Shown here: positions 1 through 64,000 of the stretch, in pieces
How positions within the stretch are numbered: the stretch's first letter is position 1
Layout of the letters: each line of letters opens with the position of its first letter
Assembly: GCA_017481875.1 (NCBI GenBank)
Contig: JAFUOP010000038.1
Location: forward strand, 1 to 64,000
Source of the DNA: Bacteroidaceae bacterium
Lineage (GTDB): Bacteria > Bacteroidota > Bacteroidia > Bacteroidales > Bacteroidaceae
Length of the DNA stretch: 64,000 nucleotides
Reading direction: 5' to 3'
The notes under the pieces: generated by a model
Database searches by the model: none
What the model was told of the DNA's origin: nothing
The model's input: the letters and a program-made list of their open reading frames with translations, nothing else
Made by a program: the position numbers and the translations under genes

Positions 1-256
1 GACCGATGCTACCGCAGCAACCGGCGTTGTTATGCGCCGATACACAGGCGAGAACATCAACGGCTTTAAAATGTATATGAGCATAAGCGATGCACAAGCC
101 TCGGCACTGAGTTTCCGTTTCCCCGGCACAACAGGCATTGACAGCTTTGAGGCAGAGGGTGCAGGCGATGGCCGCGTGTATGACCTCTTCGGTCGCCCCG
201 TGCAGAGCCCCACAAAGGGAATATATGTAATTGACGGCAAAAAGGTAATTTATTAA
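1..256 (+). CDS. C-terminal fragment of a secreted protein with a probable T9SS-type sorting tail
   Basis: The open frame enters from the left edge (frame 2) and ends at the stop at 254-256; the true start lies outside the window. The first methionine seen here is at 32, but codons before it are open. The last 30 or so residues read DLFGRPV, then PTKGIYVIDGKKVIY, which is the pattern of the C-terminal domains of many secreted Bacteroidales proteins (a D-L-x-G-R strand, a short gap, a K-G-x-Y-x-x-x-x-G-K-K strand, end of protein). In this phylum such tails are read by the type IX secretion system. The catalytic or binding part is not in the window, so no function can be given. The gene is codirectional with, and about 400 bases upstream of, the T9SS operon. 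Confidence 0.7.
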   Translation, partial: TDATAATGVVMRRYTGENINGFKMYMSISDAQASALSFRFPGTTGIDSFEAEGAGDGRVYDLFGRPVQSPTKGIYVIDGKKVIY

Positions 257-263
257 AATAGCT

Positions 264-422
264 ATGAAAAAGTATTATTTGACACCTGTTATGGTGTGTT
301 TGAACATTGATTGCGAAACTCTTATTGCAGCAAGCATTGCAATTGACAAGAATAGCTCAGGTGAAGAGCAACTTACAAACAAGCAGCAAGGCACTTGGGG
401 CAATTTGTGGAAAGCAGAGTAA
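264..422 (+). CDS. Small 52-aa protein of unknown function
   Basis: An ATG seven bases after the preceding stop opens a 52-codon frame ending TAA at 420-422. The product starts MKKYYLTPVMVCLNID and then has CETLIAAS, followed by a polar tail rich in S, E, Q, K and G. Short proteins starting MKK-Y-x-x-P with a later E-x-L-x-A-x-S are, from memory, recurrent in Prevotella-like and other Bacteroidales genomes and have no assigned role. There is no lipobox and no clear signal peptide, though residues 8-13 are hydrophobic. It lies between a T9SS cargo-like gene and the T9SS operon and is followed by a strong hairpin, so it may share the upstream transcript. The frame is short; coding status rests on position and resemblance. 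Confidence 0.5.
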   Translation: MKKYYLTPVMVCLNIDCETLIAASIAIDKNSSGEEQLTNKQQGTWGNLWKAE

Positions 423-481
423 GCAATTCTTTTACTACTCGATAGGCAGAAGTTTTATTGAAAAAACAGACAACTTCTCAT

Positions 482-527
482 CGTAAAAAATAATAGGCAA
501 CGCACGCGTTGCCTATTATTTTTTACG
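482..527. terminator. Bidirectional hairpin terminator
   Basis: Two perfect 22-base arms (482-503 and 506-527) are separated by a 2-base loop. The arms have A-rich and T-rich ends, so on either strand a GC core is followed by a T run. It separates the small ORF at 264-422 from the T9SS operon. Confidence 0.8.
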
Positions 528-664
528 ATATTACAACATTTGTACACCGATTATTTGGCACAAACATAGATTATTTGATTTTTTTTACGAAATTTGCGAC
601 ATTATTGTGCTATAAAACACCTGCAAATAGATAATTTTCACTTATTTTGCACGTTAAAGAATAG

Positions 665-1606
665 ATGAAAAAGCTACTTATATTCCTAATAATAGTCATA
701 GGTGCGCTTGCTAAGGCCAGCGCACAGTACGACGTGCACTTTACACATTATTGGAATATGCTTAACTTTTACAACCCTGCAGGAGCAGGAGCCACAGGAA
801 AGTTGTGGGGTTACACGGCATACAGCAACCAAATGACAGGCTTTGACAACAACCCTAAAAGTATGCTGCTAAATGTAGATTCCCCCATACCCTTTGTGCG
901 TGGCGACCACTCTTTAGGCGTTGGTGCGCTGAACGATGCTATAGGCCTCTTCACAAACCAGCACGTGTATTTCAACTACGCCTACGGTTTTAAGCTATTA
1001 GGTGGGCGTATGGCTGCGGGTGTGCAACTGGGAATACTTAATTGCGAGTTCGACAGCAAGGATATAGAGTTCGGTGGCGACAACAATGACCCCGCTTTTC
1101 CTTCGGGCACAGCCAATGGTAACAAATTTGATATTGGGTTGGGAGTACTTTTTCAACACAACGGGTTCTATGCAGGAATATCAGGTTTTCACCTCAATTC
1201 CCCTGTTATTCTGCTAGGTGAAACAAATGAAATTCAGATAGACCCATATTATAATTTTACAGCCGGAGGCAATATACCTATAAAAAATACGTTAATAACA
1301 ATACAGCCCTATTTTCAATTGATGACCGATTTTGTTTCGTGGCGTGCCGACTTAACAGCAAAAGGCACATACAAATACAACGACAAGGAGTATTTTGGAG
1401 GTGTAACATACAGCTACGACACATCTGTAGCACTGTTTTTGGGAATTGAGTTCCTTAACATCACAGCAAGCTACGCCTATGAACTTTACACATCGGGAGT
1501 AGGGGCAAAGAACGGAAACCACGACATATTTATAGGTTACAAAATGAACCTCGACATATTTAAGAAAGGGAAAAATAAACATAATAGTATAAGAATATTG
1601 AAATGA
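665..1606 (+). CDS. porP: T9SS outer-membrane protein, PorP/SprF family
   Basis: A 313-residue protein with a cleavable signal peptide (residues 1-20, ending ASAQ) followed by the family N-terminal region (YDVHFTHYWNMLNFYNPAGAG) and alternating strands typical of an outer-membrane beta barrel. PorP/SprF proteins are T9SS-associated barrels; in characterised systems they act with the GldK/N ring or anchor particular cargo at the surface. It is the first gene of the porP-gldK-gldL-gldM-gldN order, the standard arrangement in the order. Its stop overlaps the gldK start as ATGA (1603-1606), so the two are translationally coupled. The start at 665 gives the expected signal peptide. Family assignment is firm; the specific partner is inferred. 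Confidence 0.93.
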   Translation: MKKLLIFLIIVIGALAKASAQYDVHFTHYWNMLNFYNPAGAGATGKLWGYTAYSNQMTGFDNNPKSMLLNVDSPIPFVRGDHSLGVGALNDAIGLFTNQHVYFNYAYGFKLLGGRMAAGVQLGILNCEFDSKDIEFGGDNNDPAFPSGTANGNKFDIGLGVLFQHNGFYAGISGFHLNSPVILLGETNEIQIDPYYNFTAGGNIPIKNTLITIQPYFQLMTDFVSWRADLTAKGTYKYNDKEYFGGVTYSYDTSVALFLGIEFLNITASYAYELYTSGVGAKNGNHDIFIGYKMNLDIFKKGKNKHNSIRILK

Positions 1607-3033
1607 TGAAAAAGATAATTTATCTGCCAATGATTCTTTTGGCACTCGTTGCAGCGTCGTGCCTCAGCCCTCGCAGTTATGGAAATGCCAACGGAGGAGA
1701 AGTTACAGGAGTAAGTGCTACCGGCTTAAGCGAGCCCACGCCCTATGGCATGGTGCTTGTAAAGCGTGGTTCCATAAAAGTAGGAGAAGAAAAGGCCGAC
1801 TCATTATGGGGCACATCGGCTCCGGTTAAAGATATTTCGGTAGATGCATTTTGGATGGACGAGACAGAGATTTCCAATGCAAAATACCGTCAGTTCGTAT
1901 TCTGGGTGCGCGACTCCATCATTCGCGAACGCCTTGCCGACCCTGCATACGGTGGTGATGAAACATATAAAATAACCGAGGACGAATATGGTGAGCCCAT
2001 TGAGCCCTACTTGAACTGGAAAAAACCAATTCCCTGGCAACGCCCCACAGAAGATGAACAACGTGCTATAGAAAGCGTATATATAACAAACCCCATTACT
2101 GGCGAGAAAATGCTCGATGCTTCGCAGATGAACTACCGTTACAGCATCTACGATTATACACAGGCAGCATTGCGCAAGAACCGCTTGAACCCCGAAGAGC
2201 GCAACCGCAACACCGACATTCCCACCGACTATGACGCTGAGGTTATAATATCAAAAGACACAGCATACATTGATGACGATGGAATAATTGTGCGCGAGAC
2301 TATTACACGTCCCCTTTCAAGCCAATTCGATTTCTTGCACACATACATAGTAAATGTATATCCCGACACAACCTGCTGGGTAAACGATTTTCCCAATGCA
2401 AACAATGAAATGTACTTGAACTTATATTTCAGCCACCCCAACTACAACAACCACCCTGTTGTGGGAGTAAGCTGGGAGCAGGCAAACGCATTCTGTGCTT
2501 GGCGCACCGAATATCTGTTGCGCGGTTTAGGGCCACAGGCTAAATGGATTCAGAGATACCGCCTACCCTCGGAAGCAGAATGGGAATTTGCAGCACGTGG
2601 CAGAGAGGGTACAAAATTCCCCTGGGAGAGCGACGACACAAAGAGCGACGAGGGTTGCTACTATGCAAACTATAAACCCGAAGAGGGAAACTACACCAAA
2701 GACGGCAGCCTCATCACCTCCCGATGTGGAATATTTTCGGCCAATTCCAACGGGCTCTATGACATGGCCGGAAATGTAGCTGAATGGACATCTACGGTAT
2801 ATACCGAGGCCGGAATTCTACAAATGAGTGATATGAACCCCGACCTGCAATACAAAGCAGCTAAAGAGGACCCATACAGAATGAAGAAAAAAACCGTGCG
2901 TGGTGGTTCTTGGAAAGACGCTGTCAGGTTTATACAAGGTGCTACACGCAACTATGAATACCAAAACGAGTCTCGTTCATACATAGGATTCCGCTGTGTG
3001 CGTAGCTATGCCGGCATTGATAGAAGAAAATAA
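1603..3033 (+). CDS. gldK: T9SS ring lipoprotein GldK (PorK)
   Basis: A 476-residue lipoprotein with a signal peptide ending LVAASC (Cys about residue 20) followed by a sulfatase-modifying-factor (SUMF1/FGE-like) domain. Family landmarks are PVVGVSWEQANAFCAWR near residue 285, RLPSEAEWEFAARG near 325, GNVAEWT near 390, and VRGGSW plus GFRCVRS at the end. GldK forms the periplasmic outer-membrane-associated ring with GldN that contacts the GldLM motor. It is not expected to act as an enzyme. Translation can begin at either of two adjacent ATGs (1603 or 1606), the first overlapping the porP stop. The length matches the family. Confidence 0.95.
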   Translation: MMKKIIYLPMILLALVAASCLSPRSYGNANGGEVTGVSATGLSEPTPYGMVLVKRGSIKVGEEKADSLWGTSAPVKDISVDAFWMDETEISNAKYRQFVFWVRDSIIRERLADPAYGGDETYKITEDEYGEPIEPYLNWKKPIPWQRPTEDEQRAIESVYITNPITGEKMLDASQMNYRYSIYDYTQAALRKNRLNPEERNRNTDIPTDYDAEVIISKDTAYIDDDGIIVRETITRPLSSQFDFLHTYIVNVYPDTTCWVNDFPNANNEMYLNLYFSHPNYNNHPVVGVSWEQANAFCAWRTEYLLRGLGPQAKWIQRYRLPSEAEWEFAARGREGTKFPWESDDTKSDEGCYYANYKPEEGNYTKDGSLITSRCGIFSANSNGLYDMAGNVAEWTSTVYTEAGILQMSDMNPDLQYKAAKEDPYRMKKKTVRGGSWKDAVRFIQGATRNYEYQNESRSYIGFRCVRSYAGIDRRK

Positions 3034-3062
3034 CATAAAAACACTATTCATTATAAAAAGCT

Positions 3063-3827
3063 ATGGGCAAATATAAAAACACAATAAGACGAATTCAGGC
3101 ATTTATGGATTCGGCAAGAGGAAAAACCATTTTGAATTATCTTTACAGCTGGGGTGCCGCAATCGTAATCTTGGGTACATTGTTTAAACTGACACATATT
3201 GCAGGCGCAAACCTTATGCTTTTCGTTGGTATGGGAACCGAGGTTGTAGTATTCTTCTTCTCGGCATTTGAACGCCCCTACGATGTAGCTATCGACGAGA
3301 AGAAAGAAGAGGAAGCCGAAGAGAGAATCGCCGCAAATATTGTGGGAACAGGCCTGCAAGGAGGAACAATTGTTATTAATGGCACCATAGGCGGAGGAGG
3401 TACAGCACCAGCCGAGGGTGTTGTTGCAAGCACAGCCACACCAGCGGGTGGCGCAGTAGTCGGCACTACCACAGTACAAAGCGGAGCAACCATAACAGGC
3501 AACCCGCAGCTTATACCGCAAATGGACGAAGTAACAGAAGAGTACATAGAGAAGGTGCGCACACTGAACGATGCCATTAAACACATCTCCGAACAAGCAA
3601 ATGCGCTTGGCCGCAACATGGAAGAGATGGAAACACTTGGCCGCAACCTCACAGGCATAAACGCACTCTACGAGACACAGCTACGCAGTGCCGGAAACCA
3701 GGCCAATGCCATAGACCAGGTTAATGAGCAGACAAAGAAAATGGCTGCACAAATTGAAGAACTCAATGCTATGTATGCACGTATGATACAGGCAATGACA
3801 ACTAATATGAACAAGCCTCAAATTTAA
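3063..3827 (+). CDS. gldL: T9SS inner-membrane motor protein GldL (PorL)
   Basis: A 254-residue protein with two hydrophobic helices near the N-terminus (about 30-50 and 54-75), the second containing the conserved acidic residue in GTEVVVFFF. With GldM it forms the proton-driven motor that powers type IX secretion. The cytoplasmic part starts with a charged stretch (EKKEEEAEERI), then a long Gly/Ala/Thr/Val-rich linker (about 95-150), then a C-terminal predicted coiled coil with repeated heptad-like AxxLGRNMEEMETLGRNL. The low-complexity linker is unusually long by eye. Gene order and the two-helix plan make the assignment secure. Confidence 0.95.
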   Translation: MGKYKNTIRRIQAFMDSARGKTILNYLYSWGAAIVILGTLFKLTHIAGANLMLFVGMGTEVVVFFFSAFERPYDVAIDEKKEEEAEERIAANIVGTGLQGGTIVINGTIGGGGTAPAEGVVASTATPAGGAVVGTTTVQSGATITGNPQLIPQMDEVTEEYIEKVRTLNDAIKHISEQANALGRNMEEMETLGRNLTGINALYETQLRSAGNQANAIDQVNEQTKKMAAQIEELNAMYARMIQAMTTNMNKPQI

Positions 3828-3839
3828 GAGAACTACACA

Positions 3840-5417
3840 ATGAAGGTAAAGAAACAGAGAGTCTCACCACGCCAGAAGATGATTAACCTCATGTATGTTC
3901 TTCTGATGGCGATGCTTGCACTGAACGTCTCCTCCGACGTACTCAACGGCTTTACATTGGTCGATGAGAGCCTGTCGAAGAGTTCTATAAATGCAGGCAA
4001 GCAAAATGAGGCATTATATAAGGATTTTGAGTCCTTTATGGCGCAAAACCCCGAGAAAGTACGCGAATGGTACAACCGTGCCACTCACGTTAAAAATATA
4101 TCCGACTCCATTTACAACCTTGCCGATAGACTTAAGGTAAGCATTGCAAAGAAGGCCGACGGTGCCGAAGGCGACTATAACAACCTTGTAAACCGTGAGG
4201 ATTTGGAGGCCGCCACATCGGTGATGCTGGCTCCCGGCACAGGGCAAGGACAGATACTCTACGATGCCATTACAAAGTACCGCGAGGAGATACTCACAAT
4301 GGTAACCGATTCTGTACAACGCGCCATAATAGAGAGCAGTTTCAGCACCGAGGTGCCGCGTCGCGACATTTCACTGCTTAAAAACTGGCAGGAGTACCAT
4401 TTTGAAAGTATGCCCGCAATTGCAGCTATCACACTGCTCACAAAGCTACAAAACGACGTGAGATATGCCGAGGGTGAAGTGCTACACACACTTGCAAGAA
4501 ACATCGACGTGGGCGACGTGCGCGTGAACCAGATACGTTCATTGGTAATCCCCACATCGCGCAACGTGGTACGTGGCAGCGAGTTCTCGGCACAAATTAT
4601 TCTTGCAGCTGTCGATTCCACACAACGCCCGCAGATATTCATCGACGACAAATTATTCGAAACAGAAAATGGTGAATACAGCAAGTTGTGCAATACTGTA
4701 GGCGACTACACCCTTAACGGATATATGCTTGTGAACGACGGTGCAGGAGCACAGACACGCTACGATTTTTCACAGAAATACACTGTTGTAGAACCCACAG
4801 CCACAGTGAGCGCATCGCTTATGAACGTGCTGTACGCAGGCTTTGAGAACCCCGTGAGCATTTCAGTCCCGGGAGTAGCGGCAAACAAGATAAGTGCAAA
4901 CATTGCAAGTGGCAAGGGCTCACTAAAGAGCGACGGCAAGGGTGGCTACATTGTAACCCCCTCGCAAGTGGGCGAAGATATTGTAATAGGTGTAACAGCT
5001 ATAAACGAGGAGGGACGCAGCCAAAGCATGGGACAGTATGGCTTCCGTGTGCGCCAGCTCCCCGACCCCACCCCATTCATAGAGTATAAGGACAAAGACG
5101 GCAACACCCAACGCTACCGCGGTGGCACAGCCTTCAGCAAACAGGCCCTTATGAGCACCGACGGCATTGTGGCCGCCATAGACGACGGCCTGCTGAACAT
5201 AGGTTTCAAAGTGCTATCTTTTGAAACTGTTTTCTACGACAACATGGGCAACGCAATTCCTCTTTTGTCGCAAGGAGCCAGCTTCACAACACGTCAGAAG
5301 GATATGTTCCGCAATTTGAGCCGTGGCAAACGATTCTACATATCACACGTAAAGGCTATAGGCCCCGACAATGTAGAACGTCTGCTACCCACTTCACTTG
5401 AGGTAATAATAAACTAA
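3840..5417 (+). CDS. gldM: T9SS motor/spindle protein GldM (PorM)
   Basis: A 525-residue protein with one N-terminal membrane helix (MINLMYVLLMAMLALNV, about 14-31) and a large periplasmic region. GldM dimers pair with GldL in the inner membrane, and the periplasmic domains reach the GldKN ring. The family start KQRVSPRQKMINLMYVLLMAMLALNVS is recognisable, and the C-terminus ends in strand-rich domains (VSISVPG, GVTAINEEG, FRVRQLPDPTPFIEY). It starts 12 bases after gldL, consistent with one operon. Nothing in the sequence suggests damage. Confidence 0.96.
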   Translation: MKVKKQRVSPRQKMINLMYVLLMAMLALNVSSDVLNGFTLVDESLSKSSINAGKQNEALYKDFESFMAQNPEKVREWYNRATHVKNISDSIYNLADRLKVSIAKKADGAEGDYNNLVNREDLEAATSVMLAPGTGQGQILYDAITKYREEILTMVTDSVQRAIIESSFSTEVPRRDISLLKNWQEYHFESMPAIAAITLLTKLQNDVRYAEGEVLHTLARNIDVGDVRVNQIRSLVIPTSRNVVRGSEFSAQIILAAVDSTQRPQIFIDDKLFETENGEYSKLCNTVGDYTLNGYMLVNDGAGAQTRYDFSQKYTVVEPTATVSASLMNVLYAGFENPVSISVPGVAANKISANIASGKGSLKSDGKGGYIVTPSQVGEDIVIGVTAINEEGRSQSMGQYGFRVRQLPDPTPFIEYKDKDGNTQRYRGGTAFSKQALMSTDGIVAAIDDGLLNIGFKVLSFETVFYDNMGNAIPLLSQGASFTTRQKDMFRNLSRGKRFYISHVKAIGPDNVERLLPTSLEVIIN

Positions 5418-5464
5418 CAGCAGGGGCACCCTGCCACAAAATAAAGGATAAAATAAAAAAAGTT

Positions 5465-6556
5465 ATGAAATACGTTGGCAAATTAGTTGTTATCATAGCA
5501 GTATCCCTTATGGGACAATATGCAGTTGCACAGCCACCGGCTCGCATAAAGGAGAACACCAAGAAGGAGCAGAAGGCGGCTACCAATGCTGCAGTAACCG
5601 TGAATATGACAGAGCGCGCAAAGAGCCAGTACCCCGCAACCGTGGTACCACAAGAGGTTGTGTGGAAGCGCGACATATACCGTTCGCTCGACCTAAAGAA
5701 CGAGAAGAACGCGTCGCTCTACTACCCCGTAGAGCCTATGGGTGGCAGTGTAAACCTCTTTACATATGTGTTCCGCCTTATACTCGACGGCACAATAACA
5801 GCCTACAAATACAACCTCGACGGGTACGAAGCCTTCGACGAAGAAAACAAGATTTCTCCAAAGGACCTTCTCGACAACTACCGCATTTATTACGAGGAAA
5901 AAGATGGAGAGTTTGTTGTAAACAAGAGTGATGTTCCCAGTGGCGAGGTGCTGAGCTACTACATTAAGGAGAGCAACTACTACGACCAACGCACTGCCAC
6001 ATACAACACACGAGTAACAGCAATATGCCCTGTACTGCACCGCACAGCAAACGAGTTCAGCACAGATATTGTAAAATACCCTATGTTCTGGCTCAACTAC
6101 GACGAGATTTCCACCCTGCTTGCACAGCAGACACTTGTTACCAGCAGCTACAACAACGTGTCATCTATGACAATAAACGACTACTTTGTAAAAAACTGCT
6201 ACGACGGTGAGATATACAAAACAGTGAACCTCAGAAACCTTGCACTGAACCAATACTGCAAGGACAGCACAGAGGTGAAAAAAGAACAGGCAAACATTGA
6301 AAAGCAATTAACCGATTTCCGCGCCAATTTGTGGAGCACACCTACACCTGCAGTTTCTGCCGACACAACAAGCGTAGCAAAAGACTCTGTTGGAACAGAG
6401 AGTGTAAAAGAGGCAGAAAAGGTTGAGAAAAAGAGCACCTTCCGCAGTACCAAGAAAAAAAGCAAAGAAAAAAAGGAGAGTGTGAAACAGAAAAAAAGCA
6501 AAGAAAAAAGCAGCTCAGGTAGCGCAAAGGTTTCGGTAAGACGAACAAGACGATAA
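5465..6556 (+). CDS. gldN: T9SS ring protein GldN (PorN) with a basic C-terminal extension
   Basis: A 363-residue protein with a signal peptide (1-22, ending AVAQ). The family core includes VVWKRDIYRSLDL, NLFTYVFRLILDGTITAYKY and a later FWLNYDEI stretch. GldN binds GldK to form the periplasmic ring of the T9SS. The core appears to end near residue 290. After it comes a Ser/Thr/Ala segment and then a strongly basic tail with repeated KKKSKEKK-type blocks ending VRRTRR. This tail is odd for an exported protein and could bind an anionic partner or be disordered. It is the last gene of the operon and is followed by a hairpin at 6571-6610. Confidence 0.94.
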   Translation: MKYVGKLVVIIAVSLMGQYAVAQPPARIKENTKKEQKAATNAAVTVNMTERAKSQYPATVVPQEVVWKRDIYRSLDLKNEKNASLYYPVEPMGGSVNLFTYVFRLILDGTITAYKYNLDGYEAFDEENKISPKDLLDNYRIYYEEKDGEFVVNKSDVPSGEVLSYYIKESNYYDQRTATYNTRVTAICPVLHRTANEFSTDIVKYPMFWLNYDEISTLLAQQTLVTSSYNNVSSMTINDYFVKNCYDGEIYKTVNLRNLALNQYCKDSTEVKKEQANIEKQLTDFRANLWSTPTPAVSADTTSVAKDSVGTESVKEAEKVEKKSTFRSTKKKSKEKKESVKQKKSKEKSSSGSAKVSVRRTRR

Positions 6557-6570
6557 TAAATAGCAAATTC

Positions 6571-6610
6571 ATTTAAGGGCCGAGTAAAAAAACAACTCCG
6601 GCCCTTAAAT
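6571..6610 (+). terminator. Terminator of the porP-gldKLMN operon
   Basis: The arms ATTTAAGGGCCG (6571-6582) and its complement (6599-6610) flank an A-rich loop, 14 bases after the gldN stop. Confidence 0.6.
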
Positions 6611-6657
6611 TGTATAATATAAAAAGATATTTGCATTTTAATCAATTTTATATTTAA

Positions 6658-6691
6658 TTTGCGTTCATAATAAGTTTTCACAATACCTTTA
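6658..6691 (+). promoter_or_regulatory. Promoter for the outer-membrane barrel gene
   Basis: TTTG at 6658-6661 and TACCTTTA at 6684-6691 are spaced 22 bases, close to the Bacteroidota primary-sigma pattern. The start codon lies about 20-30 bases downstream. Confidence 0.4.
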
Positions 6692-6721
6692 TTTAGGAAT
6701 TTAATTAAAATGAATACATAT

Positions 6722-7342
6722 ATGAAAAAGATTTTTTTAATTGCAATCACAATGTGCCTGCTTACATCTGCACCGGCACTTGCACAATTTAATTGGGGTA
6801 TTAAGGCCGGACTAAACCTTTCGAGCAAGCCAAAATCACTCGGCGACATAAAAAGCGAAGGAAAAAATGGCTTTTTTGTCGGCCCCACAGCAAAATTTAT
6901 GCTCCCCGTTGTAGGATTAGGCATTGAAGGTAATATTCTATATTCACAGAGCAGCTCTGAGCTTGAAGAAGAGAGCATCACACGCCGCAGCATAGAGGTT
7001 CCCATTTACTTGCGCTACGAGCTTTCACTGCCCGTTGTAAACAAATTCCTGGAGCCATTTGTAGCTGTAGGCCCACAGTTTAGTTGGGCAATGGGCGATG
7101 GAGAGGAAAGCTGGAAAGACGTTGCCGGTGATATTTATGAGTGGGAATACAAAAAAAGCAACCTTAGCCTTAACATAGGTGCAGGTGCCACAGTGCTCAA
7201 CCACATACAACTGCACATTAATTACAACATTGCCCTTGGCAATACAGGTGAGCTTAAAGCCGACCCTTCAGGCACAGGGTGGGACTATATAAAAGGCTCA
7301 AAAGTTAATACTTGGCAAGTATCGGCCGCTTATATTTTCTAA
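6722..7342 (+). CDS. Outer-membrane beta-barrel protein (PorT/OmpA-barrel-like)
   Basis: The open frame starts at 6710, but the ATG at 6722 (fifth codon) gives a clean signal peptide, MKKIFLIAITMCLLTSAPALAQ, so I take it as the start. The mature part opens with FNWGIKAGLNLS and has repeated G-x-K/E-G-N-I-L-Y-S-Q-type strands, ending in an aromatic terminal strand (WQVSAAYIF), as in small barrels of the porin/opacity and PorT-like families. About 206 residues long. It sits after the T9SS operon behind its own promoter and terminator, so a T9SS role is possible but not shown. A general outer-membrane protein is equally likely. Confidence 0.75.
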   Translation: MKKIFLIAITMCLLTSAPALAQFNWGIKAGLNLSSKPKSLGDIKSEGKNGFFVGPTAKFMLPVVGLGIEGNILYSQSSSELEEESITRRSIEVPIYLRYELSLPVVNKFLEPFVAVGPQFSWAMGDGEESWKDVAGDIYEWEYKKSNLSLNIGAGATVLNHIQLHINYNIALGNTGELKADPSGTGWDYIKGSKVNTWQVSAAYIF

Positions 7343-7352
7343 CATAAACACA

Positions 7353-7400
7353 AAACACAAAAAGAGGTAACAAGTGCGTTTGTTACCTCTTTTTGTGTTT
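7353..7400. terminator. Hairpin terminator between the barrel gene and priA
   Basis: Perfect 20-base arms (7353-7372 and 7381-7400) with an 8-base loop; the 3' arm carries CTCTTTTTG and is followed by T-rich sequence. Confidence 0.8.
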
Positions 7401-7417
7401 TAGAGATAAAGGTTATA

Positions 7418-7449
7418 TTTTGTACATTCACCCCTTTTTCATACCTTCG
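7418..7449 (+). promoter_or_regulatory. priA promoter
   Basis: TTTTG (7418-7422), a 19-base spacer and TACCTTCG (7442-7449) match the Bacteroidota -33/-7 consensus. The start codon is 15 bases further on, so the leader is very short. Confidence 0.65.
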
Positions 7450-7463
7450 CAATATAAAATACT

Positions 7464-9710
7464 ATGGCAAAATTTGTAGATGTAATATTACCAATACCTC
7501 TACCCACCAACTACACATACAGTGTGCCGGAAACGTGGGCTGAGCGTGTACAGGCAGGGTGTCGCGTAAATGTTCCGCTCGGCCCAAAGAAACATTACAC
7601 TGCAATTATTACAGCCACGCATGACAACGAACCTGCCGATTGCAAAGTGCGACCCATAGAAGAGCTGCTTGATGAAACCCCCATAATGCTCCCCACGCAA
7701 TTCAAGCTATGGGAGTGGATTACACGATACTATTTATGCAGCATGGGCGATATATACAAGGCCGCCATACCGCAAGGATTAAAAGGCGAATTCAAGCAAC
7801 GCACCGAACAACGCACAAGGCTCACCAAGCATTGCATAGACGAAAAGGCTGTCGCACTTATTCTACAGTCGCTTTCACGCGCCCCACGGCAAAAAAGATT
7901 GCTTAACACCTACCTGCAGATGTCTCAATTCTACAGCGGACAGTGCACTGAAGTAGCCAAGCATAAACTACTGGAACAGGCCCAAGTGCAACCCCATATA
8001 TACAAAGAACTCACCGACAAAGGATTCCTTGAAAGCTACGAAGTGGAGATAGGGAGGCTCGACACCAGCGCAGAGCCTATAGTGCCACAGAACAGCCTCA
8101 ACGATGCACAAAAAAAGGCTTTTGAAGAGATAAAAGAGAGTTTCTCACAAAAAAGCGTAACCCTGCTGCACGGAGTAACATCGGCAGGAAAAACCGAGAT
8201 ATACATACACCTGATAACCGAAGCCTTGCAACGGGGCGAACAGGTTCTTTATATGCTACCCGAGATTGCCCTTACCAAGCAGATTATTGAACGCTTAAGG
8301 CGAGTCTTTGGCAACCGCATTGGGCTATACCACTCTAAATTCTCCGATGCCGAAAGAGTGGAGATATGGAAAAAACAGATAGGCGACACACCCTATGACA
8401 TAATACTGGGAGTACGCTCATCGCTTTTCCTCCCATTTAAAAAACTTGGGCTTGTCATTATTGATGAAGAACACGAAAACAGCTACAAACAACAGGAACC
8501 CGCTCCACGCTACAATGCCCGCAATGCAGCAATTGTACTTGCTTCGTACTACGGAGCAAAGACGCTCCTTGGCACCGCTACACCTTCTATAGAAAGCTAC
8601 TACAATGCCACAACAGGGAAGTATGGCCTGGTGAGCCTCACCACCCGCCACCGTGCAGTGCAACTACCGCATATAGAGGTTGTGGACATAAAGGATATGA
8701 AACACCGCAAGCGTATGACCGGCCCCTTCAGCGACCCATTGACAGATGCCATTTCCGAGGCTCTGAAGGAGGGAAAGCAGATAATTCTGTTCCAGAACCG
8801 CCGTGGATATGCTCCACTTTTAGAGTGCCGCACCTGCGGGTGGGTTCCCAAGTGCAAGCATTGCGATGTAAGCCTCACCCTACACAAGAATGCCGACAAG
8901 CTTACCTGCCATTACTGTGGCTACACTATACCTGCACCCAAATACTGCCCCAACTGCGAGGAGAACAATTTTGTAAACCTCGGCTATGGTACAGAGAAAA
9001 TTGAAGACGACCTGCAAAACCTCTTCCCCGAAGCACGCATTGCCCGCATGGACCTCGACACCACACGCACACGCTCCGCGTACGAGAAGATTATAACCGC
9101 TTTTCAAGAGGGGAAAACGGATATACTCATAGGCACACAAATGGTTTCAAAGGGGCTGGATTTTGACAATGTAGCCGTAGTGGGTATAATTAATGCCGAC
9201 ACGCTGCTCAATTACCCCGATTTTAGAGCCACTGAACGCGCCTTCCAGCTAATGGCACAGGTTGCAGGCCGTGCAGGCCGTAAAAACGGACAGGGCAAGG
9301 TGTTTTTGCAAACAAAAATTCCCGACGCTCCCGTTATTCCGCACATTGTAGATAACAACTATCTACAATTCTACAACACACAACTAAGCGAACGTATGAT
9401 GTTCCATTATCCTCCTTTTTATCGGCTTGTTTACATATATATGAAGCACCGCGACATAGCAGTCCTAGAGGAGTTCTCGGAACTTATGGGGCAGCAGTTG
9501 CGCAGAATTTTTGAGAACCGCATTTTGGGCCCCGACCTGCCACCGGTTGCACGGGTGAAGGAGCTTTATATACGAAAGATTGTATTGAAAATAGAGAGTG
9601 GACTATCGCAATACAAAGTAAACGAGGCTCTGCAAGCCCTGCAACAAGCATTGACCGACAACGCTCGCTACCGTTCCATTATAATGTACTACGACATAGA
9701 CCCGCTATAG
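7464..9710 (+). CDS. priA: Primosomal replication-restart helicase PriA
   Basis: A 748-residue superfamily 2 helicase that reloads the replisome at stalled forks. The N-terminal 3'-DNA-binding part begins FVDVILPIPLPTNYTYSVP. The helicase core has Walker A GVTSAGKTEIY near residue 237, the Walker B/DEAH-like box VIIDEEHE near 333, and GTATPSIES near 370. Two zinc sites follow, built from CRTCGWVPKCKHCD and CHYCG...CPNC (about 455-500). Later motifs include GTEKIEDDL, IGTQMVSKGLDFDNV and QVAGRAGR. The length and all motifs match intact PriA. It has its own promoter and is not in an operon. Confidence 0.97.
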   Translation: MAKFVDVILPIPLPTNYTYSVPETWAERVQAGCRVNVPLGPKKHYTAIITATHDNEPADCKVRPIEELLDETPIMLPTQFKLWEWITRYYLCSMGDIYKAAIPQGLKGEFKQRTEQRTRLTKHCIDEKAVALILQSLSRAPRQKRLLNTYLQMSQFYSGQCTEVAKHKLLEQAQVQPHIYKELTDKGFLESYEVEIGRLDTSAEPIVPQNSLNDAQKKAFEEIKESFSQKSVTLLHGVTSAGKTEIYIHLITEALQRGEQVLYMLPEIALTKQIIERLRRVFGNRIGLYHSKFSDAERVEIWKKQIGDTPYDIILGVRSSLFLPFKKLGLVIIDEEHENSYKQQEPAPRYNARNAAIVLASYYGAKTLLGTATPSIESYYNATTGKYGLVSLTTRHRAVQLPHIEVVDIKDMKHRKRMTGPFSDPLTDAISEALKEGKQIILFQNRRGYAPLLECRTCGWVPKCKHCDVSLTLHKNADKLTCHYCGYTIPAPKYCPNCEENNFVNLGYGTEKIEDDLQNLFPEARIARMDLDTTRTRSAYEKIITAFQEGKTDILIGTQMVSKGLDFDNVAVVGIINADTLLNYPDFRATERAFQLMAQVAGRAGRKNGQGKVFLQTKIPDAPVIPHIVDNNYLQFYNTQLSERMMFHYPPFYRLVYIYMKHRDIAVLEEFSELMGQQLRRIFENRILGPDLPPVARVKELYIRKIVLKIESGLSQYKVNEALQALQQALTDNARYRSIIMYYDIDPL

Positions 9711-9780
9711 AAAATAGAAGAACATATTGGCTGCTATTAACAGTGTTTATATGTTTTTCGCGGTTTTTCGTATATAATAT

Positions 9781-9812
9781 TTTGTTCATATCCCGCTATT
9801 TAGGTAACTTTG
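9781..9812 (+). promoter_or_regulatory. Promoter for the DUF2723 gene
   Basis: TTTG at 9781-9784, a 20-base spacer and TAACTTTG at 9805-9812; an exact match to the Bacteroidota consensus. The start codon at 9875 implies a leader of about 55 bases. Confidence 0.7.
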
Positions 9813-9874
9813 CAACATTTTAGGGGGAGTAACACAACCCTTTCTGCGGAATAAACAAGAATAATACATTATAG

Positions 9875-12800
9875 ATGAAACGATTCAAAACCGTAAACAA
9901 CACCTTTGGCTGGCTCATATTTCTTGTTGCAGCAGCAACATACTGCATAACAGTGGAGCCCACCGCAAGTTTCTGGGATTGCCCCGAGTTTATCCTTTCG
10001 GGTAATAAATTAGAGGTAGGACACCCGCCCGGCGCACCTTTCTTCATGCTCACCGCAAACTTCTTCTCATTATTTGCCGAGCCGCACAACGTAGCTCTTA
10101 TGGTAAATTATATGAGTGCAATATTGAGTGCTGCAGGCATTCTGTTCCTCTTTTGGAGTATTACCCACCTGACACGTAAACTTTTAGTGGGGAACAGCAA
10201 GGAAATATCAACATCACAGCTCATAACAATAATGGGTGCCGGCATTGTGGGTTCTCTTGCATACACTTGGAGCGACACCTATTGGTTCAGTGCTGTTGAA
10301 GGAGAGGTCTATGGTTACTCTTCACTATTTACAGCTGTTGTGTTCTGGCTTATTCTAAAATGGGAAGAACACGCCGACGAGCCCCGCAGCGACCGTTGGC
10401 TGGTACTTATTGCCTACCTCACGGGCTTGTCGATAGGCGTTCACCTGCTGAACCTCCTATGTATCCCGGCCATTGTACTCGTGGCATATTACAAACGCAC
10501 CCCTAATGCAAACCTCAAAGGCTCGTTGCTCGCTCTGCTCATTTCGGGCATAATCGTAGCAGTGGTGCTCTATGGAATTGTTCCGGGTGTGGTAAAAGTA
10601 GGTGGCTGGTTCGAATTGCTTTTTGTAAACACAATGGGGCTACCCTTTAACAGCGGCCTTATAACATATATAGTACTTTTGTGTGCAGCACTTGTTTGGG
10701 GCCTTGTCGAAAGTGAGAAAGGCAATAACCGCAAAAAACTTGCTCTTGCTTTTGTTGCATCGGTAGGCCTTTTGGGTATTCCTTTCTATGGGTATGGTAT
10801 ATTGAGTATTTTTGTAGGCATTGTAGTGCTTATTGTATTATTCATAGTGGCAATGTACCGCAAGGGCGAAAAGTATCTTATGAACCTGCGTATGTTCAAC
10901 ACTTCTTTGCTGTGTATGCTGGTTATTATGATAGGCTACTCTTCTTATGCGCTCATTGTGGTGCGCTCGGCTGCAAACACTCCAATGGACCAGAACTCAC
11001 CCGAAGATATTTTCACGCTTGGCGCATACCTCGGTCGCGAACAATACGGCAAACGCCCGCTTCTTTACGGACAAGCATACAGTTCAGAGTTTGAGCGTGT
11101 ACCCGAAGGGCAGTATTGGGCTGTCAAAACAGTTGCCGGTGCACCAAAATATGCACCAAAAGAGAAAAGCGCACCCGATGAGAAAGATTCATACGAGGTT
11201 ATAGATTATGACACAGATATAATCTATGCACAAAATATGCTCTTTCCACGTATGCATAGCCGCGAACACGGCAACTACGGACCAAACAGAATAAATCTCT
11301 ACGAACAATGGTGTGGAGGAAAGATTAAAGGGCATAACGTACGTTACAAGGCGCCCTGGGGTGAAACCATCAATGTAAAAATGCCCACACAATTGGAAAA
11401 CATTCAGTTCTTCATAAACTACCAGCTCAATCACATGTATTGGAGATATTTTCTGTGGAACTTTGTGGGCAGACAAAATGACCTGCAGAGCCACGGAGAG
11501 ATGGAAAAAGGCAACTGGATTACAGGAATTTCATTCATCGACAACCTGCTTGTTGGCAACCAGGACACGTTGCCATCGACACTGAAGAACAACAAAGGCC
11601 GCAACGTATTCTACGCCCTGCCGTTGATACTTGGCATATTCGGTATGGTGTGGCAGGCACGTCGTGGCAAAGAGGGCTCGCAACAGTTCCTCGTGGTGTT
11701 TATGCTCTTCTTTATGACAGGTATTGCCATTGTACTCTACCTGAACCAGACACCTCTGCAACCCCGTGAGCGCGACTATGCCTATGCCGGCTCGTTCTAC
11801 GCTTTTGCAATATGGATTGGAATGGGTGTTGCAGCCATAACAGAGTGGGTTAAAAAGAAAAACACAGCTATAAGCCTTGCCGTAACTGCAGCTTGCCTGC
11901 TTGTTCCCGTGCAGATGGTATCACAGACCTGGGACGACCACGACCGTAGCGGTCGCTATGCCTGCCGCGATTTCGGGCAGAACTACCTTGCGTCTATCCC
12001 CGAGGAGGGCAACCCCATTATTTTCACCTGCGGCGACAACGACACATTCCCTCTATGGTACAACCAAGAAGTTGAGGGTGTACGCACCGACGCGCGTGTG
12101 TGCAACCTCTCTTACCTGCAAACCGACTGGTACATAGACCAGATGCGCCGCCCTGCATACGACTCACCCTCTATTCCCATAAAATGGGAAAGAATAGATT
12201 ATGCCGGCAATGCCAATGAAGACATTGAGATAAGGCCCGAAATTAAGGATTACATTAAATCGGTCTATGCAGAAAACCCCGAAGGTGCAAAGAAACGCTT
12301 TGGAGAGAATCCCTTTGAGCTGAAAAACATAATGAAAAACTGGGTATGCTCAAGGAACGAGAAACTGCACTACATTCCAACAGACACTGTTTATATAGAA
12401 ATAGACAAAGAGGCGGTTATCCGCTCGGGAATGATTATCCCTGTTGAATATGCCGACACTATGCCTCGCTATATGAAAATTTCGCTCAGCGGACACAAAA
12501 AAATAACCCGTTCAAATTTAATGCTCCTCGAGATGCTTTCACAGTGCAACTGGGAACGCCCATTATATATGTCTATGACAGTGGGTGAAGAAAACTATTT
12601 GGGCAGCCTAAAGAATTTCTTTGTGCACGAAGGACTTGCATACCGCATAACACCGTTCAACTGGGTGGAGCTTGGGTATAGTAACTCAAACGACATTGTA
12701 GTAGATACAGAGAAATTCTACCACAATGTAATGAACCGCTTTAAATTTGGTGGGCTCAAGGACAACCCCAACTACTATTCAGATGAAACTATCAGCCGTA

Positions 12801-13228
12801 TGGTATATACACACCGCCGAGTAATAACATCGCTGGCAACCGAGCTATACAACGAGGGTAAAAAAGAAAAGGCACTCAACTTGCTCAATCTCATAGAAGA
12901 GGAATTGCCATCGAGCATCGTACCACACAACCCATTAACAGGTGGTATGGATATCGGACGCCTGTACATAGCAATGGGAGAGTATGAGAAGGGGCTCAAA
13001 ATAATAAGAGAGTTGCTTGACGTACAAATGGAATATATCAATTGGTATAGCAGCCTCAACGGCAGCCGTTTCAATGCCACAATGCAAGATAGCTACATGG
13101 CATTTGAGATAGCAAAAATTATGATTGAAGAGCTTAAAGAGGGAGATGAAACCTGCAAAGCCGCTGCTGCCGACTACAACACAGAACTTTCCACATTATT
13201 TAATGCGTGGAAACAACGACTAAACTAA
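9875..13228 (+). CDS. DUF2723 integral-membrane glycosyltransferase-like protein (GT-C fold)
   Basis: A 1117-residue polytopic membrane protein. The start WLIFLVAAATYCITVEPTASFWDCPEFI, with an acidic residue after the first helix, and PPGAPFFML are hallmarks of the DUF2723 family, whose human relative TMEM260 is a protein O-mannosyltransferase. About a dozen hydrophobic helices fill residues 15-360 and 580-700. The rest is a soluble region with RERDYAYAGSF, a FTCGDNDTFPLWY motif near 725 and TPR-like helices at the C-terminus (about 1000-1060). Bacteroidales O-glycosylate secreted proteins at periplasmic sites, so a role in glycosylating exported proteins is a reasonable inference, but donor and acceptor are unknown. 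The polysaccharide deacetylase gene follows 21 bases later, suggesting cotranscription. Confidence 0.85.
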   Translation: MKRFKTVNNTFGWLIFLVAAATYCITVEPTASFWDCPEFILSGNKLEVGHPPGAPFFMLTANFFSLFAEPHNVALMVNYMSAILSAAGILFLFWSITHLTRKLLVGNSKEISTSQLITIMGAGIVGSLAYTWSDTYWFSAVEGEVYGYSSLFTAVVFWLILKWEEHADEPRSDRWLVLIAYLTGLSIGVHLLNLLCIPAIVLVAYYKRTPNANLKGSLLALLISGIIVAVVLYGIVPGVVKVGGWFELLFVNTMGLPFNSGLITYIVLLCAALVWGLVESEKGNNRKKLALAFVASVGLLGIPFYGYGILSIFVGIVVLIVLFIVAMYRKGEKYLMNLRMFNTSLLCMLVIMIGYSSYALIVVRSAANTPMDQNSPEDIFTLGAYLGREQYGKRPLLYGQAYSSEFERVPEGQYWAVKTVAGAPKYAPKEKSAPDEKDSYEVIDYDTDIIYAQNMLFPRMHSREHGNYGPNRINLYEQWCGGKIKGHNVRYKAPWGETINVKMPTQLENIQFFINYQLNHMYWRYFLWNFVGRQNDLQSHGEMEKGNWITGISFIDNLLVGNQDTLPSTLKNNKGRNVFYALPLILGIFGMVWQARRGKEGSQQFLVVFMLFFMTGIAIVLYLNQTPLQPRERDYAYAGSFYAFAIWIGMGVAAITEWVKKKNTAISLAVTAACLLVPVQMVSQTWDDHDRSGRYACRDFGQNYLASIPEEGNPIIFTCGDNDTFPLWYNQEVEGVRTDARVCNLSYLQTDWYIDQMRRPAYDSPSIPIKWERIDYAGNANEDIEIRPEIKDYIKSVYAENPEGAKKRFGENPFELKNIMKNWVCSRNEKLHYIPTDTVYIEIDKEAVIRSGMIIPVEYADTMPRYMKISLSGHKKITRSNLMLLEMLSQCNWERPLYMSMTVGEENYLGSLKNFFVHEGLAYRITPFNWVELGYSNSNDIVVDTEKFYHNVMNRFKFGGLKDNPNYYSDETISRMVYTHRRVITSLATELYNEGKKEKALNLLNLIEEELPSSIVPHNPLTGGMDIGRLYIAMGEYEKGLKIIRELLDVQMEYINWYSSLNGSRFNATMQDSYMAFEIAKIMIEELKEGDETCKAAAADYNTELSTLFNAWKQRLN

Positions 13229-13249
13229 CAAAAGAAAGAAAAAGTATTT

Positions 13250-13861
13250 ATGTTTATAGAACAGGTACCAGAATTTTTCCGCAACCTATACCCAAAAGCA
13301 TTGTGGCGAATGAACCCCGATGAAAAGGCTGTATATCTGACCTTTGACGACGGGCCTATACCTGTTATCACCCCCTGGGTGGTTGAGTTGCTCGAGCGCA
13401 ACAACATAAAAGCTACTTTCTTTATGGTTGGCGACAATGTGCATAAATTCCCGCAAGAGTATATGCAGGTTGTGGAGGGGGGCCATCGTTTAGGCAACCA
13501 CACGTTCAATCACCTTAAAGGATTGTTCACAAGTACAAAAAAGTACATAGACAACGTAGACCAGGCCGATGCCTTTATACACAGCAACCTCTTTCGCCCG
13601 CCACACGGTGTGCTGCGCAGGCAGCAATACAACGAATTGAGCGAAAGGTACCAATTTGTAATGTGGGACCTCGTTACACGCGACTACAGTATTCACCTCT
13701 ATGGCGAAGATGTTCTTGCCAATGTAAAACGCTACACGCGCAACGGCTCCATAATTACCTTTCACGATTCACTGCGCTCGGAGAGCAATTTAAGGTATGC
13801 CCTACCAAGAGCCATAGATTGGTTGCTTGAACAAGGCTACACCTTTAAAATATTTGAGTAA
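13250..13861 (+). CDS. Polysaccharide deacetylase family protein (NodB homology domain)
   Basis: A 203-residue carbohydrate esterase family 4 protein. The metal-binding and catalytic motifs are present: TFDDGP near residue 32, the H-x-x-x-H metal ligands in GNHTFNH near 85, RPPHG near 119, a W-D-x-x-x-x-D motif (WDLVTRDYS) near 143, and IITFHDS near 168. Such enzymes remove N- or O-acetyl groups from peptidoglycan or surface glycans. No signal peptide is visible, so the enzyme may be cytoplasmic. It follows the DUF2723 gene closely and its TAA abuts the queG ATG (TAAATG), so the three genes probably share a transcript. The substrate cannot be read from sequence. Confidence 0.88.
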   Translation: MFIEQVPEFFRNLYPKALWRMNPDEKAVYLTFDDGPIPVITPWVVELLERNNIKATFFMVGDNVHKFPQEYMQVVEGGHRLGNHTFNHLKGLFTSTKKYIDNVDQADAFIHSNLFRPPHGVLRRQQYNELSERYQFVMWDLVTRDYSIHLYGEDVLANVKRYTRNGSIITFHDSLRSESNLRYALPRAIDWLLEQGYTFKIFE

Positions 13862-14785
13862 ATGACACCGCAGGAACTATCTCTTTACATAAAAGCCGAG
13901 GCAAAATGCCTCGGCTTTGCCGTTTGTGGCATAGCTAAAGCAGGCATAGTGCCACGGGAGGAGATGAAGAGGTTCACCGAGTGGACAGACGGTGGCAACC
14001 ACGGGACAATGAGCTACTTGGAACGCAACTGCGACAAGAGAGAGAACCCCGCCCTGCTTGTACCCGGCTGCAAAAGCATAATATGCGTTGCAATGAGCTA
14101 TGCACAGCCGGCCACTCCAAGAAACCGCCTGCACTTGTCGCGATATGCTCAAGGGAAGGATTATCACAAGGTTTTAAAGGATAGGTTGCACGCCTTGCTT
14201 AAAAGCATAAACGAAGCCACAGGAGCAGGAGGGCGTGCCTTCTGCGACTCTGCTCCCGTGCTCGAGCACTATTGGGCCGAACAGGCGGGAATAGGACGCG
14301 TGGGGCTCAATCACCAGCTCATAATTCCCGGGCTCGGCACATTCTTTTTCCTTGGGGAACTATTTATAGACCAAGAAGCAGAGCCCGACACACCTATAGA
14401 GCACAATGTATGCATAAACTGCAACCGATGTATCATAAACTGCCCAACGGGAGCCCTCACTAAAACAGGGTTCGATGCACGCAAATGCCTTTCGTACCTC
14501 ACTATTGAACATCGTGGCGACTTACCCGAAGGCACCGGTGAAAAAATGGGCAATTGCTTTTACGGCTGCGACAGATGCAATGCTTCGTGCCCACACAACG
14601 GCAACTACGAGCCCCAAACCACCAATGAGCTACTGCCCGCAGAGGAGCTCTCTGCAATGACCGACGAAGAGTGGTTCACGTTAAGCGAGGAGAGATATAA
14701 AAGGCTATTTAAAGAGAGTGCCGTGGAACGCGCGGGTTATGCACAGCTCATTAGGAACATAAATGAGATAAAGAAACTGCGCTAA
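13862..14785 (+). CDS. queG: Epoxyqueuosine reductase QueG
   Basis: A 307-residue cobalamin- and iron-sulfur-dependent enzyme that reduces epoxyqueuosine to queuosine in tRNA, the last step of queuosine synthesis. Seen in the sequence: RENPALLVPGCKSIICVAMSY near residue 62, DSAPVLEHYWAEQAGIGRVGLNH near 123 (the catalytic Asp is in the family DSAP motif), and two [4Fe-4S] sets, CINCNRCIINCPTGAL near 183 and CDRCNASCPHN near 237. The length is normal. It begins directly after the deacetylase stop, and its 3' end converges on dacB with only six bases between the stops and no visible terminator. Its cofactor ties it to the cobalamin theme of the window. Confidence 0.95.
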   Translation: MTPQELSLYIKAEAKCLGFAVCGIAKAGIVPREEMKRFTEWTDGGNHGTMSYLERNCDKRENPALLVPGCKSIICVAMSYAQPATPRNRLHLSRYAQGKDYHKVLKDRLHALLKSINEATGAGGRAFCDSAPVLEHYWAEQAGIGRVGLNHQLIIPGLGTFFFLGELFIDQEAEPDTPIEHNVCINCNRCIINCPTGALTKTGFDARKCLSYLTIEHRGDLPEGTGEKMGNCFYGCDRCNASCPHNGNYEPQTTNELLPAEELSAMTDEEWFTLSEERYKRLFKESAVERAGYAQLIRNINEIKKLR

Positions 14786-14791
14786 CCGCAT

Positions 14792-16147
14792 TTATCGACA
14801 CAACAAATCGCACACCTTGTCTTGCCACACGCGAACAGGGCGGGCTTTGGGCGAGCCCTCGTTTAAAGCAACAAAAGCAAGTATATGACCGTTTGAGGCT
14901 TGAGCATAACCGGCAAGAGTGCACACCCCCGTTACCGTGCCTGTTTTCGCAAATACCTTCTTATATGCAGCCGTGCCCTTTGTGCGGTGTTTAAGAGTGC
15001 CGTTCACGCCCGCCTGTGGCAAGCCAAGCATGAGAACATCGTACAGATGCTTATGCGAATAGGCATATTTCAACACCTGCATAATAATATCGGCCGACAC
15101 AAGAGTGTATGGCGAAAGCCCCGAACCATCGCATATATCATACTGCAATGGCATGTCGAGTGCATAATCCAAGAACCCTTTCACTATTTTTGGGCCCATA
15201 GACTGCCTTACAGGCAGGCGACCATAGAGAGCACCTAGGTGATACGACAGAGCCTCGGCACACAGGTTGTTGCTCTCCATAAGAGCTTCGACAACAATGT
15301 CGGCCACAGGGCGGCGCACCACGGCAAGCGTGTCGCACCCCTGCGGGGCAACCCCCATAGCAATATTTTTAACTACCACACCACGAGCCGCAAGCTGCTC
15401 GGCAGCAACAGCCATAAAATAGTCTTGCGAGGGGTACATATTCATTTTTTCGCTTTTGGCGGCATTGCAGTCGCCACGCAAACGAATAACATTGCTCCCG
15501 CAAAGCCAATCGCGCAAAATTGTAAATTTCTCGCCTGTACCGCCACGGCTCACCGCCTCATTCTCAACAGAATAGAATGCCGACGGTGGAAAACACTCAA
15601 CCACAGGAGAATCGCCACGTGCAGCAGGCTTGGCAGTAACCTGCACGCAACCCCCACACAGCATAAGCGGCGAAATATATGGTTGAAACTCCCACGGAGT
15701 ATCGTCCCACGCCCACCCGGGCCCCCAATAGAGCGAATCCATAAAAGAGCAGTCGGCATAGAGAGTATCCACCACCGCACCCACGGGCAGGCTCTGCACC
15801 ATAGAGCAGAGCTCTTCGAACGAGAACAAAGGGTCTATTTTTCCCTTGAAGTATAGCGAATTACCCTGCTGCAGCAGGTAGGTATCTACCGTATAAGCAC
15901 CACCCAATCGCTCGAGTGCCACAACCGATGTAACAATCTTAAGCACCGACGCCGGGCGGGTGAGTTTATGAGCACGGTGAGAAAAAAGCAAAGAATCGGC
16001 CGTGAGGTCGTACACCACAAGCGAAGCATCGCTGTATGTGAGTAATTCGTCGCCAAGCAAAGCCGTAAAATCTTTTTTTGCAGGTTGTGCAACCACAGCC
16101 AGCACGGCAAACATAGAACAAATAAAAAGAGTAAATAAATTCTTCAT
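14792..16147 (-). CDS. dacB: D-alanyl-D-alanine carboxypeptidase/endopeptidase (PBP4 family)
   Basis: A penicillin-binding protein of the peptidase S13 family, which trims or cleaves peptidoglycan cross-links in the periplasm. The open frame runs to 16162, but the ATG at 16145-16147 starts a proper signal peptide, MKNLFTLFICSMFAVLAVVAQ, so I use it. Active-site motifs are S-x-x-K in RPASVLK near residue 50, SNN in ESNNLCAEALSYH near 283, and KTG in FAKTGTVTG near 395. About 451 residues, the normal length. It is a single-gene unit, divergent from nadB and convergent with queG. Confidence 0.92.
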   Translation of the reverse strand: MKNLFTLFICSMFAVLAVVAQPAKKDFTALLGDELLTYSDASLVVYDLTADSLLFSHRAHKLTRPASVLKIVTSVVALERLGGAYTVDTYLLQQGNSLYFKGKIDPLFSFEELCSMVQSLPVGAVVDTLYADCSFMDSLYWGPGWAWDDTPWEFQPYISPLMLCGGCVQVTAKPAARGDSPVVECFPPSAFYSVENEAVSRGGTGEKFTILRDWLCGSNVIRLRGDCNAAKSEKMNMYPSQDYFMAVAAEQLAARGVVVKNIAMGVAPQGCDTLAVVRRPVADIVVEALMESNNLCAEALSYHLGALYGRLPVRQSMGPKIVKGFLDYALDMPLQYDICDGSGLSPYTLVSADIIMQVLKYAYSHKHLYDVLMLGLPQAGVNGTLKHRTKGTAAYKKVFAKTGTVTGVCTLAGYAQASNGHILAFVALNEGSPKARPVRVWQDKVCDLLCR

Positions 16148-16268
16148 CAAACAATGTTGCAAGCTCTATTATACAAAATTGCAGTAAAACTACTCATTAT
16201 TTATCAAAATAGAGGAGTGTGTGGCGATTTTTATTTTAACCGAAGCAACAATATTAAGCAATAATTTA

Positions 16269-16276
16269 TAATTTTG
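16269..16276 (+). promoter_or_regulatory. nadB -7 element
   Basis: TAATTTTG is an exact TAnnTTTG match 86 bases before the nadB start; no clear -33 TTTG is seen at the right distance. Confidence 0.4.
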
Positions 16277-16361
16277 CAAAAACCAATGCGGGGCTCGATG
16301 CACGCGCCGTTGAGCTTCTACAACCCATAGCTACACCAACCCTGCACAAATAAACAAAAAT

Positions 16362-17930
16362 ATGATTAAAAGATTCGATTTTTTGGTTATCGGCTCCGGA
16401 ATTGCCGGAATGAGCTATGCACTAAAAGTTGCCGAGAAGGGCAAAGTAGCAATTATATGCAAAACCACACTCGAGGACGCAAATACATACTTTGCACAAG
16501 GCGGTGTAGCATCGGTTACCAACCTTGCTGTGGACAACTTTGAAAAGCACATAGAGGATACTATGATTGCAGGCGACTGGATAAGCGACCGAGATGCAGT
16601 GGAAAAGGTTGTGCGCGAAGCACCCGCGCAGATTCAAGAACTTATAAACTGGGGGGTGAGCTTCGACAAGAACGAAAAAGGAGAGTTCGACCTGCACCGC
16701 GAGGGAGGGCACTCGGAGTTCCGCATACTGCACCACGCCGACAACACCGGAGCAGAGATTCAAGAATCGCTCATAAAGGCTGTGCGCAAACACCCCAATA
16801 TCACAATTCTCGACAACCACTTTGCCATTGAGATAATAACACAGCACCACTTGGGCATAACAGTTACCCGCCAAACACCCGACATAGAGTGTTTTGGAGC
16901 CTATGTGCTGGACATTGCAACCAACGAAGTACACACATTCCTGAGCAAGGTTACACTAATGGCCACAGGTGGCTGCGGTGCGGTATATAAAACCACCACA
17001 AACCCACTTGTAGCAACAGGCGATGGCATAGCAATGGTATATCGTGCAAAGGGCACTGTAAAGGATATGGAATTTGTACAATTCCACCCCACAGCACTCT
17101 ACAACCCGGGCGACCGCCCATCGTTCCTCATAACCGAGGCTATGCGTGGCTATGGAGGCATTCTGCGCACCATCGATGGCAAAGAATTTATGCAAAAATA
17201 CGACCCTCGCCTCTCGCTTGCCCCACGCGACATTGTTGCACGTGCCATAGACAACGAGATGAAGACCCGTGGCGACGACCACGTATATCTTGATGTTACA
17301 CACAAAGACGCAGAGGAGACCAAGCGACACTTCCCCAATATATACGAGAAGTGCCTTTCTCTGGGCATAGACATAACAAAGGATTACATACCCGTGGCAC
17401 CGGCTGCGCATTACCTCTGTGGAGGAATAAAGGTAGATTTAAATGCAGCATCGAGCATACACAGGCTCTATGCCGTGGGCGAGTGTTCCTGCACAGGCCT
17501 GCACGGTGGCAACCGCCTCGCCAGCAACTCACTAATAGAGGCCGTTGTTTATGCCGATGCAGCCGCCAAGCACTCACTGCAACACATACACGAATATAGT
17601 TTTAACGAAAATATTCCACAGTGGAACGACGAGGGCACCAAAATGAACGAAGAGATGGTGCTTATTTCGCAAGACGTAAAAGAGGTGGGGCAGATTATGA
17701 GCACATACGTGGGTATTGTGCGTAGCGACCTGCGCTTGAAACGAGCTTGGAACCGTCTCGACCTGCTCTACGAGGAGACCGAGGAACTATTTAAGCAGAG
17801 TGTCGTGAGCCGCGAGCTATGCGAGCTGCGCAACATAATAAATGTAGGCTATCTTATTATGCGCCAGGCAATAGAGCGTAAAGAGAGCCGAGGACTGCAC
17901 TATAACATAGACCACCCGAAGAAAGATTAA
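16362..17930 (+). CDS. nadB: L-aspartate oxidase NadB
   Basis: A 522-residue FAD enzyme that oxidises L-aspartate to iminoaspartate, the first step of de novo NAD synthesis. In an anaerobe fumarate would serve as electron acceptor. The FAD-binding motif GSGIAGMSYAL is at about residue 11. Other landmarks are NTYFAQGGVA near 46, the HREGGHS active-site region near 111, FVQFHPTALY near 237, RDIVARAID near 288 and the flavin/substrate region GLHGGNRLASNSLIEA near 378. The C-terminal helical domain is complete. nadA and nadC are not adjacent. It has its own promoter and terminator. Confidence 0.95.
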   Translation: MIKRFDFLVIGSGIAGMSYALKVAEKGKVAIICKTTLEDANTYFAQGGVASVTNLAVDNFEKHIEDTMIAGDWISDRDAVEKVVREAPAQIQELINWGVSFDKNEKGEFDLHREGGHSEFRILHHADNTGAEIQESLIKAVRKHPNITILDNHFAIEIITQHHLGITVTRQTPDIECFGAYVLDIATNEVHTFLSKVTLMATGGCGAVYKTTTNPLVATGDGIAMVYRAKGTVKDMEFVQFHPTALYNPGDRPSFLITEAMRGYGGILRTIDGKEFMQKYDPRLSLAPRDIVARAIDNEMKTRGDDHVYLDVTHKDAEETKRHFPNIYEKCLSLGIDITKDYIPVAPAAHYLCGGIKVDLNAASSIHRLYAVGECSCTGLHGGNRLASNSLIEAVVYADAAAKHSLQHIHEYSFNENIPQWNDEGTKMNEEMVLISQDVKEVGQIMSTYVGIVRSDLRLKRAWNRLDLLYEETEELFKQSVVSRELCELRNIINVGYLIMRQAIERKESRGLHYNIDHPKKD

Positions 17931-17976
17931 TACAAGCAAAACAGGAGCCACTCGAGTGGCTCCTGTTTTGCTTGTA
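17931..17976. terminator. Bidirectional terminator between nadB and luxS
   Basis: A perfect 46-base palindrome (arms of 23) starting right after the nadB stop. A-rich outer left arm and T-rich outer right arm fit termination of both convergent units. Confidence 0.85.
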
Positions 17977-17995
17977 TATACCGACGTGGTAAAAA

Positions 17996-18475
17996 TCAAA
18001 GAGGATAATAAAGGTTCTCTTCTGTGGCACAAGAGAGCACCTCGGTGAGGTATTTGCGGGCTTCCCAGCGAGCTTCGGGAAGATTCATAAGAAGGTAGTT
18101 GCCACAGTCGCGTGCCGAAGCACCGGGAACATCGCCCTCATACGATGCCACAAACTCAAAAACCTCTTTTACAAGTGGCAATATTTCGGCCGATGACACA
18201 TCACCCTTTACAATAAGATAATTACCTGTGAGACACCCCATAGGGCCCCAATATATTATGCGGCTGCCCCAACAGGCGTGATTACGCAAGAATGTAGCTG
18301 CAAGATGCTCTATGGTATGTATTGCGCTGGGGCTGAGCACCGGTTCACGATTGGGCTCTTTCATTCTCACATCAAATGTGGTAACTGTTTCACCGCCAAC
18401 GTTGTCGTGGCGCGACACATACACACCGCGCTTAAGGCGCAGGTGGTCTATTGTAAAACTTGGTATTTTTTTCAT
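17996..18475 (-). CDS. luxS: S-ribosylhomocysteine lyase LuxS
   Basis: A 159-residue metalloenzyme that splits S-ribosylhomocysteine into homocysteine and the precursor of autoinducer 2. The metal-binding HTIEH motif lies at about residues 53-57, and a Cys ligand is in ARDCGNYL near 125. The family region FDVRMKEPN near 36 and RIIYWGPMGCLTGNYLIV near 72 are also present, the second containing the catalytic Cys. Five bases separate it from the upstream pfs gene, whose product makes its substrate, so the two steps of S-adenosylhomocysteine recycling are encoded as one operon. Confidence 0.96.
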   Translation of the reverse strand: MKKIPSFTIDHLRLKRGVYVSRHDNVGGETVTTFDVRMKEPNREPVLSPSAIHTIEHLAATFLRNHACWGSRIIYWGPMGCLTGNYLIVKGDVSSAEILPLVKEVFEFVASYEGDVPGASARDCGNYLLMNLPEARWEARKYLTEVLSCATEENLYYPL

Positions 18476-18480
18476 ATCAA

Positions 18481-19176
18481 TTATATTTTCGAAAGGAAAA
18501 GGCGTGTAATGCCAAAAGAGCGATTGGCCATTTCACCCCAAAAATTTTCGTATTGCTCTATGTGTTTATCGACACCCGGTGTGTCGCTTATTATTCTAAA
18601 ACTTACGAACGGCACGCCGTATATGTGGCACACCTGCGCTATTGCGGCCGATTCCATATCCACAGCCAGGCCTGCGGGAAAATTCTTCTTTATATCATTC
18701 AACTCATCGCGATTAGTGATAAATTTGTCGCCGGTGCAAATGAGACCAGCGTGAATTTCGGTACTGTTCCCGGTGTTTCCGTTAAGCGACAGTGCACACT
18801 GCCAGAGACGCTCTGCTGCAGCGAACACGGCAGGCATTCCTTGAATTTGACCATACTCACACCCCATACCACACCACACATCGTGATACACAATAGAGGA
18901 GCTCACCACAACGTCCATAACCCCAAGACACTCGTCTATGCCACCTGCAACGCCGGTGCTTACTACAGCATCGGGCGAGAATGTACGCACAAGCTCAGTG
19001 GTGCCAACCGCCGCGTTCACCTTTCCTATTCCGCAACGCATCAGCACAATTTCATTTGCACCTAATGTGCCTACAAGGTAGGAAAAACCACCCCGGGCAC
19101 TCTCACGTGCATCACAAAGCAGAGCTGACAATTGCTCATACTCCGACTGCATTGCTGTTAAAACTCCAATTTTCAT
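18481..19176 (-). CDS. pfs: 5'-methylthioadenosine/S-adenosylhomocysteine nucleosidase
   Basis: A 231-residue nucleosidase that removes adenine from methylthioadenosine and S-adenosylhomocysteine, detoxifying these inhibitors of methylation. Seen: MKIGVLTAMQSEYEQL with the catalytic Glu region at the start, the GIGKVNAAVGT loop near 51, STGVAGGID near 75, and the purine-site signature VDMESAAIAQVC near 172 with FVSFRIISDTPG following. The length matches MTAN. It leads the pfs-luxS operon from a promoter at 19212-19241. Confidence 0.95.
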   Translation of the reverse strand: MKIGVLTAMQSEYEQLSALLCDARESARGGFSYLVGTLGANEIVLMRCGIGKVNAAVGTTELVRTFSPDAVVSTGVAGGIDECLGVMDVVVSSSIVYHDVWCGMGCEYGQIQGMPAVFAAAERLWQCALSLNGNTGNSTEIHAGLICTGDKFITNRDELNDIKKNFPAGLAVDMESAAIAQVCHIYGVPFVSFRIISDTPGVDKHIEQYENFWGEMANRSFGITRLFLSKI

Positions 19177-19211
19177 ATTTATATCTATTATTTTCGTGTT
19201 ATTTCATAACG

Positions 19212-19241
19212 CAAAGATAGTGCAAACGGCAATATTTTCAA
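19212..19241 (-). promoter_or_regulatory. pfs-luxS promoter
   Basis: On the minus strand TTG (19241-19239), a 19-base spacer and TATCTTTG (19219-19212) match the Bacteroidota consensus, about 35 bases before the pfs start. Confidence 0.6.
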
Positions 19242-19309
19242 CGCTCGGAACAGCCCTTTTTATTTTATATTAAATATTGTTTATCTGTTAATAAATATGC
19301 TGTTTTTTG

Positions 19310-19341
19310 TTGTGCAAATTCGCGTAAAAAAGTTATCTTCG
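19310..19341 (+). promoter_or_regulatory. purH operon promoter
   Basis: TTG at 19310-19312, a 21-base spacer and TATCTTCG at 19334-19341. The start codon at 19417 gives a leader of about 70 bases in which I see no riboswitch. Confidence 0.5.
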
Positions 19342-19416
19342 CGTAAAATTCGGGCAACACACGCACCAAAATCCATAACACATTAATTATCAACTAAAAA
19401 TACAAAACTTACATAT

Positions 19417-20940
19417 ATGTCTAACAAAAGAATTAAATCGGCATTGGTTTCCGTTTTTCACAAAGACGGGCTCGACGAAATTATAAAGCTCCTGCACGCC
19501 GAGGGGGTACAGTTAATTTCAACAGGTGGCACACAGCAGTTTATTGAGTCGCTTGGCATTCCCTGCACTGCAGTGGAGAGCCTCACCGGCTACCCCTCTA
19601 TTCTGGGCGGCCGTGTAAAGACTCTGCACCCTAAAGTTTTCGGTGGCATACTTGGCCGCAGAGAGAACGAAAAGGACCAGGCGCAGATGCAGGAGTATGA
19701 GATTCCTGCAATAGACCTTGTAATTGTGGACCTCTACCCCTTTGAGCAGACTGTGGCATCGGGTGCTCCCGAGGCTGATATCATTGAGAAAATTGACATA
19801 GGCGGCATTTCACTCATTCGTGGCGCAGCAAAGAACTTCAACGACGTTGTTATTGTAGCAAGCAAGGCGCAATACAAGCCCTTGCTCGACATTCTGCAGA
19901 GCAATGGTGCTGTTACCACATTGGAGGAACGCCGTTTCTTTGCACGCGAGGCATTTGCAGTGTCATCTTCATACGATTCAGCAATCTTCAATTATTTCGA
20001 CAAAGAGGACAAGAGCGCGTTCCGCAACGCAAAGGACTGCCCAATGTCGCTTCGCTATGGCGAGAACCCCCACCAAAAGGGTGCCTTCTACGGAGATTTC
20101 AGCAAAATGTTCAACCAGATACACGGCAAGGAGATTTCATACAACAACCTGCTCGATATAAGCGCAGCAGTGGAGCTCATAAACGACTTTGCCGGTGAGA
20201 CCACTTTTGCTATTCTCAAACACAACAACGCTTGTGGCCTTGCTTCGCGCCCCACACTCCTGGAGGCTTGGGAGGCAGCCCTCGCAGGCGACCCCGTGTC
20301 GGCTTTTGGTGGCGTGCTCATTGCAAACAAAGCTATTGACAAAGCTACAGCCGAAAAGATTAACGAGATATTCTTCGAGGTTATCATTGCCCCCGACTAC
20401 GACATGGAGGCATTGGAGATTCTAACACAAAAGAAGAACCGCATAATTCTTGTTCAGAAGGAGACTGCACTCCCCTCGCAGACCTACCGCAGCGTGCTTA
20501 ACGGTGTGCTTGTACAGGACCGCGACGAGAAGGTTGAAACACCCGAGGACTTGAAGACCGTTTCAAAGGCCGAGCCTACAGCGAGTGAGATTGACGACAT
20601 GCTCTTTGCAAACAAGATTGTAAAGCACAGCAAGAGCAACGCCATTGTGCTTGCAAAGAACAAGCAGCTCATTGCAAGCGGCGTGGGACAGACATCACGC
20701 GTCGATTCATTGCGCCACGCTATTGAGAAGGCCGGAAACTTCGGCTTCTCATTGCAAGGCAGTGTAATGGCGAGCGATGCATTCTTCCCCTTCCCCGATT
20801 GCGTGCAAATAGCTCACGAGGCAGGCGTTACTGCAGTTATTCACCCGGGCGGTTCTATACGCGACAAGGAGTCGGTTGATTACTGCGATGCCAACGGCGT
20901 TTCTATGGTAATAACCGGATTCCGCCATTTCAAACACTAA
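19417..20940 (+). CDS. purH: Bifunctional AICAR formyltransferase/IMP cyclohydrolase
   Basis: A 507-residue enzyme catalysing the last two steps of purine synthesis. The N-terminal MGS-like cyclohydrolase domain (about 1-190) has LISTGGT near 34, LTGYPSILGGRVKTLHPKVFGGIL near 54 and ENIDIGG-type IEKIDIGGISLIRGAAKNF near 122. The C-terminal formyltransferase domain has LRYGENPHQKGAFY near 208, ILKHNNACGLA near 266, PVSAFGGV near 289, VKHSKSNAIVLAK near 402 and DAFFPFPDCVQIAHEAGV near 450, ending IHPGGSIRD. It is complete. The mreB gene starts 20 bases later, so purine synthesis and shape genes are probably cotranscribed here. Confidence 0.97.
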   Translation: MSNKRIKSALVSVFHKDGLDEIIKLLHAEGVQLISTGGTQQFIESLGIPCTAVESLTGYPSILGGRVKTLHPKVFGGILGRRENEKDQAQMQEYEIPAIDLVIVDLYPFEQTVASGAPEADIIEKIDIGGISLIRGAAKNFNDVVIVASKAQYKPLLDILQSNGAVTTLEERRFFAREAFAVSSSYDSAIFNYFDKEDKSAFRNAKDCPMSLRYGENPHQKGAFYGDFSKMFNQIHGKEISYNNLLDISAAVELINDFAGETTFAILKHNNACGLASRPTLLEAWEAALAGDPVSAFGGVLIANKAIDKATAEKINEIFFEVIIAPDYDMEALEILTQKKNRIILVQKETALPSQTYRSVLNGVLVQDRDEKVETPEDLKTVSKAEPTASEIDDMLFANKIVKHSKSNAIVLAKNKQLIASGVGQTSRVDSLRHAIEKAGNFGFSLQGSVMASDAFFPFPDCVQIAHEAGVTAVIHPGGSIRDKESVDYCDANGVSMVITGFRHFKH

Positions 20941-20960
20941 TTTAACCACGAAAGAAAAAG

Positions 20961-21977
20961 ATGGGACTTTTTTCATTTACACAAGATGTAGCAATTGACC
21001 TTGGCACCGCCAACACCATCATATCCTACAACGGAAAGATTGTTGTCGATGAGCCATCGGTGGTTGCGATAGACGGCTCAAAGAAAATGGTAGCCGTTGG
21101 TGAGCGTGCAAAGCAGATGCACGAAAAGACCAACCCCAACATTGAGACAATACGCCCCTTGCGCGACGGTGTAATAGCCAACTTCTATGCTTGCGAGATG
21201 ATGATGCGTGGCCTCATAGAGAAGGTGAATATGGGCAACAAACTATTTACCCCCTCGTTGCGTATGGTTATCGGTGTGCCTTACGGCTCAACCGAGGTAG
21301 AGCTCCGTGCTGTACGCGACTCTGCCGAGCACGCAGGTGGCCGCGACGTATATCTCATTTACGAACCTATGGCTTCGGCACTCGGTATAGGACTCGACGT
21401 ATTGGCACCCGAGGGTAACATGGTTGTTGATATTGGTGGTGGTTCTACTGAGATTGCTGTAATTTCACTCGGAGGTATTGTGTCAAACGGCTCACTGCGC
21501 ACTGCCGGCGACGACTTCACCGCCGACATTCAAGAGTATATGAGCCGCCAGCACAATGTACGTGTGAGCGAGCGTATGGCAGAGCGTATTAAGATACACG
21601 TAGGCTCGGCACTCACCGACCTTGGCGACGAAGCTCCGCAAGACTACATAGTACACGGCCCTAACCGCATAACAGCTATGCCCATTGAGGTACCCGTATG
21701 CTACCAGGAGATTGCACACTGCATCGACAAGTCTATTATGAAGATTGAGAACGCTATTATAAGCGCATTGGAGGCAACCCCACCCGAATTGTATGCCGAC
21801 ATTGTACACAACGGCATATATCTTGCCGGTGGCGGTGCTCTGTTGCGCGGCCTCGACAAGCGTTTGGAGAACAAGATTAACATACCCTTCCACATAGCCG
21901 AGAACCCTCTCTACTGTGTTGCTAAGGGTACAGCACTTGCACTCAACGACCTAAATTATCCATTCTTGATGCGATAA
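20961..21977 (+). CDS. mreB: Rod-shape-determining actin homologue MreB
   Basis: A 338-residue bacterial actin that organises lateral wall synthesis at the inner membrane. The phosphate-binding motif DLGTANTIISYNGKIVVDEPSVVA starts near residue 12, the second phosphate loop VVDIGGGSTEIAVISLGG near 154, and the adenosine motif IYLAGGGALLRGLD near 287. The N-terminal MGLFSF is the short amphipathic start. It heads mreB-mreC-mreD-mrdA-rodA, the conserved shape operon. Confidence 0.97.
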   Translation: MGLFSFTQDVAIDLGTANTIISYNGKIVVDEPSVVAIDGSKKMVAVGERAKQMHEKTNPNIETIRPLRDGVIANFYACEMMMRGLIEKVNMGNKLFTPSLRMVIGVPYGSTEVELRAVRDSAEHAGGRDVYLIYEPMASALGIGLDVLAPEGNMVVDIGGGSTEIAVISLGGIVSNGSLRTAGDDFTADIQEYMSRQHNVRVSERMAERIKIHVGSALTDLGDEAPQDYIVHGPNRITAMPIEVPVCYQEIAHCIDKSIMKIENAIISALEATPPELYADIVHNGIYLAGGGALLRGLDKRLENKINIPFHIAENPLYCVAKGTALALNDLNYPFLMR

Positions 21978-21989
21978 ACAGACAAAATT

Positions 21990-22829
21990 GTGCAAACACT
22001 GTTAAATTTCTTCATTAAGCATAATCACTGGTTCCTTTTTCTTTTAATGGAGGGAATCGGGATTATGCTTATTGTGCAGTTTAACAACTACCAGAATGCA
22101 AAAATGTTCACGTCGGCCAATAGCGTGGCGGGCAACCTTTTTGCAGCGATAACCGATGTAAGCAGTTACTTTGCACTAAAGAGCGAGAACGCGCAACTGC
22201 TGCAATACAACAAAGAACTCAATGAGGAGATAGCAGTGTTGCAAGCCCGCCTTGCACAAGAAGAAGATAGCGCAATGGTTGCCACCCTGCCACACAAAGC
22301 AAGCGGTTACTTTTACAACTGCGCCACTGTTGTAAACAACTCGCTTAACGCAGTAAACAACTACATAACCATAGACAAAGGCACTGCCGATGGCGTGGAA
22401 GCCGAAATGGGCGTGTTTTGCCACGAAGGCGTGGTGGGTATTGTATATACCGCGTCGGAGCACTTCTCGGTGGTTATACCCCTGCTCAACAGCAAAAGCA
22501 GCATTAGTTGCCGTGTAAAGGGAAGCGACAGCTTCTGCACCCTGCAATGGGACGGAAACGACACCCGTTATTCCTACCTTGTCGATTTACCCCGATACAC
22601 AAAGTTCGAACAGGGCGACACCGTTATTACCAGTGGTTTTTCCTCTATTTTCCCTGCCGATATTCCTGTGGGAATAATTGAAAGAACCGAGGACTCCGAC
22701 GATGGAATGTTTGCACAGGCACGAGTAGAATTGTTTACCGACTTTGCTACCTTGCGAAAGGTTTACATAGTGGGCAACGAGGGGCGCAAAGAGCAGTGGG
22801 AACTTGAAAACAGCATAAACAAGGAATGA
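21990..22829 (+). CDS. mreC: Rod-shape-determining protein MreC (GTG start)
   Basis: A 279-residue inner-membrane protein with one N-terminal helix (about 13-30), a coiled coil (about 60-90: ALKSENAQLLQYNKELNEEIAVLQARL) and a periplasmic beta domain containing NSLNAVNNYITIDKGTADGV and GVVGIV. It scaffolds the elongasome. The start codon is GTG at 21990. The product QTLLNFFIKHNHWFLFLLMEG matches the usual Bacteroidales MreC N-terminus, so this start is preferred. It overlaps mreD by four bases (ATGA, 22826-22829). Confidence 0.93.
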   Translation: MQTLLNFFIKHNHWFLFLLMEGIGIMLIVQFNNYQNAKMFTSANSVAGNLFAAITDVSSYFALKSENAQLLQYNKELNEEIAVLQARLAQEEDSAMVATLPHKASGYFYNCATVVNNSLNAVNNYITIDKGTADGVEAEMGVFCHEGVVGIVYTASEHFSVVIPLLNSKSSISCRVKGSDSFCTLQWDGNDTRYSYLVDLPRYTKFEQGDTVITSGFSSIFPADIPVGIIERTEDSDDGMFAQARVELFTDFATLRKVYIVGNEGRKEQWELENSINKE

Positions 22830-23329
22830 CAAGCAACACTCTCATACGCATACGTAACTTTGTAATATTAGCATTTGTTCAAGTGCTTATATTCAGCCAG
22901 ATACACCTGTTTGGCTACGCTACTGCACACATATACCTCATATTCCTGCTCAAGCTGCCACGCTTTACATCGCGCAACGAACAACTTATTTGGGCATTTC
23001 TCTTCGGCCTTGTAGTGGATATATTCAGCAACACACCCGGTATAAACGCCTGTGCCGCCACGGCTATGGCATTTGTGCGCAATTACATTCTCGAATCATT
23101 TACTCAAAAAGGTGTGGCCGACGACTTTATTCCCGGCATACACACTATAAACCGGGGAGGCTACGCAATGTATGCCACACTATGCCTGTTGCTCTTCTAC
23201 ACCGTGCTATTTATGCTGGAGCTGTTCACAATACGCTACCCACTGACACTGCTTGCAAGCATTGTGGCAAGCACACTGCTCACGCTACTGTTTACGCTCG
23301 TTATAGAGTGTTTCACCCGCAAAAAGTAG
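22826..23329 (+). CDS. mreD: Rod-shape-determining protein MreD
   Basis: A 167-residue polytopic membrane protein with about five hydrophobic helices (LVILAFVQVLIFSQIHLFG and others) and the family motif LLIWAFLFGLVVDIFSNTPGINA-like segment near residue 52. It is part of the elongasome with MreC and RodA. Its start overlaps the mreC stop and its stop is four bases before the mrdA start, both consistent with translational coupling. Sequence identity in this family is low, so assignment rests mainly on gene order and topology. Confidence 0.92.
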   Translation: MTSNTLIRIRNFVILAFVQVLIFSQIHLFGYATAHIYLIFLLKLPRFTSRNEQLIWAFLFGLVVDIFSNTPGINACAATAMAFVRNYILESFTQKGVADDFIPGIHTINRGGYAMYATLCLLLFYTVLFMLELFTIRYPLTLLASIVASTLLTLLFTLVIECFTRKK

Positions 23330-23333
23330 AGCG

Positions 23334-25175
23334 ATGAACATACACGGATACGACAAACGCAAATACATACTTGGCGGAGCTGTACTGCTGGTGCTCATCA
23401 CATATATAGTGCAACTGTTCAACCTGCAGATTCTGAACGACCAATACAAATCGAAGGCCGACAGCAATGCATTCTACAAAAAAACGCTCTACCCCACCCG
23501 AGGCCTCATCTACGACCGTAACGGCAAGCTGCTTGTATATAACCGCCCTGCATACGACATCACATTTGTGCCACGCGAGGTAAAAAAACACGGGCTCGAC
23601 ACACTTGAGCTATGCCGTGCCCTCAACATTACCCGCGAGGACTTTGACAACTATATGAAAAAGGCACGCAAAAGACGTGGCTATTCTTCATATACCGAGC
23701 AGGAGTTTATGACACAACTATCTACCGAAGAGTTTGCCGAGTTCCAAGAGAAGTTGTTCCGTTTCCGTGGCTTCTATGCCCGTAAACGCTCTATAAGACA
23801 GTACGAATACGATGCCGGCGGTGTGCTCTTTGGAGACATTGGTGAGGTATCGCAAAAGAAGATAGACAAAGACTCATACTACAAACGCGGCGACTATATT
23901 GGCACACAAGGATTGGAAGCATCGTACGAAGAGCAACTGCGTGGCCGCAAAGGAACAGAAATGCTGCTGCGCGATGCACACGGGCGCATACAGGGCAAGT
24001 ACCGCGACGGGGCACTGGACACACTGCCCGTGCGCGGAAAAGACCTCACTTTAGGGCTCGACATAGAACTGCAACGCCTGGGCGAGCGGCTTATGAAAAA
24101 CAAGATAGGCAGCATTGTGGCCATAGAACCGGCCACAGGCGAAATTCTGTGTATGGTATCGGCCCCTTCGTACGACCCTCGGCAACTCACAGGCCGTGCA
24201 CGAAGCGAGACACACAAAAAACTATCGAAAGACAAACGCAAGCCACTGCTCAACCGCGCAATAATGGGAACATACCCACCCGGCTCCACATTCAAGACCT
24301 CGCAGGCACTAACGTTCCTGCAAGAAGGAGCCATAACCCCGCAAACAGCATTCCCCTGCCACGGTGGCTTTATTTTAAAAGGATTTAAACTCGGCTGCCA
24401 CGCCCACTCTTCACCCACACCGCTTGTACCCGCCATTGCAACGTCGTGCAATGCCTATTTCTGCTGGGGCCTGCACCGTATGTTCGGGTCGAACAAATAT
24501 GCCAATATACAGGAGGCTATGGACACTTGGCGCGACTATATGGTATCTATGGGATTCGGTTACAAACTTGGCATAGACCTGCCGGGCGAGGTGCGCGGTA
24601 TGATTCCCAACTCAAAATTCTACGACAGACATTTAGGAAAATATTGGAAAGCAACCACAGTAGTGAGTATATCTATAGGACAAGGCGAGGTAACGCTCAC
24701 CCCCTTGCAGATAGCAAACCTTGGAGCTACCATTGCAAACAGAGGAGAGTACATAACCCCACACATAGTGAGCAAGATTGAGGGCGACACCCTTAAACAA
24801 GAGTACCGCACACGCAAAAAGACCATGGCGGGCAGGGAAGCCTATGAAAGTGTGGTACAAGGTATGCGCGAAGCCGTGCTCAATGGAACTTGTCGTGGCG
24901 CAAACATACCCGGCTGGAAAGTGTGCGGCAAGACGGGAACAGCACAAAACCGTGGCAAAGACCACAGTGCATTTATGGGATTCGCACCAATGAACAACCC
25001 CAAGATTGCCATAGCCGTGTATGTAGAGAACGGTGGCTTTGGTGCTGTCTATGGCGTGCCCATAGGAGCACTTATTATGGAACAATACCTGAACGGAGAA
25101 CTAAGTGAGGAGAGCAAAGAGAAGGCAAAAGCAATAGAGGAAAAGGTTATATACTATGGAACGGACGAAAGGTAA
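23334..25175 (+). CDS. mrdA: Penicillin-binding protein 2, elongation transpeptidase
   Basis: A 613-residue class B penicillin-binding protein that cross-links lateral peptidoglycan. It has an N-terminal membrane helix (about 12-31), then the PBP dimer domain with YPTRGLIYDRNGKLLVYNRPAYD near 49. The transpeptidase domain holds the active-site S-x-x-K in PPGSTFKT (Ser near 318), SCN in IATSCNAYFCWG, and KTGT in VCGKTGTAQN (Lys near 533). The C-terminus is charged (EESKEKAKAIEEK). Its 3' end overlaps rodA by 20 bases, coupling it to its cognate polymerase. Confidence 0.96.
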   Translation: MNIHGYDKRKYILGGAVLLVLITYIVQLFNLQILNDQYKSKADSNAFYKKTLYPTRGLIYDRNGKLLVYNRPAYDITFVPREVKKHGLDTLELCRALNITREDFDNYMKKARKRRGYSSYTEQEFMTQLSTEEFAEFQEKLFRFRGFYARKRSIRQYEYDAGGVLFGDIGEVSQKKIDKDSYYKRGDYIGTQGLEASYEEQLRGRKGTEMLLRDAHGRIQGKYRDGALDTLPVRGKDLTLGLDIELQRLGERLMKNKIGSIVAIEPATGEILCMVSAPSYDPRQLTGRARSETHKKLSKDKRKPLLNRAIMGTYPPGSTFKTSQALTFLQEGAITPQTAFPCHGGFILKGFKLGCHAHSSPTPLVPAIATSCNAYFCWGLHRMFGSNKYANIQEAMDTWRDYMVSMGFGYKLGIDLPGEVRGMIPNSKFYDRHLGKYWKATTVVSISIGQGEVTLTPLQIANLGATIANRGEYITPHIVSKIEGDTLKQEYRTRKKTMAGREAYESVVQGMREAVLNGTCRGANIPGWKVCGKTGTAQNRGKDHSAFMGFAPMNNPKIAIAVYVENGGFGAVYGVPIGALIMEQYLNGELSEESKEKAKAIEEKVIYYGTDER

Positions 25176-26625
25176 CATATTCAGCCGCATAGATTGGTGG
25201 ATTATCGCCCTGTTTATAACTTTGGCTGTAATGGGGTGGCTCTCTATTTGCGGTGCAAGCTACAGCTACATAGAGACAGATTTTCTTGAGTTCTTTAACC
25301 AAGGCGAGAGAACCGGCAAGCAGGCTATGTGGATGGGAGTATCCACCATAGCAGGCCTGGTATTGCTCTGCATCGACAAAAACACATATAAAGACCTGTC
25401 GCCGTTTATATACATTGGAGCTATTTTGCTCGGCATTCTCACTATATTTGTAGCCCGCGACATAAAAGGCTCGCACTCGTGGATTACTATAGGCTCGTTC
25501 AGCATACAGCCTGCCGAGTTTATGAAATTCGCCACCACACTCGCTTTAGCATCGTTTATGGGGCGGTACGGGTTCAACATTGCCAACAAGAATGACTTTT
25601 TCAAATGTGTGGGAATAATAATGCTGCCAATGCTGGTTATTGTGGGGCAGAACGAGACTGGCAGCGCACTTGTATATCTCTCGCTATTCCTTGTGCTCTA
25701 CCGCGAAGGTATGAGTGGCATAACACTGCTTATGGTTATAAGTGCCGTAGTATATTTTGTTGTGGGAATAAGATACGGAGAAACTCCCTCCAATGCCCTG
25801 CCTACAATGATGGTAGGCCCCTACGCTGTAACTATACTCATACAAGCATTCTCACTTGCTATGACAAAGTGGTGGTGCAAGCACAACGACACGTTCAAAA
25901 TTCTGTTGCTTATAAACGTGTGCGTGTCGCTGGCTTCTTACTGGGTTGCAGTGTACCTGATAGCTTTTAACCTGATGATTATACAATACCTGCTACTTGC
26001 GTTCAATGTGGGATATTTGCTTGTGAGAGCACGCATAAACAAGGAGATGCGCAATGTGTGGGTAGCTGCTTACATAGTGGGTGCACTCGCCTTTTTCAGT
26101 TCTTGCGAATATGTACTGCACAACGTGCTTAAACCGCACCAGAGAGTGCGAATAGAGGTTCTTTTAGGGCTTAAGGAAGACCTTGCCGGTGCCGGCTACA
26201 ATGTGCACCAATCGAAGATTGCGATAGGCTCGGGAGGAGTATTTGGCAAAGGATTCCTAAACGGCACACAAACAAAGCTGAAATACGTTCCCGAACAGGA
26301 TACCGACTTTATATTCTGTACGATTGGTGAAGAGCAGGGCTTTGCAGGCTCGGCCGTGGTACTTATGGTCTTTGCAGCATTCATTATGCGCCTGCTGGCA
26401 CTGGCCGAGCGACAGAACGATATATTCGGCAGAGTGTATGGTTATGCCATTGCATCAATATTCTTCTTCCACTTTACCATAAACATTGGAATGGTCATTG
26501 GTATTATGCCCGTGATAGGTATTCCGCTGCCATTCTTCAGCTACGGCGGCTCGTCGTTCCTTGGATTTTCTATTCTGCTTTTTACTTTTCTGCGCATCGA
26601 TGCCGACCGCGAGACACGAGCTTGA
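25156..26625 (+). CDS. rodA: Peptidoglycan glycosyltransferase RodA (SEDS family)
   Basis: A 489-residue polytopic protein with about ten membrane helices. It polymerises lipid II into glycan strands in complex with PBP2. Family landmarks are GSHSWITIGSFSIQPAEFMKFATTLALASFM near residue 115, VGQNETGSALVYL near 170, GAGYNVHQSKIAIGSGGVFGKGFLNG near 345, PEQDTDFIFCTIGEEQGF near 378, and PVIGIPLPFFSYGGSS near 456. It is somewhat longer than enterobacterial RodA because of an extra loop near 210-300, as in other Bacteroidales. The last 44 bases overlap the convergent gldH gene. Confidence 0.96.
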   Translation: MERTKGNIFSRIDWWIIALFITLAVMGWLSICGASYSYIETDFLEFFNQGERTGKQAMWMGVSTIAGLVLLCIDKNTYKDLSPFIYIGAILLGILTIFVARDIKGSHSWITIGSFSIQPAEFMKFATTLALASFMGRYGFNIANKNDFFKCVGIIMLPMLVIVGQNETGSALVYLSLFLVLYREGMSGITLLMVISAVVYFVVGIRYGETPSNALPTMMVGPYAVTILIQAFSLAMTKWWCKHNDTFKILLLINVCVSLASYWVAVYLIAFNLMIIQYLLLAFNVGYLLVRARINKEMRNVWVAAYIVGALAFFSSCEYVLHNVLKPHQRVRIEVLLGLKEDLAGAGYNVHQSKIAIGSGGVFGKGFLNGTQTKLKYVPEQDTDFIFCTIGEEQGFAGSAVVLMVFAAFIMRLLALAERQNDIFGRVYGYAIASIFFFHFTINIGMVIGIMPVIGIPLPFFSYGGSSFLGFSILLFTFLRIDADRETRA

Positions 26626-27118
26626 TACCTACATCATACACCCCCTTTAAGAGAGAATCCTGCATAATATGTTGCAGACGTATTGTGTGGGCATTCTGCC
26701 GTGCAACAGGAGCCACGTAATACTCTGCTTGGTACAAAGAACCTGCCGTGGAGCCGTTGCGACGACCTGTATTGTCATATATATCACAACAAACAGTGTC
26801 GCACAATACAACACTATCACCGCCTGCATAGCCTGTTACCTGCAAACAAAGATTTTTATATTCATAGGCGGCACTGTAGCGCACACCCACATACAGGGCC
26901 AAAGAATCGGAGCCACGGCACAAAGCAGAATCCTGTACAAAAGCAAGCGGACAACCTTGAGCCCACTCACCACCTACCGATTGATAACAATGCTGGTTAT
27001 AGCCACCACACGAGAGCAACAACATTGTGGCAAGCAACAGTAGCAGACTATTCAGCTTTTTTAGACTTGCCACCCCTCTCTCCCTTCTCATTGCGGTTTT
27101 CGTTACGAGGTTTTCCAC
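26582..27118 (-). CDS. gldH: Gliding-motility/T9SS-associated lipoprotein GldH
   Basis: The lipobox LLLSCGG and following CYQSVGGEWAQG region identify a GldH-family outer-membrane-directed lipoprotein. GldH is needed for gliding and secretion in Flavobacterium and occurs widely in non-gliding Bacteroidota, so its general role is still open. The start is uncertain. The frame opens at 27118, but the signal peptide (KKLNSLLLLLATMLLLSC) would be best served by ATG at 27091 or a GTG at 27073. All choices overlap the 3' end of the upstream PSP1 gene. The stop lies inside the end of the convergent rodA gene (44-base overlap). It is the last gene of the metF-holB-PSP1-gldH series. Confidence 0.82.
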   Translation of the reverse strand: MENLVTKTAMRRERGVASLKKLNSLLLLLATMLLLSCGGYNQHCYQSVGGEWAQGCPLAFVQDSALCRGSDSLALYVGVRYSAAYEYKNLCLQVTGYAGGDSVVLCDTVCCDIYDNTGRRNGSTAGSLYQAEYYVAPVARQNAHTIRLQHIMQDSLLKGVYDVGIKLVSRGRHRCAEK

Positions 27119-28214
27119 CGTGCCCTTTTCTGCGCTTTTTATTTTTCCCTGTATTGTCGAAACGGTTTATATTTTCCTGTTCCAACAAATCTACAGGCCG
27201 CCTGCTATCACTTATTCCCGAGGCATCAAGGCTTTCGGGACGCTCGCCACGCTTGTTCATCTCAATTATATTCAAAGCACGACGAGCACTTATGGTTACA
27301 AGATTGGCAGGTATATGTTTGTCGGTAGAGTAAGTAACCTCACCACGCAAGATGTCGGCCTTGAAGAAGAAATATGTGCCCTCTGTTGTTTCGAGTTCAG
27401 CATCTCTTGGGGGGAGTGTGCGTGAGGCCTCCACATACGAATCGACCTCGTAATTCAAACAACATTTAAGCTTGGCACACTGCCCTGCCAATTTTTGCGG
27501 GTTCAAGGATATATCCTGGAAGCGTGCAGCCGATGTAGATACAGATATAAAGTTGGTAGTGAAAGTGGCACAGCACAACTCGCGGCCACAGGGCCCTATA
27601 CCACCAATGCGGCCGGCCTCCTGGCGGGCACCAATCTGCTTCATTTCAATTTTAATTTTGAACACATCGGCAAGCACCTTAATGAGCTGGCGGAAATCGA
27701 CACGGTTGTCGGCAATATAGTAGAAAATAGCCTTTTGACCATCACCCTGATACTCTACGTCGCCAATTTTCATATCAAGCTCAAGGTCCTTGGCTATCTG
27801 GCGCGAACGTATCATTGTGTCGTGCTCGCGAGCCTTTGCCTCTTCATATTTTTCCATATCCACAGGCTTGGCCTTGCGGTATATGCGCTTAAACTCACTT
27901 TCGGGCGTGAGACGTGTTTTCTTCAACTGCAGGAGCACCAAACGGCCTGTCATTGTAACCTTGCCTATGTCGTGCCCGGGATTGGCCTCAACAGCAACAA
28001 TGTCGCCCTTTTGCAGAGGCAGGTTATTGCTGTTCTTGTAATACCCCTTACGGGTATTCTTGAACTGCACCTCAACAATATCGGTATATTCATCGTTGCC
28101 GGGTACATCGGCAAGCCAGTCGAAGGTGTTCAACGGCGCGTCCATTTTACCGCAACCTTTGCAGCAAATTCCGGCATTATTGTTCTGTTCTTTATATTTA
28201 AATTTTTCCTCCAT
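27048..28214 (-). CDS. PSP1-domain protein (RicT/YaaT-like)
   Basis: A 388-residue cytoplasmic protein. The PSP1 domain (about 45-250) includes VEVQFKNTRKGYY, GDIVAVEANPGHDIGKV, and cysteine clusters GRELCCATF and CAKLKCCLNYE; a further cluster CCKGCGK lies near residue 18. In Bacillus the homologue RicT belongs to a complex carrying iron-sulfur clusters and affecting RNA processing and development; the Bacteroidales function is not established. The C-terminus is a long basic, Gly/Lys/Arg/Asn-rich tail (KNKKRRKGHGGKPRNENRNE), suggestive of RNA binding. Its ATG directly follows the holB stop (TAAATG), and it overlaps gldH. Confidence 0.85.
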   Translation of the reverse strand: MEEKFKYKEQNNNAGICCKGCGKMDAPLNTFDWLADVPGNDEYTDIVEVQFKNTRKGYYKNSNNLPLQKGDIVAVEANPGHDIGKVTMTGRLVLLQLKKTRLTPESEFKRIYRKAKPVDMEKYEEAKAREHDTMIRSRQIAKDLELDMKIGDVEYQGDGQKAIFYYIADNRVDFRQLIKVLADVFKIKIEMKQIGARQEAGRIGGIGPCGRELCCATFTTNFISVSTSAARFQDISLNPQKLAGQCAKLKCCLNYEVDSYVEASRTLPPRDAELETTEGTYFFFKADILRGEVTYSTDKHIPANLVTISARRALNIIEMNKRGERPESLDASGISDSRRPVDLLEQENINRFDNTGKNKKRRKGHGGKPRNENRNEKGERGGKSKKAE

Positions 28215-29357
28215 TTAACGATTTTTTATCCAAACAATCATTCTCAACGACATATCGAAAAAGACCATTTTTGCATTAACATTCTGTTCTATGTGTCTTT
28301 GCGCTTCGGACAACTCATCGACAATTCCAAAGATATTACGCTCATTCACAAAGGGTGAGAAACGCACCGAAAAATTTCGCTCCTCGGGCGATAGATTGAG
28401 CATATCGTCGCGCTTAAAGTTCATTATAAAATTCTCGCGTATCATACGCTGGCAATAGCCAAGCAAGCGTTTCTGGCGTTCACGGCCCATGGCAGCTACC
28501 TGCTCGCTCCAACGCCTCATTTCTTGTATGTTGCGGGCATACGCTATGCGCATAAGTTGCGAGAAGAGGTCGAGGTAAAGAGCTTTGTCGCTATCGAGCG
28601 AGAGCATCTCCTCGGCAGCCTCCCAGCTACCGCCACTCTGCTGTGCGACACGGGCAGCATCGGCCGCCGTGAGGCCGTGGCGGGCAATGAGTGCTCTTTC
28701 TATATCCTGCTGCATTATACGTGGAATATCTACACGTTGTGTGCGGCTCAGTATAGTGGATATTATCTGCGCAGGCTCTTCCGACACAAGCATAAATAGC
28801 GTTTCCTGTGGTGGTTCCTCTATTATCTTCAACAATTTATTGGCACCCACATCTTTCATCTTTTCGGGCAACCATATTATAACAATCTTCCACCCGCCTT
28901 CACGCGATTTCATCGATAGTTTTTGAAGAATCTCGCCACTCTCACGCTCATAAATCATTGGTTGCTGGTTGTCGAGGTCGAGTTTCTGCAACCAATCGTC
29001 GTAGCTGAAATAGGGGTTCTTTAGGAGCAATTCACGCCACTCGGCAATATAGTCGTCGCTCACGGGAGCACTGTCGGAGCCACCACTCTTTTTCCTTTTC
29101 ACGGGAAAGACAAAGTGCAGGTCGCTGTGTATGAGCTTGTTCATTTTCACGCACGCAGGGCAGGTGCCACAAGCATCGCCTCCTTGCCTGTTGCCGCACA
29201 ACAGATAATGCGCAAGAGCTACTGCAATGGCAAGCTTGCCATTACCGCGTGGACCTGTGAGCAAAAGAGCGTGTGCCAGGCGGTTCTCATCGACACTGCG
29301 CTTGAGTTGCTCGATTACCTTTTGTTGCCCTATTATGTCGCCGAAGGTGAGTGCCAT
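28215..29357 (-). CDS. holB: DNA polymerase III delta-prime subunit
   Basis: A 380-residue AAA+ clamp-loader subunit. It begins FGDIIGQQKVIEQLKRSV and has a P-loop GPRGNGK near residue 35, a zinc module CGNRQGGDACGTCPAC near 54-70, and the sensor region KIVIIWLPEKMKDVGANKLLKIIEEPPQETLFMLVSEE near 140, followed by ILSRTQRVDIPR. It loads the sliding clamp. The start ATG overlaps the metF stop by one base (TGATG), so the genes are coupled. The C-terminal collar domain appears complete. Confidence 0.92.
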   Translation of the reverse strand: MALTFGDIIGQQKVIEQLKRSVDENRLAHALLLTGPRGNGKLAIAVALAHYLLCGNRQGGDACGTCPACVKMNKLIHSDLHFVFPVKRKKSGGSDSAPVSDDYIAEWRELLLKNPYFSYDDWLQKLDLDNQQPMIYERESGEILQKLSMKSREGGWKIVIIWLPEKMKDVGANKLLKIIEEPPQETLFMLVSEEPAQIISTILSRTQRVDIPRIMQQDIERALIARHGLTAADAARVAQQSGGSWEAAEEMLSLDSDKALYLDLFSQLMRIAYARNIQEMRRWSEQVAAMGRERQKRLLGYCQRMIRENFIMNFKRDDMLNLSPEERNFSVRFSPFVNERNIFGIVDELSEAQRHIEQNVNAKMVFFDMSLRMIVWIKNR

Positions 29358-30301
29358 CAGTAAATGGTTTTTGCTATCTCATAAACACTGTCCATAGCAT
29401 TTATTGTGTAGAAATGAATGCTTGGAACACCCTTTGACATAAGCTCGCGACACTGCGCTATGGCCCATTCCCGCCCCACCTGTGCTGCTGCCACATCGTC
29501 TTTGCATTGCTGCATTGCAGCCACAAGCTCAACAGGTAAATCGACGTGGAAAGTTTTGGGCAGTATATTCAACTGCGACAGACGGTGCATCGGCTTTATT
29601 CCCGGAATAATAGGAATATTTATTCCCATTGCACGGGCACGCTCCACAAAGGCAAAATACTTTTCGTTGTCGAAGAACATTTGCGTAACGGCATACTCGG
29701 CACCGGCATCGGCTTTCTGTTTCAGAACCAAGAGGTCGCTCTCGAGGTTCGGAGCCTCCTCGTGTTTTTCGGGGTAACAAGCCACACCGCAAGTAAAATG
29801 CCCGCCACGCTCTTTCATAGGCGAGCCATCGATAAAATAACCCTCGTTGAAACGGCCCACCTGGTGCAGAAGATCTATTGCGTGAGCGTGGGAATTACAC
29901 TGCGCAGAGCCCTCTTTACACCTGTCGCCACGCAATACAAGAATGTCGGTTATACCCGATAGTTGCAAATCGATGAGCACATACTCGGTCTCTTCCAGCG
30001 AATAGCCGTTGCACAAAATATGCGGCACCACAGGCACACCAAAACGGTGCTGAATGGCAGTGGCCACAGCCACAGTACCCGGGCGGCGGCGTATGGTAGT
30101 GCGCTTGTATGTACCATCGCCCATAGCTGTATATACCGGCTCGCTATGGTGGGTGGTAATATTTATATATTTAGGCTTAAATTCCATAAGCCTCTCAATA
30201 TTGCTGAACAATTTCCCGGTACCGGTGCCCTTTATGGGTGGCAGCACCTCAAAAGAAAAAGCAGTTCCATTGCAATTATTTAAACTATCTATTACACTCA
30301 T
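29357..30301 (-). CDS. metF: 5,10-methylenetetrahydrofolate reductase
   Basis: A 314-residue FAD enzyme that makes 5-methyltetrahydrofolate for methionine synthesis. Seen: FSFEVLPP with the catalytic Glu near residue 20, YINITTHHSEPVY near 46, PHILCNGYSLEETEYVLIDL near 93, ILVLRGDR near 121 (the FAD-contact region), and ADAGAEYAVTQMFFDNEKYFAF near 195, followed by IPIIPGIKPM. The length is normal. It leads a minus-strand operon with holB, the PSP1 gene and gldH. The promoter region carries two copies of a 16-base palindrome, so expression is likely repressor-controlled. Confidence 0.95.
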   Translation of the reverse strand: MSVIDSLNNCNGTAFSFEVLPPIKGTGTGKLFSNIERLMEFKPKYINITTHHSEPVYTAMGDGTYKRTTIRRRPGTVAVATAIQHRFGVPVVPHILCNGYSLEETEYVLIDLQLSGITDILVLRGDRCKEGSAQCNSHAHAIDLLHQVGRFNEGYFIDGSPMKERGGHFTCGVACYPEKHEEAPNLESDLLVLKQKADAGAEYAVTQMFFDNEKYFAFVERARAMGINIPIIPGIKPMHRLSQLNILPKTFHVDLPVELVAAMQQCKDDVAAAQVGREWAIAQCRELMSKGVPSIHFYTINAMDSVYEIAKTIY

Positions 30302-30314
30302 TTTATATTGGCTG

Positions 30315-30366
30315 TTCTAATTAATTACAAAGAGGGCACAATGAGCCATTTTGTAATTAATTACAA
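30315..30366. promoter_or_regulatory. Paired palindromic operator candidates upstream of metF
   Basis: The perfect palindrome TTGTAATTAATTACAA at 30351-30366 recurs at 30315-30330 with one mismatch (C for G at the third base). They are 36 bases apart. The first overlaps the end of the metF -7 element, and the second lies in the leader just before the start codon. This is the layout of a dimeric repressor binding two sites. The regulator is unknown. Confidence 0.55.
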
Positions 30367-30393
30367 AAATAGTGCAAGCGAATGAAAAACAAA
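30364..30393 (-). promoter_or_regulatory. metF promoter
   Basis: On the minus strand TTTG (30393-30390), an 18-base spacer and TATTTTTG (30371-30364) fit the Bacteroidota consensus. The transcript would start inside the palindrome at 30351-30366. Confidence 0.6.
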
Positions 30394-30444
30394 ATAAATT
30401 TTGTGATTTTTGGCAACCAAAGTATAAAACATAATAAATAAAAA

Positions 30445-30470
30445 CTCCCTTCGCCACAACACGAAGGGAG
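30445..30470 (-). terminator. Terminator after the PepSY-like lipoprotein gene
   Basis: Nine-base arms (30445-30453 and 30462-30470); reading on the minus strand the stem is followed by a T-rich run (TTTTTATTTATT). It lies 30 bases after the stop of the gene at 30500-30943. Confidence 0.65.
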
Positions 30471-30499
30471 CAAAATAACTATATTATTAACATAAAAAA

Positions 30500-30943
30500 C
30501 TAAAGCTCATCTATCACAGTACCATCGAGCGACACTTTTAAATCTTTTTCAAAATTACCTTTCTCCACGTTTACTAAATAATAATCACCCGCAGAAGCCT
30601 GCACATAATCCACGTCGTCAATAAAATAACCGGGGTATTGTACATTTATGCCATCGACAGCAGCTTGTGGCAGGGAAGCCACAGGCACGTCCCACTCTGT
30701 GAGCACCCACTCATCGTTCTGGGTAAAATAAATATCTTTTTTCTTAGAATCGTGCACCACATCTACCTCTATAAGGCCATTGGGAGTTCTTTCGGCATCG
30801 GTAATAACAGCACCGGGATATTTTGTTGAGATAAAGCTCTTTACAGTGTCGCTGAGAACTACAGCAGGAGAATTATCGTCGTCGTTGCACGCAGCAAACA
30901 CCAATGCCGGCAACAGGAACAGGAAATACAAAATACGTTTCAT
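30500..30943 (-). CDS. PepSY-like (DUF2874-type) lipoprotein
   Basis: A 147-residue exported protein with a lipoprotein signal (LVFAACNDDDN, Cys near residue 19; the acidic residues after Cys fit a Bacteroidota surface-export signal). Two repeats of the PepSY-like kind follow: a helix with KSFISTKYPGAVITDAERTPNGLIEVDV, then DGINVQYPGYFIDDVDYVQASAGDYYLVNVEKG. Members of this family are small periplasmic or surface proteins often lying beside two-component systems; their function is not settled. The gene follows a second PepSY-like gene, separated by a 24-base palindrome, and ends with its own terminator. Confidence 0.75.
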   Translation of the reverse strand: MKRILYFLFLLPALVFAACNDDDNSPAVVLSDTVKSFISTKYPGAVITDAERTPNGLIEVDVVHDSKKKDIYFTQNDEWVLTEWDVPVASLPQAAVDGINVQYPGYFIDDVDYVQASAGDYYLVNVEKGNFEKDLKVSLDGTVIDEL

Positions 30944-30959
30944 AATGCTTTTAGCTTGT

Positions 30960-30983
30960 GAGCAATGCCTGCAGGCATTGCTC
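30960..30983. repeat. 24-base perfect palindrome between the two PepSY-like genes
   Basis: A self-complementary stem with GC-rich centre lies in the 59-base gap between two codirectional genes. It may be a partial terminator or an RNA-processing/stability hairpin that gives the two genes different expression. Confidence 0.5.
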
Positions 30984-31002
30984 TTGTTTATATTTAAGTT
31001 GT

Positions 31003-31443
31003 TTAGTTATCGATATCTATTATATTGAACTTTTTGTCGAAAGTGAGTTCAAAACGGTTGGACAGCTTAAGTTCATAATCGTTTGAATCGCGTTCTATTT
31101 TCAATATTTTAGCATCGGGGTAGTTGGCTGTTACATAGTCTCTTATAGCCTCGGGGACTATTGCAGCAGGGACCTCATTATAGCGACAATCTACATCTTT
31201 CCAAGCACCCTTGCGAGTGAATTCAAGTTTTGAGCCGTCGGCAAAAACAACCTCGTATGAGTGCTCCAAGAAATCGCGTTCCTGCTTTGCATAAGAAATT
31301 TTAAGACCGGCAAAGTGAGTATCTATAAATGTCTGAGCCTCGGCAGGGAGCATATTCTTGCTGATAATTTTGTCGTTATCGGCTCTTGCAGTTAATACAC
31401 TAAGTGAAAGAATCGCAGCAAATACAAATAAAATCTTTTTCAT
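31003..31443 (-). CDS. PepSY-like (DUF2874-type) periplasmic protein
   Basis: A 146-residue protein with a cleavable signal peptide (MKKILFVFAAILSLSVLTARA). Two PepSY-like units follow: LPAEAQTFIDTHFAGLKISYAKQ...YEVVFADGSKLEFTRKGAWKDVD, and IPEAIRDYVTANYPDAKILKIER...YELKLSNRFELTFDKKFNIIDID. It differs from its downstream neighbour in having a cleaved rather than lipidated export signal. The upstream divergent region holds the promoter of the secreted-protein pair starting at 31707. Function unknown; an inhibitor or sensor role at the envelope is only a family-based guess. Confidence 0.75.
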   Translation of the reverse strand: MKKILFVFAAILSLSVLTARADNDKIISKNMLPAEAQTFIDTHFAGLKISYAKQERDFLEHSYEVVFADGSKLEFTRKGAWKDVDCRYNEVPAAIVPEAIRDYVTANYPDAKILKIERDSNDYELKLSNRFELTFDKKFNIIDIDN

Positions 31444-31613
31444 AATTTCAGTTTTTAATTAGTTTTATATTCTACTTTAACAAGCGAAAGAGATATTCTG
31501 TTTAAACCCTTTCTTCATTATTTCCAATGCAAAGATTATGCACGATTCTGAAATGAAATTGAAATAAAAAAGAAAACACAAACAATATTCAAATTTTAAC
31601 ATAAATTAACAAC

Positions 31614-31620
31614 GGGGGGG
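31614..31620 (+). repeat. G7 homopolymer at the -33 position of a surface-protein promoter
   Basis: Seven consecutive G residues 21 bases before the -7 element at 31642-31649, in the place where a TTTG box would be expected. Confidence 0.6.
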
Positions 31621-31641
31621 TAATTATAGACATTTTAAATT

Positions 31642-31649
31642 TATATTTG
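31642..31649 (+). promoter_or_regulatory. -7 element for the T9SS-tail protein pair
   Basis: TATATTTG, an exact TAnnTTTG match, 57 bases before the start at 31707. No TTTG is present at -33; a G7 run occupies that position. Confidence 0.5.
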
Positions 31650-31706
31650 CACAAATATTAACATTTACAACAGTTTAAGATATTTACTCACATTAATTTA
31701 AAGCCT

Positions 31707-32183
31707 ATGAAAAAACTCAAATTCTTAATTCTTTTGCTGCTTCTTGCAACATTCAACATTGCTGCAACAGCACAAAACAGCCTGGTTATTTACTTAACCG
31801 ACGGCAGCACCGCTGTTTTTCCCCTGGCGGAACTACCCGAGATAACCTTTGAGGGCGAAAACTTCAAAGTAGTAGCAAAGCAGGCAAATATTGAACTACC
31901 ACGCGCCGAAGTCAAGGAATTTAAATTCGAAGACCGCGAGAGCACTGCAATAGAAGATGTTACAGAAGAAGGGGACAACGCAACATTCAACGCCGACAAC
32001 AACTACATAACAATCGACGGCATTGCCAACGGCACACAAGTAACAATATTCAATATTAAGGGACAAAAAGTTCTTGCAAGCACTGCCACAAACAACAGCT
32101 GCTGCATATCACTCGAAAGCCTGACGGCAGGCCTGTACATTATTAATTATAACAGCACAACCATTAAATTCTTGAAAAAATGA
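31707..32183 (+). CDS. Small secreted protein with a T9SS type-A-like sorting tail
   Basis: A 158-residue protein. Parts in order: signal peptide (1-22, ending ATAQ); a leader domain of two related strand units (LVIYLTDGSTAVFPLAELPEITF and VVAKQANIELPRAEVKEFKFE); a short linker starting at about 80; and a C-terminal sorting tail, VTIFNIKGQKVL ... SLTAGLYIINY ... IKFLKK, the classic strand pattern of T9SS substrates with a lysine-rich end. There is no obvious functional body, so it is a leader joined to a tail. Its stop overlaps the start of the 709-aa gene by ATGA (32180-32183). Part of its tail-coding DNA (32086-32153) is repeated at 34367-34434. Confidence 0.8.
   Translation: MKKLKFLILLLLLATFNIAATAQNSLVIYLTDGSTAVFPLAELPEITFEGENFKVVAKQANIELPRAEVKEFKFEDRESTAIEDVTEEGDNATFNADNNYITIDGIANGTQVTIFNIKGQKVLASTATNNSCCISLESLTAGLYIINYNSTTIKFLKK
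32086..32153 (+). repeat. 68-bp direct repeat, copy 1 (in-frame sorting tail)
   Basis: Matches 34367-34434 at 65 of 68 positions by hand count (a block of 35, a 7-base stretch with three differences, a block of 26). Here it encodes part of the sorting tail of the 158-aa protein. Confidence 0.9.
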
Positions 32184-34309
32184 GAAAAACTTTACTTGCA
32201 TTAGCCACCTTGTGTATAGCACTTTTCACACAAGCACAAGATGTGAACACAATGTATATCAACTACAAAAGCGGAGAAACCGTTGAAGTGGAAGTTGCAG
32301 AGGTTGAAAGTATTACATTTACTAAACCTTTTAAAACAAATGATCTTTGGATTTCTCGCATCCATGAGAGTGGTAGATACAACTGGATCACTTCACACGG
32401 TGAGAACGTTCACTTCTGGCATAACCCCATTGGCGTAAACACTCACAGTAGCACAAACGCTGCTTTTGGCGATGCTAAAGATTGTGCTAAAGACAACATC
32501 GATGATATCCGCGTTATAGACATTCTCTACAACAAAGATAGCGACTTGGACGACTACATAGGCGTATGCTTGCAGGACGGTACATCACACAGCGAGTTCA
32601 CACAGATGGAGGAGCATAACTTAGGTATTGCCTATACAATGGCTGACATCGAGGTTGACATCGTAACTGAGGAGGGTTTGGCCGTTGAGACAGACCAGAA
32701 CAAGTTTATCAAACTCAAAGGCAGCGTGGTTACTCCTACAACTTACAACTTCGGCGACTACCACCGTTCATCAATCGGCCGCCGTCCCATTATTATGGCA
32801 GAGTTGTACCAAGAGAAAAATGGCCAAAAGACTACTATCAAGACAGCTTACATCGTTCTTCAGATTGTTACTGACATGACAACCGGTGGCGGTGTGGGAG
32901 GAGGCTCCAACACTTATGAAACAACTTTCAACGAGTACAATTTCACCACAACAGATTACTTCGGTAAGGAGGTTGACTTCTGCGATGGCGACGTTGTTGA
33001 AATCACAGCGGAGCAGATGAACTATGTTTACACAGGTGAGAAAGTTTCTAAGGAAGAGTTTGCAAGCAACTATCTATTCTATCCTACTTCTACTTCTATA
33101 AGAATCAACGGTAAGACATACATCACAACCGAGGGTGTAAGCTACTCTGCAAACGTTGGTGCTGAAACAACTTACGGTTTGACATGGGCTCTTGATGCTG
33201 ATTATATCTGGAACAATGCAGGTACAACACCTAAAGCAACAGCTATCTACAGGCACAAGAGCAAAGACCACTACGTAATCATCAATCTCACAACTAAGCA
33301 GGCTATTCCTTCTCACAAGGCAGATCTCCAGCTCAACAGCGAGAAGATTGAGGAGTATTGGAAGAACGATTTGACTATTGCCGACTTCACCACACGCGTG
33401 CCTTATTTTGGAGAGAACACAAGTGAACAATGCGTTTTTGAGAACGATATTTTAACCCTCTTCAGAGAGAACAAGGATCCCAAAACTCTCTTGGAGAAGA
33501 AGATTAACACAAGCATCTACAAAGTAAGCTCTGTAACAGGCGTTTCTAATGTTGATGTAGAATATGTTATCACGGGTGCTACTTGCTCAGGCCAGAAGAC
33601 AAAAGGTACATTCAGAGTTGTAAATGGCACAATCCTCAACTACCGTGTAAGCGGCACAGATCACTTCATTGCAGAGTTGAGAGGCAATTCAGTATTCTTC
33701 AACAACGATCACACTGACAACGTAATTGCAGAAGAGTTGCTCAACACAAACAACCTCGTTGTAACATTCGACGTTAAGGCAGAGTTTGAGAGCTGCCTCG
33801 GTACATATGCCATTCCTACAGAGGGTGGTGCAGCCTTCGATGTTCACTATGTCCGCCCCATAAATGTAAAAAATAGCACATCGGTATCATTCCAGGACGG
33901 TGTTGATTTTGGTGGTGAAGGCACATTGTTAAAGACTTCTGACGTTATTGCTTTGTTCGACTGGCGTAACCGAGAAATTACAAAAGATAGCTACCTCTTT
34001 GGTTATTATGGCATCAGCCGTGTAACAGTTGATAACAGCAAAATCACATGCAACGTGGAATCTGGTAACAACATCATGCTACCTGTTGGTATAAAGGCAG
34101 GTATTGTCGATAACGGAGCAAAAAATGATGCTAGCTTAGCACCTATACTGGGTAATTTAGCTAACGATGAATGGCTATTCTACTACAATTACAGCGGTAC
34201 CGTTCTTCAGGAGAATATCTCAATCAACTTCCCCGTTATCGTTGAGTACTGGTGGGGTAAGGTTGTTACAGAAACAGTTACTGTAACGGTAAAAAAGGCA
34301 AATTACTAA
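32180..34309 (+). CDS. Large secreted protein of unknown function without sorting tail
   Basis: A 709-residue protein with a signal peptide (1-19, ending FTQA) and a leader unit YINYKSGETVEVEVAEVESITFTKP resembling that of the upstream 158-aa protein. The rest (from about residue 55) looks like several beta-sandwich domains separated by a TTGGGVGGGS linker near 235. A repeated theme is ITAEQMNYVYTGEKV / INGKTYITTEGVS / YIWNNAGTTP, and the last domain ends VIVEYWWGKVVTETVTVTVKK. I do not recognise the family; adhesin or structural surface protein is the likely class. It ends without a T9SS tail although its coupled neighbour has one. By eye, the body uses more ATC, CTT and GTT codons than neighbouring genes, suggesting a different origin from its leader. 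Confidence 0.8.
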   Translation: MRKTLLALATLCIALFTQAQDVNTMYINYKSGETVEVEVAEVESITFTKPFKTNDLWISRIHESGRYNWITSHGENVHFWHNPIGVNTHSSTNAAFGDAKDCAKDNIDDIRVIDILYNKDSDLDDYIGVCLQDGTSHSEFTQMEEHNLGIAYTMADIEVDIVTEEGLAVETDQNKFIKLKGSVVTPTTYNFGDYHRSSIGRRPIIMAELYQEKNGQKTTIKTAYIVLQIVTDMTTGGGVGGGSNTYETTFNEYNFTTTDYFGKEVDFCDGDVVEITAEQMNYVYTGEKVSKEEFASNYLFYPTSTSIRINGKTYITTEGVSYSANVGAETTYGLTWALDADYIWNNAGTTPKATAIYRHKSKDHYVIINLTTKQAIPSHKADLQLNSEKIEEYWKNDLTIADFTTRVPYFGENTSEQCVFENDILTLFRENKDPKTLLEKKINTSIYKVSSVTGVSNVDVEYVITGATCSGQKTKGTFRVVNGTILNYRVSGTDHFIAELRGNSVFFNNDHTDNVIAEELLNTNNLVVTFDVKAEFESCLGTYAIPTEGGAAFDVHYVRPINVKNSTSVSFQDGVDFGGEGTLLKTSDVIALFDWRNREITKDSYLFGYYGISRVTVDNSKITCNVESGNNIMLPVGIKAGIVDNGAKNDASLAPILGNLANDEWLFYYNYSGTVLQENISINFPVIVEYWWGKVVTETVTVTVKKANY

Positions 34310-34320
34310 CGTATAAAATG

Positions 34321-34362
34321 ATAGAAAAAAGATTGAGGGCTAGCCCTCAATCTTTTTTCTAT
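34321..34362. terminator. 42-bp perfect palindrome terminator
   Basis: Perfect self-complementarity over 42 bases centred on GGGCTAGCCC with A6/T6 flanks, 11 bases after the stop of the 709-aa gene. It ends four bases before the sorting-tail relic. Confidence 0.85.
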
Positions 34363-34366
34363 CTCC

Positions 34367-34440
34367 CCACAAACAACAGCTGCTGCATATCACTCGAAAG
34401 CATGGCAGCAGGCCTGTACATTATTAATTATAACAAAGAT
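34367..34440 (+). pseudogene. Untranslated relic of a T9SS sorting tail (68-bp repeat, copy 2)
   Basis: The segment 34367-34434 repeats 32086-32153 and, in the equivalent frame, still reads SLES-MAAGL-YIINYN followed by KDITIEL, a plausible sorting-tail end. No start codon or open body precedes it: upstream are a stop codon and a 42-bp palindrome. The frame runs on to a stop at 34486-34488, inside the 3' end of the convergent histidine-kinase gene. Two of the three differences from copy 1 change residues (L-T to M-A), so it is a diverged paralogous tail rather than a very recent copy. Confidence 0.75.
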
Positions 34441-34465
34441 ATCACTATTGAATTGATATTATTGT

Positions 34466-35734
34466 TTATATACCAAACCCTATTTTAAACAAATGCCTGC
34501 CCTCGTTGAATGAGTATTCCACCTTCATTTTATAACTGCGGGCAATGGAACCCACTAGAGCAAGACCAAGCCCTGTGTTACCCGTTTTGCCCTGCTTATA
34601 AAAGCGGTGGAACAGGCGTGTTGAATCTAAAGCCTCACTGCCACTATTAGCAAAAATGAGGGTGCTGCCTGTGGTGTAAACAGATATTTTGCCACCGCCG
34701 GGCGAGTGAAGGAAGGCATTCTTCAATAGGTTGGTTACAAAAATGGTTGCAAGTTCCTCGTTCATGCGGAACACAAGACGTTGCGGCAAATCTACCACGC
34801 ACTCTATTCCTCGCCCAGCATATATCTCGGAATAGGTTTCAGCCTCTTCCCTTATTAGTTCTGCTATATTTACATCGGCAACCTCAGGAAACTGCCCGTT
34901 ATCTATTTTTGCAAGCAACAGAAGGGTGCGGTTCAGGCGCACCAAACGACGCAATGCCTGCTGCATTTTGTTAAGCTCAGCAGCCTGTTCGTTGGTCAAC
35001 GCCGTGTTATCGAGCAGCCACTCTATGCGGTTACCAAGCACGGCAAGCGGTGTTTGCAATTCGTGCGATGCATTGCCTATAAACTGTTTTTGCTGTTCAA
35101 AGTAGCTCTCGGCACGGGTTATTGTGGCTCTTGCCGAATCTATGAGATTGCGGAACTCCACCACCGATGGCGATGCAGGGAAGTTACTCACTCCCTTACC
35201 GGGCGTGTACTGTTCGAGCCAGCCAAGCAGGCGATAGAGCGGGCGCATACTGCGGTGGAACACAAAGATTGTGGCAAGGAATATTGTGAGCACTATAGCC
35301 AGGAAGAGCACCAAAATGTGCCAGAATACTGAGGACAAGAGGTCTTCGCGCTCAAATGTGGGCATTACCACCTGTAGGCGGTACATTGCGCCATCGGCAT
35401 CGGAAAAGCAGGTAGTGAGCACACGAGCCGGCTCGGTCTCTCGTTTTTCGTGGATATACACAAGTGAGTCGCTGTATTGCATTGAAGGCACAACGGATTT
35501 GTCGTGCCCCAGGAACTCCAGCACGTAGCTGTTGTTGGTACCATCGCCCACGGCAGGCAACTCCTTGCCTGCAAGCGTACGACGCATTATAAGCTCTGCA
35601 TAGCCCTCGAGGCTGTCGTCGGCTTCGTCGTTTATCTCCTCTACCATTGCAAAGTAGAAAACCACCGACCAAAGGGCCAAAATGGGCAAGAGTGCCACCG
35701 CCAGGCGCACAAGAATTGTATTCAATAGTTTCAT
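34466..35734 (-). CDS. Sensor histidine kinase, OmpR-partner type
   Basis: The frame opens at 35749, but the ATG at 35732-35734 overlaps the response-regulator stop as ATGA and starts the first membrane helix (MKLLNTILVRLAVALLPILALW), so I use it. About 422 residues: helix 1 (9-28), a periplasmic sensor region (about 30-135), helix 2 (about 138-160), a short HAMP-like linker, the dimerisation domain with the phospho-acceptor His in NASHELQTPLAVL (near 224), and an ATPase domain with the N-box NLLKNAFLHSPGGG and the G-box GNTGLGLALV. It pairs with the upstream regulator. The stimulus is not evident. Confidence 0.93.
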   Translation of the reverse strand: MKLLNTILVRLAVALLPILALWSVVFYFAMVEEINDEADDSLEGYAELIMRRTLAGKELPAVGDGTNNSYVLEFLGHDKSVVPSMQYSDSLVYIHEKRETEPARVLTTCFSDADGAMYRLQVVMPTFEREDLLSSVFWHILVLFLAIVLTIFLATIFVFHRSMRPLYRLLGWLEQYTPGKGVSNFPASPSVVEFRNLIDSARATITRAESYFEQQKQFIGNASHELQTPLAVLGNRIEWLLDNTALTNEQAAELNKMQQALRRLVRLNRTLLLLAKIDNGQFPEVADVNIAELIREEAETYSEIYAGRGIECVVDLPQRLVFRMNEELATIFVTNLLKNAFLHSPGGGKISVYTTGSTLIFANSGSEALDSTRLFHRFYKQGKTGNTGLGLALVGSIARSYKMKVEYSFNEGRHLFKIGFGI

Positions 35735-36414
35735 GGCTCTACCTCGCAAAATTTATAACCAAAACCATAGACCGCCTTCACATTGTATGTGGCAGCCGCA
35801 TCGGCAAGCCTTTTTCTCAAGTTTTTTATTTGTGCATAAACAAACTGAAAATTGTCGGCAGCATCAATATGGTCGCCCCAAACAGACTCGGCAAGCACAG
35901 CTTTATCGACAATGTGGCCCGGGCGTTGCATAAAATAGAGCAAGATATCAAACTCTTTTTTGAGCAGTGGCACATCGCTGCCGGCCACCGACACTCGGCG
36001 ACTATCTATATTCAGTTCTATGTTACCGGCCTTCATCTGCCTGGACACAGCAGCACTACCCCTGCGCAATACGCTTTTTATACGCGCCGACAGCTCGGCT
36101 ATATAAAAAGGCTTGGCAAGGTAGTCATCGGCACCGAGGTCGAGCCCCGCAACCTTGTCGTCTATGGAGTCGCGTGCCGATATTATTATTACGCGGTCGC
36201 CCTTGTCGAGAGATTTTATGTGTTCAAGCAATTTAAGACCGTTACCATCGGGCAACATTATATCGAGCAGAATGCAGTCGTAGCTGTAACCCGCTATTTT
36301 ATCTTCAGCATCGAAGAATGTGGCGGCACTCTCCACCACATAACCCTCGCTACGCAGTGCGCGGCACATTATCTCGTTCAGCGAGGCGTCGTCTTCTATT
36401 ATAAGCAGCTTCAT
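35731..36414 (-). CDS. OmpR/PhoB-family response regulator
   Basis: A 227-residue regulator. The receiver domain (1-120) has the acidic pair DD near 8, the phospho-acceptor Asp in CILLDIMLPDG (near 51), the conserved S/T in VIIISARDS and Lys in YLAKPF. The winged-helix domain (about 130-225) has LLKKEFDILLYFMQRPGHIVDKAVLAESVWG and YGFGYKF. It is cotranscribed with the kinase, overlapping by four bases. A TACGTTTG -7 element at 36433-36440 lies just upstream, giving a very short leader. PepSY-like genes on the far side of the secreted-protein pair are possible targets, by family association only. Confidence 0.95.
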   Translation of the reverse strand: MKLLIIEDDASLNEIMCRALRSEGYVVESAATFFDAEDKIAGYSYDCILLDIMLPDGNGLKLLEHIKSLDKGDRVIIISARDSIDDKVAGLDLGADDYLAKPFYIAELSARIKSVLRRGSAAVSRQMKAGNIELNIDSRRVSVAGSDVPLLKKEFDILLYFMQRPGHIVDKAVLAESVWGDHIDAADNFQFVYAQIKNLRKRLADAAATYNVKAVYGFGYKFCEVEP

Positions 36415-36432
36415 AGTAAAAAGTATTTACTG

Positions 36433-36440
36433 CAAACGTA
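36433..36440 (-). promoter_or_regulatory. -7 element of the two-component operon
   Basis: TACGTTTG on the minus strand (36440-36433), an exact TAnnTTTG match about 19 bases before the regulator start; no clear -33 box. Confidence 0.4.
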
Positions 36441-36481
36441 CAACCTGATTTTGAAAAGAAATTGAAATTCCCTTGCAAAAA

Positions 36482-38641
36482 TCAAAGGCTGCCGTAATGC
36501 TCCACAAGGTCGAAATCGAGTTGCTTGCGGTCGAGGTTGGCACGCGCTATGCGCACACGCACTGCATCGCCTATGGTGTAACGCCCGTGCTTGCGGCGGC
36601 CCACGAGGCAGTAGTTTGCATCGTCAAACTCGTAGTAATCGTCTTGCAGTGTGCGCACAGGAATCATACCCTCGCACTTGTTATCGTTTATTTCGGCATA
36701 TATACCCCACTCGGTAACGCCACTTATCACGGCATCGAACTCCTCGCCTATGTGCTCGCTCATAAACTCCACCTGCTTGTATTTAATGCTTGCACGCTCG
36801 GCATTGGCTGCCACCTGCTCCTGTGCCGAGCAGTGGTCGCAGAAATCCTCGTACTTGGGAAGGCTCACCGAGCGGGAACCCTGCAACAGGTAGCGTGTCA
36901 GCAGGCGGTGGACAAGAAGGTCGGGGTAGCGGCGTATGGGCGATGTAAAGTGTGTGTAGTAACGGAATGCAAGGCCGTAGTGCCCTATATTTTCGGTGGA
37001 GTAACGCGCCTTTTGCATTGTGCGCACAGATATCTGTTCTATAACGTTCTGCTCTTTAGTGCCGTGCACCTCCTTGAGCAGGTTGTTCATAGCCGTAGCC
37101 GACGTAGTGCGCCCCGAGCCACTGCGCATCTTGTAGCCCAGCTTGCTCACAAATTTAGAGAGCATAGCAAGTTTTTCGGGGTCGGGCTGGTCGTGTATGC
37201 GATAGACAAAGGTTTTGGGGCTGTTGCCCGGGGCACGGCGGCCTATTCTTTCGGCCACAGTGCGGTTGGCAAGGAGCATAAACTCCTCTATAAGCTGGTG
37301 CGACTCATTGCTCTCGCTGAAATAAACCGACAGAGGCTTGCCCGCCTCGTCGAGGCGGAAATGCACCTCGGCTTGCTGGAAGTCTATGGCACCTGCATCG
37401 AAACGCTTACTGCGCATAACTTGTGCAAGTGAATTGAGCAAAGAAATCTCTTTGTAAAACTCGCCCTCGCCTTTTTCTATTATCTGCTGCACCTCGTCGT
37501 AGCAGAAACGGCGGTTGCTGTTTATCACTGAACGGCAAATGCGATACTCCTTCACTTCGGCTTTTTCGTTCATTGTGAAGATGACCGAATAGGTGAGCTT
37601 ATCTTCGTGTGGGCGCAAGGAGCAGAGGAAGTTGCAAAGCCTTTCGGGCAGCATAGGTATTGTTCTATCTACAAGGTAGATTGATGTGGCACGCTTAAAG
37701 GCCTCTTTGTCTATGGTGCTGCCCTCGGTAACGTAGAACGATACATCGGCAATGTGCACACCCACCTCCCACAAACCGCCGGGGAGGGGGCGCACCGACA
37801 GCGCATCGTCAAAATCCTTGGCATCATCGGGGTCGATGGTAAATGTGGTTACCTCGCGGAAATCCTCGCGGGCGGCAATCTCCTCGGGGGTGATACCCAC
37901 CGGTAGCCTCTCGGCAGCCTGTTCCACTGCGGCGGGGTATGTATAAGGAAGGCCGAATTCCGCAAGAATAGCGTTCATCTCGGTATCATTTTCGCCCGCC
38001 TTGCCTAAGATATCCAGCACCTTACCCACGGGATTTTTGCTCTCGGCAGGCCACTCAAGCAGTTTCACAACCGCCTTGTCGCCGTTCTTTCCACCTTTTA
38101 AAAGGTCTTTGGGAATAAATATATCAAAAGGCATCAAACGGTTCTCAGTGAGCAGAAAAGCATAGTGCTTTTCCACGTGCAGCTCGCCCACAAAGGTATC
38201 GTGCGCACGCTTAAGCACTTCCACCACCTCTCCTTCGCGACCACGACCGCGACGATTGGCAAAGAGCGCGAGACGCACATAATCGTCGGTGAGAGCGTGC
38301 CCCGAATTGCGTTCCGTAACAATTACCGGCTCGCTGTCATCTTCGGGGTAAAAAAGGTTGTAACCGTTATTGTTGCGCTGGAATGTACCCAGCATAGAAG
38401 TGCTGCTGTTGGCAAGCTGGTAGCGGCGGAAAGCCGGCTCAATGAGATAGCCATCGAACACAAGGTCGTCGAGAATACTCACGCACAGCGTGCGTGCCGA
38501 TGACGATGTGAGGGCAAGCTCCTTGAAAATCTCCTTTGTACTTATCGGCTCACCTTCGTGCCTGTTAAAGAACTCCACAAGCATATCCACAAGCACGCGC
38601 TTGTTCATTCGCCCCTTTGATTTTCCACCTTTCTTTGCCAT
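36482..38641 (-). CDS. rnr: Ribonuclease R
   Basis: A 719-residue processive 3'-5' exoribonuclease of the RNB family that degrades structured RNA. A basic N-terminus (AKKGGKSKGRMNKR) precedes a winged-helix region, cold-shock domains, and the RNB catalytic domain with TFTIDPDDAKDFDDALSVRPL (the four Asp metal ligands, near 252-262), VGVHIADVSFYV near 279, and FRYYTHFTSPIRRYPDLLVHRLL near 570. A C-terminal S1 domain ends EGMIPVRTL ... RVRIARANLDRKQLDFDLVE. It is complete and the length is typical. Confidence 0.96.
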   Translation of the reverse strand: MAKKGGKSKGRMNKRVLVDMLVEFFNRHEGEPISTKEIFKELALTSSSARTLCVSILDDLVFDGYLIEPAFRRYQLANSSTSMLGTFQRNNNGYNLFYPEDDSEPVIVTERNSGHALTDDYVRLALFANRRGRGREGEVVEVLKRAHDTFVGELHVEKHYAFLLTENRLMPFDIFIPKDLLKGGKNGDKAVVKLLEWPAESKNPVGKVLDILGKAGENDTEMNAILAEFGLPYTYPAAVEQAAERLPVGITPEEIAAREDFREVTTFTIDPDDAKDFDDALSVRPLPGGLWEVGVHIADVSFYVTEGSTIDKEAFKRATSIYLVDRTIPMLPERLCNFLCSLRPHEDKLTYSVIFTMNEKAEVKEYRICRSVINSNRRFCYDEVQQIIEKGEGEFYKEISLLNSLAQVMRSKRFDAGAIDFQQAEVHFRLDEAGKPLSVYFSESNESHQLIEEFMLLANRTVAERIGRRAPGNSPKTFVYRIHDQPDPEKLAMLSKFVSKLGYKMRSGSGRTTSATAMNNLLKEVHGTKEQNVIEQISVRTMQKARYSTENIGHYGLAFRYYTHFTSPIRRYPDLLVHRLLTRYLLQGSRSVSLPKYEDFCDHCSAQEQVAANAERASIKYKQVEFMSEHIGEEFDAVISGVTEWGIYAEINDNKCEGMIPVRTLQDDYYEFDDANYCLVGRRKHGRYTIGDAVRVRIARANLDRKQLDFDLVEHYGSL

Positions 38642-38810
38642 AATTTCACTGTTTTATAGTTATAAATAACCCGCTTGCACCGTGCCTTTAAACGCACAGG
38701 CTATGCAATGTGCTAAATTACTAATAAAAAAAGATTGTGCAAGCTACAAGAGAAAAAAGCTGTGAAATTGGAATATTAAACTATGTAAAATTTTAAGAAA
38801 CTGTTTAAAT

Positions 38811-39161
38811 CTACGCCTTAAAATTGCGGCGGACAATATCAGCAAGCACCCTGCTGCGCTCGTGTGCATCGGCCTCATAGATAACCCCAATACAATTGGC
38901 ACCCACAAGCGCAGGCACGTGATTGGAAAGCTTGCCCACCGACAACTGCGACAGATTCTTTGTCGCACCGCAATAAATTGGTTCATACACAAAACGCATA
39001 CGCAAAAAATCGAAAGCACGGCGGGCAAAAAGAAAAACCGCCCCCTCGTCGGGGAAAGCATCTTCAACACCATTTACTTTGTCGAACAAAAAGAGAACAA
39101 AAGAGTACCTGTACCCCGATGCCCCGAATACCGAGAGAAGCGATTTTAATTTTTTAAGCAT
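38811..39161 (-). CDS. Small GIY-YIG-fold-like protein, probably catalytically degenerate
   Basis: A frame of 116 residues from the ATG at 39161 (a TTG three codons earlier is less likely). The order DEGAVFLFARRA, then EPIYCGATKNLS, then LSNHVPALVGANCIGVIY, then HERSRVLADI follows the layout of small GIY-YIG family proteins, where the first two strands carry G-I/V-Y and Y-I/C-G. Here the first motif is G-A-V, the arginine expected soon after YCG is absent, and the usual acidic residue near the end falls in LADIV. It is therefore probably inactive as a nuclease, or an unrelated fold that resembles one. It lies between RNase R and a divergent epimerase gene. Confidence 0.5.
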   Translation of the reverse strand: MLKKLKSLLSVFGASGYRYSFVLFLFDKVNGVEDAFPDEGAVFLFARRAFDFLRMRFVYEPIYCGATKNLSQLSVGKLSNHVPALVGANCIGVIYEADAHERSRVLADIVRRNFKA

Positions 39162-39270
39162 ATGATTCAAACAACAGCCACAAAGATAACCGGCAGCGCA
39201 CGGTGGCAGGTTGCTATATTACCAAAAACACTTTTTCGGGTATAAAATAGAGTAAACGACAAAAATGTTG

Positions 39271-39278
39271 TAAGTTTG
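39271..39278 (+). promoter_or_regulatory. -7 element of the epimerase gene
   Basis: TAAGTTTG, an exact TAnnTTTG match, 25 bases before the chosen ATG at 39303. This supports that start over the upstream in-frame position at 39276. Confidence 0.45.
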
Positions 39279-39302
39279 CACACAAAATATTGCAAAAAGA
39301 TA

Positions 39303-40316
39303 ATGAGCAAGAAAAAGATACTCGTAACAGGAGCGAGCGGCTTCATTGGCAGCTTCATTGTGGAGCAAGGAATTGCAGCCGGCTATGAGGTGTGGGCCGG
39401 CATAAGAGCCGGCAGCAGCCGCAAATACCTGCAACACCCCGAAACACGGTTCATAGAACTAAACATAAACAACGAGCAGAGGCTGCAAGAGCAGCTTGCC
39501 GCGTTCAAGAAAGAGAACGGCACGTGGGACTATGTGATACACGCCGCAGGCGTTACAAAATGTCTCGATAAAAAGGAGTTTTTACGAATAAACTACGAGG
39601 GTACAAAGAACCTTGTAGAGGCACTTAAAAAGAGCGAAACAGCCCCACAAAAGCTCATCTACCTGAGCTCGCTCAGCATATTCGGCCCGGTGAGGGAAGA
39701 GGAGCCGCACACACCCATAAAAGAGAGCGACCAGGCAATCCCCAACACCGCATACGGCCACAGCAAGCTAATGGCAGAGGCATACATAAAACACTGCGGG
39801 GTGCCATACATTATTCTGCGCCCCACAGGCGTGTATGGCCCGCGTGAGCGCGACTACTACCAAATGGCGGTGAGCATAAAAAAACACATAGACTTTGCCG
39901 TGGGCTATAAAAAACAGACCATCACATTCATTTATGTTAAAGACCTTGTAAAGGCCATATATCTTGCCGTGGAAAAAGAGGCCACCAACCGTTGCTACTT
40001 TGTGAGCGAGCCACGCGGGTACAGCAGCCGCAGTTTCAGCGACTACATACAAGAGAGCTTGGGCATAAATAGAGTGTTGCACATAACCGCGCCCCTGTTT
40101 GTGCTCAAAGCAATATCAACGGTGAGCGATTTTTTTGCCCGCATAACCAAAAAACCGGCAACACTCAACAGCGACAAATACAATATAATGAAGCAGCGCA
40201 ACTGGCTGTGCGACACCACACCCATAGAAGAGGAGCTTGGCTTTAAAGCCGACTACGACTTGCGCAAAGGAACAGAAGAGACAATACAATGGTATATACA
40301 AGAAAAATGGTTATAG
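39303..40316 (+). CDS. NAD-dependent epimerase/dehydratase (extended SDR)
   Basis: A 337-residue Rossmann protein. The cofactor motif GASGFIG is near residue 9, the catalytic Y-x-x-x-K is in AYGHSKLMAEAY near 149, and YIILRPTGVYGPRERDYY near 168 and FIYVKDLVKAIYLA near 208 are typical of the extended family. Members convert nucleotide sugars or sterol/flavonoid-like substrates; the substrate here cannot be read. The frame upstream of 39303 would overlap the -7 element and is rejected. Its 3' end overlaps the PAP2 gene, so the two are likely coupled. Confidence 0.85.
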   Translation: MSKKKILVTGASGFIGSFIVEQGIAAGYEVWAGIRAGSSRKYLQHPETRFIELNINNEQRLQEQLAAFKKENGTWDYVIHAAGVTKCLDKKEFLRINYEGTKNLVEALKKSETAPQKLIYLSSLSIFGPVREEEPHTPIKESDQAIPNTAYGHSKLMAEAYIKHCGVPYIILRPTGVYGPRERDYYQMAVSIKKHIDFAVGYKKQTITFIYVKDLVKAIYLAVEKEATNRCYFVSEPRGYSSRSFSDYIQESLGINRVLHITAPLFVLKAISTVSDFFARITKKPATLNSDKYNIMKQRNWLCDTTPIEEELGFKADYDLRKGTEETIQWYIQEKWL

Positions 40317-41254
40317 ATTTTTTTAAGAGAGAGGAAGGAAAAACACAATTCCTCGCCGTGGAGAGCCTCAACCTCATATACAACCTACTCACCACCCTGC
40401 TCATCATCATATTCTTCAACAGCCTGCAAAACCCACAAGAGATGCTTATGGGGCGTTTTTTCATAGCTGCAGGCACATTCACAGTCATATACCTTTATAC
40501 CCTCTACCCGTCGCCACTTACACGCTACCTGCGCATAGCATCGCAGATGGCATTGCTAGCCTACTGGTACCCCGACACCTTTGAATTCAACCGCATATTC
40601 CCCAACCTCGACCACCTATTTGCCACAGCCGAGTTCAGCATTTTCGGTTGCCAGCCCGCCATACTATTTGAGCAGGTATGCAGCCACCCACTGTGGCGCG
40701 AGGCCTTCAATATGGGCTATTGGGCATACTACCCAATGATATTCACTATGGTAACGTGGTATTTCTTCAAGCAGGCACGCGACGTGGAGCGTTGCACATT
40801 CGTAATTATGGCATCGTTCTTTATTTACTATTTTATATATATGTTTGTCCCTGTTGCCGGGCCGCAATTCTATTTCCCCGTGATAGGCGATGCCGTTGCC
40901 GCCGCAGGCCCCTACCCCGCAATAGGCGACTATTTTAACCTAAACCCCGAAATAACAATACCTCAAGCCAATAAAGGAGGCTTCTTCACATCGCTTGTAA
41001 ATGCAGCGCAAGAATCGGGCGAGCGGCCCACGGCAGCCTTCCCAAGCTCGCACATAGGAATATCCACAATACTTATGTTGCTTGCCCGCAGAAGCCACAA
41101 AGGGCTTATGTTCACACTACTACCCTTCTACCTATTGCTATGCTGCGCAACGGTGTATATAAAAGCACACTACCTGATAGACGGCATTGCCGGCGTGGCA
41201 AGCGGTGTTGCGATATATGCGCTCACAACATATTTATACAAGAAAACAGCGTGA
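40307..41254 (+). CDS. PAP2-superfamily membrane phosphatase (Aur1/inositol-phosphoceramide-synthase-like)
   Basis: A polytopic protein with about six helices. The PAP2 active-site motifs are present: ERPTAAFPSSHIGIST (with RP and S-S-H) near residue 245, and KAHYLIDGIAGVASG (with H and D) near 285; the GPQFYFP segment near 185 is seen in the Aur1-like branch. Such proteins dephosphorylate or transfer phospho-head groups on lipids at the periplasmic face. The frame can also start at 40289; I prefer 40307 because it overlaps the epimerase stop by only ten bases. A role in sphingolipid or undecaprenyl-phosphate metabolism is possible but not shown. Confidence 0.8.
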   Translation: MVIDFFKREEGKTQFLAVESLNLIYNLLTTLLIIIFFNSLQNPQEMLMGRFFIAAGTFTVIYLYTLYPSPLTRYLRIASQMALLAYWYPDTFEFNRIFPNLDHLFATAEFSIFGCQPAILFEQVCSHPLWREAFNMGYWAYYPMIFTMVTWYFFKQARDVERCTFVIMASFFIYYFIYMFVPVAGPQFYFPVIGDAVAAAGPYPAIGDYFNLNPEITIPQANKGGFFTSLVNAAQESGERPTAAFPSSHIGISTILMLLARRSHKGLMFTLLPFYLLLCCATVYIKAHYLIDGIAGVASGVAIYALTTYLYKKTA

Positions 41255-41270
41255 AAAAGTAAATTTCTTT

Positions 41271-41762
41271 CTACATACCCTCCACAAGCACAACACTACC
41301 GGCTGCAAGCGAAGCGGAAACATCTATCACACGTTGGTTGCTGCTGCCACGGAAACGTAGTTGCTCATCTTTTAAGGCCTCAACGAAAGGACCATCGACA
41401 AGCACATCGATATACTTTAAAAGTTCCTTTTGAACGGGGTTTTTCAGTAGATTTTCGAACAGGAAGCCGGTGAAGCACCATATATTCTTGGTGCTTTTCT
41501 GCTTTATGGCAATAGCAAGCTCGGTGAAGCCTTGCGGCTGCGCCATAGGGTCGCCACCGCTGAAGGTAACATCGGCAAAAGGGTCGGCAAGGATTTTTTT
41601 AAGAATTTCGGAAGTCTCCATCGCACGGCCGTTGGCAATATCCCACGACTGCGGGTTGTGGCAGCCCGGGCAATGGTTGGGGCAACCTGCACAATAGACC
41701 GAGGTGCGGAACCCCGGCCCATCGACGGTTGTATCTTCTAATATATCGAGGATATATAACAT
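41271..41762 (-). CDS. nrdG: Anaerobic ribonucleotide reductase activating protein
   Basis: A 163-residue radical SAM enzyme that installs the glycyl radical on NrdD. The cluster motif C-x3-C-x2-C is in CPNHCPGC near residues 30-37, followed by HNPQSWD. VTFSGGDPMAQ near 68 is the SAM-contacting G-G-D motif. It starts two bases after the nrdD stop, the standard nrdDG order, and would be regulated together with nrdD by the upstream riboswitch. Confidence 0.96.
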   Translation of the reverse strand: MLYILDILEDTTVDGPGFRTSVYCAGCPNHCPGCHNPQSWDIANGRAMETSEILKKILADPFADVTFSGGDPMAQPQGFTELAIAIKQKSTKNIWCFTGFLFENLLKNPVQKELLKYIDVLVDGPFVEALKDEQLRFRGSSNQRVIDVSASLAAGSVVLVEGM

Positions 41763-41764
41763 TT

Positions 41765-43972
41765 TTATTCGTGTATAACGCGGTCGTTAAGCTCGGCAAG
41801 CTTGGCACTGTTCCAGCGGTCGGTGGTGCCCACAAGGTAGCCTGTGATGCGTTGCAGCTTATCAATGCGGGTGCTGCCACACTTGGGGCAGACCTTCAGT
41901 TCCTTGTCTGAATTTTCGTAGCCGCAGTCGAGACAGCGATTGCGGTTGTGGTTCACCGAGCCGTAACCAATATTATACTTATCCATCATATCCACCACAC
42001 GCATAATGGCATCGGGGTTGTGGGTGGCATCGCCGTCAATTTCCACATAGAATATGTGGCCACCACCCGTAAGGGCGTGGTAGGGAGCCTCAACCTCGGC
42101 CTTGTGGCGTGCGCTGCATTTGTAATAGACGGGAACGTGGTTGCTATTGGTGTAGTAGTCGCGGTCGGTAATGCCTGCAATGACACCGAATTTCTTACGG
42201 TCGGCACGGGTGAACTTGCCCGAAAGGCCCTCGGCCGGAGTGGCAAGCACGCTGTAGTTGTGCTGGTAACGCTCCGAGAAATCGTTGGCGCGGTCGCGCA
42301 TATAAGTTATTATCTTCACTCCAAGCTCCTGCGATTCGGCACTCTCGCCGTGGTGCCGGCCTGTGAGTGCAACCAAGCACTCGGCAAGGCCTATAAAACC
42401 TATACCCAAGGTACCTTGGTTTATAACAGAGGCAATGGTGTCGGTGGGCTTGAGTTTTTCGCTACCTACCCAAAGAGCCGACATAAGCAGGGGGAATTGC
42501 TTTGCAAATGCGGTGCGCTGGAACTCCATACGCTCGTGCAGTTGCTTGGCAGTGAGTTCGAGTATATTATCGAGTTTTGCAAAGAACTGCGCAATGCGCT
42601 GCTCCTTGTTTTCAATGTCCATGCACTCTATTGCAAGGCGCACTATATTCACGGTGGAGAATGAGAGGTTTCCGCGACCTACAGATGTTTTGGGGCCAAA
42701 GCGGTTCTCGAACACACGGGTGCGGCAGCCCATTGTAGCCACCTCGTGTATGTAGCGTTTGGGGTCGTCGGCACGCCACTCCTCGCTTTGGTTGAATGTG
42801 GCATCGAGGTTCAGAAAGTTGGGGAAGAAACGACGGGCACTCACCTTGCAGGCAAGCTCGTAGAGGTCGTAGTTGCGGTCGGTGGGCAGGTAGCTCACGC
42901 CACGTTTCTTTTTCCATATCTGTATGGGGAAGATGGCTGTTTCACCATTACCCACACCGCGATAGGTGCTGCCCAGCAGCTCGCGAATGACGCAACGCCC
43001 CTCGGCCGATGTGTCGGTACCGTAGTTTATGGAACTGAACACCACCTGGTTGCCACCACGTGAGTGTATTGTGTTCATATTGTGTATGAAAGCCTCCATT
43101 GCCTGGTGCACACGCTTCACGGTTTTGTTCATTGCGTGCTGCACTATGCGCTCGTCGCCCGAGAGGAAATCGAGCGGGCACTCCACATAATCGCTCACCT
43201 CGCGGTTATAAAGATGCTCATAGCTTGCCGAAGTGAGCTCTTCAAGGCTCTTAAGCTCTTCAATGAATGTGCTGCGCACGTATGGTGCCATATAAAAATC
43301 GAAGGCGGGGATTGCCTGGCCGCCGTGCATCTCATTCTGCGCGGTTTCCATAGATATGCAGGCAAGCACGCTGGCTGTCTCTATGCGCTTTGCAGGGCGC
43401 GACTCGCCGTGCCCCACGCAGAAACCATTTTTAAGTATGTGGTCTAAAGGGTGCTGGCAGCAGGTGAGGCTTTTTGTGGGATAGTAATCCTTGTCGTGGA
43501 TATGTATGTAGCTGTTGTGCACAGCCTCCATAACCTCCTCGTCGAGCAAGAAATCATCGACAAAGGGCTTTGTTGTTTCGCTGGCAAATTTCATCATCAT
43601 TCCTGCCGGGGTGTCGGCATTCATATTGGCATTCTCGCGGGTGATGTCATTGGATTTTATGTTTATAATCTCCTGGAACATATCGCGCGTTTTTGCCTTG
43701 CGGGCAATGCGACGCTGGTTGCGATAGGCTATATACTTTTTCGCAACATCTTTGCGGCTACTCTTCATCAGCTCCATTTCCACCATATCTTGAATGGCCT
43801 CCACGGTCATCTGCGAATCTCCACGGAAGGAGATGTGGTCGGTTATTTGGCGTATGAGTGCCATATCCTCACCCTTTTCGGTGTGGAGCATAGCCTTACG
43901 AATGGCTGTTACAATTTTTTCTTCATTAAAACCCACGATGCGGCCATCGCGCTTAACAACAGTCTGAATCAT
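41765..43972 (-). CDS. nrdD: Anaerobic (class III) ribonucleoside-triphosphate reductase
   Basis: A 735-residue glycyl-radical enzyme making deoxyribonucleotides without oxygen or B12. The N-terminal ATP cone (VVKRDGRIVGFNEEKIVTAIRKAM) senses dATP/ATP. The catalytic barrel has SLTCCQHPLDHIL near 170 and later FSTVNIVRLAIE near 435. The C-terminal zinc site is built from CLDCGY and CPKCGS (about 685-700), and the radical glycine is in RITGYLVG (near 711), followed by RWNSAKLAELNDRV. It is complete. The start at 43972 is 75 bases beyond a cobalamin riboswitch, so it is expected to be off when B12 is plentiful. Confidence 0.97.
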   Translation of the reverse strand: MIQTVVKRDGRIVGFNEEKIVTAIRKAMLHTEKGEDMALIRQITDHISFRGDSQMTVEAIQDMVEMELMKSSRKDVAKKYIAYRNQRRIARKAKTRDMFQEIINIKSNDITRENANMNADTPAGMMMKFASETTKPFVDDFLLDEEVMEAVHNSYIHIHDKDYYPTKSLTCCQHPLDHILKNGFCVGHGESRPAKRIETASVLACISMETAQNEMHGGQAIPAFDFYMAPYVRSTFIEELKSLEELTSASYEHLYNREVSDYVECPLDFLSGDERIVQHAMNKTVKRVHQAMEAFIHNMNTIHSRGGNQVVFSSINYGTDTSAEGRCVIRELLGSTYRGVGNGETAIFPIQIWKKKRGVSYLPTDRNYDLYELACKVSARRFFPNFLNLDATFNQSEEWRADDPKRYIHEVATMGCRTRVFENRFGPKTSVGRGNLSFSTVNIVRLAIECMDIENKEQRIAQFFAKLDNILELTAKQLHERMEFQRTAFAKQFPLLMSALWVGSEKLKPTDTIASVINQGTLGIGFIGLAECLVALTGRHHGESAESQELGVKIITYMRDRANDFSERYQHNYSVLATPAEGLSGKFTRADRKKFGVIAGITDRDYYTNSNHVPVYYKCSARHKAEVEAPYHALTGGGHIFYVEIDGDATHNPDAIMRVVDMMDKYNIGYGSVNHNRNRCLDCGYENSDKELKVCPKCGSTRIDKLQRITGYLVGTTDRWNSAKLAELNDRVIHE

Positions 43973-44047
43973 TTGACTTTGAACATTGTGTATTGATAAA
44001 TATTTCGCACTGCGCCCTATCCCACGAGTAGCAACAGCCTTTAATGA

Positions 44048-44217
44048 ATGGTAGGTCTTCTGACTTACTCCTAATCTCGGCAGCCTTCCCGATAAAAATC
44101 AGTGGCAAAAGGTGTTGCCTCGATGTCGCCGGAGATTCACAGCAGCGGGACTGTTCGGGATTTGCACCCGATTCCCTTTTAATCACTCCCGATGAAATCG
44201 GGAGTGAACCTATTCTT
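44048..44217 (-). promoter_or_regulatory. Cobalamin (B12) riboswitch upstream of nrdDG
   Basis: Read on the minus strand, the region has the B12-element blocks in order: GGTTCACTCCCG and an accessory stem (44209-44184), AAAAGGGAATCGGGTGCAAA around 44180-44162, CCGAACAGTCCCGCTGCTGTGA (the B12-box region) around 44158-44137, GCCACTG near 44104, GGGAAGGCTGCC near 44090, and AGTCAGAAGACCTACC closing at 44048. No U-run terminator is seen between it and the nrdD start, so control of translation or of an undetected structure is possible. It explains two short open frames overlapping this region. Confidence 0.93.
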
Positions 44218-44239
44218 TTGCGAATATAATGAATTCCCG

Positions 44240-44247
44240 CAAATTTA
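44240..44247 (-). promoter_or_regulatory. -7 element of the riboswitch-nrdDG transcript
   Basis: TAAATTTG on the minus strand (44247-44240), an exact TAnnTTTG match placed about 20 bases before the first riboswitch base. Confidence 0.45.
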
Positions 44248-44304
44248 TATATATAAAATTCATACATTTTAATAGAAAGTAATCAACAGGGAAAACCAAA
44301 AAAG

Positions 44305-44344
44305 CCACTACCCCCGCCACAATGTATTGTGGCGGGGGTAGTGG
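44305..44344 (-). terminator. Terminator of the metG-glycan operon
   Basis: Perfect 19-base arms (44305-44323 and 44326-44344) with a 2-base loop, very GC-rich, followed on the minus strand by GGCTTTTTT. It lies 40 bases after the last gene of the operon. Confidence 0.85.
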
Positions 44345-44384
44345 AAAATTTTATCTTTTAAAATTATTTTAAAATTGCAAAAAA

Positions 44385-45932
44385 CTACCACCTGTGCCCA
44401 TTGCTTTTGAGCCACTGTGCAGCCTCCTTCTTTTTAAATTTCAAAAGAATTGATGTCGGTTGATTAGTGTACTTAAGCAACTCGAAGAAATCACTATGCT
44501 GTTGCACAAAAGGATAAAGCACATCATAAGTGTATTTAAATCCCATATTCTCCAATACCAGGTAATCTATATTCTCGTCGAGCATATGATTGAGTATTGC
44601 AACGTTGGTCTTTTCCTCCTTTAAACGCTTGCCACGCACACCCGAATGCACATAAAGCAATTCCGGCTTGCGCGATGCTACAATCTTTGCATCGGGATAT
44701 TTTGCCACAGCATCGCCCATTGCAATAAAATTCTTCAACGTTATTGGATAGCCGTCAGCAGCATTTTTGTGCAGACCGAATATTGTGTGTTTGCTTTTAT
44801 CACTTGCAGTAAACAGCAGTGGCACAAAAAGCAACAACATAACCCACGAACCAATGGAACGCTTTAGCAGGCGAGTTGCTACAAGGCTTATGAGATTCCA
44901 AAGCCCCACAACAAGCCCTGCTGTGATAAACGGCAGCACAATTATCATATAACGGTAGCTGCTCGGGGTATTCATTATAGATACAATGGCAATGTTCCCA
45001 AGAAGCAATAGCGGCAACACCACGCGCAGGTTTTTCAATTTTAAAAAGCCATAAATGACAACTATAAACATAGACACCGCAAGCACATACAACAGCAAAG
45101 AGGGCTGTGTTTTATATTGCACAGACACAAAAGGTATCACACTCTCGGGAATCGCTTGAACAACAAGCATTTCAAGGTTGCCCCAAATATTTGAAAAATC
45201 TATCTGGCTCACATAGCGCGACTGCCCAAGCTCCAATGCCGCATTACGCAAGGCCCAGGGCGACCAACAAGTGGCAAAAACAACCACAAGCAAAGCGGCC
45301 AGCTTAAAGCGACGGACCACTAACAAAGCCGCAAAAAATGCGATAAACAGCACCACGGCCTGTGTGCGGATTAAAAAGGAGTATGCAACAGAAAAGAGAA
45401 AAACCCAAAGCCAAGGGGAACGCCAGGGGAGAGCCTTTGTGCCTTGCATAACGGAACAGACACGCAGATAGGCCCACAGCGAGAGAGCTATAAAAAGAAC
45501 ACACGAAGCCTCGCTCATCATCATTGTGGAGAACTCGAGCAGGTGTGGCGTAACAAGCACTGCAGCACAAGCAACAAAAGAAATAAAGCGTTTGACCTCC
45601 ACAGCAAGCAAGCTGAAATATAGCAGCATCACAGCCCCAAAGAGGAAAAGCAGGTTCATCACCTTTTGTGCCACCACGCTGTCGGTTATAAAGCGCAGGG
45701 GCGTCATAAGCAACGGGTAGCCCGGAGGAAAGAGTGCCGACGGCTCACCTGCGACATCGACATAACCCTCGCCTGCAGCCAATGCCGAAGCAAATGCATA
45801 ATAGTAGCAGTTATCACCGTTAATATCTATTTGGGGGTTGAATATATACTTAAAAACCAACAAGGCAAGCAAAGCAAGCCCTGTTGGATAAATATATTTC
45901 TCTATTGAGGAATCGTTTTTCGTCATAACCAT
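44385..45932 (-). CDS. Polytopic glycosyltransferase of the PMT/ArnT (GT39-like) type
   Basis: A 515-residue membrane protein with about ten helices. The first loop after helix 1 holds the acidic motif DINGDNCYYYAFASALAAGEGY and then PSALFPPGYPLLMTPL, the layout of GT-C enzymes that use polyprenyl-phosphate sugars. The C-terminal soluble part is about 130 residues. It probably transfers a sugar to lipid A, a glycan or protein on the periplasmic side; acceptor unknown. Its first ATG shares a base with the stop of the upstream peptidase gene (TAATG), so it is translationally coupled. A second ATG at 45926 is also possible. Confidence 0.75.
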   Translation of the reverse strand: MVMTKNDSSIEKYIYPTGLALLALLVFKYIFNPQIDINGDNCYYYAFASALAAGEGYVDVAGEPSALFPPGYPLLMTPLRFITDSVVAQKVMNLLFLFGAVMLLYFSLLAVEVKRFISFVACAAVLVTPHLLEFSTMMMSEASCVLFIALSLWAYLRVCSVMQGTKALPWRSPWLWVFLFSVAYSFLIRTQAVVLFIAFFAALLVVRRFKLAALLVVVFATCWSPWALRNAALELGQSRYVSQIDFSNIWGNLEMLVVQAIPESVIPFVSVQYKTQPSLLLYVLAVSMFIVVIYGFLKLKNLRVVLPLLLLGNIAIVSIMNTPSSYRYMIIVLPFITAGLVVGLWNLISLVATRLLKRSIGSWVMLLLFVPLLFTASDKSKHTIFGLHKNAADGYPITLKNFIAMGDAVAKYPDAKIVASRKPELLYVHSGVRGKRLKEEKTNVAILNHMLDENIDYLVLENMGFKYTYDVLYPFVQQHSDFFELLKYTNQPTSILLKFKKKEAAQWLKSNGHRW

Positions 45933-47323
45933 TATTTATTATGTTCGGCTTCAATCTCCTCGGGCGACATAGGCTTGTACTTACCCAGGCGACGGGCACC
46001 ACCCTCGAACACATAGTAATCCTCCTCGTTGCGTATGCCACCGAAGGAACGCCAAGCGTCGAGTTTGTCGTAACATATAAAATCGGTAAACTGCTTTTCG
46101 GCACGCCATTTATCTATGAGGTCGGGGATAAAATAAATACCGGGCTCCACGGTGAAAACATAACCGGGCTCCAACGCCTTGACAAGGCGCAAGGACTTCC
46201 AGCCGAAAAGAGTGCTCTTTGAGCGGCCCTCTTCGTAACCCACATAAAGCTCGCCTAAATTCTCCATATCGTGAACATCGAGGCCCATCATATGGCCAAG
46301 GCCGTGGGGCAGGAACATACAGGCGGCACCCACACGGGCGGCCTCGGCAGCATCGCCCTTCATAAGGCCCAAGTCTATCATACCTTTAGCTATTTCAGTG
46401 AGCACGGTGTGGTGAACATCGCGGTACTCCACGCCCGGCTTTATTGCATCGAGCGCGGCAAGATGAGCTGTGCGCAATATATTGCACACAACACGCTGCT
46501 GCTCGGTAAACTGCTTGCCCACAGGCATAGTGGTTGTGAGGTCGCCCGCATAGTGCATAGCATTCTCGCAACCCGAATCGAGCAGGAACATCTGCCCCTC
46601 GCGCAAAGGCTCGGTGCCATATGCGTGGTTGTGCAGTGTCTGGCCGTTCACTGTAGCTATGATGGGGAACGAGAGGTTAAAATTGTGCTTTGCAGCCTCG
46701 GCCTGCACCACCGACACAATCTCGGCTTCGGTAGTTCCCGGGCGCACGGCACGCATAGCAGCACAGTGCATATCTACCGACACATTCACGGCTTCTTCTA
46801 TCTGCTCAATCTCTTCGGCAGTCTTGTAGTTACGCTGTGCAATTACAGCCTTCACAAAAGCCATCGACACGGCAGCCTGCTGCTCGGCGGGATTAATACC
46901 AAGAAGCTCTTGCAACCACACCTTGTGGTCGCCACGGTAAGGGGGAAGGAAATGTATCTTTTGCCCCTTACTTTGGGCAGCCTTCACATATGTGGCAAGC
47001 TCACTCATAGGCTTGGTTATGGCAATGCCCACGCGCTCGCTCTTTTCGCGTATGGTGGGCTGCACGCCTGTCCACACAATGTCATCTATTGTGAGCTCGT
47101 CGCCAAAGATTATCTCTTTATCTTCATCAATATCAATAACCGCTGCAAGCCCCGAATAATCGGAAGCAAAATAGTAGAGAAAGGTGGAATCCTGGCGAAA
47201 ATGGTAGGCATTGTCGGCATAGTTCACGCCCACTTCACCATTACCCAGGAAAAGCAACAGACCGCTGCCCACACTCTTTTTCAAAACCTCGCGACGTTTA
47301 ATGTAAGTCTCTTTACTGAACAT
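45932..47323 (-). CDS. pepP: Xaa-Pro aminopeptidase (aminopeptidase P, M24B)
   Basis: A 463-residue metallopeptidase removing N-terminal residues preceding proline. The N-terminal domain (1-175) includes NGEVGVNYADNAYHFRQDSTFLYYFA. The catalytic pita-bread domain has metal-binding residues in LLDSGCENAMHYAGDLTTTMPVG (two Asp, about 245-260), FLPHGLGHMMGLDVHDM (His, near 348), TVEPGIYF (Glu, near 398) and GGIRNEEDYYV (Glu, near 440). It is cytoplasmic and has no evident link to glycan synthesis, yet it sits within the operon, coupled to the downstream transferase. Confidence 0.94.
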   Translation of the reverse strand: MFSKETYIKRREVLKKSVGSGLLLFLGNGEVGVNYADNAYHFRQDSTFLYYFASDYSGLAAVIDIDEDKEIIFGDELTIDDIVWTGVQPTIREKSERVGIAITKPMSELATYVKAAQSKGQKIHFLPPYRGDHKVWLQELLGINPAEQQAAVSMAFVKAVIAQRNYKTAEEIEQIEEAVNVSVDMHCAAMRAVRPGTTEAEIVSVVQAEAAKHNFNLSFPIIATVNGQTLHNHAYGTEPLREGQMFLLDSGCENAMHYAGDLTTTMPVGKQFTEQQRVVCNILRTAHLAALDAIKPGVEYRDVHHTVLTEIAKGMIDLGLMKGDAAEAARVGAACMFLPHGLGHMMGLDVHDMENLGELYVGYEEGRSKSTLFGWKSLRLVKALEPGYVFTVEPGIYFIPDLIDKWRAEKQFTDFICYDKLDAWRSFGGIRNEEDYYVFEGGARRLGKYKPMSPEEIEAEHNK

Positions 47324-47342
47324 ATTTGTAAATTTTGGTTAG

Positions 47343-48086
47343 TTATTTCTTAATTATTGCTCTAAGTACAAACCACACGTGGTGCAATACCGTGGAGAGC
47401 ACACCGTAGTGCTTGCACATAATATTGAAACGTTCTATGAGCGATGCTCTGTGATTCTGCAAAGATAACCCGTTTTGCAAATAATTTATTATGGTTGTGT
47501 GAGTATTAACAAGCACCGACGATTTTTTCATCACCCTTATGCACCAATCTACATCGGCTGAAAGGCGGTATTTTAAATCGTACAGAGGTGCAAGGTCGCG
47601 CCGTACAAAAAATGCCTGGTGGCACACCAACATACCCTTTTTAAAACTTTTCCAATTGAGATTTTCGGGTGCTTGCAGGCGGCGCATACGCACAAAGCAG
47701 CGTTGCTCATTAACCTCGGCGGTTTCACCGTATATTACACAAGGCAGCGATGGCATATTTTCTATTGCAGCCACCATACGTTCGAGCGTGTCGGGGGCAT
47801 AAAGTGCATCGCCCGCATTGAGAAAACAGAGATAATCGCCTTTGGCAAGCGCAATACCCTTGTTCATTGCGTCGTAAAGACCGGCATCGCCCTCACTCAC
47901 TATGTGAGCAAATTCAATACCCGTAGCCACCGCCTTGCTCACTGTGTCGTCGGTAGAGGCACCATCGATGAGCAGATATTCGTAATTTTTGTAACTCTGC
48001 GCAGCAACGCTCTGCAACGTAGGCTCAATAACCGACGAAGCATTGTATGTAACTGTTATTATGGAAAATTTTGGTCTTAAAGCCAT
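47343..48086 (-). CDS. Family 2 glycosyltransferase
   Basis: A 247-residue GT-A enzyme: FSIITVTYNASSVIEPTLQSVAAQSYKNYEYLLIDGASTDDT at the start, then SEGDAGLYDAMNKGIALAKGDYLCFLNAGDAL (nucleotide-sugar and metal site near 85-110), and LVCHQAFFVRRDLAP near 170. It resembles WcaA/WcaE-like transferases of exopolysaccharide clusters. Cytoplasmic face; donor and acceptor unknown. It lies seven bases after the YfhO-type gene and 20 bases before pepP. Confidence 0.88.
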   Translation of the reverse strand: MALRPKFSIITVTYNASSVIEPTLQSVAAQSYKNYEYLLIDGASTDDTVSKAVATGIEFAHIVSEGDAGLYDAMNKGIALAKGDYLCFLNAGDALYAPDTLERMVAAIENMPSLPCVIYGETAEVNEQRCFVRMRRLQAPENLNWKSFKKGMLVCHQAFFVRRDLAPLYDLKYRLSADVDWCIRVMKKSSVLVNTHTTIINYLQNGLSLQNHRASLIERFNIMCKHYGVLSTVLHHVWFVLRAIIKK

Positions 48087-48092
48087 TGTACA

Positions 48093-50540
48093 CTACTCCT
48101 TTACCTTTTTATATACCAAAGCTCCTGCAAGCAACAATATAAGTGCTCCTACAAGCAACGACGATATAAATGATATTTTTGCCGACGCAAGAATAACCTC
48201 ATCGACACAACGCAATTCAATGTCATGCTCACCGGCAGGCACAGGCAAGGCACGCAACAGATAGTTGGCACGCAACAAGGGTACCTCCTTGCCGTCAATA
48301 TAAGCCTTCCAGGTTTTGTAATACACCTCGGAGAACACAGCTAGGTGTGCAGCCTGCGCATTGCTCTTGTATGTTATGTGCCCGGGGTTCTTGTATTCGT
48401 CGAGCACTATATACGAAGCGGAATCCACGGGGTTGCAAAACTCCTTGTTGCCGTTAAACTGTTCCTGCCAACTTTTTTCTATGAACGCACAAGAGAGGAG
48501 GTCGCCCTCGCCTATCATGCGAATTTCATCGTCGGGAGTGTCGGCCCACACAATTGTATCGACAAACCAACAATTGCCAAAGGCACCGGGGTTCATCTGC
48601 ACCTGCGGCCCACCCTCTTCCGAGGGAATTATAACATAGCGCACATTGAGCATATTGAGCACGTTCATATTCAGTTCATTGCTGAAATATGTATCTATTA
48701 TATCCTGGTAGCGACGCAACTTTGCAGGGCTGTAGCCACCCACCGATTTATGGAAATAAGAGGTGCGAGAATCGTTGAATGTACTTGTGGCAAGGTTCAG
48801 CACACGGTAGTCGGGGTCGGTGTCGCGCATTATAGCTTTATCGGCAGCCGTGGGAGTAATTTCTGTTGCTGCGCGTTTAGGCACAAACATATCCCACGAA
48901 AGGAAACGCTTATCGACCACCCACAAATCGGCAAACACCAACAGTGTGAGAATGGCCACAACGTAGCCGGCACGTACCTTTGTGCGCACATAAACCAACA
49001 GAGCTGCAAAAGCTGCGGCAATGAAGAGGAAGGAACGCCAAGCGTCGGATATGAGCATATTCTCGCGGTCGGCACGCAAAGCGTCAGCAAGTACCGAGGG
49101 GTAGCCACCATCGCCGGGAGCAGAAAAATCGAAGATGCTGCCACCAAAAAGAGCAAGCAACAGCGATAGACCGCCCGACACTGCAAAAGATATTACAAGC
49201 GCACGGGTAATTTCTTTTTCACAACCGCCCTCTTTGCGACGTTTCATAAGTTCAGCCACGGCAAGAACACCCAATGTAACCATTGTGAGCGAGGCTATGA
49301 CCAAAGCCATTGATGGGGCACGAAACTTATTGTACAATGGCAAATTGTAGAAAAGGAAATTATTTACCAAAGGCAGATATTTTCCCCACGCCATAACCAG
49401 CGACAACAAGGTGGCGGCAACAAGCCACCAACGCTCACGCCCCTTTACAAGACATATACCAAGCACAAACAAGAAACACACAATGGCACCTACATATACA
49501 GGGCCCGACGTAAAAGGCTGTGCTCCCCAATAGGCCGGCATCTGCTTAACCACCTGCTTTGCTTGCGAAGCACCATAGGCAGGGCGAAGAACTTTATAAA
49601 CCTCGGAATCGGTACCCAGGTTGTAGTGCGAACTTGCACCATAGATATTGGGAACGAGCAGCGTGAGTGTTTCATCTATACCATAGCTCCACGCATAGGC
49701 ATAGTCGATGTCGAGGCCCGAACTTGCAGACTCGCTACCCTTGGGCTGTAGCACGGCACCACCACGCACGCTCTCTTTTGTATAGTCCATTGTGGGCCAC
49801 AGCTGCCCCACAGAGGGCAATATTGCAAGCACGGCAATAACAGCAAGCACCCCGGTAGCTTTAAGGAAGGGGGCAAAGGCCTTCTCGCGCACTGCAAAAA
49901 CGCCATAAACAACAGCCAATATTAGCAGAGTGAGCAGGAGGTAATAACTTATCTGCTGATGATTCCAATATATATTAAGGCCTGCAAAAATGAGCGTTAC
50001 AAGGCTGCCGCAAAGCAACTTCCCGCGGTAGCACATTACCACACCGCCAATAATGGGAGCCATTGTAGCCATAACCAGGGCTTTGTTCATGTGCCCCGCA
50101 TTTATGATTATAAAATTATAGGAGCACAGAGTATAGGCCACGGCACCCATAAAGCTGAGCCACGAGCGGCAGCCCATCGATAGCAGGAATATATAAAAAC
50201 ATATAAACGAAAGGAAAATATACCCATTGTGGCGGCCTGTCCAGCCAAGCCAAGAGAGGGTGAGAAAACGGCCTATGTGGCGGAACACATTAGAAGACTC
50301 GGGCATATATGTGTAGTTGGCAGGCATACCACCGAACATTGCATTGGACCAGTGGGCATACTCGCCCGTCTCCTCGTGATACTCACGCAAATCCTGCCCC
50401 CAGCCACGGGAATTTATGGCATCGTCTTGCACAAGGTCTTTCCCCTGCAATGTAGGAGCAAAATATATCCCTGTCATCAACAAAAAGGCAAGTACCGCAA
50501 ACAGGTGAGGGTAGAGGCTCTTAAAATTAAAATTCTTCAT
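48093..50540 (-). CDS. YfhO-family membrane protein
   Basis: An 815-residue protein with about twelve helices, starting at the first (LFAVLAFLLMTGIYFAPTLQGKDL). Family features are the loop DAINSRGWGQDLREYHEETGEYAHWSNAMFGGMPANY, the YNFIIINAGHMNKALVMA segment, and a soluble C-terminal part with NVLNMLNVRYVIIPSEEG and PVPAGEHDIELRCVDE before a final helix. YfhO proteins are GT-C-like and in Firmicutes add sugars to teichoic acids; the Bacteroidota substrate is not known. It sits in the glycan operon between two glycosyltransferase genes. Confidence 0.85.
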   Translation of the reverse strand: MKNFNFKSLYPHLFAVLAFLLMTGIYFAPTLQGKDLVQDDAINSRGWGQDLREYHEETGEYAHWSNAMFGGMPANYTYMPESSNVFRHIGRFLTLSWLGWTGRHNGYIFLSFICFYIFLLSMGCRSWLSFMGAVAYTLCSYNFIIINAGHMNKALVMATMAPIIGGVVMCYRGKLLCGSLVTLIFAGLNIYWNHQQISYYLLLTLLILAVVYGVFAVREKAFAPFLKATGVLAVIAVLAILPSVGQLWPTMDYTKESVRGGAVLQPKGSESASSGLDIDYAYAWSYGIDETLTLLVPNIYGASSHYNLGTDSEVYKVLRPAYGASQAKQVVKQMPAYWGAQPFTSGPVYVGAIVCFLFVLGICLVKGRERWWLVAATLLSLVMAWGKYLPLVNNFLFYNLPLYNKFRAPSMALVIASLTMVTLGVLAVAELMKRRKEGGCEKEITRALVISFAVSGGLSLLLALFGGSIFDFSAPGDGGYPSVLADALRADRENMLISDAWRSFLFIAAAFAALLVYVRTKVRAGYVVAILTLLVFADLWVVDKRFLSWDMFVPKRAATEITPTAADKAIMRDTDPDYRVLNLATSTFNDSRTSYFHKSVGGYSPAKLRRYQDIIDTYFSNELNMNVLNMLNVRYVIIPSEEGGPQVQMNPGAFGNCWFVDTIVWADTPDDEIRMIGEGDLLSCAFIEKSWQEQFNGNKEFCNPVDSASYIVLDEYKNPGHITYKSNAQAAHLAVFSEVYYKTWKAYIDGKEVPLLRANYLLRALPVPAGEHDIELRCVDEVILASAKISFISSLLVGALILLLAGALVYKKVKE

Positions 50541-50574
50541 AAAATATACTTTTTACACAGGCATAGCCGTATTT

Positions 50575-51663
50575 TTATAATTTACGATAAACATCACAAG
50601 TTTGTTGCACCATACGCTCGAGTGAGTACTCCTTTGAACGTTGCAGGCCACGCAGGCGCAAATCGTCGCGCAGGGCGGGCGAGGCTATAAGCTCCTGCAG
50701 AGCATCGGCCATAGACTGAGCATCGTGCGGATTGAAATATATTGCTGCATCGCCGGCTACTTCGGGAAAACAGCTGGCATTGCTCAGGCACACGGGGCAA
50801 CCATTGTAGAAAGCCTCGAGAATGGGAATACCAAAGCCCTCGTAGTGCGACGGGAACACAAAGCAGAGTGCGTGGCGGTAGAGCGATGCCATTTGTGCAT
50901 CGTTGGCTGCAATATGCACCAGCCTGTCCGAAATGTTCCATTTTGCAAACAACTCGGCTTCACTGCTGCTGAAGGGTGAGCCGGTGCACACAATGCGCAG
51001 TGTAGGGTACTTCATAAGTAGCGGCCTCACCGCCGACAGCCACGGAAGGAAATTCTTGTAGCCCTTTCTCTCACCTACATACAGCACATAGTTGTCGAAG
51101 AGTTGCTCGGCTACACTGCCCACAGCGCGGTAGCCGTGATGCACTACCGATATTTTGCTTGGCGACGTGCCAAGAATCTCCACAATGTCGCGTTTTGTAT
51201 TCTCGCTCACGGCAATAATGTGCGCAGCCTTCTCTACAAGTAGCTTTTTATGTTGTATTGTGCGGTCGTATATGAGCACATCTTGCGGATAACGCTCAAA
51301 AACCATATCGTGCACTGTGAGCACAAACGGTTTTTTATTCTTTTCCAACGCACCCAAGAAATAGGGGCTGAAGTACGTGGGGTGGAAAATATCGTAATTG
51401 CCCTTTCTCAAAGCACGCCAGGCAAAGAGCCTGTTTACAGGCTGATAAAGACGGCGACGCAGGCGGTAGGAACTTGGGAAAGAAAAAGAAGAGAAATTCT
51501 GCTTATAGGTTTCTGTAATATAGTGATTCTCGCAGAAGTGCATAGGCAACGATGCTTCAAATTCATCGGCAGGCAGGCTGTATATGAGGTCGGCAAAATA
51601 ACGTGTAACCCCACCAAACCGCTGAAAGGTAAACATCTGATTGTCGAACAGTATCTTTTTCAT
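50575..51663 (-). CDS. Family 4 glycosyltransferase
   Basis: A 362-residue GT-B enzyme. The start KKILFDNQMFTFQRFGGVTRYFADL is typical of transferases of O-antigen type clusters. The middle has VLTVHDMVFERYP and HIIAVSENTKRDIVEILG, and the donor-binding C-terminal domain has FVFPSHYEGFGIPILEAFYNGCPVCLSN (with the E-x7-E motif) and GDAAIYFNPHDAQSMADAL. Cytoplasmic. The sugar cannot be determined from sequence. Its start is three bases from the flippase stop. Confidence 0.92.
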   Translation of the reverse strand: MKKILFDNQMFTFQRFGGVTRYFADLIYSLPADEFEASLPMHFCENHYITETYKQNFSSFSFPSSYRLRRRLYQPVNRLFAWRALRKGNYDIFHPTYFSPYFLGALEKNKKPFVLTVHDMVFERYPQDVLIYDRTIQHKKLLVEKAAHIIAVSENTKRDIVEILGTSPSKISVVHHGYRAVGSVAEQLFDNYVLYVGERKGYKNFLPWLSAVRPLLMKYPTLRIVCTGSPFSSSEAELFAKWNISDRLVHIAANDAQMASLYRHALCFVFPSHYEGFGIPILEAFYNGCPVCLSNASCFPEVAGDAAIYFNPHDAQSMADALQELIASPALRDDLRLRGLQRSKEYSLERMVQQTCDVYRKL

Positions 51664-51666
51664 AAA

Positions 51667-53127
51667 CTAATCTTTGTTATTCTTGCGACGCAGAAGATAG
51701 GCGATGGATTCACGCAATTCCTCGAAACGACACAAAAAACATAAAATAAAATAGAACAAAGCCGCGAGCAGAACACGCAGCAACAACAATACCACCATAC
51801 TATCTACTCCGGCTGTAGCATAAGCAGCAAGAGCCATCGCCACAAGGGCCACAAGCATAAATGGCAAGAAATCGGCAACAAACATTCTTATGGTAAGCGC
51901 AATGTCGCGCTTCACAAGAACACACCACAAGAAGAGCCAGGCAATATTAAACACGCAATAGGCTACAAGCATTGGTTTTATGCCCAAAGAGCGCATTGCA
52001 AGCAACATAACCAACACCAAAAGCCCTTGTGCTATGGTGCTCCACATAAATGTGTTTGTGCGGCCACAGCTCACAAGCAGGTTGGTAAACATAGACTGTA
52101 TGGGCATAAATGCGCCCCACAGGCAGAGTATTTGCAACATACGGGCACTTTCAACCCACTTGTCGGTGAGCACCACCACTATAAGCTCGTGCGCCACAAG
52201 TGAAAGGCCAAAAAGCAACGGAAATGAGATAAAGGCCGTGAAACGCAACATCTTGCGGAACACGCGCAACTGACGTTCATTGTCATCGACCACCCTGGCA
52301 AGCACAGGCTGTGCCACAGTGTTTACCATTACATTCACCATATCACTGCCCATACGGAACCAATCGGCCGCCTTTGAGTAGTTGCCCACATCGGTGCGGG
52401 TGTAAAACTTGCCAAGCACAAACGAAAAAACATTCCAATTTAACTTCTGGAATATATTTGTGATAAGAAGTTTATAACTGAACGCAAAAAGGTAGCGCAG
52501 GGGGTAGAAATGCACTTTAAATGTGGGCCTCCACGGGGTGTAGTACCAATAGACCAACAGGCGCACAAGCACATAGGTTATAAGCTGCATAGATATTCCC
52601 CAATAGGAGTACCCGTTGGCAGCAAGCACAATACCTATGATTCCCGAGGTAAAGAGAGCAAGCACCGCAGCTATAGAGCGTTGCTTAACCTTGAGCTCAC
52701 GGAACAGATAGGCTGAGAAGGCTACACTGAAACCGTTTATAACAAAGGCTGTGAAATTGAACCTTGCAAGCCACAACAGCACAGGCTGGTTAAAGAAATC
52801 GGCTATAAACGGGGCGGCGGCATAGAGCACGGCATATATGATGAACGACGTTATTACACTGAACCAGAAGACGGCATTGTAATCGTCGTGCCCCACGCTC
52901 TTGCGATTGGCAATGGCAGCCACAAAACCACTCTCTTGCAATGAACTTGCAATGGCATTGAAAATGGCAAGCATACCTATGGGCCCGTAATCGTCGGGGC
53001 CGAGTATGCGTGCCAGATACACACCAAAGAGCACACTCATCAACTGACACACAGCATTGCTCATGCCGCCCCAAAGAAAACTCTTTGCGACGGCATTTTT
53101 AAGTGTATCGGTTGCCTTGCTGCTCAT
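51667..53127 (-). CDS. Polysaccharide flippase (MOP family, Wzx-like)
   Basis: A 486-residue protein with about twelve to fourteen helices. It starts with the characteristic KNAVAKSFLWGGMSNAVCQLMSVLFGVYLARILGPDDYG. These proteins move lipid-linked oligosaccharides across the inner membrane. Its ATG overlaps the metG stop (TAATG, 53125-53129), so it is translationally coupled to a housekeeping tRNA-synthetase gene. No matching polymerase (Wzy) or chain-length regulator is visible nearby. Confidence 0.9.
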   Translation of the reverse strand: MSSKATDTLKNAVAKSFLWGGMSNAVCQLMSVLFGVYLARILGPDDYGPIGMLAIFNAIASSLQESGFVAAIANRKSVGHDDYNAVFWFSVITSFIIYAVLYAAAPFIADFFNQPVLLWLARFNFTAFVINGFSVAFSAYLFRELKVKQRSIAAVLALFTSGIIGIVLAANGYSYWGISMQLITYVLVRLLVYWYYTPWRPTFKVHFYPLRYLFAFSYKLLITNIFQKLNWNVFSFVLGKFYTRTDVGNYSKAADWFRMGSDMVNVMVNTVAQPVLARVVDDNERQLRVFRKMLRFTAFISFPLLFGLSLVAHELIVVVLTDKWVESARMLQILCLWGAFMPIQSMFTNLLVSCGRTNTFMWSTIAQGLLVLVMLLAMRSLGIKPMLVAYCVFNIAWLFLWCVLVKRDIALTIRMFVADFLPFMLVALVAMALAAYATAGVDSMVVLLLLRVLLAALFYFILCFLCRFEELRESIAYLLRRKNNKD

Positions 53128-55166
53128 TACTTAACTTCGCTACCGGGTTTAGCAGTAGGAGCAACGGTGAGAAGCGAAAGCTTGCCCTCGTTGTCCTCGG
53201 CACTGAGAATCATACCCTGGCTCACTATGCCACGCATTGTGCGGGGCGCAAGATTGGCCACAAAGCACACCTGCTTGCCCACAAGTTCCTCGGGCTTGAA
53301 CTGCTTGGCAATACCCGAAACAATGGTGCGTGTCTCCAAGCCGTCATCTATTTTAAACTGCAACAATTTGTCGGCCTTGGGCACCTTGGTGCACTCGAGC
53401 ACAGTGCCTACGCGTATATCAACCTTTGTAAAATCCTCAAAAGCAATCTCTGGGCGTATCGGGTTGGCTTTGTATGCCGCAGCGGCGTTGGCCTTCTTTA
53501 TATTCTCCAATCTGTCGAGCTGTGCCTGAATGGCATCGTCCTCAATTTTTTCGAACAAAAGGCTCACCTCACCAAGTTCGTGGCCCTCGGCAAGCAGGCC
53601 GATGCTGCCAAGGCTTGCCCAGTCGAAGGTGCTCATCTGCAACATTTCACGCAATTTCTTGCTGCTGAAGGGCAAGAAGGGCTCGAACACAATAGAAAGG
53701 TTGGCAACCAATTGCAAAGAGAGGTTCAAAATTGTTGCCACACGGCCAAGGTCGGTTTTTGCAACCTTCCAAGGCTCGGTCTCGGCAAGGTAGCGGTTAC
53801 CAATGCGGGCAAGCTCCATAGCCTCTTTCTGTGCATCACGGAACTTGTACTGGCCAAGCAGGTTTTCAACCTTGTCCTTTACATCTACAAACTCGGCAAT
53901 TATGGCCTTGTCGTAGCCGGTAAACTCGCCTGCTGCGGGCACCTTGCCCTCGAAATATTTTTTTGTGAGCACAAGAGCGCGGTTCACAAAGTTACCATAC
54001 ACGGCTACAAGCTCGTTGTTGTTGCGTGCCTGGAAATCCTTCCAGGTGAAATTGTTATCTTTTGTTTCGGGCGCATTGGCTGTGAGCACGTAGCGCAGAA
54101 CATCTTGCTTGCCGGGGAAATCGACAAGGTACTCATTGAGCCACACAGCCCAATTGCGAGAAGTAGATATTTTATCGTCTTCAAGATTCAAGAACTCGTT
54201 GCTTGGGACATTGTCGGGCAACACATAGTCGCCGTGAGCCTTAAGCATTGTGGGGAACACAATACAGTGGAATACAATATTGTCCTTACCAATGAAGTGT
54301 ACGAGGCGTGTATCCTCGCTCTTCCACCACTGCTCCCAAGTATCGGGCAACAACTCTTTGGTGTTGCTTATGTAGCCGATGGGGGCATCGAACCACACAT
54401 AAAGCACTTTACCCTCGGCACCCTCCACTGGCACGGGAATACCCCAATTGAGGTCGCGGGTAACGGCACGGGGCTTAAGACCTGTGTCGAGCCAGCTCTT
54501 GCACTGGCCATACACGTTGCTGCGCCACTCCTTGTGGTCGTTCAGAATCCACTGCTCTAGCCAGGGCTGATAGGCATCGAGGGGCAGGTACCAGTGGCTG
54601 GTTTTGCGCTTCACAAGTTTGTTGCCCGAGTCGGCGTTGTAGGGGTTTATAAGCTCGTCGGGAGAGAGTGTGGCACCACACTTTTCGCACTGGTCGCCAT
54701 AGGCGTCGGCAGCGTGGCAACGGGGGCATTCACCGCGTATGTTACGGTCGGTGAGGAACTGTTGCTCACCCTCGTCATAGTACTGCTCACTCTCCATTTC
54801 CACAAACTTGCCCTCGTCGTAGAGCTTGCGGAAGAAATCCGATGCAAGCTCGCGGTGTGTCTGCGATGTGGTGCGCGAATATACATCGAACGAGATACCG
54901 AAGCCCTCGAACGATTCTTTGATTATATTGTGGTAACGATCGACCACGTCTTGCGGAGTTATACCCTCCTTCTTTGCACGAATGGTAACGGGCACGCCGT
55001 GTTCATCGCTACCACCGATGAAGAGCACCTCCTCGCCTTTGAGGCGCAAGTAACGTACATAAATGTCGGCAGGCACATACACACCTGCAAGGTGGCCTAT
55101 GTGCACGGGGCCGTTGGCATAAGGCAGAGCCGAAGTTACCAAAGTTCTTTTAAATTTCTTTTCCAT
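53127..55166 (-). CDS. metG: Methionyl-tRNA synthetase with C-terminal tRNA-binding domain
   Basis: A 679-residue class I synthetase. The ATP-site HIGH box is in PVHIGHLAG near residue 20, and the second signature is KISTS (for KMSKS) in [13 protein letters not shown] near 335. A zinc knuckle [18 protein letters not shown] lies near 145-165. A C-terminal EMAP-II/Arc1p-type tRNA-binding domain (about 575-679) has [26 protein letters not shown] and [18 protein letters not shown]. It opens the glycan operon. A TATTTTTG -7 element lies on the minus strand at 55237-55230. Confidence 0.97.
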
Positions 55167-55229
55167 AGAAGATTTATATTTTGTTTTCTGTTTTATCTGC
55201 GCTTTTGGTGCATTTTACAAAGCAACTTA

Positions 55230-55237
55230 CAAAAATA
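55230..55237 (-). promoter_or_regulatory. metG -7 element
   Basis: TATTTTTG on the minus strand (55237-55230), an exact TAnnTTTG match 64 bases before the start; no -33 box recognised. Confidence 0.4.
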
Positions 55238-55316
55238 GGCATTTAATTTTAAATTGAAAGCATAAAATATTATTTATATTAAATTGCGCGCGAAGATGCC
55301 AACTTAAGAGGTGGCG

Positions 55317-55348
55317 TTTGCATAATTGGGCGGGATATGTTACATTTG
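55317..55348 (+). promoter_or_regulatory. Promoter of the acyltransferase gene
   Basis: TTTG at 55317-55320, a 20-base spacer and TACATTTG at 55341-55348, matching the consensus exactly. The transcript would begin near 55354, which excludes an in-frame start at 55318 and supports ATG at 55381. Confidence 0.7.
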
Positions 55349-55380
55349 TAACCAAGCAACACGAAAGAACGAAGAAAACC

Positions 55381-56550
55381 ATGCAAAAAACCACCCTTTC
55401 ATCGGTACATTTTGCCGACACAAAACCACACTACGAACTACTCGACGGCCTGCGCGGTGTTGCCGCCTTGCTGGTGCTTTGGTATCACATATTCGAGGGC
55501 TTTGCCTTTGCCCAAACAACAAACGGAGCCGGCGACGGCCTCATCACCACGCTGAACCACGGGCACATTGCAGTTGATTTCTTTTTTATACTTTCGGGCT
55601 TTGTAATAAGCTATGCCTACGACGACCGTTGGGGTAAAATGAGCATAGGCGGTTTCTTCAAACGCCGCCTCATACGCCTGCACCCCATGCTTGTAATGGG
55701 TGCAGTGATAGGTGCAATTGCTTTCTTTACCGAAGGCTGCAAGCAGTGGAACGGCACCACCACACCCACAAGCTGGGTGATGATAGCCACCCTGCTCACA
55801 ATGTTTATGATACCCGCCCTGCCCGGTGCGCCCCACGAGATACGCGGCAACGGAGAGATGTTCCCCCTCAACGGCCCCACCTGGTCGCTGTGGTTCGAAT
55901 ACATAGGCAATATACTTTATGCCCTGTTCATACGCCGCCTGCCCACCAAAGCCCTTGCACTGCTTGCCGTGGCACTCGGTGTAGCACACGCCTGGTTCTT
56001 TGTAGGCAACATTTCGGGCTATGACATGGTGGGTGTAGGCTGGGCCATCGACAGCATTAACTTTTGGGGCGGCCTTGTGCGTATGCTCTTCCCATTCACT
56101 GTGGGTATGCTGCTTGCCCGCACATTCAAGCCAAGCAAGGTAAGAGGAGCATTCTGGATATGCACACTGTTGCTCGTTGTGGTATTCTCGGTGCCCTACA
56201 TAGCATCTACGGGCACAGCAAGCATAAATAGCCTTTATGAATTCCTGTGCATAGCTCTGCTGTTCCCCGCCATAGTGTGGGTGGGTGCTTGTGGCAGCTG
56301 CAGCGACAACGTAACCGGCCGCATAAACAAATTCCTGGGAGACATTTCATACCCGCTCTACATTGTGCACTACCCCATAATGTATATTTTCTACAAGTGG
56401 CTCATTGAGAAAAAACTATACACACTTGGTGAAACCTGGGGTGTGGCGGTGATGGTGATAATTGTGAGCATTCTGCTTGCTTACGCCAGCCTTAAACTAT
56501 ACGACGAGCCTGTGCGCAGATTTTTGGCAAAGAGATTTTTGATGAGATAG
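55381..56550 (+). CDS. Acyltransferase family 3 (OafA-like) membrane protein
   Basis: A 389-residue protein with about ten helices. The family start is ELLDGLRGVAALLVLWYHIFEG (with R and H catalytic-site residues near 25-36), followed by HGHIAVDFFFILSGFVISYAYDDRW near 65 and FFKRRLIRLHPMLVMG near 98. The end has FLGDISYPLYIVHYPIMYIFY. Such enzymes move acyl groups, usually acetyl, onto sugars of surface glycans. The start at 55381 is preferred because the promoter overlaps the longer frame. It is divergent from metG; a link to the glycan operon is possible through function but not through transcription. Confidence 0.9.
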   Translation: MQKTTLSSVHFADTKPHYELLDGLRGVAALLVLWYHIFEGFAFAQTTNGAGDGLITTLNHGHIAVDFFFILSGFVISYAYDDRWGKMSIGGFFKRRLIRLHPMLVMGAVIGAIAFFTEGCKQWNGTTTPTSWVMIATLLTMFMIPALPGAPHEIRGNGEMFPLNGPTWSLWFEYIGNILYALFIRRLPTKALALLAVALGVAHAWFFVGNISGYDMVGVGWAIDSINFWGGLVRMLFPFTVGMLLARTFKPSKVRGAFWICTLLLVVVFSVPYIASTGTASINSLYEFLCIALLFPAIVWVGACGSCSDNVTGRINKFLGDISYPLYIVHYPIMYIFYKWLIEKKLYTLGETWGVAVMVIIVSILLAYASLKLYDEPVRRFLAKRFLMR

Positions 56551-56678
56551 AAAATATTGAAATTCAATATAACATTGGTGCATTGCCTGGAGCCTGGTAC
56601 TTGTTATAAAACCTTTTAGCAGATTTATATTTATCTATTTTGATAATTGAGTTAAAAGATTTGTTTAAACAATCGACT

Positions 56679-57365
56679 TTATGCTCTTTGATAAAAAAAA
56701 TCTTTATGGCTATGATTTGTAAATCCACTCACCCAAAATGAGTTATCAATAGAGACACCATCTTCGGAGTCACCAACATAATATACAATTCTATTGCTAA
56801 ACACCAATGGACTTTTCTCCTTGGTGTATTCTATGCGTTTAGATGCACGCTTGGGATTGTTCAATTTTTTGTTGCCACAATCCAAATATACATAATCAGA
56901 TACATTGAAACTCACAACGCGTTTTGCCGAATTTGACGGTACACATATGAATTTAGGCTCTTTGGTCGTAACACTTTTTGCTACTGCACCGGTTGCAGTA
57001 AATTGCGCACCTCGCGCAACAACGGTAGGAGTCCACATTGGGAACTCATACCCGAATTGTGTATATGATTTTGCAAGTGATGCACTTGCACCCGCCATAG
57101 ATGTTGCGCTACTCGTGTATTCAGCATCAGAAAAATAGTCGTATGCAATACCATTGCGAATGATGAATGAACGAGATAGGTCGATGTATATATCTTTATC
57201 GGTGTTGTTCATAAAGAAAAAACTCATATCGCCGGCTTCACTCCAAAAGTCGTAAATTATTTTACAATCCTTGTTGCTGTAGAGTACCATATCATCACTG
57301 CTATCCAACCCTTCCGATTGGACATCATAAACCTGATAATAAAAATGCGTGGTACACGACTGCAT
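56679..57365 (-). CDS. Predicted lipoprotein lacking a usable start codon upstream of its lipobox
   Basis: The first in-frame ATG (57363-57365) gives 228 residues beginning MQSCTTHFYY. The codons before it stay open back to a stop at 57447-57449 and encode IKTTSFIKATISLVVAVIMQSC, a good lipoprotein signal with lipobox Cys. That stretch has no ATG, GTG or TTG; the position where MKTTSF would be expected has ATC (57417-57419). An ATG at 57461 is in frame but runs into the stop after four codons. So either translation starts at a rare codon, or the start was lost by mutation. The rest is beta-rich with no family I recognise (SEAGDMSFFFMNNTDKDIYIDLSRSFIIRNGIAYDY). An A8 run lies near its 3' end. 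Confidence 0.6.
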   Translation of the reverse strand: MQSCTTHFYYQVYDVQSEGLDSSDDMVLYSNKDCKIIYDFWSEAGDMSFFFMNNTDKDIYIDLSRSFIIRNGIAYDYFSDAEYTSSATSMAGASASLAKSYTQFGYEFPMWTPTVVARGAQFTATGAVAKSVTTKEPKFICVPSNSAKRVVSFNVSDYVYLDCGNKKLNNPKRASKRIEYTKEKSPLVFSNRIVYYVGDSEDGVSIDNSFWVSGFTNHSHKDFFYQRA

Positions 57366-57469
57366 AATAACGGCAACAACAAGAGAAATGGTTGCCTTAA
57401 TAAATGATGTTGTTTTGATAGTGATATATTTGCGATAAACAATAAATTAATCAATATGCATTTGAGAGG

Positions 57470-57642
57470 GCACAAAAAGAGGTGCAGACCCAAATAGTTA
57501 CCGCCGAGGTTTACCACAACCACACACACAGCTATAAGAGCCTGCACCTTTATGTACAAGTCCTTTTCTGTGTGTTTTGTTCTCTTTACTCAATGTGGTA
57601 ATTCGGCGGTAAACAAGAACAACAATATGTCTGTCAAAATTG
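57470..57642 (-). ncRNA. Candidate structured RNA of unknown class
   Basis: The 420-base gap between the lipoprotein gene and dapB holds a long imperfect stem: 57498-57507 pairs with 57603-57612 (10 bp), 57511-57518 with 57594-57601 (8 bp), and 57524-57531 with 57568-57575 (8 bp). An 8-base segment (57480-57487) is complementary to 57542-57549 inside the loop and crosses the main stem, so a pseudoknot or alternative fold is possible; it is followed on the minus strand by CTTTTT. A minus-strand promoter (57649-57678) would start transcription near 57642. It could be an independent RNA, including a 6S-like RNA, or the leader of the lipoprotein gene. I see no other feature between 57642 and the dapB promoter. 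Confidence 0.4.
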
Positions 57643-57648
57643 AGACTG

Positions 57649-57678
57649 CAAAGATATATCTTTTAACAAAGCAAACAA
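57649..57678 (-). promoter_or_regulatory. Promoter of the structured-RNA candidate
   Basis: On the minus strand TTG (57678-57676), a 19-base spacer and TATCTTTG (57656-57649) match the consensus. Confidence 0.5.
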
Positions 57679-57757
57679 CTTTTTTATATCAAAAACAAAT
57701 AAAACATCTTTTAACCTCTTAAATAAATAAAGCGATGCGAGATTACAGATTTTTCAC

Positions 57758-57765
57758 TATCTTCG
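57758..57765 (+). promoter_or_regulatory. dapB -7 element
   Basis: TATCTTCG, 23 bases before the dapB start; no -33 TTTG at the expected distance. It implies that dapB transcription begins downstream of the structured region. Confidence 0.4.
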
Positions 57766-57787
57766 CACAATTAAATTACAACGCTTT

Positions 57788-58543
57788 ATGAAAATTGCAC
57801 TTATAGGATATGGCAAAATGGGAAAAACCATTGAAAAAATAGCCATTGAGAGAGGACACGAGATAGTATCGATAATAGATATCGACAACCGCGAGGATTT
57901 CGGCAGCGAGGCATTCCGCTCGGCCGACGTTGCCATTGAATTCACAGCCCCCACCGTGGCGTATGACAACTGCAAGCAGGCTATGGCAGCAGGTGTAAAG
58001 GTGGTAAGTGGCAGCACAGGCTGGTACAGCGACCACGAGGCCGAGATGCGCGAATTGTGTGAGAAGGAGGGCAAAACACTCTTCTGGGCAAGCAATTTCA
58101 GCCTGGGTGTGGCTATCTTCTCGGCAGTGAACCGCTACCTTGCAAAGATAATGAACCGCTTCCCCGGCTACGACGTTCAAATGGAGGAGACACACCACAT
58201 ACACAAGCTCGACGCTCCCAGCGGCACCGCTATTACCCTTGCCGAGGGTATTTTGGAGAACCTCGACCGCAAGGCCTCCTGGGTTATGGGCGACCTCACC
58301 AACCCCGACGGCAGTGTAACCACAGGCAAGCAGCCACAGGAGAATGAGCTCAAAATAGATGCCATACGCCGCGACGAGGTACCCGGCATACACAGCATTA
58401 CCTACAACTCGGCTGCCGACAGCATCACCATCACCCACGACGCAAAGAACCGTAGCGGTTTTGCACTTGGCGCAGTGCTTGCTGCGGAGTATGTGAACGA
58501 GCACAACGGCCTCCTGGGCATGAACGACCTGTTCGACTTCTAA
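57788..58543 (+). CDS. dapB: 4-hydroxy-tetrahydrodipicolinate reductase
   Basis: A 251-residue enzyme of lysine and diaminopimelate synthesis. The nucleotide-binding start is MKIALIGYGKMGKTIE; the family signatures are AIEFTAPTVAYDN near 55, GSTGW near 78 and the active-site EETHHIHKLDAPSGTA near 132 (His and Lys), followed by ITYNSAADSITITHDAKNRSGFALGAVLAAE near 205. Length typical of Bacteroidota, shorter than the enterobacterial enzyme. lepB follows 39 bases later, probably in the same transcript. Confidence 0.95.
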   Translation: MKIALIGYGKMGKTIEKIAIERGHEIVSIIDIDNREDFGSEAFRSADVAIEFTAPTVAYDNCKQAMAAGVKVVSGSTGWYSDHEAEMRELCEKEGKTLFWASNFSLGVAIFSAVNRYLAKIMNRFPGYDVQMEETHHIHKLDAPSGTAITLAEGILENLDRKASWVMGDLTNPDGSVTTGKQPQENELKIDAIRRDEVPGIHSITYNSAADSITITHDAKNRSGFALGAVLAAEYVNEHNGLLGMNDLFDF

Positions 58544-58582
58544 AAACTGTTTCAAATTCCGCACCAAAAAGTAATTTACAAA

Positions 58583-60004
58583 ATGAGAAAGCCCACAAAG
58601 AAAGATTACATACGCCTTGCTATTGCCCTCACGCTCTACATAATATTCCTCGTGTGGGTAAAAAGTTGGTTGGGAATAGTTGTTATACCGTTTATCATAG
58701 ACAACTACATTACCAAATTTATCCCTTGGGGGTGGTGGAAGAAAAGCGAGAACAAAACCGTGCGTGGCATTATGAGCTGGGTAGATGCAATAGTGTTTGC
58801 CCTTGTGGCGGTATATTTTGTAAACCTCTTCTTTTTCCAGAACTATGTAATCCCATCGTCGTCGCTCGAAAAATCGCTGCTCGTGGGCGACTATCTCTTT
58901 GTGAGCAAAATGAACTACGGCCCCCGCAAGCCACATACCCCGCTGAGCATGCCACTCACCCAGCACACTATGCCTGTAACGGGCAGCAAAAGCTACCTCG
59001 ACTGCATACAGTGGGATTATGAGCGCGTTAAGGGGTGGGAAGATATTGAAAAAGGCGACATTGTGGTGTTCAACTACCCCGCCGGCGACACCGCCACCAC
59101 AAACCCCAATGTTATCGACTACTATGCCGAGTGCTACTACATTGGCGAGAGCCTCTACCCCAACAAGCCCATAATGGACAGCCTCACAGCCGAGCGCAGG
59201 CGTGCGGTATATAACCTCTACTACACCGCGGGCAGCCAATATATGGCCCGCCACCCCGAGCAATTCGGTGAGAAGGTGTGGAGGCCCGTTGACCGTCGCG
59301 AAAATTATGTAAAACGTTGTGTGGGCCTCCCGGGCGAAACTCTTGAAATAAAAGACAAGGAGATTTACATTAACGGTGTTAAAACCACTGCACCCGAGAA
59401 TGTACAGTTCAACTATTGGGTGGAGTTCACAGCACCAATGAACGAGCGTACACGCCACAAACTGGGCATAAGCAAAGACGACTTGAAAGACTACTACAAC
59501 GGCCGATACCTTATACCGCTCACCGCAAAGACACTTGCCGAGCTAAAGAGCTACACAAGCCTTGTAAAATCGATAGAACCGGTGGAAAATGTGGAGACAC
59601 GCGGCATATACCCGCTTAACGGCCACACCGGCTGGACCATAGACAACTACGGCCCTGTGTGGATTCCCAAACGTGGCGAGAGCGTGGAACTCACACTCGA
59701 AAACCTCCCCATCTATGAACGCCCCATAGCTGTATATGAAGGCAACAACCTTAAAGTAAAGGGCGGAAAAATATACATAAACGGCGAGGAGAGCACAAGC
59801 TACACATTCAAAATGGATTACTATTGGATGATGGGCGACAACCGCCACAAGAGTGCCGACTCGCGCTGCTGGGGCTTTGTTCCCGAAGACCACATTGTGG
59901 GCAAGCCCATACTTATATGGCTGTCGCTCGACAAAGACCGCGGCTGGTTCGATGGCAAGATACGCTGGAACCGCCTGTTCCGCTTCGTCGATAGCTATAA
60001 ATAG
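58583..60004 (+). CDS. lepB: Signal peptidase I
   Basis: A 473-residue inner-membrane serine/lysine protease that removes signal peptides. Membrane helices are near 12-32 and 68-88. The catalytic Ser is in IPSSSLEKSLLVGDYLFV (Ser near 94; the usual following Met is replaced by Leu), and the catalytic Lys is in NYVKRCVGLPGE (near 244). The conserved box E region is MMGDNRHKSADSRCWGFVP near 415. A large insertion between the Ser and Lys boxes and another after the Lys box make it about 470 residues, as usual in Bacteroidales. It forms a probable unit with dapB and the WbqC-family gene. Confidence 0.95.
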   Translation: MRKPTKKDYIRLAIALTLYIIFLVWVKSWLGIVVIPFIIDNYITKFIPWGWWKKSENKTVRGIMSWVDAIVFALVAVYFVNLFFFQNYVIPSSSLEKSLLVGDYLFVSKMNYGPRKPHTPLSMPLTQHTMPVTGSKSYLDCIQWDYERVKGWEDIEKGDIVVFNYPAGDTATTNPNVIDYYAECYYIGESLYPNKPIMDSLTAERRRAVYNLYYTAGSQYMARHPEQFGEKVWRPVDRRENYVKRCVGLPGETLEIKDKEIYINGVKTTAPENVQFNYWVEFTAPMNERTRHKLGISKDDLKDYYNGRYLIPLTAKTLAELKSYTSLVKSIEPVENVETRGIYPLNGHTGWTIDNYGPVWIPKRGESVELTLENLPIYERPIAVYEGNNLKVKGGKIYINGEESTSYTFKMDYYWMMGDNRHKSADSRCWGFVPEDHIVGKPILIWLSLDKDRGWFDGKIRWNRLFRFVDSYK

Positions 60005-60013
60005 AAAGCAGCA

Positions 60014-60628
60014 ATGGAAATTCTCTCGCACCCGCTATACCTGGCACCCGTGCCACTATATGCCCGCCTTTTCGCCGCCGACGGAATAGTGTTTGACGGC
60101 GGCAGCCCCTTCACCAAGCAGACCTTTCGCAACCGCGCTGTGATAGCCACAGAAAACGGCACACAGGCACTCACAATACCCATTGTGCACACGGGTGGCA
60201 AGCAAGCAATGCGCGACATACGCATAAGCGAGCACGGCAATTGGCGGCACCTGCACTGGAACGCCATTGTGAGCGCATACCGCAAAAGCCCATTCTTCGA
60301 TTACTATGCCGACGACTTTGCCCACTTTTACGAAGAGCGCGATGGATTCCTTATGGACTTCAACCTGCGCCTGCACGCGGTAGTGTGCGATCTGTTGGGC
60401 CTTGAACGCAACACCGGAACAACGGTGGAAAGGGCAAAAAAAAATCTCGAGGACTTGCGCAGCCTGGCCGAGCCTGCAACCCTCACGCAGGCAAAAGGAT
60501 TCACTCCGCAGCCCTATTACCAGGTATTTACACAACGCAACGGGTTCCAGCCCTGCTTAAGCATTGCCGACCTCCTTTTTAATATGGGCCCCGAGGCTCT
60601 TATCACATTGCGCGACTGCGCCCGATAA
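60014..60628 (+). CDS. WbqC-family protein
   Basis: A 204-residue protein with the family pattern: YLAPVPLYARLFAADGIVFDGGSPFTKQTFRNRAVIATENGTQALTIP at the start, then DIRISEHGNWRHLHWNAIVSAYRKSPFFDYYADDF near 75, and PYYQVFTQRNGFQPCLSIADLLFNMGPEAL at the end. WbqC-like proteins occur in polysaccharide and nucleotide-sugar contexts and are thought to be related to amino-sugar modification, but the activity is not established. It starts nine bases after lepB, as is common in this order. Confidence 0.85.
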   Translation: MEILSHPLYLAPVPLYARLFAADGIVFDGGSPFTKQTFRNRAVIATENGTQALTIPIVHTGGKQAMRDIRISEHGNWRHLHWNAIVSAYRKSPFFDYYADDFAHFYEERDGFLMDFNLRLHAVVCDLLGLERNTGTTVERAKKNLEDLRSLAEPATLTQAKGFTPQPYYQVFTQRNGFQPCLSIADLLFNMGPEALITLRDCAR

Positions 60629-60687
60629 TAGCTCTACCCTCCTATTACTAATAACAAAAGTTAAATATCGCCATAAACCGACAATTT

Positions 60688-60717
60688 ATTTCTAAAATAT
60701 TAGATTTCTAAAATATT
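60688..60717 (+). promoter_or_regulatory. Operator-like repeats upstream of the BlaI-type gene
   Basis: ATTTCTAAAATATT occurs twice in direct orientation (60688-60701 and 60704-60717), with an inverted TCTAA/TTAGA pair spanning 60691-60704. They lie just upstream of a -7 element (TATATTTG, 60723-60730), a suitable place for autorepression by a BlaI-family regulator. Confidence 0.45.
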
Positions 60718-60770
60718 CGTTATATATTTGTTGCAGCAAAAAAAATAAACAGCCGGTAAATTTTAATATT

Positions 60771-61151
60771 ATGGCAGAGAAAAAGTACGACACACTTACC
60801 AAAGCAGAAATGCAGGTAATGACAATTCTGTGGGACATGCCCGACGGTGGCTGCATACACGAAATTATCGCACGCTACCCGCTACCCAAGCCGGCATACA
60901 CCACAGTATCGACATTCCTTAAAATATTATATAATAAAGGATTTGTCGATTTCCGCAAACTTAGCGGCAAGACACACACCTACTACCCGCTTATAAGCAA
61001 AGACAACTACACCACACAGGTGATGAAAGATGTTAAAGACTCTTTCTTCGGTGGCTCGGGCTCTTCGTTTGTAAAATATTTTGTAGAGAATGAGCAGCTT
61101 AGCGAGCAGGAGATAAAGGAACTTTTGGAGATAATACAAAGCTCACACTGA
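60771..61151 (+). CDS. BlaI/MecI-family transcriptional repressor
   Basis: A 126-residue winged-helix protein: LTKAEMQVMTILWDMPDGGCIHEIIARYP...PAYTTVSTFLKILYNKGFVDFRKLSGKTHTYYPLISKD, the typical BlaI DNA-binding domain, then a short dimerisation tail. In classic systems the repressor is cleaved when a membrane-bound M56 peptidase senses a signal. The M56 gene follows 37 bases later. Here no beta-lactamase is adjacent, so the controlled function is different or only self-regulation is visible. Confidence 0.93.
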   Translation: MAEKKYDTLTKAEMQVMTILWDMPDGGCIHEIIARYPLPKPAYTTVSTFLKILYNKGFVDFRKLSGKTHTYYPLISKDNYTTQVMKDVKDSFFGGSGSSFVKYFVENEQLSEQEIKELLEIIQSSH

Positions 61152-61188
61152 TAACAAGCACTCCCCCTGTAACCAACAAACAGCCACT

Positions 61189-62691
61189 ATGGAAGCAACC
61201 CTCATATACATACTTAAATGGGCCTTGTGCCTTGCGGTGTTGTATATACCGTTTACACTATTGCTGCGCCGCGAGAGCTTTGCAAGCCTCAACCGCCGCC
61301 TGCTGCTGTGTGCGGTAATAGTGTCGGGTATGCTGCCTGCCATTGTTGTGCGCTACAAGGTGGAGATTCCAACAGAAGCAGCCATATACGAGAAGCAACA
61401 TATTTCCGAGACTCTGCACAATACCATTCTTGCCACAGCACCGGCCAACCACTACGATATATTCACTTGGGAAAATGCTGCAATACTGTACCTTGCAGGC
61501 GTGGCTGTGGCACTTCTGTGGGGAGTGGCGGGAGTTGCAAGAACAATAAAGCACATAAACCGTGGCACCCTGTGGACCGACAAACAACAGGGGATAACAA
61601 TACACTGCCACGCAGGCAATAGTGCCGCATTCAGCTGGTTCGGGCACATTGTAATATCGGAAAACGACTACAACGAGTGTGGCACCGAGATACTGCTGCA
61701 CGAAAAAGGGCACATACACCAAAAACACTCCTATGATATGCTTCTCATTGGAGTAGTAAAGGCCCTGCAGTGGTTCAACCCGTTTATATATATGCTTGAA
61801 AACGACATAAGGGAACTGCACGAATATGAGGCCGACCGCTATGTATTGCAGAACCACACCGACACACAGGCATACCAACTGCTCATTTTAAGAAAGTCAT
61901 TGGGCAACAAAGCTATTTCACTTGTAAATAATTTCGGCACAAGCAACGTGCGAAAAAGAATTATGATGATGGCACGCAAAAAGGAATCGGGTGCACTCCA
62001 ACGCGCAAAATGGGCTTATCTTATACCCACCGCAGCACTGCTAATGCTCTTCTTTGCAGAGCCCGAATATATCTACACAACACCGGCAAGAAAGTTTATT
62101 GCCACCGCCACACCAGTGGCCACACCCAAAACAGAAATTACTGCCACAGATAAAAAGCCACAAAAAACATCAACCACACAAAACTTAACAGCAAAGAGCA
62201 AAAGGCTACAGCCTATTGCAAACGAAGCTCCTGTGCAACAAACCACAGCCAAGAGCACAGCAGAAACACCCACAGTGGCAACACCTCCCGCAAACAAAGA
62301 GGTTATGCAATATGCGCACGAAACATATTACGAATACAAAGAACTGAAAGAAGTGCTCACAAGCAATGATGCCGGTGTGAAAAAGTGCAGTGTAAGAATG
62401 CAGTTTACAGCCGACAAAAACGGCAGGGCAAGCAATATAACCGCAAAAGGGTGCAATATTTCAATGAGCATAGGCGAAAACAGCAGCTACACATTAGAAG
62501 ATATACAAGCCACAATAATAGCCGCCACAAAGCAATATATTGAATCAAAGGAGTGGGCAGCCGCAACAGGCATGGAAGACATAAACACCAAATACGATGC
62601 ACATATTATATTCCACAACGGCACACCCACAACTATAGCATCAAACAGCAACAAACGGCCGTTACTCATAGGTTCAACACCCATATACTGA
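61189..62691 (+). CDS. M56-family (BlaR1-like) membrane metallopeptidase with TonB-C-like end
   Basis: A 500-residue protein. Helices lie near 3-22, 37-55, 97-115 and 283-301. The zinc site is the HEKGH motif in EILLHEKGHIHQKHSYD (first His near 171), with the third ligand in ELHEYEADRYVLQN. After the last helix comes a Thr/Ala/Pro/Lys-rich linker (about 305-370) and a C-terminal domain with CSVRMQFTADKNGRASNITAKGCN that resembles the C-terminal domain of TonB-type proteins, a fusion often seen in Bacteroidota. It likely senses an envelope signal and inactivates the BlaI-type repressor. The penicillin-binding sensor of true BlaR1 is absent. Confidence 0.9.
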   Translation: MEATLIYILKWALCLAVLYIPFTLLLRRESFASLNRRLLLCAVIVSGMLPAIVVRYKVEIPTEAAIYEKQHISETLHNTILATAPANHYDIFTWENAAILYLAGVAVALLWGVAGVARTIKHINRGTLWTDKQQGITIHCHAGNSAAFSWFGHIVISENDYNECGTEILLHEKGHIHQKHSYDMLLIGVVKALQWFNPFIYMLENDIRELHEYEADRYVLQNHTDTQAYQLLILRKSLGNKAISLVNNFGTSNVRKRIMMMARKKESGALQRAKWAYLIPTAALLMLFFAEPEYIYTTPARKFIATATPVATPKTEITATDKKPQKTSTTQNLTAKSKRLQPIANEAPVQQTTAKSTAETPTVATPPANKEVMQYAHETYYEYKELKEVLTSNDAGVKKCSVRMQFTADKNGRASNITAKGCNISMSIGENSSYTLEDIQATIIAATKQYIESKEWAAATGMEDINTKYDAHIIFHNGTPTTIASNSNKRPLLIGSTPIY

Positions 62692-62697
62692 TAAATT

Positions 62698-64000
62698 ATG
62701 AAACAGCTGACATTTATAGCAAGCCTTATGACAATGCTTGCAGCACCACTATTCTCGCAAAACGACAGTAGCAAGGTGTTGCGCAACCCGCTCGACAACC
62801 TCATAGTGCGCTCGGTGGTGAAGCAGAGCATCTTCCCCGAGGAGCGTGTTTACCTGCATTTCGATAACAATGCCTATTTTTTGGGCGAGACAATGTGGTT
62901 CAAAGCATACGTAACAAGCGGCACCAACGACACCCCCACAACAATGAGCCGTGTTCTATACGTGGAGTTGGTGGCACCCGAGGGGTACGTTGTAAAGACC
63001 AACAAATACAAAATAGACAACAACGGCTGCTGCCACGGAGAATTTGAGCTGAACAGGCTGTTGCTTTCGGGATACTACGAAGTGAGAGCCTATACACGAT
63101 ATATGCTCAATCGCGGGAAAGAGGCCATATTCAGCCGAGTATTCCCGGTGTTTGACGAGGTAAAGAACGGCGACTGGACCTTTCGCAATATGCTCGATAG
63201 AAAAAGAGCCTTCCTTGTAGATGTGGAGAAGGACAGCACCGTTACAGGCCTCGAAAGAGAGGTAGCGTGGGAAAACGGTAAACTGCCCGAGTGTGATGTA
63301 AAATTCTTCCCCGAAGGAGGACACCTTGTAGAGGGGATAGAAAGCAGGGTTGCCTATGAAGTATTTGGCACCGACGGCATAAACAGCAACAAGAGCATAA
63401 CAATTCTGGCCAATGGCGAGGAGATGTTCACCACCACACCCGAACATAACGGAGTGGGCACATTCTCCATAACACCCAAAGAGAAAACCAAATACACAGC
63501 CCTGCTTAAACAAGGCAAAAAGAGTGAAAAATTCCACCTGCCGAAGGCCGAAAAAGAGGGCGCAGTAATAGAGATAGAGAACAACGGCAGCACAGTGTGC
63601 ATAGCAGTGAAAAACAACCTTACCACCGACACAGAGCTTGGCCTTGCCGTGCTGCACCGTGGCAAGACAAACTATTACGAACGATTCCCGGCAGCCGAGC
63701 GCAATATGCTTTTTGCCATAGACAAAAGCACACTGCCCGAGGGCGTGAACCGCGTTGTGCTTTTTGTAGATGATGGTATCCCCTATGCCGAACGTCTCTT
63801 TTTTATTGCCCACGACGAAACAAGCGACGGAAGCCGCTCCACAGCAAAACTCATTGTAAAAAACAGCACCGGCAGCCTGCAACCGCACGAAAAGATAAAA
63901 CTTGAGATAGAGCGCGAAGACGGCAAGCCAATAACCAACGGTGGCAGCTTCTCACTCGCGGTAACCGACAAGAGTGGTAATATAACAACATCTTACAACC
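62698..64000 (+). CDS. Large secreted protein with MG2/alpha-2-macroglobulin-like domains (3' end outside window)
   Basis: The gene starts at ATG 62698 and is open to the right edge (434 codons seen). A signal peptide (MKQLTFIASLMTMLAAPLFSQ) is followed by EERVYLHFDNNAYFLGETMWFKAYV, the hallmark of the MG2 domain, and YVELVAPEGYVV...GEFELNRLLLSGYYEVRAYTRYMLN. Later repeats have VKFFPEGGHLVEGIESRVAYEVFG, typical of Bacteroidota proteins with MG2-like and often TonB-plug or carboxypeptidase-regulatory domains. The gene lies six bases after the M56 gene and is likely coregulated, so the BlaI/M56 pair may control this envelope protein. Confidence 0.85.
   Translation, partial: MKQLTFIASLMTMLAAPLFSQNDSSKVLRNPLDNLIVRSVVKQSIFPEERVYLHFDNNAYFLGETMWFKAYVTSGTNDTPTTMSRVLYVELVAPEGYVVKTNKYKIDNNGCCHGEFELNRLLLSGYYEVRAYTRYMLNRGKEAIFSRVFPVFDEVKNGDWTFRNMLDRKRAFLVDVEKDSTVTGLEREVAWENGKLPECDVKFFPEGGHLVEGIESRVAYEVFGTDGINSNKSITILANGEEMFTTTPEHNGVGTFSITPKEKTKYTALLKQGKKSEKFHLPKAEKEGAVIEIENNGSTVCIAVKNNLTTDTELGLAVLHRGKTNYYERFPAAERNMLFAIDKSTLPEGVNRVVLFVDDGIPYAERLFFIAHDETSDGSRSTAKLIVKNSTGSLQPHEKIKLEIEREDGKPITNGGSFSLAVTDKSGNITTSYN

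Follow-up and report, generated by a model that had tools for sequence, protein, structure and literature searches.

A recurrent pair of coupled genes in Bacteroidaceae suggests a T9SS cargo split between a small tailed protein and a tailless partner

Overall, the locus described here is best accounted for by a type IX secretion system (T9SS) cargo that is divided over two coupled genes, in which a small protein (A) would lend its type A sorting signal in trans to a tailless partner (B) encoded directly downstream, and in which the bodies of B can change export routes. We give this reading a probability of roughly 55%. It concerns a pair of genes in the window (i.e., the whole 64,000-nucleotide stretch of a Bacteroidaceae contig that was analysed), which the initial annotation had interpreted as the scar of a body swap in a single surface-protein gene, an interpretation that proved half right.

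Gene A (31707..32183, plus strand) encodes 158 amino acids comprising a signal peptide (identified by eye), a small N-terminal module and a T9SS type A tail, the latter matched by both TIGR04183 (NCBIfam, 29.9 bits for a cut-off of 23) and PF18962 (Por_Secre_tail, Pfam, 31.7 bits for a cut-off of 27). A lysine near the C-terminus, K154, is conserved in every one of 80 aligned A proteins, and two to four of the last eight residues are basic in all 120 A proteins inspected. Within the genus, A proteins are typically ~155 aa long and T9SS-tailed (TIGR04183 matched by 78/80), with A matches present in 43 of 44 genomes; across the family, A was detected in 224 of 301 genomes and 19 of 30 genera. 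The secretion machinery is present in the genus (SprA_N in 44/44 genomes), and the window itself holds the T9SS core genes porK, porL, porM and porN (1603..6556, plus strand), all four recognized as NCBIfam equivalogs over cut-off. By its tail domain, its lysine and the machinery in its genome, A is thus a predicted T9SS type A cargo, and its tail and basic C-terminus are like those of described type A CTD cargo.

The stop codon of A and the start codon of B overlap as ATGA (32180..32183, plus strand), and B was found at exactly −4 behind 79 of the 80 genus A genes examined, as well as behind one further A in the window genome. Outside the genus, B lies at −4 behind 33 of 40 A genes; for the other seven, a scripted test did not show it at this spacing, and one of these has an in-frame ATG at −4. 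For comparison, this spacing occurs in 4 of the 31 same-strand neighbours of the window (the A-B pair counted in) and next to none of the five larger tail-matching ORFs of the window genome, two of which score below the curated cut-off. Overlaps of this type are widespread among bacteria and indicate no more than co-expression. As judged from gene order and spacing, A and B constitute a recurrent unit in the genus. A frameshift fusion of A to B was considered and discarded upon inspection, since the signal peptide would end up behind the tail.

Gene B (32180..34309, plus strand, with its stop codon at 34307-34309) encodes a 709-aa protein that appears secreted (by eye), with neither T9SS tail nor lipobox. 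That it is tailless, as first noticed, was confirmed by searches of Pfam and NCBIfam, T9SS tail models included, which gave no match at E 1. No solved structure matched B either, and a structure search with a homologue of its body yielded matches lying nearly all within the collagen-like repeats of that homologue. The lack of a tail extends across the genus: Pfam and NCBIfam tail models (TIGR04183 among them) matched 0 of 80 B proteins, four of which are cut by contig ends, and our own tail model returned one marginal match (E 0.01). By regular expression, an AQ-type cleavage site was found in 75 of these 80 proteins and a lipobox-like match in one. Because none of the 80 matches the Pfam or NCBIfam tail models, B is unlikely ever to have carried a tail.

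The leader of B (about residues 1-50, 32180..32329, plus strand) resembles that of A, as the initial annotation had remarked, and the N-terminal modules of the two proteins are related (hhalign probability 83 on 18 pairs). It is also shared with a second pair of the same genome (G000:C28:70556-71769), where the leader is 62% identical and the body belongs to another cluster; DNA homology between the two pairs spans 31595 to 32328. Elsewhere, the body of B (32342..34306, plus strand) forms the C-terminal part of long lipoproteins (939-1017 aa, assigned as such by eye and regular expression, the Cys being followed by an acidic stretch) in G035, G387, G157 and G301, and it shares 56% identity with the C-terminal two thirds of the 1017-aa G035 protein, the N-terminus of which differs. 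From these alignments, B is a chimera of a leader common to the second pair and a body otherwise known from lipoproteins. The part of the original proposal that held is that bodies can be exchanged behind a conserved leader, as indicated by the second pair, by the lipoprotein homologue and by the varied bodies behind closely related A genes (see below). The codon choice of the body does differ from that of the window genes, as had been suspected, being rich in ATC, GTT and GGT; a similar bias in the G035 homologue led us to reject foreign codon usage, and one might guess that it reflects high expression (the leader, at 50 codons, is too short for a codon-usage test).

Across the genus, the bodies of B fall into 11 clusters, SusD-like bodies among them, and five closely related A (support 94) carry four kinds of body. 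On the tree of A, body types show strong clustering, and exchange is thus infrequent. In G001, the unit occurs in tandem (A-B-A-B), with A copies 91.5-94% identical.

Taken as a split cargo, the pair would work as follows. A provides the type A sorting tail and B a secreted body with neither tail nor lipid anchor, and the ATGA overlap would couple their translation, so that both are synthesized next to each other. In the periplasm, A would probably bind the leader module of B and bring B to and through the T9SS. With the signal carried by A, any body behind the leader would gain the route, making bodies exchangeable, and in the window a body otherwise of lipoproteins would have been placed behind it. 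In described T9SS cargo the C-terminal signal is on the cargo itself (PMC10202324), unlike B, which has none and is coupled to a small protein that bears the tail. Type B CTD cargo is usually encoded with a dedicated export partner, its gene clustered with that of a PorP/SprF protein (PMC10202324); this joint encoding resembles that of A and B, but such cargo keeps its own CTD and B has none. The closest functional parallels would come from other machineries with no known homology, i.e., Tat hitchhiker export (PaoABC) and T7SS heterodimer substrates, in which a signal-less subunit exits with its partner (PMC4273604 and PMC10730906); A and B would act alike if the proposed contact and export hold. 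Among the top matches of the literature searched, no paper on a tail-lending or coupled T9SS pair was found.

It is tempting to extend this to a dedicated Bacteroidaceae escort system, in which ~155-aa tailed A proteins export coupled tailless clients in trans and bodies switch between a lipid anchor, a tail of their own and an escort, while recombination uses near-identical escort genes within a genome as its arms and leaves a dead tail as a trace; this wider proposal we hold tentatively, at somewhat under even odds. If a coupled partner can lend the signal, lists of T9SS cargo drawn up from tails overlook a class of surface proteins (carbohydrate-binding, transglutaminase, CotH and SusD-like), and the pairs would offer a natural way to ask what passes the T9SS as a complex.

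The window pair lies on a 2.9-kb block (31603..34485, with approximate edges, of which the right-hand one could shift by some 50 bp) that holds a promoter, A, B and a stray tail. When the locus was compared with that of four close relatives (G014, G010, G031 and G036), as initially proposed, no A, B or tail was found between the flanking PepSY and HK genes, and the comparison thus spoke against a swap at this place. Both pairs of the window contig occupy sites vacant in relatives. No match was found for A in plasmids or phages, nor for B in plasmids, and inspection by eye of the ORFs between 29000 and 38000 revealed no recognizable recombinase gene.

The stray tail is a direct repeat: the tail-coding segment of A (32086..32154, plus strand) recurs downstream of B at 34367..34435 (plus strand), as the initial annotation had seen. 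The copies are 69 bp long and identical at 66 positions (96%), their three differences falling within two neighbouring codons. A weakly tail-like continuation (34436..34488, plus strand) ends at a stop in frame (34486-34488), with Glu in place of the invariant lysine of A and no basic residue at the last motif, which contradicts the earlier view that the relic still reads as a sorting tail. Its frame could start at 34318, where no signal peptide was seen by eye. On these features, the relic is a dead duplicate of A's tail rather than a lost tail of B. It may stem from recombination between A copies, either as what remains of an A-B-A tandem or from integration at the tail, or the segment may have been copied locally. 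That it has nothing to do with body exchange, being a chance local copy (e.g., from a template switch near the adjacent palindrome) or an artefact of assembly, is quite plausible, if a little short of an even chance: it is the sole stranded tail among 76 stretches downstream of B genes (intact next A excluded), it is known from a single assembly, and its junction was absent from viral contigs, a collection where little was to be expected. However, the three point differences and the diverged end argue against a simple duplicate, as an assembly artefact would be. Local copying of the tail is compatible with the split-cargo explanation of the pair.

A and B could also be merely co-expressed, A being a surface protein in its own right (a receptor or regulator) and B remaining periplasmic or leaving by another exit. 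Some small CTD proteins, e.g., PorA (PMC7712824), do have independent roles, and the export routes of two kinds of body found among B bear on the question. Among 30 CotH loci, A precedes the body at −4 in five, seven encode lipoproteins and 18 have an ordinary signal peptide without A. TIGR04183 matched 15 of these 18; of the A-coupled and lipoprotein classes, 11 C-termini were tested and none matched. Hence 27 of the 30 loci are clearly on a single route (A in 5, lipid anchor in 7, own tail in 15) and none combines two, the C-terminus of one A-coupled gene (L264, interrupted by a stop) being unread; such mutual exclusion speaks against mere co-expression. The doubtful loci are L322, L323 and L324 (E 5.7, 0.034 and 0.17 with our own tail model, for 3000 sequences), which may be secreted proteins lacking both tail and A; three of the 18, L322 among them, had been counted as own-tail without a TIGR04183 match. 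FISUMP bodies fit the exclusive pattern only partly: of 30 loci, four have A, 13 are lipoproteins, seven are secreted without tail or A (two of them, L295 and L299, with an A-B-type leader) and six are unclear or not secreted, with an own tail in none. These seven, together with up to three CotH proteins, favour mere co-expression. Against it stand the SusD-like bodies among B and the lipoprotein homologues of the window body with their acidic stretch. The SusD-like family otherwise consists of surface lipoproteins. The homologues of the window body are possibly of the S-layer kind of BT1927, a 100-kDa surface lipoprotein (PMC12578637); the body of B matches the C-terminal part of these Bacteroidales homologues, from which B differs in lacking a lipobox and their N-terminal third. 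On balance, we regard mere co-expression as possible but doubtful.

Far less probable is the original proposal, in which an ancestral gene here consisted of leader, body and tail, and an incoming cassette that brought its own stop and terminator took the place of the body and left the old tail stranded. The repeat, the palindrome and the chimeric make-up of B are real, but the site is empty in the four relatives, none of 80 B proteins matches a T9SS tail model in NCBIfam, the relic is nearly identical to the tail of A at the same locus (the next best match in the genome being 76%), and four homologues of the body, all tailless, end close to the same position. As to the associated suggestion of rerouting away from the T9SS, the more likely direction, if any, is from lipoprotein to T9SS-coupled pair.

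The palindrome itself (34320..34363, plus strand, although a pattern scan reports it on the minus strand only) is perfect, as had been stated, and 44 rather than 42 bp long, with two 22-bp arms and no spacer; the relic starts four bases past it. It had been proposed as the mark of a recurring cassette, which we reject since 47 other stems from the 722 kb of compared loci do not include its sequence, and a genome search, in which just two candidates were scored per genome, matched only the palindrome itself. Lying between the convergent B and HK genes as one of many long stems in the loci compared, it is probably an ordinary long-stem terminator, presumably serving both.

Gene A (31707-32183) encodes a 158-aa protein whose T9SS type A tail scores above both curated cut-offs (Pfam and NCBIfam), and the 709-aa gene B (32180-34309), which lacks such a tail, starts inside the ATGA that ends A. 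The tail-coding repeat reported in the initial annotation was recovered with 66 identical positions over 69 bp (32086-32154 and 34367-34435). The second copy, hereafter the relic, lies downstream of B past a palindrome that is perfect, as first described, but consists of two 22-bp arms (34320-34363) rather than spanning 42 bp. The relic keeps the tail frame of A, which an ATG at 34318 could open and run through the palindrome (no signal peptide by eye on the frame so opened). Its supposed ability to still read as a sorting tail did not hold up: a Glu occupies the position of a lysine invariant in the alignment of 80 A proteins, and the corresponding C-terminal stretch has no basic residues, of which all 120 A proteins inspected carry two to four among their last eight. 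Since published work on T9SS tails treats this basic motif as required or close to invariant (PMC10202324; PMC11969387; PMC10994853), the relic is most likely dead as a sorting tail. Two PepSY-like genes adjoin the HK/RR pair around this locus (30500-36414), an order kept by the nearest relatives; names of PepSY-like and por genes and the cited Pfam/NCBIfam names rest on family searches, and HK, RR, RNase R, metF, proB, proC, frdA and frdB were named by sight.

Four relatives (G014, G010, G031 and G036) have the order RNase R, RR, HK, PepSY, PepSY with no A or B match at this locus, the RNase R part being 98-99% identical to the window in the first three, and PepSY likewise adjoins HK without A or B in G034 and G002. 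Because homology of the flanks with the four relatives ends at ~31602 and restarts at ~34486, and none of their corresponding gaps has a relic match, A, B, palindrome and relic make up a single block absent from these four genomes (with about 50 bp of uncertainty at the right edge, as the last HK codons vary among relatives). The earlier proposal of a tailed ancestor at this site, whose body had been replaced, is thus not borne out. At the site of a second A-B pair in the window genome (70556-71769 of the same contig), frdB and proC are adjacent without a pair in G014, G031 and G010, and G036 lacks A and B beside frdB, as well as proC. The DNA common to both pairs extends from 31595 to 32328, or approximately from the left block edge to codon 50 of B. 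A related ~100-bp element (by eye) occurs in gaps of relatives at both of these sites, between HK and PepSY in G010 (L029) and beside frdB in G031 (L252) and G036 (L251); a search for a 36-base core of it, tolerating up to 3 mismatches, found no copy in the window, and the element might flag gaps that receive insertions.

How the relic arose can be read in several ways. It may be a tandem remnant: A-B-A tandems exist (G001, with two A-B pairs separated by 97 bp), and the stray tail could be left over from one. Scanning up to 700 nt beyond B in 76 stretches gave the window's as the only stranded tail, the other strong match being the intact next A of G001. Alternatively, the relic may have been duplicated during integration or copied locally. 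Stems with arms of at least 18 and short loops are common: the window holds five (arms 19-24), and 722 kb of examined loci yield 47 distinct ones, several directly after B (e.g., L095, L098, L144, L154). The palindrome sits between convergent genes and is terminator-like on the minus strand in a pattern scan whose overall yield was not above shuffles (2 vs. 2.1). Finally, an assembly error may account for the relic, as the window sequence rests on one assembly (2.02 Mb, 48 contigs, 76% complete).

The pair itself is widespread. A was matched in 43 of 44 genus genomes, and for the 80 of 104 match rows that span the protein, B follows at exactly -4 (the ATGA overlap) in 79 and at +3 in one; a window-genome A outside this set (C31:27190) likewise has B at -4. 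As background, 4 of 31 same-strand neighbours in the window are at -4 (A-B pair included), as are none of those of five larger window-genome ORFs with a tail match (two below cut-off). Outside the genus, 33 of the first 40 places are at -4, the seven exceptions being -22 (in-frame ATG at -4), -1, +8, +64, +90, +324 and none, and at E 1e-9 the A family is matched in 224 genomes out of 301 in Bacteroidaceae, spread over 19 of 30 genera. TIGR04183 matches 78/80 A and 0/80 B (four of the 80 cut by contig ends); with a custom tail model, one of these B is marginal (E 0.01) and none of 39 B outside the genus reaches E 0.1. The 80 B bodies (the protein beyond its N-terminal leader, which is ~50 residues in the window B) fall into 11 BLAST clusters (largest 42, three singletons), with Pfam matches to Cthe_2159 (41), transglutaminase core (8), Lcl_C (6), LRR_5 (5), CotH (4), SusD-like (2 to 3) and others, and none for the window body. 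One CotH-type B (L131, G012:C252) is interrupted by an in-frame stop.

The window B is a chimera of a leader and a body from different contexts. Its leader recurs with another body in the second pair, whose leader is 62% identical and whose body is of FISUMP type, a different cluster. The window body is detected in 5/399 family genomes at E 1e-15 (window genome counted); it is 56% identical to residues 363 onward of a 1017-aa G035 protein, and an alignment of five rows puts it at 24% identity with proteins from G387, G157 and G301. These four homologues start as lipoproteins, with a Cys and then an acidic stretch, which resembles a known lipoprotein export signal; weaker body matches occur in G075 and G051. 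The G035 homologue (L024 3132-6185, G035:C40) joins collagen-like GKDG repeats to this body. The distinct codon choice first judged by eye was confirmed: ATC makes up 52% of Ile and GTT 56% of Val, and deviation from the norm is 0.49, vs. 0.07-0.21 in 12 of 13 long window ORFs (0.58 in the other). The G035 homologue is nearer (ATC 36%, GTT 56%).

A rapidly built tree of the 80 A groups five closely related rows (SH-aLRT 94) that carry four body kinds, and places the window and second-pair A as sisters (SH-aLRT 98). Body labels require 14 changes on this tree, the minimum being 10; bodies are thus exchanged but, being strongly clustered, not often. Leaders tend to travel with A, as A and leader identities correlate across locus pairs with different bodies (r 0.22, reached in 0/1000 permutations). 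Three A copies compared in G001 are 91.5-94% identical, against 63-80% for leaders, 63-79% for bodies (all of FISUMP type) and 50-62% for the DNA upstream; A copies are thus kept alike, and could act as recombination arms.

The window genome has a T9SS, with porK, porL, porM and porN at 1603-6556, 25 kb from the pair, and SprA_N in 44/44 genus genomes. Coupled translation would make A beside B, and A probably docks onto the leader of B and lends it its T9SS signal, the N-terminal modules of A and B being homologous (hhalign probability 83, E 8.7e-6, from one comparison with 18 rows on each side). Strand swapping can dimerise a T9SS CTD according to one report (PMC4804311), so that contact via swapped CTD strands is conceivable by analogy. 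However, small CTD proteins can have other roles or routes, as described for PorA (246 aa) and Fjoh_0547 (112 aa; PMC7712824), which calls for caution.

Export routes were compared across 30 CotH loci (from 91 match rows) and 30 FISUMP loci, lipoproteins being called by eye and regex. For CotH, five follow A at -4 and lack a lipobox, four of these also lacking a tail (L264, the fifth, is interrupted by a stop and its C-terminus is outside the tail count); seven are lipoproteins without A (for L256, from only 145 nt upstream); and 18 have an ordinary signal peptide without A. TIGR04183 matches 15/18 of the latter (the Pfam tail model just 3/18) and 0/11 C-termini tested from the other two classes. 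The custom tail model (scaled to 3000 sequences) scores the same 18 best, with E no higher than 0.0011 for 15 and weaker values for L323 (0.034), L324 (0.17) and L322 (5.7); the best outside is lipoprotein L259 (E 32). Thus 27/30 loci clearly take a single route, with three doubtful and none showing two (marginal small-set matches, L258 upstream and L259 tail, left out of counts). This picture is weaker for FISUMP bodies: four have A, 13 are lipoproteins, seven are secreted without tail or A (L290, L295, L299, L302, L303, L307, L311), six are unclear or not secreted (L286, L301, L305, L308, L312, L314), and the custom model finds no own (cis) tail in any of the 30. Two FISUMP proteins (L333 and L334) carry an A-B-type leader with no A found upstream, and are possibly orphans.
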